A stretch of DNA of 36,400 nt, taken from assembly GCA_029863305.1 (NCBI GenBank), contig JAOTVR010000031.1:1-36400 (forward strand), read 5' to 3'. A model generated the notes under the pieces. It ran no database searches and was not told where the DNA came from. It worked only from the letters and a program-made list of their open reading frames with translations. The translations under genes were made by a program, and so were the position numbers. Every line of letters starts with the position of its first letter. Position 1 is the first letter of the stretch. Shown in pieces: positions 1 through 36,400 of this stretch. This DNA comes from Gammaproteobacteria bacterium (lineage in GTDB: Bacteria; Pseudomonadota; Gammaproteobacteria; Steroidobacterales; Woeseiaceae).

Positions 1-1
1 G

Positions 2-2011
2 ACCATGGTCTGGTCACCGGCAATTTTCGATCATCTTGATATCGTGGACAATTGCTCTTCCTGTCACAACGGTACGGACGCCACGGGCAAGAACCTGACG
101 CACATTCAGACCAGCAACATCTGCGAGGATTGCCACAGCACGGATGTGTTTACGCCCGTGATCGCCGTCGACCATACGCAGGTCATCGGCGCTTGCGGTT
201 CCTGTCACGACGGTATCACCGCAACCGGCAAGAATCCGGCACACATCACGAGCGGCAATACCTGCGACGACTGCCACTCGAGCATTGCCTGGCTGCCGGC
301 GAATTTTGACCACCTCGACATTACGGGCAACTGTATCGACTGCCATAACGGCGTGGATGCGACCGGCAAGAATCAAGCACATATCCAAACCAGTGACGTC
401 TGCGAAGACTGCCACAACACCAATGTGTTCATGCCCGTGTTTACCGTCGACCACACCCACGTCGTCGGCGTCTGCAGCTCCTGTCATGACGGCAACATCG
501 CAATCGGCAAACACCCGACGCACATCACCAGCGACAATACCTGCGACGATTGTCACTCGACGATTGCCTGGCGGCCCGCGACATTCGATCACGTGAATAT
601 CACGGGCAACTGCTTCAGCTGCCATAACGGCGTGGATGCAAGCGGCAAGAATCTGACACACATACAGACGACGAATGTCTGCGAGGACTGCCACAACAGT
701 AATGTGTGGTCTCCGGCCAATGCGGTCGACCATACACAGGTAATCGGGACCTGCGGTTCCTGTCATGACGGCATCACTGCAACCGGAAAACACCCGACGC
801 ACATAACCAGCGGCAATAATTGTGACGACTGTCATGCAAGCATTGCGTGGCTACCGGCGAATTTCGATCATGTCGACATCACGGGCAACTGCTTCAGCTG
901 CCACAACGGCACCGAAGCCACGGGCAAGGGCCCCACGCACGTACAAACGAGCAATGTTTGCGAAGACTGTCACAGCAGCAATGTGTGGTCGCCGGTTTTC
1001 ACGGTCGACCACACCCAGGTACTGGGCACCTGCGGCTCCTGTCATGACGGCATCATTGCAGGCGGCAAGAACCCGACGCACATCACGAGCGGGAATAACT
1101 GCGATGACTGTCATTCCACCACCGGCTGGTTACCCGCAAATTTCGATCACGTAAACATTACCGGCAACTGCTTTAGCTGTCACAACGGCACTGACGCGAC
1201 CGGCAAGGGCCCCTTGCATATTCAGACAAGCACCGTTTGCGAAGACTGTCACACCAGCAATGTGTGGTCACCGGTATTTGTCGTCGACCACACGCAGGTC
1301 GTGGGCACTTGCGGATCCTGTCACGACGGTGTAACGGCGACAGGCAAACATTCAACCCATATTACGAGTGGCAACAACTGCGACGACTGTCACACCACCA
1401 TCGCCTGGACACCTGCCAATTTTGACCACGTCAACATCGTGGACAACTGCTTCAGCTGCCACAACGGCACCGAAGCGACTGGTAAGGGTCCGCTGCACGT
1501 GCAGACCACCAATGTCTGCGAAGACTGCCACAGCACGACTGTCTGGCAGCCCGTCACCAACGTGGACCACAACCAGGTGCTCGGCTCCTGTTCATCCTGC
1601 CACAACGGCACGATTGCGATCGGTCAGAACCCGGGCCACTTCAACACCGCGCAGGACTGCAGCATGTGCCACAGCCCGATTGCGTGGACACCCGCCGACT
1701 ACCGCCATACCGGTTTGCCGTACGAGCCGCAGGATCACAGCGGCAACCTGCTGTGTACGGCCTGCCATCAGAACAATTCGGACGTGGTCAATTGGCAGTT
1801 CCCCGCCTTTCAGCCCGACTGTGCCGGTTGTCACGCCGGCGATTACGAATCGGGACCGCACAAGAAGCACGAAAATCCCGACAGAAAATACACGGCCAGT
1901 GAGCTCCGCGATTGCACCGGCGCCTGCCATATCTATACGGACTCCTCGCTGACGACCATTAGCAGCCGTCGGTCGGGCCCCGAACACAGGATATCCGGTG
2001 GCGATTTCTAG
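2..2011 (+). CDS. Tandem-repeat multihaem c-type cytochrome (5'-partial)
   Basis: The reading frame is open from the first bases of the window, so the true start and any signal peptide lie upstream; an internal ATG at 5 is not a credible start. About 669 residues are visible. They hold 26 CxxCH haem-attachment motifs and one CxxxCH (CTGACH) near the C terminus. The array has a 93-residue period with four CxxCH per period (types NCxSCHNG, VCEDCH, TCGSCHDG, NCDDCH), and each period is itself two diverged halves of about 46 residues. Conserved extra histidines (in T-H-I and in DH before the next motif) could be distal haem ligands, giving bis-His haems. The last 130 residues leave the repeat pattern but still carry four haem motifs. 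It overlaps the next gene by 14 bp. Periplasmic or extracellular electron transfer is inferred from family and context; the redox partner is unknown. Confidence 0.9.
   Translation, partial: TMVWSPAIFDHLDIVDNCSSCHNGTDATGKNLTHIQTSNICEDCHSTDVFTPVIAVDHTQVIGACGSCHDGITATGKNPAHITSGNTCDDCHSSIAWLPANFDHLDITGNCIDCHNGVDATGKNQAHIQTSDVCEDCHNTNVFMPVFTVDHTHVVGVCSSCHDGNIAIGKHPTHITSDNTCDDCHSTIAWRPATFDHVNITGNCFSCHNGVDASGKNLTHIQTTNVCEDCHNSNVWSPANAVDHTQVIGTCGSCHDGITATGKHPTHITSGNNCDDCHASIAWLPANFDHVDITGNCFSCHNGTEATGKGPTHVQTSNVCEDCHSSNVWSPVFTVDHTQVLGTCGSCHDGIIAGGKNPTHITSGNNCDDCHSTTGWLPANFDHVNITGNCFSCHNGTDATGKGPLHIQTSTVCEDCHTSNVWSPVFVVDHTQVVGTCGSCHDGVTATGKHSTHITSGNNCDDCHTTIAWTPANFDHVNIVDNCFSCHNGTEATGKGPLHVQTTNVCEDCHSTTVWQPVTNVDHNQVLGSCSSCHNGTIAIGQNPGHFNTAQDCSMCHSPIAWTPADYRHTGLPYEPQDHSGNLLCTACHQNNSDVVNWQFPAFQPDCAGCHAGDYESGPHKKHENPDRKYTASELRDCTGACHIYTDSSLTTISSRRSGPEHRISGGDF
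50..1710 (+). repeat. 279-bp tandem coding repeats in the cytochrome gene
   Basis: Units start at the Asn codon of each NC-x-SCHNG motif: about 50, 329, 608, 887, 1166 and 1445. Five units of 279 bp (93 codons) are complete and a sixth is partial and diverged. Units differ at many third positions, so the array is not a recent exact amplification, although some neighbouring units are nearly the same at protein level. Confidence 0.85.
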
Positions 2012-4442
2012 CGTCATTCCCTGCCATCGCTCTTCGCTACTTGGCCTGCTTTTCCTTGCAGCAGCGCCAGTCACGTTGGCCGGGCCGGGTTTCATTGAAA
2101 GCTCCCGAGTCTTCGCTACCGGGACCGGTGCGGACATCGAAGTCGCTTTCAACTGCAAGACACAGTACCTGCGGCACGAGCCACAAGGCGCCGGCGACCA
2201 CCTGCGCATCTACCTGGACCCGACCAGTATCTGCAATGGCGTCTCGCCGCTTGTCGCCAGTTCCCGTTCGGTACTGCGCCCACTTGGCTCCGACCAGGCA
2301 CAGCTGGCCGATCTGGAATACGACGGCGACTCGGCGGGCGGGCCCGTTCTGACGCTGACCTTCACCGAACCGGTCACCTGCACGGTGGACATGTCGAGCG
2401 TCGCATTCAAGCTCGTCGTGCATGTACTGCCGCTGGCAACGCAGACTGCACCGCCCGAAGTGCGGCCGACCGTCGAACATAGACAGGTACCGCGCCCGCG
2501 AACCGCAGAGCCGGATTACGTGATCAACCTCGCGTCGTTTCGCCGAGTGCCGACCGCGGCCGACGCAGCCAGGCTGCAGCCGACTGCGGATCAACGCGTC
2601 TATTATTCAGAAGCCGAGGTAAACGGATCAACCTGGTATCGCCTGCGACTGGGTAACTTCAAGACTGCCGACGCGGCAACGAGTGCGCTCGCCGCGCTGC
2701 AGGCGGATTTTCCCGGCGCCTGGATCGATCAACTCATGGCGGACAGCGCCGCGATCGAACTCGTCGTTGACACGCAGGAAATGCCGGGCGAGCCAGGCGG
2801 CCCTGTTGGCGACGAAACCAGGGTCGACCTACTCATGGCAGATGCACGCAAGGCCATGGCGGCCGGCGACGTCTCCCGCGCTGTTCAGATTTACACCAAA
2901 GTACTGCGACTCCCCGAACACTCGCGCCTGCCGGAAGCACAGGAATACCTCGCGCTGGCCCGGGAAAAGAACGGGCAGACCGCACACGCGAAAGCCGAAT
3001 ATCAGCGTTACCTGTCGCTGTATCCGAATTCCGAGGGTGCAGCGCGAGTGAGTCAGCGACTCGCCGCACTGCTCGCGAGCGGCCGGCGAACCGGCAACCC
3101 GGTCGGCCCGGGCAGCACGGCGGACAGCAAGCCGTCATCCAGGCCAAGTAACTGGCGCATGCAGACTTTCTTCTCGCAGTACTACCGGCGCGACTCGAAC
3201 CAGCAGAATAACCAGGATGAGATCGTCAGCCAATCCGCGCTCTACTCGGACGTGAACTTCGATGCGCGGCGACGCGGTGACCGGTTTGATTTCAGCAGCC
3301 GCTTGTCCCTGGGCTATCGCAACGACTTTCTCGACGAGGGTGTCGGATCAGGCAACGAGACGCGAGTCTCGTACGCATACGCGGATCTGGCCGATGCCAG
3401 AACCGGCTTGCGCGGACGCATCGGTCGCCAGTCCAGGAATACCGGCGGGGTGCTGGGTCGTTTTGATGGACTCAACCTCGGCTATCAGGCCGGCGAGCGT
3501 GTACTCGTCAATGCGGTCTTTGGCAAACCGGCCTATTCAGCAACCGACGGCATCGACTCGGCGCGGACGTTTTATGGCGCCAGTGTCAACTACGGCCCGA
3601 TTCTGGGCGATCTCGAAGTCGGGGCGTTCTTCATCCAGCAGGACATCGAAGGCATGGAGGATCGGCAGGCGGTCGGCGCCGAATTCCGCTATTTCGGCAC
3701 GAATCAGAGCATCTGGGGGCTGATCGACTACGACACCTTGTATGAAGAACTCGGCAGCGCCTTTTTGCAGGCCAGCTGGCGGTTTGCCAACCGACTGACA
3801 CTGCATGGATCGATCGATCGGCGACACAGCCCGTTTCTCAGCACTGGCAACGCGCTGATCGGACAACCGGTCACGGACTTCGCCAACTTGATGGAAATCT
3901 ATCCGGAGGACGAGATTCGCCAGCTCGGCATGGATCGTAGCCCACTGAGCACAACCGTTACGCTCGGTCTGTCGCATTCGCTAACACCGAAACTGCAAAT
4001 CAATGCCGACATCAACCAGACGTCTGTGGACGCCTCGCCGGAGTCCGGCGGTGTCTTTGCAACGCCCGAAACATCGTATACCTACTTCGCGACCAGCCTT
4101 GTAGCCAGTAGCTTGATCAAAGAAGGCGACGTGACGATATTCGGTCTGCGACATTCGAACTCCGATACCACGAACGTGTTTTCCCTGACACTCGACAGCC
4201 GTTTTCCGTTTGGCAGGACCTGGCGAGTCAATCCGCGCCTGCGTGTCGACAGACGAGAAAGCCTGGCCGACTCCGGCGACGAGTGGCTGTACACTCCCGG
4301 CATTCGCGTTCAGTATCGTCGCGGTCAGCGATTTCGGATTGAGCTGGAAGCCGGCAAACAATTCGCGCAACGGGAATCAGCCAATGCCGACCTGGATCGC
4401 GAATCCTTCTTTTTCAATCTTGGCTATCAGGTGTTTTTCTGA
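1998..4442 (+). CDS. Outer-membrane beta-barrel protein with SPOR and TPR domains
   Basis: This is an 814-residue protein with a GTG start at 1998, inside the end of the cytochrome gene. Residues 1-28 form a signal peptide (LLGLLFLAAAPVTLAG). Residues 30-150 look like an AMIN-type beta domain. Residues about 172-240 resemble an SPOR peptidoglycan-binding domain (YVINLASFRR, then a WYRLRLGNF-type strand). About 275-365 are TPR-like helices (AGDVSRAVQIYTKVL, AKAEYQRYLSLYPNS). From about 390 to the end come alternating aromatic/polar strands, ending in GYQVFF with the terminal Phe typical of BAM substrates. The best reading is a periplasmic scaffold fused to an outer-membrane barrel. Coupling to the cytochrome suggests a porin-cytochrome partnership, but it has no clear MtrB/PioB signature and the function is inferred. 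Confidence 0.75.
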   Translation: MAISSVIPCHRSSLLGLLFLAAAPVTLAGPGFIESSRVFATGTGADIEVAFNCKTQYLRHEPQGAGDHLRIYLDPTSICNGVSPLVASSRSVLRPLGSDQAQLADLEYDGDSAGGPVLTLTFTEPVTCTVDMSSVAFKLVVHVLPLATQTAPPEVRPTVEHRQVPRPRTAEPDYVINLASFRRVPTAADAARLQPTADQRVYYSEAEVNGSTWYRLRLGNFKTADAATSALAALQADFPGAWIDQLMADSAAIELVVDTQEMPGEPGGPVGDETRVDLLMADARKAMAAGDVSRAVQIYTKVLRLPEHSRLPEAQEYLALAREKNGQTAHAKAEYQRYLSLYPNSEGAARVSQRLAALLASGRRTGNPVGPGSTADSKPSSRPSNWRMQTFFSQYYRRDSNQQNNQDEIVSQSALYSDVNFDARRRGDRFDFSSRLSLGYRNDFLDEGVGSGNETRVSYAYADLADARTGLRGRIGRQSRNTGGVLGRFDGLNLGYQAGERVLVNAVFGKPAYSATDGIDSARTFYGASVNYGPILGDLEVGAFFIQQDIEGMEDRQAVGAEFRYFGTNQSIWGLIDYDTLYEELGSAFLQASWRFANRLTLHGSIDRRHSPFLSTGNALIGQPVTDFANLMEIYPEDEIRQLGMDRSPLSTTVTLGLSHSLTPKLQINADINQTSVDASPESGGVFATPETSYTYFATSLVASSLIKEGDVTIFGLRHSNSDTTNVFSLTLDSRFPFGRTWRVNPRLRVDRRESLADSGDEWLYTPGIRVQYRRGQRFRIELEAGKQFAQRESANADLDRESFFFNLGYQVFF

Positions 4443-5047
4443 TGACGTCGGAAATCCTGAGATCGTCATATTCTAAAGCGTGCTGGCTGTCCGCCGTGAT
4501 CGCGATCAGCCTTCTTGGCGGATGCTCCTCCAGCGGTGCGTTTATTGCCACCAGGTTTGATCCCGTTACCGCCGTAACCATTACCTATAGCCAGACGCCT
4601 TTGATGTTCTACCGCGACGAATCGGGGCGCGCCGCCTACGCGCGCGACTATGTCTACATGGGTCCTGTCGAGGTCAACCGCTCCGGAACGTATCGCTATT
4701 ACCTTTGGTTCGGCATATGGAACACGATGCAGGATGCGACGACAGCCGATGCCCGTGATGGCTTCGAGGCCGTCGTCGTGTTCGCGGATGGAGAGCCGTT
4801 GCCACTGGAAATTTCAGGCTGGACGCCGGCGGCGATAGGAGCCAGCGAATCCGTCTATATGAAACCCGTCGCTTCGGCTGCCGACGCTTACTACGAGGTT
4901 ACGGTCGACCAACTTCGGATCATTGCCGAGGCGCAAGACGTTCGCATGCAACCAAGCGGGCCACAGGAAAGATTCTACGAGCCGTGGGACGATCAGACGA
5001 GCGCAAAAGCCTGTCTCGTGGAGTTTCTTGCCTCGTCCGTCTATTAG
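4442..5047 (+). CDS. Putative outer-membrane lipoprotein, third gene of the cytochrome operon
   Basis: This is a 201-residue protein whose ATG overlaps the stop of the barrel gene by one base (TGATG), so translation is probably coupled. The N terminus has a hydrophobic stretch ending in the lipobox LLGGC, with the lipidated Cys at residue 28, followed by SSSG. The mature part is mixed alpha/beta with many aromatic residues and no motif I recognise. Its place after the multihaem cytochrome and the barrel suggests an accessory assembly or surface subunit of the same complex. I do not know the family. It ends only 6 bp from the convergent beta-barrel gene and no terminator is visible between them. 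Confidence 0.75.
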   Translation: MTSEILRSSYSKACWLSAVIAISLLGGCSSSGAFIATRFDPVTAVTITYSQTPLMFYRDESGRAAYARDYVYMGPVEVNRSGTYRYYLWFGIWNTMQDATTADARDGFEAVVVFADGEPLPLEISGWTPAAIGASESVYMKPVASAADAYYEVTVDQLRIIAEAQDVRMQPSGPQERFYEPWDDQTSAKACLVEFLASSVY

Positions 5048-5053
5048 CAGTAT

Positions 5054-5605
5054 CTAAAAGATGTAGTTGATCGACAACTGTGTGCTGCCAACTCCCATGT
5101 CGTAGATGGCGCTGTCTTCCCACACATACACGTCTGCCTGCACACCGATCGAAAGACCTTTGGTGGCGTGGTAGCGCACACCGAACCCGCCACTGACGAC
5201 ACCGCCATCATCGATCGAACCCGCCCCCTGAATGTCGACATTCAGGTCCCCCAGGCCGATTTGGCCGAAGATCTCCCAACCGGAAGCGCCGAATGGAAAC
5301 ATGCCTACTGCATGCACAGACGTTGCCGTGAAATCGAGGCTGGAGCCGAGGAAACCCAACGAATAGGTACCGAAATCGACATGGCGAACTTCGACGGCGA
5401 CGTAAGGAAAGATCTTGTAACCGGCGTGTAGCTGACGCGAGTTGTCGTCGTCATCAAAACCGGCAAAACTGAATGCTCCGTCATCATCGTACAGTGACGT
5501 ACCGCCGGCAGCCCCGATGTAAAAGCCTTTTTCCTTCGGTTCGGCCGCACTTGCAGCACCGCAACAACCGGCCACCAACGCAATCAACAATATTTTCCTG
5601 AACAT
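5054..5605 (-). CDS. Small outer-membrane beta-barrel protein (OmpA/OmpW-like fold)
   Basis: This is a 183-residue protein. The signal peptide is residues 1-20 (FRKILLIALVAGCCGAASAA). The mature chain starts KGFYIGAAGGTSLYDDD and continues with alternating strands, such as QLHAGYKIFPYVAVEVRHVDFG and VSGGFGVRYHATKGLSIGVQADVY, ending in LSINYIF with a C-terminal Phe. This pattern matches the eight-stranded OMP_b-brl/OmpA transmembrane superfamily. There is no peptidoglycan-binding OmpA C-terminal domain. The CC in the signal region (AGCCGA) could also be read as a lipobox-like site, but the AxA cleavage site fits better. It is transcribed alone on the minus strand and converges on the cytochrome operon. 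Substrate or role cannot be told from the sequence. Confidence 0.8.
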   Translation of the reverse strand: MFRKILLIALVAGCCGAASAAEPKEKGFYIGAAGGTSLYDDDGAFSFAGFDDDDNSRQLHAGYKIFPYVAVEVRHVDFGTYSLGFLGSSLDFTATSVHAVGMFPFGASGWEIFGQIGLGDLNVDIQGAGSIDDGGVVSGGFGVRYHATKGLSIGVQADVYVWEDSAIYDMGVGSTQLSINYIF

Positions 5606-5636
5606 TATCTTCTCCGATACTTCCTGAGGCCCGATA

Positions 5637-5756
5637 GTCCCGCGCCATTACGATCGCGGCAAATCCCGAGATGTCGCCCTCGGCATGTATGCCGCCCTGG
5701 CCTGCAACTGCTGCCGCGGTGCCGCCTGCACCCGCTCCCAACACCGAAATCTTCAT
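5637..5756 (-). pseudogene. Remnant of an opine/octopine-dehydrogenase-like gene
   Basis: A 40-codon piece on the minus strand reads MKISVLGAGAGG, a typical N-terminal Rossmann nucleotide-binding start, then TAAAV and directly GQGGIHAEGDISGFAAI. In the NAD/NADP octopine dehydrogenase family, as I recall it, these two blocks are separated by about 25-30 residues, so an internal deletion joins them. The remaining several hundred residues of the family are absent and the next gene starts within 35 bp. I read it as a decayed gene fragment. The family call rests on recall of motifs only. Confidence 0.45.
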
Positions 5757-5844
5757 CGGCAAGCTCCCAGGGCGTCTTGCCAATCACCTGTTCAGGGGTG
5801 TCATGGTAACCGGGTCCCGCGTTCGTGTAATTCAGTACATTCCG
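5747..5844 (-). pseudogene. Remnant resembling a PAS-domain segment
   Basis: On the minus strand, in the frame after a stop (TAG at 5847-5845), the sequence reads VLNYTNAGPGYHDTPEQ and then VIGKTPWELADEDF. This resembles the middle of a PAS sensor domain, where a phrase like EEVIGKTPWEL is common. It is about 33 codons long, has no start or signal-transduction output, and runs out of frame into the opine-dehydrogenase-like fragment. It looks like gene debris. The evidence is motif resemblance only. Confidence 0.3.
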
Positions 5845-5881
5845 CTAGTCGTGGTGAACAGACCCGGGGGCAATCCGCATA

Positions 5882-6415
5882 TCAATCGACGATCCAGCTC
5901 CGCCACCACAACCCGAGTTGCGTGCTATAGCCAATGTCCCGCTTGGCGACCCTGTGTTCGCTATCGAGGACGTAGTAGGTCGGAAAAGCGTAAACCTTCC
6001 AGTCATGCGCCACTTTCCCATCGCCGAGCAATACCGGCACATTCAGCTTGTGGCGCTTCGAGTACTCGTGTAACTCGGCACGATCCTGCCAGTCCAGCGC
6101 CACCATGACGATTGCCAGTTCTTCCTCACCACGCAGACGACGCAGCCGAACGATGTTATCTGCGCTGGCCGCACAGAAATGGCACCACGGCGCGAAGAAA
6201 TACATGAGCACCGGTCGCGAAGCCGCAGTGGCAAGGTCATATGCTGCTCCGTGCAAGGTTTCCACCTGGAGTTCCGGCGCCGGTTGCCGATTCGTCGACA
6301 GCATATTGCGTGCCTGAAAGGCACTCACGCCAACATAGACAAGGACCATGAACAGTACATTGGCGAAGAGCGCCCGATACTTTGCTGGTCGAGATTCCGG
6401 TTTACTTGTTGGCAT
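5882..6415 (-). CDS. Membrane-anchored thioredoxin-like protein (TlpA/ScsD type)
   Basis: This is a 177-residue protein. One N-terminal transmembrane segment (about residues 15-33, LFANVLFMVLVYVGVSAF) would anchor it in the inner membrane with the thioredoxin domain in the periplasm. The redox motif is WCHFC in the context MYFFAPWCHFCAAS (about residues 77-81), and the cis-Pro loop is FPTYYVLD (about 144). The length and single anchor fit TlpA/ResA/ScsD-like reductases that handle disulfides in the envelope, including apocytochrome c cysteines in some relatives. Its start is 44 bp from the divergent ydbH start. A role in maturing the nearby multihaem cytochrome is possible but unproven. WCHFC is not the classic WCGPC. 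Confidence 0.85.
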   Translation of the reverse strand: MPTSKPESRPAKYRALFANVLFMVLVYVGVSAFQARNMLSTNRQPAPELQVETLHGAAYDLATAASRPVLMYFFAPWCHFCAASADNIVRLRRLRGEEELAIVMVALDWQDRAELHEYSKRHKLNVPVLLGDGKVAHDWKVYAFPTYYVLDSEHRVAKRDIGYSTQLGLWWRSWIVD

Positions 6416-6459
6416 GAGCCCTTATTGCTTGTGCACACAAATGCTGGTCACATGATCAC

Positions 6460-8934
6460 ATGAAAACGCTCAGGTGGGCAGCGCTGCTGATATTCGTGGT
6501 CGTCGTCGTTGCGACCGTTGCGCACATCCGCCGTGACTCGATCGCTCGCGGTATCGCCAACTCAATATTCGACGAACAGGATATTGTCGTCACCGAACTC
6601 TCGGTTGATCACTTGTCAGCCCGTCAACTGCAGCTTTCGAAGCTACTCATCGAAAGCGAGAGCGGCGCGCGTTACCGGATTTTTGGACTCTCCATACCGC
6701 TACGCACGTCCGACTCTGCCATCGCACTGATCTCAGCGGATCGCCTCGTGGTCCAGTACGCCGAAGCTCGAGATACGCGGGCACTGCTCAGCGCGTCGCT
6801 GCAGACTGTTCTCGATTTGCCGCGTATCCGCCCGAACCTGGAGGTGACTGTTGCTCAGGTTTCCTTGCCCGGTTTCCCCGAACTCACTGACGTCATCTGG
6901 GTGACCCGGGATCAGAAACAGGCGTTGTCCTTCGTTCTGGAAAACATCGAAGTCGCTGTCGGAATCGAGCGGCAGCAGGACCAGCGCCCCCTTATGAATA
7001 TTCACGCAAACCGGACGGATGGCGATGACAGCGAAGTGTTGTCCGCTGCTCTTGAACTCTCGTACGACGATGCAAGCTATGCCGCAAGCGGTCCAACGAT
7101 GATCCGGCTGGCCGCCTGGGCGCCAATTCTGCAGACGCTCGGGCTGCTGCCTGCCAGTCTCGAAGGCCTGGACGCGCAGCTGCAGGGGCCGGCGCACGTC
7201 GCGCTGGATCAGCCGCAAGCAGGCCATGCCGCTTTCGATGCGCAACTCGTGCTGAGCGGAGATTTGACAGCGACATATCGAAGGTCGGACGGTCAGGCGA
7301 CCGACGTACTGATTTCAGCAGTCGACCAGCTTGAGATCGGGTCGCAGTACCCGTCTTTCGACTGGACTGCGCATGCAGCTCGTGTTCAGGCGATTGTCGA
7401 TACCGATGACATCGAGGACCTGCCTGTCGTCATTAATGACCTCGAGTGCCGCAAAGGCATCCGCTGCGCGTTGGCCGTTGCTGTCAAGACGGACAATCGT
7501 CTGTGGAACGGCTACGACATAGAAGAAACCGATCTCACGCTGCCCATGGAGCTCGAATTGAATGAACTAACCCGCATCGATGTGTCGGCCGGTGCTCGCG
7601 GCAGTTTCAAGGGCATTCGCACGTCGGACTTTTCGGCTGCCTCGATCGATATTGTCTCGTTTTCAGGCACACAACTGGTCATCGACGATGACGCCTGGCG
7701 TTGTCAGATCGACGAACTGGAGCTCCTTGTTACCGAATTCGCAGGCGTCGCTGAGCTCGTTGCGTCGATTCCCGTGACGTTCAGCAATCTTGCGATCTCC
7801 GACAGCGCCCGGACTGTTGAAACCCGTGTGTCGGTCGCAGCGGGGGCCAAGGGCTCGTGGGACGGCATGGCTGTTTACTTGCCCGGCGTTGTCGGTAGCC
7901 TGGCGCTCAGTGAGCAACAGCTGACAGCATCGCTGCTGCTTGACGATCGCTACGATGCACTGTCGGCAAGCGGCAGGCTGGAGCACGACCTGGCGCATGA
8001 CACAGGGTCCCTGAAAGTGAGCGATGCGCAGCTACTTTTCGATCATGCCGCGCTCTCGGACTTGCTGCCGGGATGGCCTTACCCGCTGGACATCGTCGAT
8101 GGGACGTGGGAAGCACAGGCGCAGTTCAACTGGCGCACGACCGGGGCGATGCTGGAATTCGACGGCGAAGTGACGCAGACGCTCGACGCACTGGCTGGCC
8201 GGTACAACGACATTGCTTTCGTTGGTCTGCGCACAGCAGTAGACGCATCACTCGGCACCGCAAAGGGGCTCACCGTCAAGCCGTCCCGTCTGGACCTTCG
8301 ATTGCTGGATGTGGGCCTGCCGCTGGAACACATCGCTGCCGACTATTCACTCGACATCAGCAACAACTCGGTGCTCGTCAGCAACCTGACCATGGCGGCA
8401 CTCGGGGGCGCATTGACCGCCGATTCTTTTCAGTTCTCTCCGGCAGCGGAGGTGAACGTCGTACCAATGCGGGCCGACTCCATTCAGTTACAGTTAATGG
8501 TCGATATTGCAGAATTCGAGAACATTGAGATGACCGGCGCGATATCCGGTGAGTTGCCTGTGATAATGCATGGATCGGACATGACAATCGAAGGTGGCCG
8601 GCTCGAGAGCGACTCGCCCGGCGGCGTTATTCGCTATCATTCGGGCGATGGGACGCTTGCTGCGGTCGCGCCGGATAACCAGCTGAGTATAGTCGCCCGA
8701 GCCTTGAGTAATTTCGAGTTCGACTCGTTGACATCCGATGTTGACTACAATGAATCGGGTGATCTTGCCCTGAGGATGCGACTATCCGGCATCAACCCGG
8801 ACATGGATGCGACCCAGCCAATCGTTCTCAACCTGAATGTCGAGAACAATGTGCCGCAATTATTGCGCAGCCTGCGAGCAGTGCGCTCGATTGAGGATAT
8901 ACTGGAACAACAGACCGCAAAACAGACGAATTGA
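6460..8934 (+). CDS. ydbH: YdbH family AsmA-like intermembrane lipid-transport protein
   Basis: This is an 824-residue protein with one N-terminal transmembrane helix (residues 4-22, LRWAALLIFVVVVVATVAH) and a very long periplasmic beta-rich body, as expected for the AsmA-like bridge proteins (TamB, YhdP, YdbH) that form a hydrophobic groove between the two membranes. The C terminus, MDATQPIVLNLNVENN followed by PQLLRSLR, has the form typical of YdbH. The strongest support is context: ynbE starts 4 bp downstream and ydbL follows, the same order as in E. coli. It is slightly shorter than the E. coli protein (about 880 residues). In E. coli, YdbH pairs with the lipoprotein YnbE to span the periplasm. 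No strong ribosome-binding site is visible before the ATG. Confidence 0.88.
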   Translation: MKTLRWAALLIFVVVVVATVAHIRRDSIARGIANSIFDEQDIVVTELSVDHLSARQLQLSKLLIESESGARYRIFGLSIPLRTSDSAIALISADRLVVQYAEARDTRALLSASLQTVLDLPRIRPNLEVTVAQVSLPGFPELTDVIWVTRDQKQALSFVLENIEVAVGIERQQDQRPLMNIHANRTDGDDSEVLSAALELSYDDASYAASGPTMIRLAAWAPILQTLGLLPASLEGLDAQLQGPAHVALDQPQAGHAAFDAQLVLSGDLTATYRRSDGQATDVLISAVDQLEIGSQYPSFDWTAHAARVQAIVDTDDIEDLPVVINDLECRKGIRCALAVAVKTDNRLWNGYDIEETDLTLPMELELNELTRIDVSAGARGSFKGIRTSDFSAASIDIVSFSGTQLVIDDDAWRCQIDELELLVTEFAGVAELVASIPVTFSNLAISDSARTVETRVSVAAGAKGSWDGMAVYLPGVVGSLALSEQQLTASLLLDDRYDALSASGRLEHDLAHDTGSLKVSDAQLLFDHAALSDLLPGWPYPLDIVDGTWEAQAQFNWRTTGAMLEFDGEVTQTLDALAGRYNDIAFVGLRTAVDASLGTAKGLTVKPSRLDLRLLDVGLPLEHIAADYSLDISNNSVLVSNLTMAALGGALTADSFQFSPAAEVNVVPMRADSIQLQLMVDIAEFENIEMTGAISGELPVIMHGSDMTIEGGRLESDSPGGVIRYHSGDGTLAAVAPDNQLSIVARALSNFEFDSLTSDVDYNESGDLALRMRLSGINPDMDATQPIVLNLNVENNVPQLLRSLRAVRSIEDILEQQTAKQTN

Positions 8935-8938
8935 AGCC

Positions 8939-9124
8939 ATGAAAAGAATACTATTTTGCTTGCTGGCGCTCGGATTCGCGGCTGGCTGCACACCAACGGT
9001 ACAGGTTGCCGCGCCGAAGGAACCCATCGAAATCAATCTGAACGTCAAGATCGAGCACGAGATCCGAATACAGGTCGACAAGGAACTGCAAGGCCTGTTC
9101 GACGAAGACAGCGAATTATTCTGA
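8939..9124 (+). CDS. ynbE: YnbE family outer-membrane lipoprotein
   Basis: This is a 61-residue lipoprotein. The signal sequence MKRILFCLLALGFAAGC ends in the lipobox FAAGC, with Cys at residue 17. The short mature part contains PIEINLNVKIEHEIRIQVD, a single amphipathic strand region typical of YnbE. In E. coli, YnbE is proposed to stack strands with the C terminus of YdbH and so complete the bridge to the outer membrane. It starts 4 bp after the ydbH stop, and ydbL begins 10 bp after its own stop. The small size and the family-specific strand make the call firm. Confidence 0.9.
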   Translation: MKRILFCLLALGFAAGCTPTVQVAAPKEPIEINLNVKIEHEIRIQVDKELQGLFDEDSELF

Positions 9125-9134
9125 GGTTACTGTC

Positions 9135-9458
9135 ATGAAAAATGTCCTTACAGCAATCCTCCTGATTCTGTCGATGCAGACAGCGTGGGCAATCGACTTG
9201 CAGGATGCCAAGTCCCAGGGCCTCGTCGGTGAGGCCAACACCGGCTATCTGGCTGCTGTGCAGCAACCCGTAAGCGCCGAGGTAAAGGCGCTGATCGCAG
9301 ATGTAAATGCCAAGCGCAAAGCAGAGTTCGAGCGCACGGCCGAAAAAACGAATATTTCGACGCGCCAGGTCAGCAATCGTTTCTACGAGTTGGCCGTTGA
9401 GAAGACCAAATCCGGTCATTACTACCAGGACACGAGTGGCAACTGGAAGAAGAAGTAG
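9135..9458 (+). CDS. ydbL: YdbL family periplasmic protein (DUF1318)
   Basis: This is a 107-residue protein with a cleavable signal peptide (about residues 1-19, ending TAWA) and then a helical domain with LQDAKSQGLVGEANTGYLA, the start typical of YdbL/DUF1318. It carries an R-x-x-x-E-type helix (KRKAEFERTAEKTN) and ends with GHYYQDTSGNWKKK. A GAGG ribosome-binding site lies 8 bp upstream. In E. coli, YdbL is a periplasmic partner thought to keep YnbE from forming unwanted multimers, which fits its place as last gene of the operon. It converges on the cupin gene with only 9 bp between the stops. Confidence 0.9.
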   Translation: MKNVLTAILLILSMQTAWAIDLQDAKSQGLVGEANTGYLAAVQQPVSAEVKALIADVNAKRKAEFERTAEKTNISTRQVSNRFYELAVEKTKSGHYYQDTSGNWKKK

Positions 9459-9467
9459 CTTGCGCCG

Positions 9468-10127
9468 CTACGGAAGGTGCCCGACCTTGACGTAAATCAG
9501 GGCGCCCTCGTCGCGCGTGTAGGGTGAATGCTTGCTCTGATGCGGACTGCGAATCCAGCTTCCGGCCGGATAGGCACCATGCTCATCGTAAAATGTGCCT
9601 GAGAGAACCAGGATCTCTTCGCCACCCCAATGGGTATGCGGCTGAAACTCGGTGTCAGGTGCCCACTTCACGAGTGCGACGTGTTCGCCTTTGTGCTCAT
9701 GCAGACTCATCACCTCGAGTCCGGGTACCAGTCCGGGTGACCAGTCCGTGCTGGCCGTATCGACAATCACCTGCGACTGATCCTCTCTGTCAAATTGATG
9801 CAGCTTGACGAAAATGATGCAGCCCGGTTCGCCGACTCTCGGCGAGTGCGCAGTACCGATCGGGTTGCGCACGTAAGTCCCGACTGGATACCTGCGGTGT
9901 TCATCACCGAATTCGCCCTCGAGCACGAAGAACTCTTCACCACCACCATGCACATGGCGTGAAAATGTACTGTTGGGCGCATAGCGAACCAGCGACGTTG
10001 CGCGCGCCACCTCATCACCAACCCGATCGAGCATCATGCGCTCGACGCCGGGCATCGGTGAGTCGACCCACCGGTAGTCTTCCGGCCGAACGACGACTCG
10101 TTCCGAAAATTCCGCGTTCAGGCGCAC
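9468..10127 (-). CDS. Tandem ChrR-type cupin protein
   Basis: This is a 219-residue protein made of two cupin domains. The first carries SRHVHGGGEEFFVLEG and then GTAHSP; the second carries QPHTHWGGEEILVLSG and then SKHSPY. Both keep the HxH, Glu and distal His of the cupin metal site, so both probably bind a metal ion. The sequence style is that of the ChrR C-terminal cupin (anti-sigma factor for singlet-oxygen response), but the zinc-binding anti-sigma domain is missing, so it is not itself a ChrR. The start overlaps the end of the upstream monooxygenase gene by 10 bp, so the two are co-translated. It may act on or sense a product of that enzyme; this is inference. Confidence 0.85.
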   Translation of the reverse strand: MRLNAEFSERVVVRPEDYRWVDSPMPGVERMMLDRVGDEVARATSLVRYAPNSTFSRHVHGGGEEFFVLEGEFGDEHRRYPVGTYVRNPIGTAHSPRVGEPGCIIFVKLHQFDREDQSQVIVDTASTDWSPGLVPGLEVMSLHEHKGEHVALVKWAPDTEFQPHTHWGGEEILVLSGTFYDEHGAYPAGSWIRSPHQSKHSPYTRDEGALIYVKVGHLP

Positions 10128-11605
10128 TCCTTGCTCCTGACAGGATTGCTGAATGTCAGCACGCCGTCTTCTATCTCACCGTTGCGGAACATCTTCTTGT
10201 CGCAACGGTAGTCTTGCGGGTTGATCCAGGGTTCATGGTCGCCCTGCTTCGGCAATCGTTCCATGACGCGCTGTATGTAACCTGACGAAAACCCGATGAT
10301 CCAGGGCCGTTCCGGCATATGCCGCTCTCCGTCACGCAGCCGTGGCGTGCACTGACGATAGCCATGCTCTTGCATGTAACGGATCACGCGGCACGCATAC
10401 TCGGCCGTCAGATCGGCGCGCAGCGTCCAGGACGCGTTGATGTAACCAAAAGTCGAAATCAGGTTCGGCACGTCCGAATTCATGATTCCCTTGTAAGTGA
10501 AGGTGTCCGCAATTTCGACGGGGTTCCCATCGACAACGAACTGCACGTCGCCGAGCACCAGCAGGTCGAGGCCTGTCGCCGTTACGATGATGTCAGCCTC
10601 GAGTTCTTCACCGGACCTCAACAGGATGCCTTTCTCGGTAAAGGTGTCTATTTGATCAGTAACGACGGAAGCCTTGCCGGAACGGATGGCATGAAACAAG
10701 TCACTGTTCGGCACCAGGCACAGGCGTTGATCCCAGGGGTTGTAACCGGGCGTAAAGTGCGTCTCCACGTCGTACTCTTTGCCCAGTTCCTTGCGCACCC
10801 ATTTGAGCAACTTGCGCCTGACCTTGTCCGGCCGGATTCTGCTTTGGCGATAGATCCATTGCTGGATTGTTATGTTCTTCCAGCGCGTGATTGCGTAGGC
10901 CGTTTTCGGCGGCAAGACCTTACGCAACGCATTGGCGATCCAATCCCGATCCGGCTGCGAGACCACGTAGGTCGGCGAGCGCTGCAGCATGACGACATGG
11001 CCGGCCTGCCTGGCCATCTCGGGGATCAACGTCACAGCGGTCGCACCCGAGCCGATGACAACAACTTTCTTGCCGTTGTAATCGAGAACCTCTGGCCAGA
11101 GCTGCGGATGCACAATATCGCCGGCAAAAAGTTCGCGCCCTTTGAATTCGGGCAGATAGCCATGCTCGTAGCGGTAATAACCCGCACACATCAGCATGAA
11201 GTTACAGCGAAGTAACAAGGTGTCACCTGTGTCGGCACGCCGTATTTCGACGTCCCAGACCGCGTCGTCGCTCGACCACGTCGCCCTGATGACACGGTGC
11301 TGATAGCGAATTTGCCCGGCGACGCCGTGCTCGAATGCCGTTTCCCGCACGTATTTGAGGATTGACGGCCCGTCCGCGATAGCTTTCGAATCCAGCCACG
11401 GCTTGAAGCTGTAACCCAGCGTATGCATGTCGCTGTCCGAGCGAATGCCCGGATAGCGAAACAGATCCCAGGTGCCGCCCATCGACTCGCGCCCTTCGAG
11501 AATGACATAGCTTTTGCCGGGACACTGATCCTTCAGGTGACAGGCAGCCCCGACGCCCGAAAGTCCGGCGCCGACGATAACGACATCAAAATATTCCGGG
11601 GTCAC
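10118..11605 (-). CDS. FAD/NADPH-dependent Baeyer-Villiger-type monooxygenase (EthA-like)
   Basis: This is a 495-residue flavoprotein. The N-terminal FAD-binding Rossmann motif is VVIVGAGLSGVGAAC. GGTWDLFRYPGIRSDSD is typical of the EthA/flavin-containing monooxygenase group. The Baeyer-Villiger fingerprint FxGxxxHxxxWP is present as FAGDIVHPQLWP, followed by the second nucleotide motif VVVIGSGATAVTL for NADPH. A typical reaction is oxidation of ketones to esters, or of sulfides; the substrate is not predictable. No membrane segment is seen. The gene is divergent from the ABC transporter (63 bp apart) and overlaps the double-cupin gene, suggesting a small operon. Confidence 0.88.
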   Translation of the reverse strand: MTPEYFDVVIVGAGLSGVGAACHLKDQCPGKSYVILEGRESMGGTWDLFRYPGIRSDSDMHTLGYSFKPWLDSKAIADGPSILKYVRETAFEHGVAGQIRYQHRVIRATWSSDDAVWDVEIRRADTGDTLLLRCNFMLMCAGYYRYEHGYLPEFKGRELFAGDIVHPQLWPEVLDYNGKKVVVIGSGATAVTLIPEMARQAGHVVMLQRSPTYVVSQPDRDWIANALRKVLPPKTAYAITRWKNITIQQWIYRQSRIRPDKVRRKLLKWVRKELGKEYDVETHFTPGYNPWDQRLCLVPNSDLFHAIRSGKASVVTDQIDTFTEKGILLRSGEELEADIIVTATGLDLLVLGDVQFVVDGNPVEIADTFTYKGIMNSDVPNLISTFGYINASWTLRADLTAEYACRVIRYMQEHGYRQCTPRLRDGERHMPERPWIIGFSSGYIQRVMERLPKQGDHEPWINPQDYRCDKKMFRNGEIEDGVLTFSNPVRSKECA

Positions 11606-11668
11606 AGTTCGCTTCGTTCGGGCATGCTGGCATTATCGGCAACTTACACGTTTCCTGTCTGATTATGA

Positions 11669-13492
11669 ATGACTGAATCCACTGCCCCGGATGTCGGACT
11701 CCTCAAGCGCGCGCTCGGTGTCTTCGCCTATAGTCGACGCGCCCTCGAACTGGTCTGGACAACCAGCCGCTCACTGACGCTGACACTCGCCGTATTAACT
11801 GTCCTGGCCGGCGTGCTGCCGGCAGCGATAGCCTACGTCGGTAAACTGATTGTCGATGCCGTCGTCGCCGCGATGAACACAAGTGACCCTGACACGCGCG
11901 GCGTCCTGATGCTGATCTTGTTCGAGGCCGGCATCGTGATTGCCGTTGCCGCATGCCAGCGTGGTATTTCGGCGAGCCAGTCATTATTGCGCGCGCTTCT
12001 CGGCCAGCGTGTCAACGTCATGATCCTCGAGAAGGCGCTGACATTGCAGTTGACCCACTTCGAGGATTCCGAGTTCTACGACAAGCTGACGCAGGCCCGG
12101 CGTGAGGCCTCGAGCCGACCGCTGAGTCTTGTCAACCGAACCTTCGGGCTCGCGCAAAATCTGCTGTCTTTGACCAGCTATGCCGTCTTGCTGGTGGCGT
12201 TCTCACCGTGGGCCGTCCTGATCCTCGTCATCGCAGGGCTGCCGTCATTCTTCGCCGAGGCGAAGTTTTCCGGCGACCGCTTCCGGCTGTTCCGCTGGCG
12301 ATCCCCGGATACGCGTATGCAGATGTACCTCGAGTCAGTCATCGCACGCGAAGACGGGGTCAAGGAAGTCAAACTGTTTCAGCTCGGTCCGCGGCTGTTA
12401 CAGCGCTACCAGGACATCTTCCGCAAACTCTTCAAGGAAGACCGCAAACTCACGCTGCGTCGCGACGGCTGGGGCTTTGTGCTCGGACTGATTTCGACCG
12501 CCGCGTTTTATGCCGCCTATGCGTGGGTCGTGCTCGCCACGGTGAATGGTCGGATCACCCTGGGTGCGATGACGATGTACCTCGTGTTATTCCGACAGGG
12601 GCAGGCGGCCGTCACCGCAATTCTTTCCGCTATCAGCGGCATGTACGAAGACAACCTGTATATCTCGAACCTGTACGACTATCTGGAACAACCGGTAATC
12701 AGCCGGTCCGGGACGCAGCAGGCAGGCCCAAGCCCCGAGCGCGGCCTCGAGCTCGAAGGCGTTTCCTTCTCTTATCCTGGCTCAGAGGAGAAAGCCCTCG
12801 AGGACGTCTCTCTGCAAATTCGCCCGGGCGAAAGCCTTGCCGTGGTCGGCGAAAACGGCTCGGGCAAGACCACACTGATCAAATTGCTGACGCGACTCTA
12901 CGAGCCGAGCGACGGTCGTATCCTGCTCGACGGACTCGAGCTCTCCGAGTGGGACATCGAGGCACTGCGGCGGCGGGTCGGCGTAATTTTCCAGGACTTT
13001 GGCCGCTATCAATTCACCGTCGGCGAGAATATAGGCGCGGGCGATGTGCGCCACATCGACGATCCGCAGCGCTGGGCCAATGCCGCCAAAAGCGGCATGG
13101 CGGCTGCATTCATCGACGAGTTGCCGGGCCGTTATGACACGCAACTGGGCCGCTGGTTCAAGGATGGCCGCGAGCTATCCGGGGGCCAGTGGCAGAAGAT
13201 CGCGTTGTCGCGGGCGTTCATGCGTACCGATGCCGATATTCTCGTGCTCGACGAGCCGACGGCTTCGATGGACGCGGCATCTGAAGCCGCCGTATTCGAA
13301 CACTTCCGGCAAATGAGTCAGAACAAGATGACGATCCTGATCTCGCATCGCTTCTCAACGGTTCGCGCCGCCGATCAGATCGTCGTGATCCACCACGGTC
13401 GAATTCAGGAACGCGGCAATCATGACAGCCTGATGGCCGATGACGGCCAGTACGCGAAACTTTTCCGGCTGCAGGCTAAGGGTTATCAATAA
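11669..13492 (+). CDS. ABC exporter, fused permease and ATPase
   Basis: This is a 607-residue half-transporter. The first about 330 residues form the type-I exporter membrane domain (hydrophobic segments near 35-60, 80-100, 165-195, 270-310). The ATPase domain follows from about 350, with Walker A GENGSGKTT near 394, Q-loop VGVIFQDF near 440, signature ELSGGQ near 503, Walker B ILVLDEPTASMD near 524 and switch His in LISHRFS near 557. It is most likely a homodimer in the inner membrane. The substrate (lipid, peptide or small molecule) cannot be read from sequence. It stands alone, divergent from the monooxygenase, and its stop is 8 bp from the convergent DUF5666 gene. Confidence 0.88.
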   Translation: MTESTAPDVGLLKRALGVFAYSRRALELVWTTSRSLTLTLAVLTVLAGVLPAAIAYVGKLIVDAVVAAMNTSDPDTRGVLMLILFEAGIVIAVAACQRGISASQSLLRALLGQRVNVMILEKALTLQLTHFEDSEFYDKLTQARREASSRPLSLVNRTFGLAQNLLSLTSYAVLLVAFSPWAVLILVIAGLPSFFAEAKFSGDRFRLFRWRSPDTRMQMYLESVIAREDGVKEVKLFQLGPRLLQRYQDIFRKLFKEDRKLTLRRDGWGFVLGLISTAAFYAAYAWVVLATVNGRITLGAMTMYLVLFRQGQAAVTAILSAISGMYEDNLYISNLYDYLEQPVISRSGTQQAGPSPERGLELEGVSFSYPGSEEKALEDVSLQIRPGESLAVVGENGSGKTTLIKLLTRLYEPSDGRILLDGLELSEWDIEALRRRVGVIFQDFGRYQFTVGENIGAGDVRHIDDPQRWANAAKSGMAAAFIDELPGRYDTQLGRWFKDGRELSGGQWQKIALSRAFMRTDADILVLDEPTASMDAASEAAVFEHFRQMSQNKMTILISHRFSTVRAADQIVVIHHGRIQERGNHDSLMADDGQYAKLFRLQAKGYQ

Positions 13493-13500
13493 GTCTTTGC

Positions 13501-14919
13501 CTAATTTTCGAATTCGACCTCCGCCGCTGTTATTACGGCTCCGTTCAAGGTACCGCTCGCTTCGACCAACCGCCCGCCTGCACCGGCCTGCAAGAAAAAC
13601 TCACCCGCATCGAGCGGTGAGCCGTCCAGTTCACTAAACACCGTTGCCGGACTCGTGTTGATCGTCACGCCCAGTATTGTGAAATCCGGATCGCTGACAT
13701 CTTCAGCGAACCCTCGCAACGCGACCGTGCCGTCGAAGTCCTCGCGCTCCAGTCTCGTCGCGACGATGCCACTGGCGTCCTCGTAGCCTCGTACCTCGAC
13801 GTAGTTACCGACCACGACGTTTGACAAATTGAACGGTTCGAGATCTGCCGCGCTCTTGTCCTCGTATCGCGTGGACGCGTTGACCCTGATGACGATGCCG
13901 AGCACCGTCAGCCGGTCTGCCTGGACGTCTTCGACCAGTGAGTCAATCCGGACAAACCCAGAGGCCTTGATCTCGACGTTGCTGGCGACGAGTGCGCTGG
14001 CGGCATTAATATCACCTTCGACTTCAACCTTGCGATTCAGTGCAAGATCGGCGCTGGTGCCGTTTTCGAACGTAGTCTGCGCATTGGCGATGACCGGCAC
14101 GCCTTCGACATCGAAATCAGTCGCCGAGGCAAATCGGGTGATGAAACCTTCGAGCTCGGCCTGGTCCCCATCTTCGCCAAAGTCTCCGCCTTTGAACTCC
14201 ACGCGTGTCGCAAGCAGTTCGCCTGCTGCGCCGAGCGCGGTGCCTTTCGCTTCGACCCGTTGACCGACTTCCGGCGACCCATTCGGAAATCCCTGCGGCA
14301 TTGCGAGGCTGAAATCGACAACGAATCCATTGATTTCCAAAATGGTTCCAGCCACGTTGCCAACGACCCCTGTAAGCTCGAACTCACCGCCAGCGGGTTT
14401 GAGTTCGATGCGAGTGGCGCTGATGCTGCCATCGGCGAGGAAGAAGCCGCTGACTTCGACGACGTCGTTGATATCCAGGCTGTCCAGTGACGCCGGACTG
14501 ATACTGTCGTCGAACGATGTATCCGCATCGATGCGAACTGTCTGGCCAAGAACAACCATCGTCTGTGCAATCGTGTCGATCGCCGAGATCGGACCTTCCA
14601 CCGCGTCGTCAAAGGTAACGCTCGATGCGGTCGGAGATGTGCCGTCAGCGTTGACCGTGCCTTGCAGGACGATGACGTCACCGACCGACAAATCGGCCTG
14701 GGTTCCAGGCGAACCGTCGATCGTAAAAGCCGCCGAACTCGTGTCGTAGGCAACTCCGTTGACGATGACGCTGCCGAAACCGCTTATGCTGCCCTTCGAC
14801 ACGACGGCCGATGGTAAGGGTGTACCACGAGCGTCGATTCCGGCAACCTGTTCGCCGCCACCGCCGCAAGCCGTAACCAGGAGCGCGCCGCCCAATGCAA
14901 TAATAGGATGGGGTTTCAT
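13501..14919 (-). CDS. DUF5666 repeat lipoprotein A
   Basis: This is a 472-residue lipoprotein. The signal peptide ends in the lipobox LLVTAC followed by GGGG. The mature protein repeats a module of about 70 residues beginning GxISGFGSVIVNGVAYDT and ELEGFITRF-like strands, with VGDVIVLQG, VDDVVEVSG and VEVEGDIN-type turns: the DUF5666 family, which looks like tandem OB-like beta barrels. The ATG at 14919 is preferred because AGAGGA sits 6 bp before it; the ATG at 14925 would touch that site and overlap the upstream stop as ATGA. It follows the DUF6502 gene directly, so the two form an operon. The function of DUF5666 is unknown. Confidence 0.82.
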   Translation of the reverse strand: MKPHPIIALGGALLVTACGGGGEQVAGIDARGTPLPSAVVSKGSISGFGSVIVNGVAYDTSSAAFTIDGSPGTQADLSVGDVIVLQGTVNADGTSPTASSVTFDDAVEGPISAIDTIAQTMVVLGQTVRIDADTSFDDSISPASLDSLDINDVVEVSGFFLADGSISATRIELKPAGGEFELTGVVGNVAGTILEINGFVVDFSLAMPQGFPNGSPEVGQRVEAKGTALGAAGELLATRVEFKGGDFGEDGDQAELEGFITRFASATDFDVEGVPVIANAQTTFENGTSADLALNRKVEVEGDINAASALVASNVEIKASGFVRIDSLVEDVQADRLTVLGIVIRVNASTRYEDKSAADLEPFNLSNVVVGNYVEVRGYEDASGIVATRLEREDFDGTVALRGFAEDVSDPDFTILGVTINTSPATVFSELDGSPLDAGEFFLQAGAGGRLVEASGTLNGAVITAAEVEFEN

Positions 14920-14921
14920 TG

Positions 14922-15734
14922 TCATTCCTCTCGTTTGCGGCCTTCGATCCAGTAGGCACCCAACCCGAGTCGGATACTTTTCTCGTCGTTACCGTCTTCA
15001 ATTTCGTGTTCGCTCAACCAGGCATCAACTTCTTCCAGAAATGCCTGACCCTTCTTTTCCATAAACTCGCGGAACTCCGGCACCGCGTCTGCCGGCATCC
15101 TGGTGTTCGTGGCGCGCCGTTCGAATCGACCCGGATCTTCTTCCGATCGATGCAGGTTGTAGGCCACCGTGTAACCCATATCTTCGAGCACGCTGCCCGA
15201 ACTCAACATGCGTTCGGGATCCATCATTGTCGGCATGTAGTAGCGCGTCCTGACCGCCAGCAATCCGTCGTCGGTTTCTACTACCGCGCCGACGTGTTTA
15301 AGTTCCTTGAGCATCGTCGTTGCTGCGACATCACCGCTGTATTTCGCGCACAGCGATGCGAATGAACGGCTTGCGCCATCAGCCGGCAGCGGTACCGGCC
15401 TGGCATCGGCGCCCAGAAACTCCTCATCCTGATACCAGCCACTCAGCACCCGCGTCGCGTAATTCATGCGATTGAACGTTTCCGGGTCATCTGCCTGTAA
15501 CAGCTTGCGCAGTCGGCGTACCTCGCGGCGAGTGAGGCCGGTAAGGATTGCGACGCGTGATATGTTCGTTGGCCGGCCGCGAATACCGAAGTCCTCGGTT
15601 GCGACCTCAACGTACGTCGCCTTGCAAACCTCGGCCAGTTCCTGCCAGTTAATACCCGCGCGCAACATGATGCGCGCGACGGGGCGGAACAGGAGCCGCA
15701 GGGCGGCCGTTGCAGATCCTTTGCTGTCACTCAT
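14922..15734 (-). CDS. DUF6502 family protein, possible DNA-binding regulator
   Basis: This is a 270-residue soluble protein. The N-terminal half, with LRLLFRPVARIMLRAGINW, WQELAEVCKATYVEVA and ISRVAILTGLTRREVRRLR, is typical of DUF6502 and contains what looks like a helix-turn-helix (residues about 58-80). The C-terminal half is charged and helical and has no motif I know. No signal or membrane segment is present. It lies between two DUF5666 lipoprotein genes and is directly joined to one of them. A regulator of those lipoproteins is a reasonable guess, but the family has no proven role that I know of. Confidence 0.8.
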   Translation of the reverse strand: MSDSKGSATAALRLLFRPVARIMLRAGINWQELAEVCKATYVEVATEDFGIRGRPTNISRVAILTGLTRREVRRLRKLLQADDPETFNRMNYATRVLSGWYQDEEFLGADARPVPLPADGASRSFASLCAKYSGDVAATTMLKELKHVGAVVETDDGLLAVRTRYYMPTMMDPERMLSSGSVLEDMGYTVAYNLHRSEEDPGRFERRATNTRMPADAVPEFREFMEKKGQAFLEEVDAWLSEHEIEDGNDEKSIRLGLGAYWIEGRKREE

Positions 15735-15786
15735 GGGTGAGACTCAATATCTCAATTACGTTCAGCAGTCTAGCATCCCATCGGGT

Positions 15787-15819
15787 AAAAGAGCCGGGCT
15801 CGCCAATGGCGAGCCCGGC
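15787..15819 (-). terminator. Rho-independent terminator of DUF5666 gene B
   Basis: A perfect 12-bp stem (GCCGGGCTCGCC at 15793-15804 and its complement at 15808-15819) closes a 3-base loop. Read on the minus strand it is followed by TCTTTT. It lies 44 bp past the stop of the 532-residue DUF5666 gene and before the DUF6502 gene, so it separates the two minus-strand units. Confidence 0.85.
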
Positions 15820-15862
15820 CAGGATTCGTCGCGTGGACGAATCGGCCCAAGCTGGTCGATGC

Positions 15863-17461
15863 CTAGCTGGCATCCGCCGGCTCAAACTCGACCTCTCGCG
15901 CATCGAGTGTGCCCGTCATGCAGTACTCATTCCCTTCGAAGCTCTCCGCTGCCACGACGTCGCCCGTCTGCAGACGATCGAAGAACTCCGCTTTGCCGAT
16001 GCCCAGATCGTTTGCATCCTGGAAGTTGTTCTCGGTAACGCGGCCGGTCAGTACCGTTATCCCCTGGATGACGAAACTGAAGCTGCTCGCATCGCCGTCA
16101 ATCGAGTCGACTGTTCCACGCAGCTCACATTCGAAATCGTCATTGTCAGCCGCGATTTCGTCGCGCTCGATACGTGTCCAGCTTACGCCGCTGGCGGAAA
16201 GATCGTTCCCGCGGGCTTCGATACGATCACCCATCTGTAATCGATTGATGAACTGTTCCGGTGTCAGATGGTCGCCATCGTCGCTCGTCTTGTCCTCAAC
16301 GCCGCTGCCACCGGCCGGGCTGATAGTAAGACCAAGGCGTGTCGTAAAGCTGATCCCGCCTACGTTGACACTGCTGACCAGGTCCTCGGTGCGTACGTTG
16401 TCCTCGAGGTCCTGCTCGGCCTCACGCATTACGAGTACGCCGTCGCCGTTGAAGCTACCCTTGATTTCCACGCGCATGCCAACCAAAGCCGTGAGGGGCG
16501 ATGCGTTGCTGACCGGCACGGTAATTCCATTGATGGTGAATGTATTCGGCGTCGCGTCAGTGTTCACTGATTGAAGAACACCTTCGATTTCGAATTCGCC
16601 GTTGCGATCATCGTCATCGAGAGAATCCTCAGCCTGAATACGCACGGTCATGTAGCTGCCGCCCACAATGTCCGCCTTGATTTCTACGAACATGCCGATC
16701 AACTCAGAGCCCAGTGCCAGGCCGTCTTCGAAGATCGTGCCGGGTGTCAGCGCAAACGTCACGCCACTAACTACCAGTGACGATTCGTCGTCCGCGATGC
16801 TTTCCACGAAGCCCTTGAGTTCGAGTTCGTCGCCGTCCACGTCTGGCCGACCAACGTCCGGATTGCCGCCGAGACCATCGAGTTCCCTGTCGACACGGGT
16901 CGCCAGAAAGCCCCCCTCAGTCGGAAAGCCATTCACCTCGACGACCATTCCTACCTGGAGATCGCGGAAGTCGATGCCAGCCACGCCGTCATTGTTGCCA
17001 ATGTCATCGTCGAACACAGTGCCGCCATCAACCGTGACGATCTGGCTCATTACTGAAAAGGTGCCGATCGTCAGGTCGTTCGCATTCGGCGTGATGCTCT
17101 CGATGGGTCCTTTCAGATCCTCGTCGACCTCGATGCTGCGCGCGGTGCGCACACCATTGTTATCGACGGCAGACATGCGCACGACCATGCCGAGGCGCAA
17201 CTGACTGTCATCGCCCATCCTCTCGGCCTCATCCTCGATCGAAACTCGGGTATCCGACGCCACTTCGTACTTCGTACCATTGACCCAAACGCTGCCAAAG
17301 CCGGTGATTGAACCAACGACGGTCACGTCTACAGGCACGGCCCCTGTCGGGCCGCCCCCACCGGTCGAACCATTGGATGAGGAACCGCCACCGCCGCAGG
17401 CCGCCAGGCCGAGCAATGCAGCCAGGCCCATTATTGCTCTGATTTGTTTCGCTAAATTCAT
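15863..17461 (-). CDS. DUF5666 repeat lipoprotein B
   Basis: This is a 532-residue lipoprotein. The signal peptide ends in LLGLAAC (lipobox LAAC), followed by a low-complexity Gly/Ser linker. The first module reads GSITGFGSVWVNGTKYEV, almost the same phrase as in lipoprotein A, so the two are paralogues. Further modules have ELKGFVESI, VEIKADIVGGS, FEIEGVLQSV and ELRGTVDSIDG. The protein is very acidic (many Asp). AGAGGG lies 7 bp before the ATG. It is a single-gene unit ended by the hairpin at 15787-15819. Location is probably outer membrane or surface; role unknown. Confidence 0.82.
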   Translation of the reverse strand: MNLAKQIRAIMGLAALLGLAACGGGGSSSNGSTGGGGPTGAVPVDVTVVGSITGFGSVWVNGTKYEVASDTRVSIEDEAERMGDDSQLRLGMVVRMSAVDNNGVRTARSIEVDEDLKGPIESITPNANDLTIGTFSVMSQIVTVDGGTVFDDDIGNNDGVAGIDFRDLQVGMVVEVNGFPTEGGFLATRVDRELDGLGGNPDVGRPDVDGDELELKGFVESIADDESSLVVSGVTFALTPGTIFEDGLALGSELIGMFVEIKADIVGGSYMTVRIQAEDSLDDDDRNGEFEIEGVLQSVNTDATPNTFTINGITVPVSNASPLTALVGMRVEIKGSFNGDGVLVMREAEQDLEDNVRTEDLVSSVNVGGISFTTRLGLTISPAGGSGVEDKTSDDGDHLTPEQFINRLQMGDRIEARGNDLSASGVSWTRIERDEIAADNDDFECELRGTVDSIDGDASSFSFVIQGITVLTGRVTENNFQDANDLGIGKAEFFDRLQTGDVVAAESFEGNEYCMTGTLDAREVEFEPADAS

Positions 17462-17786
17462 CGTTCTGCCCTCTAACTGTTGAAATTCAGTGAGCCGCCT
17501 TTGGCGGACTGTTCAGACGGTGCTCAAGTGCCCAAGCGACCATCTGGGTAGGACCGTACTAGAAAACCATATTTGAGTCAAATAATCTCAATAATGGATT
17601 ACTGGATTATGTAAGATTAATTCTGGGTGGCCCCGGCGGGCGCCGCGATCCGCCGGAGACGCGCTCGGTGTGATCCGTACTTTGATTGCCTTTGCGGGCC
17701 GATTTCGCTTTCATACGAGCTTTGTAGCGGGCGTCCGGTTAGGATCTGCGCTGCCCAACGTATCGATCAGACGGAACGGATTCGCG
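17462..17786. promoter_or_regulatory. Divergent intergenic region before kmo with AT-rich promoter zone
   Basis: This stretch of about 325 bp separates the DUF5666 gene (minus) from kmo (plus). The part 17560-17625 is much more AT-rich than the surroundings. It holds a perfect 11-base palindrome TTTGAGTCAAA (17572-17582) and an 8-bp direct repeat TGGATTAC/TGGATTAT. Promoters for both directions are expected here, but I cannot assign -35/-10 boxes with confidence. From 17630 the sequence is GC-rich. An open frame reaches back to 17670, but those codons show no kmo homology. Confidence 0.4.
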
Positions 17787-19175
17787 ATGACTCGCAGCAG
17801 ACATATCAGCATCCTGGGCGCTGGCCAGTGCGGCACCCTGCTCGCAACCATGCTCGCGCAGGAGAATTTTTCGGTCAGCCTGTATGAACGAAATGGCGAT
17901 CCGCGCAACGCCAGCACGGCGGCCGGGCGCTCCATTAACCTTGCGCTGGCCGCGCGCGGCATCAATGCGCTGCGAAAGGCTGGCGTGCTCGCTCGTGTCG
18001 AGCCTTTGCTCGTGCCAATGCGCGGACGGATGGTGCATGCGATCGACGGATCGACTGAATTGTTGCCGTACGGTCAGCGCGCCGACGAACAAATCTATTC
18101 GGCGTCACGCGGTGAGTTGAACAAAATCTTGCTGGACGCGGCAGAGGAACACAAAAACGTCGAGATTCGCTTTTCACAGGGCGCACAGGGATACGACGTG
18201 ACAAGCGGCAACGCAAACATGCGCGACCTCGAAACCGCTCACGACTACGAGATCGATGTCCGGCCCATCATTGCCGCAGACGGCGCCGGTTCCGTCGTAC
18301 GCAACTCCCTGCACGCGGCCGGCATTGTCACTGCGACAGAATCACTATTGCCGCATGGCTATAAGGAGCTCGCGATTCCTGCGGGCCCGGATGGAACATT
18401 TCAACTCGATCCGCACGCCTTGCATATATGGCCGCGTGGTGGATTCATGCTTATCGCCTTACCAAATCCGGGCGGCGACTTTACATTGACGATTTTCCTT
18501 GCGAACAAGGGTGATACGAGTTTCGAAGCGCTTTCCGACGAACAGACTGCCGGGAATTTTTTCGAAACAAATTTTCCTGATGCCGCGCGCCTGATACCCG
18601 ATTTCGCGCACGCGCTCGTCAACAGCCCACTGGGCCTGCTCGGCACCGTCCGCTGTTCGCACTGGCACGACAAGGGCAAAGCGCTGTTGATCGGCGATGC
18701 CGCGCATGCCGTTGTGCCGTTTCACGGTCAGGGCATGAATCTCGCGTTTGAGGATTGCGTTGTGCTCGATCGCATAATCAGGACGAGCCGTGCCGACTGG
18801 TCAGGGGTATTCCGGCAGTTTGAAAACGAGCAGCGTGCGAATGCCAATGCGATCGCAGACATGGCGCTCGAGAATTACGTCGAGATGCGCGACACGGTCC
18901 GCGATCCGAAGTTCGTGCTGCGCAATGCGCTGGCATTCGAACTCGAGCGCCGCCGGCCCGAGCGATTCATACCGCGGTATTCCATGGTGATGTTTCACGC
19001 CGATATTCCGTACCGCGTCGCGCAGCAGCGTGGCGCTCTGCAAAATGCCCTGCTCGAGGAATTCACGCAGGATGCGGACCAACTGGAAGACGTCGATCTC
19101 GATGCTGCCACAGCGGCCGCCGTCGAGCGATTAACGCCGATAGAAACGGTACGAGACGCGACCATTGCGATCTGA
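17787..19175 (+). CDS. kmo: Kynurenine 3-monooxygenase
   Basis: This is a 462-residue flavoprotein hydroxylase. The start at 17787 puts the FAD motif ILGAGQCGTLLA at residues 7-18, as in the family; an upstream in-frame ATG at 17670 would add 39 unrelated residues. Other signatures are YERNGDPR, GRSINLALAARGINALRKAG and LIGDAAHAVVPFHGQGMN (the FAD-ribityl DG/GD motif). The enzyme uses NADPH and O2 to turn kynurenine into 3-hydroxykynurenine. nadC follows after 17 bp, and kynU and the 3-hydroxyanthranilate genes are nearby, which makes the assignment strong. The C-terminal region is less hydrophobic than the membrane anchor of eukaryotic KMO. Confidence 0.93.
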   Translation: MTRSRHISILGAGQCGTLLATMLAQENFSVSLYERNGDPRNASTAAGRSINLALAARGINALRKAGVLARVEPLLVPMRGRMVHAIDGSTELLPYGQRADEQIYSASRGELNKILLDAAEEHKNVEIRFSQGAQGYDVTSGNANMRDLETAHDYEIDVRPIIAADGAGSVVRNSLHAAGIVTATESLLPHGYKELAIPAGPDGTFQLDPHALHIWPRGGFMLIALPNPGGDFTLTIFLANKGDTSFEALSDEQTAGNFFETNFPDAARLIPDFAHALVNSPLGLLGTVRCSHWHDKGKALLIGDAAHAVVPFHGQGMNLAFEDCVVLDRIIRTSRADWSGVFRQFENEQRANANAIADMALENYVEMRDTVRDPKFVLRNALAFELERRRPERFIPRYSMVMFHADIPYRVAQQRGALQNALLEEFTQDADQLEDVDLDAATAAAVERLTPIETVRDATIAI

Positions 19176-19192
19176 GTAAAGAGCGTTCGACT

Positions 19193-20053
19193 ATGCAGAT
19201 TGACGAATCCCTTCTGGCAGACATCCGCAGCAGCGTTTCTCGTGCGCTGCAGGAAGACGTCGGTAGTGGTGATCTGACGGCGCAACTCATTCCGAGTGAT
19301 GCGTTGATCGATGCGGCGATTATTGCCCGAGAGTCGATGACAATGGCCGGCCGGCCCTGGGTCGATGAAGTGTGCGTCCGGGTCGATGAGCGCATTGCCA
19401 TCGACTGGCAGCACGACGATGGCGACACCGTCATCGCAGGAGCCGTGCTATGCACGCTGCACGGCCCCGCCCGGTCGATACTGACGGCCGAACGCACAGC
19501 GCTGAATTTCCTGCAAACGCTGTCTGCAACCGCGACGGTCACGGCCGAGTACGTGCACGCTGTTGCAGATACGGGCTGTCGAATTCTCGATACCCGCAAG
19601 TCGATACCCGGTCTTCGGCAGGCCCAGAAGTATGCCGTTCGATGTGGCGGTGGACACAATCATCGCTTCGGGCTCTTCGACGCGATCCTGATCAAGGAAA
19701 ACCACATTTTGAGCGCCGGCGGCATCGAGCCCGCCATTACTGCTGCTCGAAATTTGCACAAAAACATGCCCGTCGAAGTCGAGGTGGAATCGCTCGAAGA
19801 ATTGCGTGATGCACTGTCCGCAAAAGCGGAGAGGATATTGCTGGATAACTTCTCGTCCGACTTGCTCGAAAAAGCCGTTGCGTTCAATCGCGCGGAAGGC
19901 AGGCCGCCGGCCGAACTCGAAGCCTCCGGCGGCCTGACGATCGCTGATATTGCGACTGTCGCCGCCACCGGCGTCGACTGCATATCGGTCGGCGCACTCA
20001 CCAAGAATATTCGCGCGGTCGACCTGTCGATGCTGTTCAGGTCCAGGGACTAA
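19193..20053 (+). CDS. nadC: Quinolinate phosphoribosyltransferase (carboxylating)
   Basis: This is a 286-residue enzyme of the usual length. Family motifs are EDVGSGDLTAQLIP, ERTALNFLQTLSATAT, LDTRKSIPGLRQAQKYAV (phosphate-binding Arg/Lys), GGGHNHRFGLFD, ILIKENH and, near the end, SVGALTKNIRAVDLSM. It converts quinolinate and PRPP to nicotinate mononucleotide and CO2, the entry to NAD. Lying 17 bp after kmo, it probably uses quinolinate formed spontaneously from ACMS in the kynurenine route rather than by NadA/NadB. Its stop shares four bases with the stop of the convergent nbaD gene. Confidence 0.95.
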   Translation: MQIDESLLADIRSSVSRALQEDVGSGDLTAQLIPSDALIDAAIIARESMTMAGRPWVDEVCVRVDERIAIDWQHDDGDTVIAGAVLCTLHGPARSILTAERTALNFLQTLSATATVTAEYVHAVADTGCRILDTRKSIPGLRQAQKYAVRCGGGHNHRFGLFDAILIKENHILSAGGIEPAITAARNLHKNMPVEVEVESLEELRDALSAKAERILLDNFSSDLLEKAVAFNRAEGRPPAELEASGGLTIADIATVAATGVDCISVGALTKNIRAVDLSMLFRSRD

Positions 20054-21069
20054 TTGACCTGGCTGTCCGCGAGATTCAGAAATTCCGCCGCGTTGCCGCC
20101 GAGCATTCTCGCCCGCGCCGCATCGCTAAAGCCCGCGGCGGTGCGAATCAGCTCACCGACAATTTCCTCGCCAAGCGGGAAAGGGTAGTCGGAGCCAAGC
20201 ATGACGCGATCCTCACCCATGACGTCAGCAAGAAATCGCAGTGCCGTCGGATCAAATACCGCTGAGTCAACGTAGAATCGCCGCAGGTAACTGGACGGCA
20301 AATTCCTGGACTTGCCACGAACGATGTCGCGACGGCGCCAGGCGTTATCGAGTCTGCCGAGCAGGAATGCAAAACTGCCGCCGCCGTGCGCAAAACAAAG
20401 CCTGAGACTCTCCGGCAGGCGATCGAATGCCCCACCCAGGATCATTGAAACAACACCCAGTTGTGTTTCCGCAGGCATGCCGACAGTCCAGGCCATCATG
20501 TACCTGGTCGTGCGCTCCCTGGCCAACATATCCCACGGGTGTACCAACACGGCGGCACCTTCGTCCGCGCAATGTTGCAGGAAGGTTATCAGGCCCTCGT
20601 CATCCAGGTTGCGGTCGCCGACATGATTCCCGATCTGCACGCCAACGTGTCCGGCTCGCATCGCTCTGCTCAGTTCTTCGCAGGCTGCGTCGGTGTCCTG
20701 TAACGGCACCTGACAAAGCGACAGCAATCGTCCTTGCCCTTTGCCGCAAATCCCGAGCGCCAGATCGTTGAACAAACGCGCACAATCCGCCGCATGCGCT
20801 GCGGAACGCTGATAGGCGAACAGAATCGGCGTCGCACTGATGACCTGTCGATCGATGCCGTCGCGATCCATTTCCTCGATGCGCCGACCCGCATCCCAAC
20901 AGGCATCGTAGACAGGCCGAAACTCCTTCTCGCCGACCATGAGCATCGCCTTGCCAGCCTCGGTGTGCCGCATCCATGGCCAGTCCGGCGTGCCAAATCG
21001 CTCCGCGAGGTCCGGCCACTCCTTCGGCAGGAAGTGCGAATGAATGTCCGTAACGGGAGAGGAACTCAT
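20050..21069 (-). CDS. nbaD: 2-Amino-3-carboxymuconate-6-semialdehyde decarboxylase (ACMSD)
   Basis: This is a 339-residue amidohydrolase-superfamily enzyme, close to the usual length of about 335. Metal ligands are visible: the DIHSHFLP motif near residue 8 (two His), AVLVHPWDM near 175 and MLGSDYPFPLGE near 292 (the catalytic Asp). CFAHGGGSFAFLLGR is also typical of ACMSD. It decarboxylates ACMS to 2-aminomuconate semialdehyde, pulling flux away from quinolinate. The start overlaps the stop of the dioxygenase gene by 4 bp. It is the last gene of the minus-strand nba operon. Confidence 0.92.
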   Translation of the reverse strand: MSSSPVTDIHSHFLPKEWPDLAERFGTPDWPWMRHTEAGKAMLMVGEKEFRPVYDACWDAGRRIEEMDRDGIDRQVISATPILFAYQRSAAHAADCARLFNDLALGICGKGQGRLLSLCQVPLQDTDAACEELSRAMRAGHVGVQIGNHVGDRNLDDEGLITFLQHCADEGAAVLVHPWDMLARERTTRYMMAWTVGMPAETQLGVVSMILGGAFDRLPESLRLCFAHGGGSFAFLLGRLDNAWRRRDIVRGKSRNLPSSYLRRFYVDSAVFDPTALRFLADVMGEDRVMLGSDYPFPLGEEIVGELIRTAAGFSDAARARMLGGNAAEFLNLADSQVN

Positions 21070-21641
21070 AATTCGACCCAGCCAGCGGGGGGCTTGCCCT
21101 TGCCTGGATGGACCGTGCCACAGTTTGGACAGGTACGGGCGTCCATGTCCTCGTGGTACGCATCAAATATTTTCGGCAACACACTGACGATACCACTTGG
21201 GTCGGGCAGTGCGACTTCGACGCGGTGTACGCGCGACTCACAGTCGAAACAGTACCATTCGAAGCCTTCTTTCATGCCCATCATTCTGGGCGATTCGACG
21301 ACGATACCGATCGACCCCTCTTGTGGTCGCTGCGGCGCATGCCGGGTATGCGCCGGCAACATGAACACCTCACCCTCGCGAACGGGTACATCATAAATGC
21401 CGCTGTCATCGGCGATCTTCAGCAGCATGTCGCCTTTGATCTGAAAGAACCACTCGTCGACCGGATCGTCATGAAAATCCATGCGTGTGTTGGGCCCGCC
21501 AACGACCATGACGATCATCCCTGAGTCGTGGTGCAACAACTGATTGCCAACAGGTGGTCGCAGCAGATGGGCATGCTCCTCGACCCAGGCTTGAAAGTTA
21601 AAGGCGGATAATGTTGGATGATGCTTGAGAGTCATGGCCAT
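21066..21641 (-). CDS. nbaC: 3-Hydroxyanthranilate 3,4-dioxygenase
   Basis: This is a 191-residue cupin dioxygenase. The Fe(II) site is visible as [19 protein letters not shown] (His and Glu) and [13 protein letters not shown] (second His). The C terminus keeps the rubredoxin-like metal site of the bacterial form: YCFDC near 145 and CPNCG near 178. It opens the ring of 3-hydroxyanthranilate to ACMS. It overlaps the nbaF gene by 10 bp at its start and nbaD by 4 bp at its end, so translation of the cluster is coupled. Confidence 0.93.
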
Positions 21642-22069
21642 GATTCCTCATCGTCTGGCTTGTAAGCCACGACTTTTATTTCGATGAGCAGGTGAGGGTG
21701 CGGCAGTTGATGGACCGCAACGGTGGTGCGTGTCGGCCCGTCGTAATCGAAATACTCGGCGTACACCTCGTTGTAAGCATCAAAATCGCTCATGCTCACG
21801 AGAAACGAGGAGACGTCGACGATATCCGCGAGATCAGCGCCGACACTATCGAGGATGTCGCGAATATTCTCGATGACTGCCCGTGTCTGAACGCGGATAT
21901 CCAGCGTCGTCGCGCCGTCATCGTCGACCTCCACGCCGGCAAAACTGTCGTCGGCCCGGCGAGAACTCGTACCTGACACGAAAATGAAATCACCGGCTCG
22001 TTTCAGGTGTGGAAATGTACCGCGTGGCGTCGCTTTACCTGCAACTACTTTTCCGGATTTCGATGTCAT
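21632..22069 (-). CDS. nbaF: 2-Aminomuconate deaminase (RidA family)
   Basis: This is a 145-residue RidA/YjgF-fold protein. The start at 22069 has GGGAG 8 bp upstream; an open frame continues to 22189 but without homology. Signatures are [34 protein letters not shown] helices (here [17 protein letters not shown]), [12 protein letters not shown] and [20 protein letters not shown]. The last block corresponds to the RidA active-site strand. It deaminates 2-aminomuconate to 4-oxalocrotonate with release of ammonia. RidA members are often promiscuous, so the specific role rests on the neighbours nbaC-nbaE. Confidence 0.87.
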
Positions 22070-22088
22070 TATCTGCGCTCCCGTTACT

Positions 22089-22643
22089 TCAGACACCGAC
22101 CGTAGGTTCGACCGTGCCAAGACGCTCGACGACTGTCCGCACACGGACCCCGGCCCGTAGAGTTGCGTCAGATGTCGCAGCCCCTGCAAGCACTATCCAG
22201 CCCGGCTCGAGACCGAAGCCAGCCGAATCGGCAAACCGCGCCGCATGTAGCAGCAATTCCAGCAGATTACCCAGAATCGCCCCCGATGAGCCATCCCGGA
22301 CGGCCACACCTTCAGGTTCCAGACGCATCGAGAGAGCGGTGAGATCCATGTCCGGTTTGTGCCACGAACCGACAACATAGCCCGACGACGAGCAGTTGTC
22401 TGCGATTACGTCGGCAAGGTTAAACTCAAAGGACCTGAATCGTGAGTCGATCAGCTCCATCGCCATGCGGTCGGTAAGGTGGGCCCAGATCAGATCATCG
22501 ACACCCATTTGCAACATCTTGGCTGTGCTGGTGAAGCCCGGCTTCAGCCCGACAAGTGGCTCACCGCGCGCTATTCGTCGTTCGATCGACAGACGCTGAA
22601 TCTCGTAAGCATCCGCCAACGACAGGATCGCGCTTGCACTCAT
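22089..22643 (-). CDS. nbaG: Shortened 4-oxalocrotonate decarboxylase / hydratase-family protein
   Basis: This is a 184-residue protein of the MhpD/XylI (fumarylacetoacetase-like) group, whose members are usually about 260 residues. [49 protein letters not shown] and GAILGN are clear family blocks. HLTDRM runs straight into AMELIDSRF, so about 50-55 residues that normally carry the two metal-binding Glu (an E-x-E motif after HP) are missing in frame. About 25 N-terminal residues are missing too. The start overlaps nbaE by 4 bp (ATGA), so the N terminus cannot be extended. The cluster position predicts decarboxylation of 4-oxalocrotonate to 2-oxopent-4-enoate, but without the metal ligands activity is doubtful. 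Confidence 0.75.
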
Positions 22644-24097
22644 AGCTTGATACAGATGTTGGTCGGCTCGGAGTAGAAATTCAGAGAATGCACGCCGCCT
22701 TCACGACCGATTCCGGATAACTTCACGCCGCCGAAGGGCGTACGCAGATCGCGCAGGTACCAGGTATTGACCCAGACTATGCCTGCCTCGATCTGGCGCG
22801 CGACGCGATGCGCACGTGACAGGTTCGTGGTCCAGACGGCGCCGGCAAGACCATAGGCACTGTCGTTGGCCATCGCCACCGCTTGTTCTTCCGTTGTGAA
22901 GGGTGCGATGTGACAAACCGGCCCGAAAATCTCTTCACGAACGCAGCGGGCACTTTCCTCGAGACCAGTCAGGATCGTCGGCTGTACCCACGCACCCTGG
23001 TCACGAGCATCGCCAAACTCGGGAATGCCTCCGCCGGTTACGACAGTGGCGCCCTCTTCACGCGCCAACTCATAGTACGAAAGCACTTTGTCCCGATGGG
23101 CTGTCGATACCAGTGGACCGATTTCGGTTTGCTCGTCGTCCGGCCAGCCCATGCGCAGCGCCTCTGCACGGTCTTTGAGGCGCGCGACAAACTCGTCAAA
23201 GATCCTCTGGTGAACATAGACCCGTTCTGAGCAGAGGCAAACCTGACCGCAATTCGAAAACACCGAGCGCACAGTGCCGTCAACCGCCTGGTCCAGATTC
23301 GCGTCTTCGAAAATGATCGCCGCATTTTTGCCACCGAGCTCGAAGGACAATGCCTTAACGTTGCCGGCCGCGGCGCGCATGATCGCGCTACCGGTCGCGG
23401 ATTCTCCGGTAAACGTGATTGCATCAACGTCGGGATGTGTTGTCACGAATTCGCCAGCCGATCCAGGGCCGAAACCGTTCACGAGATTAAACACACCGGG
23501 TGGAATACCGACTTCGTGCATGACCTCTGCAAGCAGCGCAGCGGTCGCTGGCGTCTCTTCCGAGGGCTTCGCAATAATCGTATTGCCGGCCGCCATCGCG
23601 GGCGCCAGTTTCCATGTCAATAACAGGAACGGCAGATTCCATGGCGAGATCACGCCGACAACTCCCAATGGCTTGCGCACCGAGTAGTTCAACGCACCGC
23701 TGCCGTCAGGCGTGCCCATTTCGAAACATTCGGTCCCCGACGTGCTCACAAGATTGGCGAAAAAACGAAAATTAGCGGTGCCGCGCGGAATATCCAGCGT
23801 GCGCGCTTGCGCCAGCGGTTTGCCGGTATCCGCAATTTCGGCGGCAACGAACTCATCGAACCGCGCCTCGATACCGTCGGCGATTTGATTGAGCATCGCA
23901 CCGCGCTCGGCCGCCGACAGAGATCCCCACGGTCCACGCAGTGCCTCGCGGGCGGCCTGTACTGCCAGATCGACAGTTGACTTGTCGGCCTCGTGGACGA
24001 TACCCGCCAGCGATCCATCGACCGGGTTAATGTCGTCAAACCTGCTGGTCGACGCAACAAACCGGCCGGCAACGTAATTCTTGATTTCGTGCGGCAT
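22640..24097 (-). CDS. nbaE: 2-Aminomuconate-6-semialdehyde dehydrogenase
   Basis: This is a 485-residue aldehyde dehydrogenase. The start at 24097 (MPHEIKNYVAGRF) gives the normal length; the frame is open up to 24145 without homology. Catalytic elements are visible: PWNLPFLLLTWKLAPA, the general base Glu in LSFELGGKNAAI and the nucleophile Cys in FSNCGQVCLCSERVY. The C-terminal PFGGVKLSGIGREGG is typical of the hydroxymuconic/aminomuconic semialdehyde group. It oxidises the product of ACMSD to 2-aminomuconate with NAD+. It is the first gene of the minus-strand nba operon, divergent from kynU with only 54 bp between starts. Confidence 0.92.
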   Translation of the reverse strand: MPHEIKNYVAGRFVASTSRFDDINPVDGSLAGIVHEADKSTVDLAVQAAREALRGPWGSLSAAERGAMLNQIADGIEARFDEFVAAEIADTGKPLAQARTLDIPRGTANFRFFANLVSTSGTECFEMGTPDGSGALNYSVRKPLGVVGVISPWNLPFLLLTWKLAPAMAAGNTIIAKPSEETPATAALLAEVMHEVGIPPGVFNLVNGFGPGSAGEFVTTHPDVDAITFTGESATGSAIMRAAAGNVKALSFELGGKNAAIIFEDANLDQAVDGTVRSVFSNCGQVCLCSERVYVHQRIFDEFVARLKDRAEALRMGWPDDEQTEIGPLVSTAHRDKVLSYYELAREEGATVVTGGGIPEFGDARDQGAWVQPTILTGLEESARCVREEIFGPVCHIAPFTTEEQAVAMANDSAYGLAGAVWTTNLSRAHRVARQIEAGIVWVNTWYLRDLRTPFGGVKLSGIGREGGVHSLNFYSEPTNICIKL

Positions 24098-24151
24098 AAC
24101 GCGTCCTATTGTAAGGTAAAGCCCGCTAAATGGTGGTGTCGGCATAATAAT

Positions 24152-25393
24152 ATGGCAGTAAAGGCAAGAACCGACCTGGAAGCGCTCGATCGAACGGACC
24201 CTCTGAGCGGATTTCGCAACGAGTTCTTCCTGCCGGAGGGCGTCATCTACCTGAATGGCAATTCACTGGGTGCCATGCCGCTTGCCGCCGCCGAACGCGC
24301 CAAACGGGTTGTCGAGCACGAGTGGGCCAGGGGACTGATTGGCAGCATGAACTCGGCCGGCTGGTACACGTTGCCCACAACTCTTGGTCGCAAGATTGCA
24401 CCGATAGTCGGTGCCGGACCAAATGAGGTCGTGCTGACCGACGCCACCGGCATCAACTTGTACAAGGTTGTCGCGGCGGCGCTGAAAATGCAGCCGGACC
24501 GCCGCGTCGTTGTCATGGAAGGCAGCAACTTCCCGACCAATAATTACATGGTCCAGGGTCTGCTGGAACAACTCGACAAGGGCCACACGATCCGTTTTGC
24601 CGAGGCTGACGGCATGCTCGATGCGATCGATGAAGACGTCGCCGCGATCTGTATTACGCATGTGCACTACAAGACCGGAAATATTCTCGACATGGCTGCG
24701 ATCACGGCGAAGGCACACGCTGTCGGCGCGGCGGCCGTCTGGGACTTGTGCCACAGTGCCGGTGCGATGCCGGTCGATCTGAACGGTTGCAATGTCGACT
24801 TCGCGGTCGCCTGTACTTACAAGTACATCAATGGCGGACCAGGCGCACCGGCACTGCTGTATGTGGCCGAGCGACATCATGGCAAATACACACAGCCGCT
24901 GACCGGTTGGTACGGGCACGCCGCACCGTTCGAATTCGAGAGGGACTACCGGCCTGTCGGCGATATTCGGCAGATGTTAAGCGGTACCCAGCCCACGGCA
25001 AGCCTGTCGATTGCTGAAATCGGCATCGATATCATGTTGCGTGCTGATATTCATCAGATCCGCGAGAAGTCGATGCGCATGACGGACCTGTTCATCGAAC
25101 TTGTCGAACAGCGCTGCGCTCAGTTCGGCGTCGAGCTGGTTAGCCCGCGTGATGCCAGACAGCGGGGTAGCCAGGTCTCTTTTCTTAACGATGATGGCTA
25201 TCCGATCGTGCGCGCGCTGCACGATCGCGGCGTCATCTGCGATTACCGGGCGCCCGGCAATATGCGCTTCGGCTTTGCACCACTGTATTTACGCTATGCA
25301 GACGTTTGGGATGCGGTAGATCATCTTCACGATATTCTTGCGAGTGAGGCATGGAAAGAAGACCGCTACCAGGTACGAGCGGCGGTTACCTAA
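24152..25393 (+). CDS. kynU: Kynureninase
   Basis: This is a 413-residue PLP enzyme of the usual length. The start at 24152 gives MAVKARTDLEALDRTDPLS; the frame is open further upstream but overlaps nbaE antisense and shows no homology. Signatures are VIYLNGNSLGAMP, NEVVLTDATGINLYKV, FPTNNYMVQGL, WDLCHSAGAMPVDL (PLP-binding Asp) and the Schiff-base Lys in CTYKYINGGPGAPA. It cleaves 3-hydroxykynurenine (or kynurenine) to 3-hydroxyanthranilate (or anthranilate) plus alanine. It is divergent from nbaE and followed by the transporter gene after 12 bp. Confidence 0.95.
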   Translation: MAVKARTDLEALDRTDPLSGFRNEFFLPEGVIYLNGNSLGAMPLAAAERAKRVVEHEWARGLIGSMNSAGWYTLPTTLGRKIAPIVGAGPNEVVLTDATGINLYKVVAAALKMQPDRRVVVMEGSNFPTNNYMVQGLLEQLDKGHTIRFAEADGMLDAIDEDVAAICITHVHYKTGNILDMAAITAKAHAVGAAAVWDLCHSAGAMPVDLNGCNVDFAVACTYKYINGGPGAPALLYVAERHHGKYTQPLTGWYGHAAPFEFERDYRPVGDIRQMLSGTQPTASLSIAEIGIDIMLRADIHQIREKSMRMTDLFIELVEQRCAQFGVELVSPRDARQRGSQVSFLNDDGYPIVRALHDRGVICDYRAPGNMRFGFAPLYLRYADVWDAVDHLHDILASEAWKEDRYQVRAAVT

Positions 25394-25405
25394 GGAGCAC
25401 TGGCA

Positions 25406-26788
25406 ATGACGACATCTGAGAGGCTGCACTGGTCCTCGCGCTTCACATTCCTGATGGCCGCCGTGGGCTGCGCTGTCGGGCTCGGTAATATCTGGCGGTT
25501 TCCTTATACGGCAGGCGTCAGCGGCGGTGGCGCATTTGTCCTTATATATCTTGGTGCTATCGTGCTGCTCGCATTGCCGGTACTGATGGCTGAGTTGATG
25601 ATCGGCCGGCGCGGCGCAGCCGGTCCGCCCGCCGCGATTGCAGCCGTCGCCCGGGAATCCGGACGGTCCACGAACTGGCGCTGGATGGGCGTCCTTCTCG
25701 GCGGCCTTGGCGCACTACTCGCGCTGTCGTTCTATGCTGTCGTAGGTGGCTGGACCCTGGCCTACGCATTCAAGATGGGTTCCGGACAACTGCAACAAGT
25801 CACCGCAGATGAAGCGACGCTGGTCTTCGACGTATTGAACAGTAGCCCGGGCAATCTGCTGACCTGGTTTACGGTGTTCATTGGCGCAACCGTATTCATT
25901 TCCGCGGGCGGCCTGCACTCCGGTATAGAGCGCGCCGTCAAAATCATGATGCCGGCGCTGTTCGTCATGCTGGTCGCAATGGTCGTGTATTCGGCCACTG
26001 TCGGCGACATAGGCCGCACACTGAGTTTCCTGTTCACACCGGACTTTAGCAAAATCAATGCCAAGGTCGTCATGGCAGCTTTCGGCCAGGCATTCTTCAC
26101 GGTCAGTGTCGGCATCACGAACATGATGGCCTACGGTGCTTACCTGCAAAGAAGTACCGGGTTGCCACACGCATCCGTGATTATTGTCGGTGCCGATACC
26201 TTGGTCGCCTTGTTAGCCGGACTTGCCATCTTCCCGATCATCTTCATGTACGGACTCGAGCCGGGCGCCGGGCCGGGCCTGGTCTTCATGACCCTGCCGT
26301 TCGCTTTTGGCCAGATTCCCGGTGGCCTCGTATTCGGCACTCTCTTTTTCGTACTGCTGTTTTTTGCGGCATTGACTTCATCGATCGCAATGCTCGAGGC
26401 GCCCGTGGCGTGGCTGCGTGACGCTACCTCACTGTCGCGGCGTGCCGCTGCATTGGTGGCCGGCTCAATCAGTTTTGCGCTCGGCATTCTCGCCGCACTG
26501 TCATTCAATGTGCTTTCCGATACGCACCCCCTCGGATCCATCGCATTATTTGAGGGCAAGACTTTTTTCGACTTGTTCGACTTCCTGGTCACCAACATCA
26601 TGATGCCTCTCGGCGGCATACTCATCGCGGTATTTGCCGGTTGGTTCATCAAGAAACAGTTCAGCCGCGACGAGATGTTCGAGGGCAAAGACACGATCGC
26701 CTATCGCTTGTGGCTGGTTCTGGTGCGCTACCTTGCGCCCGCTATACTCGCATTCGTGTTTTACGACATGACTATCGGCTGGTCGTAG
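25406..26788 (+). CDS. Sodium-dependent amino-acid transporter (NSS/SLC6 family)
   Basis: This is a 460-residue inner-membrane protein with about 11-12 hydrophobic segments. The family hallmark in TM1 is VGLGNIWRFPYTAGVSGGGAF, with the unwound region that binds Na+ and substrate. TM6 and TM8 regions also look typical (FFTVSVGITNMMAYGAYL and LTSSIAMLEAPVAWL). AAGGAG-like sequence lies before the ATG, 12 bp after kynU, so it is in the same operon. The most likely substrate is tryptophan or kynurenine, inferred from the operon only. Its 3' end overlaps the convergent FetB-like gene by 17 bp. Confidence 0.92.
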   Translation: MTTSERLHWSSRFTFLMAAVGCAVGLGNIWRFPYTAGVSGGGAFVLIYLGAIVLLALPVLMAELMIGRRGAAGPPAAIAAVARESGRSTNWRWMGVLLGGLGALLALSFYAVVGGWTLAYAFKMGSGQLQQVTADEATLVFDVLNSSPGNLLTWFTVFIGATVFISAGGLHSGIERAVKIMMPALFVMLVAMVVYSATVGDIGRTLSFLFTPDFSKINAKVVMAAFGQAFFTVSVGITNMMAYGAYLQRSTGLPHASVIIVGADTLVALLAGLAIFPIIFMYGLEPGAGPGLVFMTLPFAFGQIPGGLVFGTLFFVLLFFAALTSSIAMLEAPVAWLRDATSLSRRAAALVAGSISFALGILAALSFNVLSDTHPLGSIALFEGKTFFDLFDFLVTNIMMPLGGILIAVFAGWFIKKQFSRDEMFEGKDTIAYRLWLVLVRYLAPAILAFVFYDMTIGWS

Positions 26789-27503
26789 CATCCGGGTAAG
26801 TTGTACTCCGACCTTGTAGCACGAGATAAAGTGCCGCCGAGATGCCGGATACGCCGAATAACATGGACATGACGACGATCTGGTACTTGGCTGCGACCAG
26901 GGGCGAGACACCAGAGAGAATCTGACCCGTCATCATTCCAGGCAGCGCGACGACACCAACCGCGAACAGCGAGTTGATGATCGGGATCAAGGACGCCTGC
27001 AGCGAAATTCGGCGGGCCTCGAGGCTCGGCGTTCCTCTTTCGGTTTCTGCCTGTAGCCTTTCGGCCGCGAGACTGACCGCATTCATGGCGCCGGCGAATA
27101 TCATGCCGGCAAGCGGCACGACGTATTGCGGGCTGAACCAGGGATCGACGCCGATTACGATCTGACTGACCAGAGCAAGAACCAATATGCCGGCCACCGA
27201 TATCGCAAGCAGCGCATTGCGAAATACGTGCGGCCGTTTCTTTTTTACCGGGCGAATCGCGATCCAGCTCGCCATGGCGAGCATGAGCAGGAGGACGGCA
27301 ACGATGATTTCCGCGCGTTCCGCCTCGAAGATGTACACCAGCACGTAGCCAATCAGCAATAACTGAATCAGCATGCGCAGGCTCGCATACGTCGCCGTTT
27401 TCGCGCCCGCCGACCAGCGAATCATGATGCCGATGACAACAGCCGCAGGCAAAAATGCCAGCGCCAGCCCCTCGAGCGTGATCGCCTGAATCGCAGTATT
27501 CAC
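26772..27503 (-). CDS. fetB: FetB-like ABC permease (UPF0014, iron-export type)
   Basis: This is a 243-residue membrane protein with about 7 hydrophobic segments. Start is GTG at 27503 with AAGGAG 5 bp upstream. Typical blocks are ATYASLRMLIQLLLIGYVL, YVVPLAGMIFAGAMNAVSLA, SLIPIINSLFAVGVVALPGMMTGQIL and GVSPLVAAKYQIVVM, all characteristic of FetB/YbbM. In E. coli, FetA (ATPase) and FetB form an exporter that helps resist iron and oxidative stress. No fetA is found next to it here, so the ATPase must be elsewhere in the genome or shared. The C terminus overlaps the transporter gene antisense. Confidence 0.85.
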   Translation of the reverse strand: MNTAIQAITLEGLALAFLPAAVVIGIMIRWSAGAKTATYASLRMLIQLLLIGYVLVYIFEAERAEIIVAVLLLMLAMASWIAIRPVKKKRPHVFRNALLAISVAGILVLALVSQIVIGVDPWFSPQYVVPLAGMIFAGAMNAVSLAAERLQAETERGTPSLEARRISLQASLIPIINSLFAVGVVALPGMMTGQILSGVSPLVAAKYQIVVMSMLFGVSGISAALYLVLQGRSTTYPDATTSR

Positions 27504-27604
27504 ACTGATCTCCTTACCGATGGAACTTGGCGATCATACGGCAGGATGCGGCCGAACCGCAGAATCAGTGCAGCAGGCTTTTCGAACGGAAGGCGCTTAC
27601 GGGT

Positions 27605-28021
27605 CTAATTGAAGAACTTCGACGCCAACCCGGCCAGTCCGCTTTTTCCGCCAACAGAGTCCAGCAGGCTGCCGCCGCGACTGCTTTTGTTGATGAGTTC
27701 GGGCAGGATTTCGGACAAGCTGTTGCTGGCCTCTTCCTGGCCGATGCCGAGTTTTTTGGCGAAGGCTTCAATCCTGTCACCACCAATCGCTTCCTGCACC
27801 TGCGACGGTGATATCGCTGCATTGGCCCCGTCACCAAGCCAGGACTGCGCTTTTTTAGCCAGGTCACCGCCCGCACCAGTGAATTTTCCGACGATGTCGC
27901 CCAGGTCAAATTCCTTGCTCTCGCCAACAAGGTCATTCAGAGCAGATGCGGCCGTATCCTGGTCGCCTGCAGCACCGATCTTGTTCATCAAAAACTCCGT
28001 TGCAAAACTCTTCAAGTCCAC
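27605..28021 (-). CDS. yidB: YidB-like protein (DUF937)
   Basis: This is a 138-residue soluble protein. I take the GTG at 28021 as start because GGAGA lies 6 bp upstream and the residues that follow are family-like; the frame is open to 28138 but those codons run through the promoter region. Features are ISPSQVQEAIGGDRIEAFA, LGIGQEEASNSLSEILPELIN and a Gly-rich, repeated DGV-like end (GSLLDSVGGKSGLAGLASKFF), as in YidB proteins. The function is unknown; homologues are abundant small proteins. Upstream lies the dyad at 28121-28138, also found before the DUF4332 gene. Confidence 0.82.
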   Translation of the reverse strand: MDLKSFATEFLMNKIGAAGDQDTAASALNDLVGESKEFDLGDIVGKFTGAGGDLAKKAQSWLGDGANAAISPSQVQEAIGGDRIEAFAKKLGIGQEEASNSLSEILPELINKSSRGGSLLDSVGGKSGLAGLASKFFN

Positions 28022-28120
28022 TGTCTTCTCCAAAATGTGATGGACAAATAGAAGACATCGATGATCGTAATCATCATTGCCGCGGACTTTATATACCGAA
28101 TCAGCGCGGTCGGACGCCGC

Positions 28121-28138
28121 TGTAACAAATGTTGACAA
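28121..28138. promoter_or_regulatory. Dyad operator upstream of the YidB-like gene
   Basis: The 18 bases TGTAACAaaTGTTGACAA form an imperfect inverted repeat. The site lies 100-117 bp before the yidB start. On the minus strand a TATATA box (28095-28090) lies 25 bp downstream of it, which would place the dyad centre near -45, a position common for activators. The same sequence with another 2-bp centre occurs at 35783-35800. Confidence 0.5.
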
Positions 28139-28156
28139 TCTGACCAGCGTGGAGTG

Positions 28157-29710
28157 TCAATGCGTGAGCCGTTTAATTTCCACCAGTAATTCCTGCATTG
28201 GTGCGGGCTTGCGAAAGAAGCGTGTGAATGCGCGTCTTTCTTCCTCGTTCAGCCTCGACGCCGTCAATGCCACAATCGGTTTTTCATAGCCCTGCTGACG
28301 CAACAGTTTTGCCGCCCCGACTCCGCCGATGCCGGGCACATTGCAGTCCATTAGTACCAGATCCGGATCGTACTTGATGGTTTTCGCAATGGCGTCGGAA
28401 CTGTCCGACGTTGCGATCAGGCCGTAACCCGAGCGATGCAGATAATGCTCGACCAGCGCGATCATGTCGTCGTCGTCATCGCAGATAAGGATGCTCAACG
28501 GCCGGGACGCCAGCGCATCTTGATCAGGAACCGGAAGAACCGGGGCTTCGGCGGCAACGGGGTCTGCCTGCACGTTAACGGGAATATAGATGCTCACTGT
28601 GCATCCCTCATCCGGCTGCGAGTCGAGCGAAACTTCACCTCCCATTAGTTGCACGAGCCGAAGCGTAATCGTTAGCCCCAGCCCGGCGCCGGTTTCGCTA
28701 CGTTTGCTACCACGCTCGAACGCTTTAAATACCTTTTCCTGGTCTTCCGAGCTGATGCCGGGTCCCGTATCGCTGACTGTGACGACGAGCCTGTCACTGC
28801 TGTATGTCACCTTGAGTCGCACACCTCCTTCCTGCGTAAACTTGACCGCGTTGCCCAGGAGATTTATCAGAATCTGACGAAATCGAACTTCGTCGGCAAA
28901 AATGACCTTCGGCACATCCGAGTCGACGAAAGTCGCAAATGACAGGCCCTTTTCCGCGGCCATGGGCGCCATCATTCGTGCCAAGTCCTCGAAAAGGTTG
29001 TGACAGTCGAATTGCTCTTCAACCAGCTCCAGCCGGCCTGCCGACAGGCTGGCATCGTCAAGCAGGGCCTCAACTAATGATGTCAGGTGACGCGCTGATC
29101 GTTCTATCGTCTCAACGCTTTTCTGAATATCGTTACGGCTTGCATCCTGTTCCTGAGCAAGCTGGGCGTAATTGATGATTGATGCAAGTGGCGTGCGAAA
29201 TTCGTGCGACATCATCGCAATGAAACGGCTCTTGTTTGCGCTGCTGCGCTCGGCCTCCTGGCGATGATGGTCCAGTTCCGACCGGATTTCTATAAGCTCG
29301 CTGATAAGCTCGCGCTGTCGGCCAATCAGTCTGTTCTGGCGCGCATGCATGAGCCGAAGTTCGTTTGTCTTTTGCTGCTTCGCCTGAGTTGGGTCATGCT
29401 CGTCACTCGCATCGATCAGAACGACATAGCTTTGACGGCCATCCGGTATCAAATGCACATGCGCAACACTGTGTCGGGACAAACGCACGAAACGCAGGGC
29501 CTGGGGTTCGCCGATAACACAGCCAACCAGAAATACCGCGGCATCACGCATATCGTGACCGATTGGAATATCGTCAAGTCCCCAGCGCTGCGCATCGCCC
29601 CATATCTGGACGAGCGCGTAATTCTCGTCAATGAGAAAACAGAACAGTCGCTCGCTCGAAAAATACTCGTCTTGCAGATTGTGTACGACGCAGGCTGGCA
29701 GCTGCATCAT
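28157..29710 (-). CDS. Cytoplasmic hybrid sensor histidine kinase with C-terminal receiver
   Basis: This is a 517-residue protein without membrane segments. Residues 1-105 look like a PAS-like input domain and 108-160 a coiled-coil linker. The kinase core has the H-box SHEFRTPLASI (His169), N-box LINLLGNAVKF (about 281-291), G1 DTGPGIS (314-320), F-box VFKAFERG and G2 GAGLGLTI (341-348). The receiver (about 405-517) has the acidic pocket DDDDD, phosphoacceptor Asp455 in LVLMDCNVPG, Thr in ALTAS and Lys501 in FRKPAP. It should pass phosphate through its receiver to an Hpt protein; one is encoded 3.7 kb upstream in the same block. The start overlaps the GTPase stop as ATGA. Confidence 0.92.
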   Translation of the reverse strand: MMQLPACVVHNLQDEYFSSERLFCFLIDENYALVQIWGDAQRWGLDDIPIGHDMRDAAVFLVGCVIGEPQALRFVRLSRHSVAHVHLIPDGRQSYVVLIDASDEHDPTQAKQQKTNELRLMHARQNRLIGRQRELISELIEIRSELDHHRQEAERSSANKSRFIAMMSHEFRTPLASIINYAQLAQEQDASRNDIQKSVETIERSARHLTSLVEALLDDASLSAGRLELVEEQFDCHNLFEDLARMMAPMAAEKGLSFATFVDSDVPKVIFADEVRFRQILINLLGNAVKFTQEGGVRLKVTYSSDRLVVTVSDTGPGISSEDQEKVFKAFERGSKRSETGAGLGLTITLRLVQLMGGEVSLDSQPDEGCTVSIYIPVNVQADPVAAEAPVLPVPDQDALASRPLSILICDDDDDMIALVEHYLHRSGYGLIATSDSSDAIAKTIKYDPDLVLMDCNVPGIGGVGAAKLLRQQGYEKPIVALTASRLNEEERRAFTRFFRKPAPMQELLVEIKRLTH

Positions 29711-30231
29711 TCGGCCCGCATATCGTTATCGAGAATCCGTCGAGCCAGTTTCTCAAAGGCTCGCTCCACCGCATCTCCGGTTTTTGCGCTGGTTTTGAAA
29801 ACCGCCCCGAAGTGAGCGTGAAGCGCTTTCACACTACTTTCATTCACGTCCCAATCGCCAGCAAGATCGCTTTTGTTGAGCAACACGACAGATGGGGCGC
29901 TGCCAAATCTGTCGGTGACTTGTTCCTCGAGGCTCATTGCCGACCGCAAGGTACTCGTGCGCGTGCCATCGATGACATATATGTAACCGCTCGCGCCACG
30001 CAGATAGGCGAACTCGGTATGTTCGAATCGGTCTGAACCTGCGATATCCCAGATCACTAATTTATGCGAGACACCGAGGTCCGGAACTTCAATTAGCTTG
30101 GTATCAATTTTGACACCGATCGTCGTCAGGTAGCTTTCCGAAAAATGATTATTGACGAAGCGCTCTGCAATACTTGTCTTGCCGACGGCGAAATCGCCGA
30201 CTATGCAGACTTTGCTGGTGAATAACGTCAT
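29707..30231 (-). CDS. Ras/Rab-like bacterial small GTPase
   Basis: This is a 174-residue single-domain GTPase. All five G motifs are seen: G1 GDFAVGKTS (12-20), G2 Thr37 in YLTTIGVKI, G3 WDIAGSDRF (61-69), G4 NKSD (119-122) and G5 TSAKTG (147-152). Ras Gln61 corresponds to Ser66 here, so intrinsic hydrolysis may be slow and need a partner. There is no lipidation signal at the C terminus. It belongs to the bacterial Rab-like/Rup-type branch. The start overlaps the stop of the Roadblock/OmpA gene and its stop overlaps the kinase start, both as ATGA. The neighbouring Roadblock-like domain is the obvious candidate regulator. Confidence 0.9.
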   Translation of the reverse strand: MTLFTSKVCIVGDFAVGKTSIAERFVNNHFSESYLTTIGVKIDTKLIEVPDLGVSHKLVIWDIAGSDRFEHTEFAYLRGASGYIYVIDGTRTSTLRSAMSLEEQVTDRFGSAPSVVLLNKSDLAGDWDVNESSVKALHAHFGAVFKTSAKTGDAVERAFEKLARRILDNDMRAE

Positions 30232-31928
30232 GACGGGTCGGTCAGGGAACCAAGCTGTAAGTCGACCTGTACGTAGCGCCTGCTGACGTCGCTCTGCGGT
30301 GGGGACTGCGGGTCGCCGGCGGGTACTTGCATTATGTCCGAAACCTCGACGCCGTGTGAGCGCAGCACGGCCGCGGCGGCCGTGGCCCGGCGCCGGGCCA
30401 GCGCCGCGTTCTGCGCCGGCTCACCCGTCAGGTCGGTTGAGCCGTGAAGCAGCACGGAAACAGAGTATCCGACTGCCGCCGCATCGGCGCGGAGCGCGCG
30501 CAAAACTGCCGCGTGCTTAACGAGCATATCTTCGTTTCCCGGAGAAAATATCGCGCCATTCTCAAAATGGAATCTCGCCCCGGAAACCTGCGCGACACGT
30601 GCTTCAAAGCGTAGCCGGTCACTCGTCGCCAAACCACTCACATCCAGTGCGCTGACTCCCGCCAGTAAGCCGAATCGACTCTGCAACTGTTGCCGCCAGC
30701 TCCATGGGGCGTCTCCGCTCACATGCAGCGTTGCGGTAGAAACCCTGAACAAGACAGATTCGGGCCGGCCAAAAATCTCGGCTGCACGCGCCTCGATAAT
30801 CTCGGGTTGCAATGACTGGAATGGCTGCATCGCAGCGGTAACTCGAGTCGCTGGAATGTCAACCGATTCGGCGATGTCGCCGACCGGGATCGCCAGTGGA
30901 TCTTTGAGTCCTCTTACAAAGAAATGATTGCCGTCACGGCTGATCTCGGTTACATGGATTCCCGGTGTACTTGCCAGGGCAGTGTTCAGTCGATCAAGTT
31001 GCTGCAGATGTGACCAACTGCGGTAGCCCAGGAATCCGGCAACGGCAAGCAATAGAATTAGCGCGATAATCAAGAGTCGGTTATTGCTCCGATCCTTTTT
31101 AGTCTCGCGGCGCGCTTCGAATCGCAGGCAGCGTGTCAGCTCGACATCGACGTCCGGTACAGTCGACGTATCGCCCTTGTACTCCCGAATCGCCTCACCG
31201 TAACGGAAATGTATGCGCTCAAGGATCGCGCTGAGGTCGGCTCGCAGGCTCTTGGGCGGCACGCCCCGAATAACGCACACCAGTAACGCATGTGGACCAT
31301 GGACCGCCCACAAGGTGAACTCGCCCATATCGGCCGACTCCAGCCTGCCGCTGCGGTCCGGCGAAAACGACTCTTTTACGAAATCCTGTATCGCCGTGAA
31401 CATCGCCGACACAGCATCGCTATCCTTGATCTTCGAAGCTTCATGGTGCGCATGACCCACCAGCAGTCCACTGTCACGGCTTATCAGATAGGCCTGCTCA
31501 ATCCGGTACTGCATGGTTCTTTGCAGCACATACTCTCCAAACGGAACGCCAGCACGCGAAGCCTGCCAGCGCCATTTCAACCCGGTCGGGCTGATGCTGT
31601 GTTCGACCGCCTCATTGATCTGTTGCGAAAAGTTCCGCAGCGCATGCATGATGGATTTGCGAATCGCCGGACCCATAACAGGATACAACGCATTTCCAAA
31701 TGTTTCCGGATCCTCGTGCATCGCACGCTGCACACACTTGCCGACTGGAGACGTCAACGCCTCGACAAGCTCGTCGTCTTTGGCGTGACTTTGATGGATC
31801 GCTTCCGGAAGGATATCGGCGACATCTGCCGTGCGTATTTCGCGACGCTCGACTCGTCTTGAAATCGAATCCAACGCCTCTTTCTCGGCGCCAAACAGGA
31901 GCTGTTTAAGCTGCTCGAGATCGTTCAT
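30228..31928 (-). CDS. Membrane protein: Roadblock-like cytoplasmic part, BON-like and OmpA-like periplasmic parts
   Basis: This is a 566-residue protein. Residues 1-45 carry the motif LKQLLFGAE and a helical segment ending DILPEAI. Residues about 75-135 are conserved-looking (LYPVMGPAIRKSI, SISPTGLKWRW). Residues 143-245 read like a Roadblock/LC7 fold (AYLISRDSGLLVGH, MFTAIQDFVKESF, ALLVCVIRG). One transmembrane helix lies at about 285-301. Periplasmic residues 305-435 look BON-like, and 450-560 form an OmpA-type peptidoglycan-binding domain (HGSTDLTGEPAQNAALARRRA). It would link the cell wall to a cytoplasmic GTPase regulator. The Roadblock call is by fold pattern only. It overlaps the GTPase gene and lies 24 bp after the coiled-coil gene. 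Confidence 0.82.
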   Translation of the reverse strand: MNDLEQLKQLLFGAEKEALDSISRRVERREIRTADVADILPEAIHQSHAKDDELVEALTSPVGKCVQRAMHEDPETFGNALYPVMGPAIRKSIMHALRNFSQQINEAVEHSISPTGLKWRWQASRAGVPFGEYVLQRTMQYRIEQAYLISRDSGLLVGHAHHEASKIKDSDAVSAMFTAIQDFVKESFSPDRSGRLESADMGEFTLWAVHGPHALLVCVIRGVPPKSLRADLSAILERIHFRYGEAIREYKGDTSTVPDVDVELTRCLRFEARRETKKDRSNNRLLIIALILLLAVAGFLGYRSWSHLQQLDRLNTALASTPGIHVTEISRDGNHFFVRGLKDPLAIPVGDIAESVDIPATRVTAAMQPFQSLQPEIIEARAAEIFGRPESVLFRVSTATLHVSGDAPWSWRQQLQSRFGLLAGVSALDVSGLATSDRLRFEARVAQVSGARFHFENGAIFSPGNEDMLVKHAAVLRALRADAAAVGYSVSVLLHGSTDLTGEPAQNAALARRRATAAAAVLRSHGVEVSDIMQVPAGDPQSPPQSDVSRRYVQVDLQLGSLTDPS

Positions 31929-31952
31929 CGATACTCTGCCACAAGTGTTGAA

Positions 31953-32513
31953 TCAGGCGTCAGGCAACTTGAAGTCTTTCTTCAGCCGCAAGGCTACTTC
32001 AGTCAGTAAGGCCGCCATATCATCGCGCGCAAGTTTCGCTTCAGCAAGATCACGTGTTTCATTGAAGATCGACTTGCTTAGCTGTTCATGCGTGTCCTGT
32101 ATCATTCCCGACAGCTCGTCGTGTTGTTCCTGCATTGAGCTGCGCAGGTCGCGAGATTCTCCTTCGATCTGCTCCTCCAGCTCGGCGTACCAGGCCTCAG
32201 CCTGTTGCCCGAGGCTCTTTAGTTCTTTCGAACCTTTCCTGCCATCATCGGCCCGCGCTTTACGTTCGTTTTTCACCTGCTCGTTAAGCTTGTCGATTTC
32301 ACGCCTGGTGAAAGTATTTAGCCGCTCAATACGCTTATCGATGTTAATCGACATTTGCTCGATGTTCTTGTTCAGGCGATTCTCAAGCTGAGCGAAACGC
32401 TGCTCGTAATCACGCATCTGGCCACCGAACAAAATCTCCCGGATCTTATCGACGTTTTCTTCGGTGCTGTCTGCCGACAACCCCGCCTGACTTTTGCTTT
32501 GTTTTTTTGCCAT
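31953..32513 (-). CDS. Coiled-coil cytoplasmic protein of the GTPase-phosphorelay cassette
   Basis: This is a 186-residue hydrophilic protein, starting at the ATG that overlaps the response-regulator stop by one base (TAATG). Residues 21-30 hold the motif VDKIREILFG, similar to the start of the OmpA-type protein. Residues about 33-175 are almost wholly heptad-like charged helix (FAQLENRLNKNIEQMSINID, RREIDKLNEQVKNERKARA, AWYAELEEQIEGESRDL), ending LRLKKDFKLPDA. It has no signal peptide, membrane segment or enzyme motif. A scaffold or adaptor between the GTPase, its membrane partner and the kinase is plausible from position and shape, but I do not recognise a characterised family. Confidence 0.78.
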   Translation of the reverse strand: MAKKQSKSQAGLSADSTEENVDKIREILFGGQMRDYEQRFAQLENRLNKNIEQMSINIDKRIERLNTFTRREIDKLNEQVKNERKARADDGRKGSKELKSLGQQAEAWYAELEEQIEGESRDLRSSMQEQHDELSGMIQDTHEQLSKSIFNETRDLAEAKLARDDMAALLTEVALRLKKDFKLPDA

Positions 32514-33205
32514 TATGTGTTGATCCTTTCCAATCGATATCCGTGCTGATAGATCGCCGATAATTTCCAACCGTTTTCCTCGTTCAAGCTGAGCTTCTTT
32601 CGTAGCCGACTGACATGCGTGTCAACGGTCCTTGTCGAAACGGATTTGTTTTCGATGCCCCATACTGCCTCGAGAATATGATTGCGGGATATCATCTTCC
32701 CTGCATTGCGAAAGAAGAACAGGGCCAGATCGAATTCCCTATTGGTTAAACTGATGTCTTCTTCCCCCAACCGCACTGACGTTCTCGCCATATCTATCGA
32801 GTACGGCGTGGCATCTATTGCTTCATTTTCCGGTTTACCTCCATCTGCACGGCGACGTATCGCATTTACCCGAGCGACGAGCTCGGCGCGACGAATCGGC
32901 TTCACGAGGTAATCGTCCGCGCCTGCTTCCAGGCCGCGTACCACGCTTCGCTCTTCGTCTTTGGCCGTGGCTATCACGACCGGCGTGTAATCGCCAATCT
33001 CCCGGCGCAACTTCCCCAGCACCTCTATTCCACTGAGATCAGGCACTATCCAGTCGAGCACATAAAGATCGAAGCTGTCTCTTCGCACCGCCCGCAGGAA
33101 GCTGGCACCGCTCTGGTGGCTGTCTATGGTGTGTCCCGCATGCGTCAGCCACAGGCTGATGATCTCCGCCTGGTCAACGTCATCCTCGAGAATTGCGATT
33201 CGCAA
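32513..33205 (-). CDS. OmpR/PhoB-family response regulator
   Basis: This is a 230-residue protein. The start codon is TTG at 33205, with GGAG 6 bp upstream. The receiver has the acidic pair in ILEDDVDQAE, phosphoacceptor Asp51 in LYVLDWIVPDLSG, Thr in VIATAKDEE and Lys102 in YLVKPIRR. The C-terminal winged helix is of OmpR type (SLTNREFDLALFFFRNAGKM, then HILEAVWG, and VDTHVSRLRKKL as recognition helix). It is the likely terminal output of the phosphorelay whose kinase, Hpt and GTPase are encoded with it. Targets are unknown; the dyad motifs elsewhere in the window are one candidate. Confidence 0.92.
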   Translation of the reverse strand: MRIAILEDDVDQAEIISLWLTHAGHTIDSHQSGASFLRAVRRDSFDLYVLDWIVPDLSGIEVLGKLRREIGDYTPVVIATAKDEERSVVRGLEAGADDYLVKPIRRAELVARVNAIRRRADGGKPENEAIDATPYSIDMARTSVRLGEEDISLTNREFDLALFFFRNAGKMISRNHILEAVWGIENKSVSTRTVDTHVSRLRKKLSLNEENGWKLSAIYQHGYRLERINT

Positions 33206-33294
33206 TGGTGCTCCTGTCGTGGCCCCACCGGTTCCTGTTACCCGGTCTTATCGCGGTGCTTCTTTTGATTATTTCCCGCGCTGCTTTGAACCTC

Positions 33295-33300
33295 ATTATA
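33295..33300 (-). promoter_or_regulatory. Candidate -10 box for the phosphorelay operon
   Basis: On the minus strand TATAAT (33300-33295) lies in an AT-rich stretch of the 164-bp gap between the Hpt gene and the regulator start, about 90 bp before the TTG. The -35 position (about 33323-33318, TGTTTA) is poor, so an activator may be needed. If real, the regulator-to-kinase block can be transcribed apart from hpt. Confidence 0.35.
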
Positions 33301-33369
33301 TAGAGTGAAAACTGCGATAAACATCCGAATTATGAGGGATTATTTCAAGTCGGCGCGCGTTACGGCGTA

Positions 33370-33675
33370 TCAGCGAATCTTTACCGTTCGAACAAATGTC
33401 GCCAGATCGCCCAGTTGGGCCCGAATTTTCTCGGCATCTCCGGATTCGGCCGCTCTCTCCAAACCCTTGCCCAGTCGTGAAATTTCGTCCAGACCATAGG
33501 CGGAACCGGACCCGTACAGATTATGGCCGGTCAGGTAAATCGTCTCGAAGTCCGCTTCGGCCAGCGCCAGTTCGAGTACCTCCAGGTCATTGACCCGACG
33601 CTCGAGGTATCGGGCCATGAGCTTGCGCGCGAACGGATCGGCGACGTCGATCGTTTTAGCCATCTTGTTGCTCAT
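33370..33675 (-). CDS. Histidine phosphotransfer (Hpt) protein
   Basis: This is a 101-residue all-helical protein. The phosphorylation motif is HNLYGSGSAYGL with His51; the usual Lys after H-x-L is replaced by Tyr, but the Gly-Ser pattern that packs the next helix is kept. The following helix (DEISRLGKGLERAAESGD) also matches Hpt domains. It is the natural carrier between the receiver of the hybrid kinase and the OmpR-type regulator encoded just downstream. It is separated from the regulator by 164 bp with a possible promoter. An alternative start is the ATG four codons later. Confidence 0.87.
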   Translation of the reverse strand: MSNKMAKTIDVADPFARKLMARYLERRVNDLEVLELALAEADFETIYLTGHNLYGSGSAYGLDEISRLGKGLERAAESGDAEKIRAQLGDLATFVRTVKIR

Positions 33676-33803
33676 GTCGCCTATTGTCGCACTCGTCAGG
33701 ATCCCTTGACCAACTCATGGCCCGACAATAAAGGCTCCGCGAGATATCCACCAGGATGTCGCATTGCCTTCGGGCTTCTCCGTGCTTTCCCTGATTCCTG
33801 TCC

Positions 33804-35267
33804 TTATTCCGCGTCTCTGAGCCGTGCCAACCAGTGTTCCATTTGCCTGCCAGCTGCTTCGCGGCCACCGAGTCCGAAGGACAGCGCAAAAGCGACCGCA
33901 ATCGAACCGAGCACCAGCCCGAATGCGAGATTGACAATGTCATCGGCTATGCCCATCGCTCGCAAACCCATTGCAAGGACGAGCCCGAGAATTGCCGCAC
34001 GCATAATCCCGGCCAGCATGGCTGCCGATGCTCCCGCGACCTTGATAACAGCCGAGTACGCCACGCCGGCAATCCAGAATCCGGCAGCGAGAATTGCACC
34101 ACCCAGCAATACCTGCCCGGCGAACTCGATCAAGGTCGATACGATTCCCGACACTTGATCGAAACCCAGTTGCTTGGATGCCTCTACCGTCGCAAACAGC
34201 ATGATAAAAAGGCTTACCACCGTGCCCACGAAGCTCGACAGATAGAATCCCTCGGCAGGACCTGACGCGAGGCCGAGTTTTGCGGGTAGCGCGTTGGCAC
34301 CCAGGCCATCCAGCATTCGGGAGACGAGCCCCGATATGAACCGCGCCAATACGAACGCAATACTCAGAATGATGACGGCCGCGAATATGTCAGGAATGGC
34401 CGACATAAACGCGCCGAGCATCTGCGTCGCCGGGGCGGAGATCGCTTCTATCTGCAGCGTATTCAGGGCGGCAACCAGTGCCGGCACGAACACAAAGATG
34501 AAGACGAGAAGTCCGCCAAGCTGTGACAGGCTGACGTTCCCGGACAGGCCTGCCTTCTCGCCGACGCGGTCGAATCCGACTACCTGCAGCAACTTCTGCA
34601 CCAGGTCGCGCAATATTCGCGCCACAAACCAGCCAACCAGGCCGATGACGGCAGCAGCGAGAATGTTGGGCAGCATGGCGAGGATCTTGTCCACCATGCC
34701 CTGGACGGGCATGAGTAGTCCATCGAGTTTGAGCGTGCCGAGAATGGCCGGCAAAAACATCAGGATGATCAACCAGTACAGAACATCGCCAATGCTGCCG
34801 CTGACCGGCTTCATCTCTGCCGCTGCACTGATCTTCTCGTCGATATTGGTTTTCGACAGCGCATTTGTGGTTAGCGAGCGGGCGAGGCTGGCAAGCACCC
34901 AGGCGACCAGCGCCAGCACGGCGCCGGCGATCAGGCTGGGTCCGAATTCGAACACCTTGGTAACCAGCGCCTGTAGTGGCTCCGATACGACTTCGAGATC
35001 CAGCACATTAAAGAACGCGATTAGCACCAGGAACATCACAATCCAGAAGACACCGCTCGCGCCCCACGCTTCTGCATTTACCTCACTGTCTGTGCTGCTT
35101 GCGATACGCTCGTTCAGATTGGCCACGTCCAACAGCCGCCGCGTGGCAGCACGTAAAACAACCGCGACCAACCAGCCGACGACAAGAATGCCGACGGCAG
35201 CCAGAAGGCTGGGCAGGGTACCGCCCAGGGTTGCCTGAAGTGAGTCCAGGGTCGATTGAATATCCAT
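33804..35267 (-). CDS. TM-helix-repeat membrane protein (MscS-related, CmpX-like)
   Basis: This is a 487-residue inner-membrane protein with roughly 10-12 hydrophobic segments. It repeats a unit in which a helix such as LPSLLAAVGILVVGWLVA, LPNILAAAVIGLVGWFVAR or IPDIFAAVIILSIAFVLAR is followed by a short amphipathic linker. This is the conserved TM helix of mechanosensitive-channel relatives, present about five times. It ends with FALSFGLGGREAAGRQ, typical of CmpX-like proteins. I see no MscS beta-domain, so it is not a complete classical MscS. It follows the DUF4332 gene after 31 bp and probably shares its promoter. A role in membrane-tension or stress response is likely from the family. Confidence 0.85.
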   Translation of the reverse strand: MDIQSTLDSLQATLGGTLPSLLAAVGILVVGWLVAVVLRAATRRLLDVANLNERIASSTDSEVNAEAWGASGVFWIVMFLVLIAFFNVLDLEVVSEPLQALVTKVFEFGPSLIAGAVLALVAWVLASLARSLTTNALSKTNIDEKISAAAEMKPVSGSIGDVLYWLIILMFLPAILGTLKLDGLLMPVQGMVDKILAMLPNILAAAVIGLVGWFVARILRDLVQKLLQVVGFDRVGEKAGLSGNVSLSQLGGLLVFIFVFVPALVAALNTLQIEAISAPATQMLGAFMSAIPDIFAAVIILSIAFVLARFISGLVSRMLDGLGANALPAKLGLASGPAEGFYLSSFVGTVVSLFIMLFATVEASKQLGFDQVSGIVSTLIEFAGQVLLGGAILAAGFWIAGVAYSAVIKVAGASAAMLAGIMRAAILGLVLAMGLRAMGIADDIVNLAFGLVLGSIAVAFALSFGLGGREAAGRQMEHWLARLRDAE

Positions 35268-35298
35268 GCTAATACCCGTTTGAGTTCAAATCGGTGTG

Positions 35299-35706
35299 CT
35301 AGTAACTGACCTTCGCCGGCAGCTTCTTCGCTTGCGCAATCCAGTTACCCACCACGTTGCTTGACGGCGGTCTCCGCACCAGATTCTTCGCTTCGTTGAC
35401 CTCCGCCATTTTCGCTGCGAGGTTTTCGGCATTCCGATGCCGCAACTCCTTGACCGTATCGACACCAACACACTCGAGCAGCTCTGCATACTGACTCGCA
35501 ACGCCATTAATGCGAAACAGGTCAGCCATGTTGACGCACTTCAGAATGCGGGCCTCACTGATGCCGGTGCTGTCCGCCAGCGCTTTTCGCGAATTCTTGT
35601 CCGCGCCGGATTCCAGCAAATCCTCAACGCTGCGTACGCCAGCCGCTTTAAGCGCGGCGGCCAGCTTAGGGCCGATGCCCTCGATTTTTTGAATACTCTT
35701 AGCCAT
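35299..35706 (-). CDS. DUF4332 helix-hairpin-helix protein
   Basis: This is a 135-residue soluble protein. The start at 35706 gives MAKSIQKIEGIGPKLAAAL, a clear helix-hairpin-helix (IEGIGPKLAAALKAAGV). A second such unit follows (DLFRINGVASQYAELLECVG, then VDTVKEL), as in DUF4332. An open frame continues upstream to 35751 without family resemblance. HhH pairs usually bind DNA or mediate protein contacts; the role of this family is not known. It is the first gene of a two-gene unit with the CmpX-like protein, and has the dyad 35783-35800 at 77-94 bp upstream. Confidence 0.82.
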   Translation of the reverse strand: MAKSIQKIEGIGPKLAAALKAAGVRSVEDLLESGADKNSRKALADSTGISEARILKCVNMADLFRINGVASQYAELLECVGVDTVKELRHRNAENLAAKMAEVNEAKNLVRRPPSSNVVGNWIAQAKKLPAKVSY

Positions 35707-35782
35707 GAAAGATTCTCCTGTGTTCTGGTGATGTGAATTGCTGCCGCGCATACTATGTCAGCCGGCAATCGAATCGCCGAGT

Positions 35783-35800
35783 TGTAACAGTTGTTGACAA
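35783..35800. promoter_or_regulatory. Dyad operator upstream of the DUF4332-cmpX-like unit
   Basis: The 18 bases TGTAACAgtTGTTGACAA match the site before the YidB-like gene at 16 of 18 positions; only the 2-bp centre differs. A TAGTAT/CATAGT box lies 25-27 bp downstream on the minus strand, similar to the spacing at the other site. This supports a shared activator rather than chance. Confidence 0.5.
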
Positions 35801-35830
35801 AGTGGCGCTGCGCTTGGCACTGCATGACTT

Positions 35831-35974
35831 TCGAAAAACAAGAGTCACCTTCATGTCCTGAACGCATACGCCGTCAACCTGGTTGAGCGTTTCGTCGGCG
35901 CAACTCGACCCCTTCTTCATTGCATCCTCGAAGCTCGTCAAAGAGCCGGCCGTTATTTCCTTAACCTCTGTGAC
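35831..35974 (-). pseudogene. Decayed dodecin gene lacking a start codon
   Basis: On the minus strand the frame reads TEVKEITAGSLTSFEDAMKK, then DETLNQVDGVCVQD and MKVTLVF. This is the layout of dodecin, a flavin-binding dodecamer of about 70 residues, which has SFEDAIRKG, TLxNVxGxWVKDQ and a final MKVTFVL. AAGGAG (35986-35981) is followed after 6 bp by GTC (35974-35972) exactly where a GTG or ATG start is expected, so the start seems lost by a point change. About 15 residues of the middle strand before MKVTLVF look deleted, and the frame then runs on 26 codons to a stop at 35755. A stop codon also lies upstream in frame. The decay is inferred; I have no alignment. Confidence 0.55.
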
Positions 35975-35986
35975 TAAGGTCTCCTT

Positions 35987-36274
35987 CTGCGTGCATCCAC
36001 CGGCGTTGGGCTGTCAGTCCTCCGAGGGTTCCTGCGAGGTCTCGAGCGACGAGCCCTGTATCCGACAGTGCCGACAAACAACGATCAGCAGCACCCCGAC
36101 TCGGTTCGTTCGAAATTCGATGTAAGACAGAAATCGAGACGCAAATCACGCTTATGGACATAATCTTGTTGCTAGTCTTGGAGATAAGCAGGCAAAGGCG
36201 CGTTGAAGACCGGCAAATCAACAGGGGACGGGATCTGATGTCAATCGGGGACCGCAATGACTTGGGAGCAAACG
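35987..36274. other. Intergenic region without a supported gene
   Basis: About 290 bp lie between the dodecin remnant and the lipoprotein start. On the minus strand a frame of about 45 codons ending at 36017 (VGVLLIVVCRHC, then ETSQEPSED) looks faintly protein-like but lacks a usable start. The promoter of the plus-strand lipoprotein should be here; I cannot assign its boxes. Confidence 0.35.
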
Positions 36275-36400
36275 ATGAAATGCCCGTCAATAGCACTGTC
36301 CTTTGCCGCGATCAGCCTTCTGTGCGGCTGCAGCACCGTCCCGGAAAAACACTACTTCGAAGCTGAAACCGGGTTCACGGCGAGCCGAATTTCAACGACC
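36275..36400 (+). CDS. Lipoprotein, 3'-partial at window end
   Basis: An ATG at 36275 has GGGAG 6 bp upstream. The 42 visible residues start MKCPSIALSFAAISLLCGCS, a lipoprotein signal with lipobox LCGC (Cys19), then STVPEKHYFEAETGFTAS. The frame is open to the end of the window. Too little is visible to name a family. Confidence 0.7.
   Translation, partial: MKCPSIALSFAAISLLCGCSTVPEKHYFEAETGFTASRISTT

Follow-up and report, generated by a model that had tools for sequence, protein, structure and literature searches.

A putative wall-anchored longin-like protein and a Rab-like GTPase beside a candidate phosphorelay in a Woeseiaceae bacterium

What could bring a Ras-like GTPase, a protein with an OmpA-type domain and a multistep phosphorelay together in one bacterial locus? 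The question was raised by a stretch of 36,400 nucleotides from a gammaproteobacterium of the family Woeseiaceae (assembly GCA_029863305.1, contig JAOTVR010000031.1), here called the window. A first-pass annotation made from the sequence alone had described six minus-strand genes in it and proposed that a wall-bound, Roadblock-like protein acts through the GTPase on the kinase. The reading preferred here, to which a probability of about 0.55 is given, is that of a Group 1 Rup cassette coupled to a phosphorelay, in which a wall-anchored longin protein would control a Rab-like GTPase and the latter would gate a PAS-coupled output.

The locus and its close relatives

The open reading frames and the Pfam matches bore out the gene content and the places described earlier (Table 1), together with junctions of -4, -4, +24 and -1 bp and a distance of 164 bp to the Hpt gene. 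The Ras-type GTPase, the hybrid kinase, the OmpR-type regulator and the Hpt protein scored over the Pfam cut-off; the OmpA domain lay slightly below it, and the coiled-coil protein had no Pfam family over the cut-off.

Table 1. Features of the locus (positions in the window; residues are those of the protein named)
Feature	Positions	Strand	Basis or remark
Hybrid histidine kinase	28157..29710	-	Pfam; residues; AF2 of residues 1-161
Kinase Gln113 codon	29372..29374	-	start of signalling helix
PAS-like adaptor, kinase residues 1-105	29396..29710	-	AF2 of residues 1-161
Rab-like small GTPase, Group 1 Rup type	29707..30231	-	Pfam; PDB matches; G3 motif
566-aa OmpA-type protein	30228..31928	-	N-terminal helices, longin-like domain, TM helix, BON-like region, OmpA domain
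OmpA-type peptidoglycan-binding domain, residues ~450-560	30249..30581	-	holds Asp499, Arg514
BON-like periplasmic region, residues ~320-435	30624..30971	-	AF2 block pLDDT 92-97; one Foldseek row
Single TM helix, residues 284-302	31023..31079	-	mean hydropathy 2.4 over 19 residues
Longin-like domain, residues 141-273	31110..31508	-	AF2, VIA, Foldseek
Motif matching the coiled coil, OmpA-type protein N terminus (residues 2-21)	31866..31925	-	hhalign
Coiled-coil protein, kept with cassette	31953..32513	-	HMM matches in 75/80 loci
20-residue motif of coiled coil (residues 19-38)	32400..32459	-	hhalign P 1e-5
OmpR-type response regulator, Asp51	32513..33205	-	Pfam; motif-located residue
Hpt phosphotransfer protein, His51	33370..33675	-	Pfam; motif-located residue

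The kinase is built of a PAS-like adaptor, a signalling helix, HisKA (His169), HATPase_c and a receiver (Asp455). With Hpt His51 and regulator Asp51, all four candidate phospho-sites of a His-Asp-His-Asp relay are present by motif, as in the phosphorelays that run from HK-REC through Hpt to REC; the kinase differs from those of such relays in receiving its input through a PAS-like adaptor that belongs with a GTPase cassette. The kinase had been read as having no sensor of its own outside the cell, with the GTPase as its input. A PAS-like input domain, seen in the AF2 model, has to be added to that picture, and the GTPase input is kept as a proposal.

Searches of a near-home sample of 40 genomes, own included, gave matches to the OmpA-type protein in 15, or in 13 once the matches through the OmpA domain only (G002 and G038, rejected as carriers) were removed; a separate search with the GTPase recovered the same 13. 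In larger stretches of the 12 order-level relatives that carry the cassette, the regulator, coiled coil, longin/OmpA and GTPase genes were found in every case, as was Hpt, with some 1.4 kb between it and the regulator in four relatives (L138-L141) and a weak match in a fifth (L142, E 4.5e-5). The kinase was present in 11, the contig of the twelfth ending within the GTPase. In these relatives the earlier expectation that the GTPase is kept with the phosphorelay genes held.

Two neighbouring genes were considered as parts of the cassette and set aside: the mechanosensitive-channel gene (33804-35267) and the YidB-like gene (27605-28138) adjoin it in 0 of the 12 relatives, matches to both lying elsewhere in the stretch of L135 and a YidB match only in that of L137. 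The channel gene stands between the cassette and a DUF4332 gene (35299-35751), and looks inserted there because a DUF4332 match immediately precedes Hpt in 7 of the 12 relatives. Further away, the genes of the segment 22640-26788 look by eye like an aldehyde dehydrogenase, a kynureninase-like enzyme and a sodium-coupled transporter, and may form a cluster for the breakdown of tryptophan.

The Rup cassette and its distribution

The sections of Wuichet and Sogaard-Andersen 2014 (PMC4316618) devoted to Group 1 Rup GTPases give a neighbourhood of the Rup gene, a coiled coil, an unknown domain often followed by a TM segment and OmpA, and an output, typically a kinase or a diguanylate cyclase/phosphodiesterase, with an invariant Gln; a supply of this Gln in trans and conservon-like signalling were proposed there, and transcription is mentioned for one Nostoc member. 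The same elements recur in the window: a GTPase lacking the Gln of its G3 motif, a coiled coil, a protein running from a conserved domain through a TM helix to OmpA, and an output with an N-terminal Gln. On these sequence features, on the size of the GTPase and on its lack of coupling to MglB, the core four genes are a known, uncharacterised Group 1 Rup cassette. Compared with the 2014 description, the domain left unnamed there is modelled here as a longin fold and the Gln region is assigned tentatively to PAS, the outputs are extended by cyclase, SpoIIE, sigma-54 and HD types, and this lineage adds Hpt and the OmpR-type regulator. New here are both domain assignments, the broader set of outputs, the conservation of Hpt and regulator in this lineage, the motif common to two of the proteins and, as described below, the split arrangement. 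In searches of the open-licence PMC literature, neither a paper joining longin, OmpA and GTPase (in PMC8743551, the one paper with all three words, Longin is an author's name) nor the phrases "bacterial longin" and "prokaryotic longin" were found, nor a longin assignment for this cassette or an experimental characterisation of a Rup GTPase beyond the Nostoc transcription.

The GTPase has 174 aa, below the Rup size limit of <240 aa, and matches PF00071 at 107.8 bits. Its G3 motif is WDIAGS, from which the catalytic Gln is absent; among 90 GTPases from the fetched loci Gln occupies this position in one and Glu in 63. Among the best 60 of 750 PDB matches the closest solved structures are eukaryotic Rabs, headed by Rab14 (82.8 bits); a Thorarchaeota Rab scores 77.6 bits. 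This ranking has to be read with the richness of the PDB in Rabs in mind. Its own genome (~90% complete) holds, besides this one strong PF00071 match, three more at 21.9-34.7 bits in open frames of 455-842 codons; a Robl_LC7 (MglB) partner was looked for there by Pfam and gave no match.

Scanning named genomes with a 16-row alignment gave 431 matching stretches, 401 of which encode relatives. Judging from the record titles, the best 80 of these 401 loci come from Acidobacteria, Deltaproteobacteria/Desulfobacterales, genera of Cyanobacteria, Planctomycetota, Verrucomicrobia, Gemmatimonadota, Bacteroidetes, Latescibacterota, Ghiorsea, Mariprofundaceae, Variovorax (14 loci) and others. In these 80 the coiled-coil HMM matched in 75, and by gene calls a coiled coil is adjacent in 70 of the 71 loci with room upstream, the sole exception (L053) having its match within an overlapping long ORF. 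The GTPase was found in 77, directly downstream in 70 and on the opposite strand in 7, and the adaptor protein directly behind it in 68. In the seven loci of split arrangement, where the pair of GTPase and adaptor is inverted relative to the other genes, the GTPase keeps its adaptor in six and the longin gene its coiled coil in all seven. The 12 loci lacking the adaptor include two short records (L021, L095), two in which no GTPase was seen (L078, L099) and four with the GTPase present (L047, L050, L058, L070). In four others (L043, L075, L076, L081) no adaptor was detectable, and upstream of the coiled coil there is instead a gene of the kinase-REC-Hpt type; these loci, from Acidobacteria or Pyrinomonadaceae, keep the coiled coil, longin/OmpA and GTPase genes.

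An alternative selection took Pfam Ras as its entry point, over 369 genomes of the class. Among its 29 best foreign loci, the 22 with Rup-like scores (187-250 bits, on a scoring model itself derived from loci picked through the longin protein) have the adaptor in 22 cases and a longin/OmpA gene within ~1.5 kb in 20, and the seven at 48-96 bits have neither. In viral contigs 272 stretches fitted the search patterns and 0 encode a relative.

The adaptor model matches once in the own genome, and a PDB sequence-profile search with the adaptor alignment returned weak unrelated rows only. Of 94 aligned adaptors 92 retain Gln113, which fits, and probably is, the invariant Gln that PMC4316618 places in the N-terminal region of the output proteins. 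The outputs borne by 79 adaptors comprise 17 SpoIIE, 11 cyclase, 5 sigma-54, 4 HD and 1 EAL, and kinases also occur.

A longin-like domain in the OmpA-type protein

The AF2 model of residues 142-268 of the OmpA-type protein shows the order b1-b2-a1-b3-b4-b5-a2-a3, i.e. the longin topology, with a further helix (130-138) ahead of b1. As PMC10933270 describes it, the longin fold includes a second helix at its C terminus and none at its N terminus. The best structural matches of residues 141-273 were the longins of TRAPP, Vamp7, Sec22b and Fuzzy-Inturned (VIA, Foldseek). At the level of sequence, a PDB profile search with the longin alignment returned weak unrelated rows only and no longin.

The domain had been called Roadblock-like in the first-pass annotation, which named structure prediction as a check. 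Membership of the longin/Roadblock superfold stood, on the AF2 model and the structural matches; Roadblock proper seems less likely, longins matching best. No Robl_LC7 match was obtained by Pfam in the window protein or its own genome, and hhalign against 19 Robl_LC7 domains was weak (a control against the adaptor alignment gave P 0.56). On these results we claim no more than the superfold, longin being preferred: for the conserved domain unnamed in 2014 the model favours a longin fold over a canonical Roadblock.

It is rather doubtful that this domain serves, like MglB, as a Roadblock-type GAP or a passive scaffold, with GTP loading spontaneous and the wall-bound protein turning the GTPase off. 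The longin chains outscore the Roadblock ones and cover the second C-terminal helix of the domain. Fuz_longin_1 is among the weak Pfam matches as well, for 2 of 53 members at a best E of 0.008 and not for the window protein; this tally still counts one unrelated protein, L099:11150-11551, which was removed from the later alignment. Moreover, the adaptor offers a conserved candidate for the Gln that the GTPase lacks. As MglB illustrates, the superfold can act both as GEF and as GAP. MglA/MglB and the actinobacterial conservons (Cvn, Mfp) resemble the present locus in pairing a small GTPase with a partner of this superfold, the conservons having a histidine kinase as well; they differ in a Roadblock of the MglB Pfam type, a GTPase of the MglA family and, in the descriptions consulted, no OmpA-type partner.

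Beyond the longin-like domain, residues 284-302 are the one strongly hydrophobic segment looked for in the protein. The region that follows is called BON-like from a single Foldseek row, to OsmY (E 1.8e-4, rmsd 14.4), a protein with BON domains; no family model delimits it. In the more distant relatives L009-L013 the protein is about 60 residues longer between the TM helix and the OmpA domain, as if by an extra BON-like repeat. Asp499 and Arg514 are nearly invariant among the aligned relatives; such residues of OmpA domains bind peptidoglycan. The N terminus and the coiled-coil protein share a motif (hhalign P 1e-5, probability 82%; best P 0.0041 for motif-free windows of the coiled coil and 0.011 for other windows of the OmpA-type protein), which may be a common docking element.

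Proposed mechanism and its meaning

In the preferred reading, for which we infer interactions, direction, GEF role, wall sensing and phosphotransfer alike, the 566-aa protein would be anchored in the inner membrane and, via OmpA, to peptidoglycan. On the cytoplasmic side the longin-like domain would hold the Rab-like GTPase and control its nucleotide state, the likeliest role being that of a GEF-type platform such as TRAPP, and the coiled-coil protein, which shares the putative docking motif, would help the complex to assemble. Once loaded, the GTPase would bind the kinase at its PAS-like adaptor, which would supply the missing glutamine, so that effector and GAP would be one. The signalling helix would switch the kinase, phosphate passing from His169 to Asp455, Hpt His51 and regulator Asp51. 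That one constant adaptor carries such varied effector enzymes argues for the direction from GTPase through adaptor to output, the fold by itself suggests the GEF role, and the OmpA domain by itself points to the wall as stimulus. The putative GAP role of Gln113 follows the 2014 proposal and draws on its conservation and on the missing G3 Gln.

PAS domains commonly bind ligands, and the kinases of actinobacterial conservons are placed upstream of their GTPase. A reverse signal could be framed on these grounds, with the PAS-kinase sensing a cytoplasmic ligand and controlling the GTPase, as proposed for the conservons, and the OmpA-type protein as the target that localises or remodels the wall. 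We consider this unlikely, the adaptor being fused to effector enzymes from SpoIIE to EAL; the regulator and Hpt complete a relay in all 12 relatives, whereas conservons, according to PMC4316618, are without a response regulator. That the GTPase/longin pair and the phosphorelay are mere neighbours, co-regulated for a shared envelope role and biochemically unlinked, is highly improbable, as GTPase and adaptor stay together across several phyla whatever the output, six of the seven split loci included, and one glutamine is so widely kept in the adaptors.

If the GTPase is indeed governed by the longin-like domain, the cassette would be a simple system in which to study, in the laboratory, how a Rab-type switch is driven by a longin partner, and would reveal a new path for reports on the state of the wall to transcription, cyclic nucleotides or phosphatases in bacteria. 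Its predicted folds suggest that it passes cell-wall news to responses of many kinds. Eukaryotic membrane traffic depends centrally on longin domains and Rab-like GTPases. TRAPP, Mon1-Ccz1 and Fuzzy-Inturned, which are among the top structural matches, likewise use longin-fold subunits to serve Rab GTPases; they are eukaryotic multi-subunit trafficking complexes with neither peptidoglycan anchor nor kinase, and the exchange role is putative here. The sections of PMC10933270 and PMC4917890 on the prokaryotic roots of longin and Rab centre on Asgard archaea, and a table of the latter enters longin and Roadblock, taken together, as present in bacteria. It is tempting, if tentative, to speculate that a multi-phylum bacterial Rab/longin cassette exists, with a wall-tethered, TRAPP-like longin as exchange platform and a GTPase that plugs into a Gln-bearing PAS adaptor with varied outputs, and that it may share ancestry with the eukaryotic Rab/longin-GEF pair.

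Seven loci (L030, L036, L042, L060, L064, L065, L088) carry two consecutive adaptor proteins behind one GTPase, the first of the two in L030 being of the cyclase type; one GTPase may thus serve two outputs.
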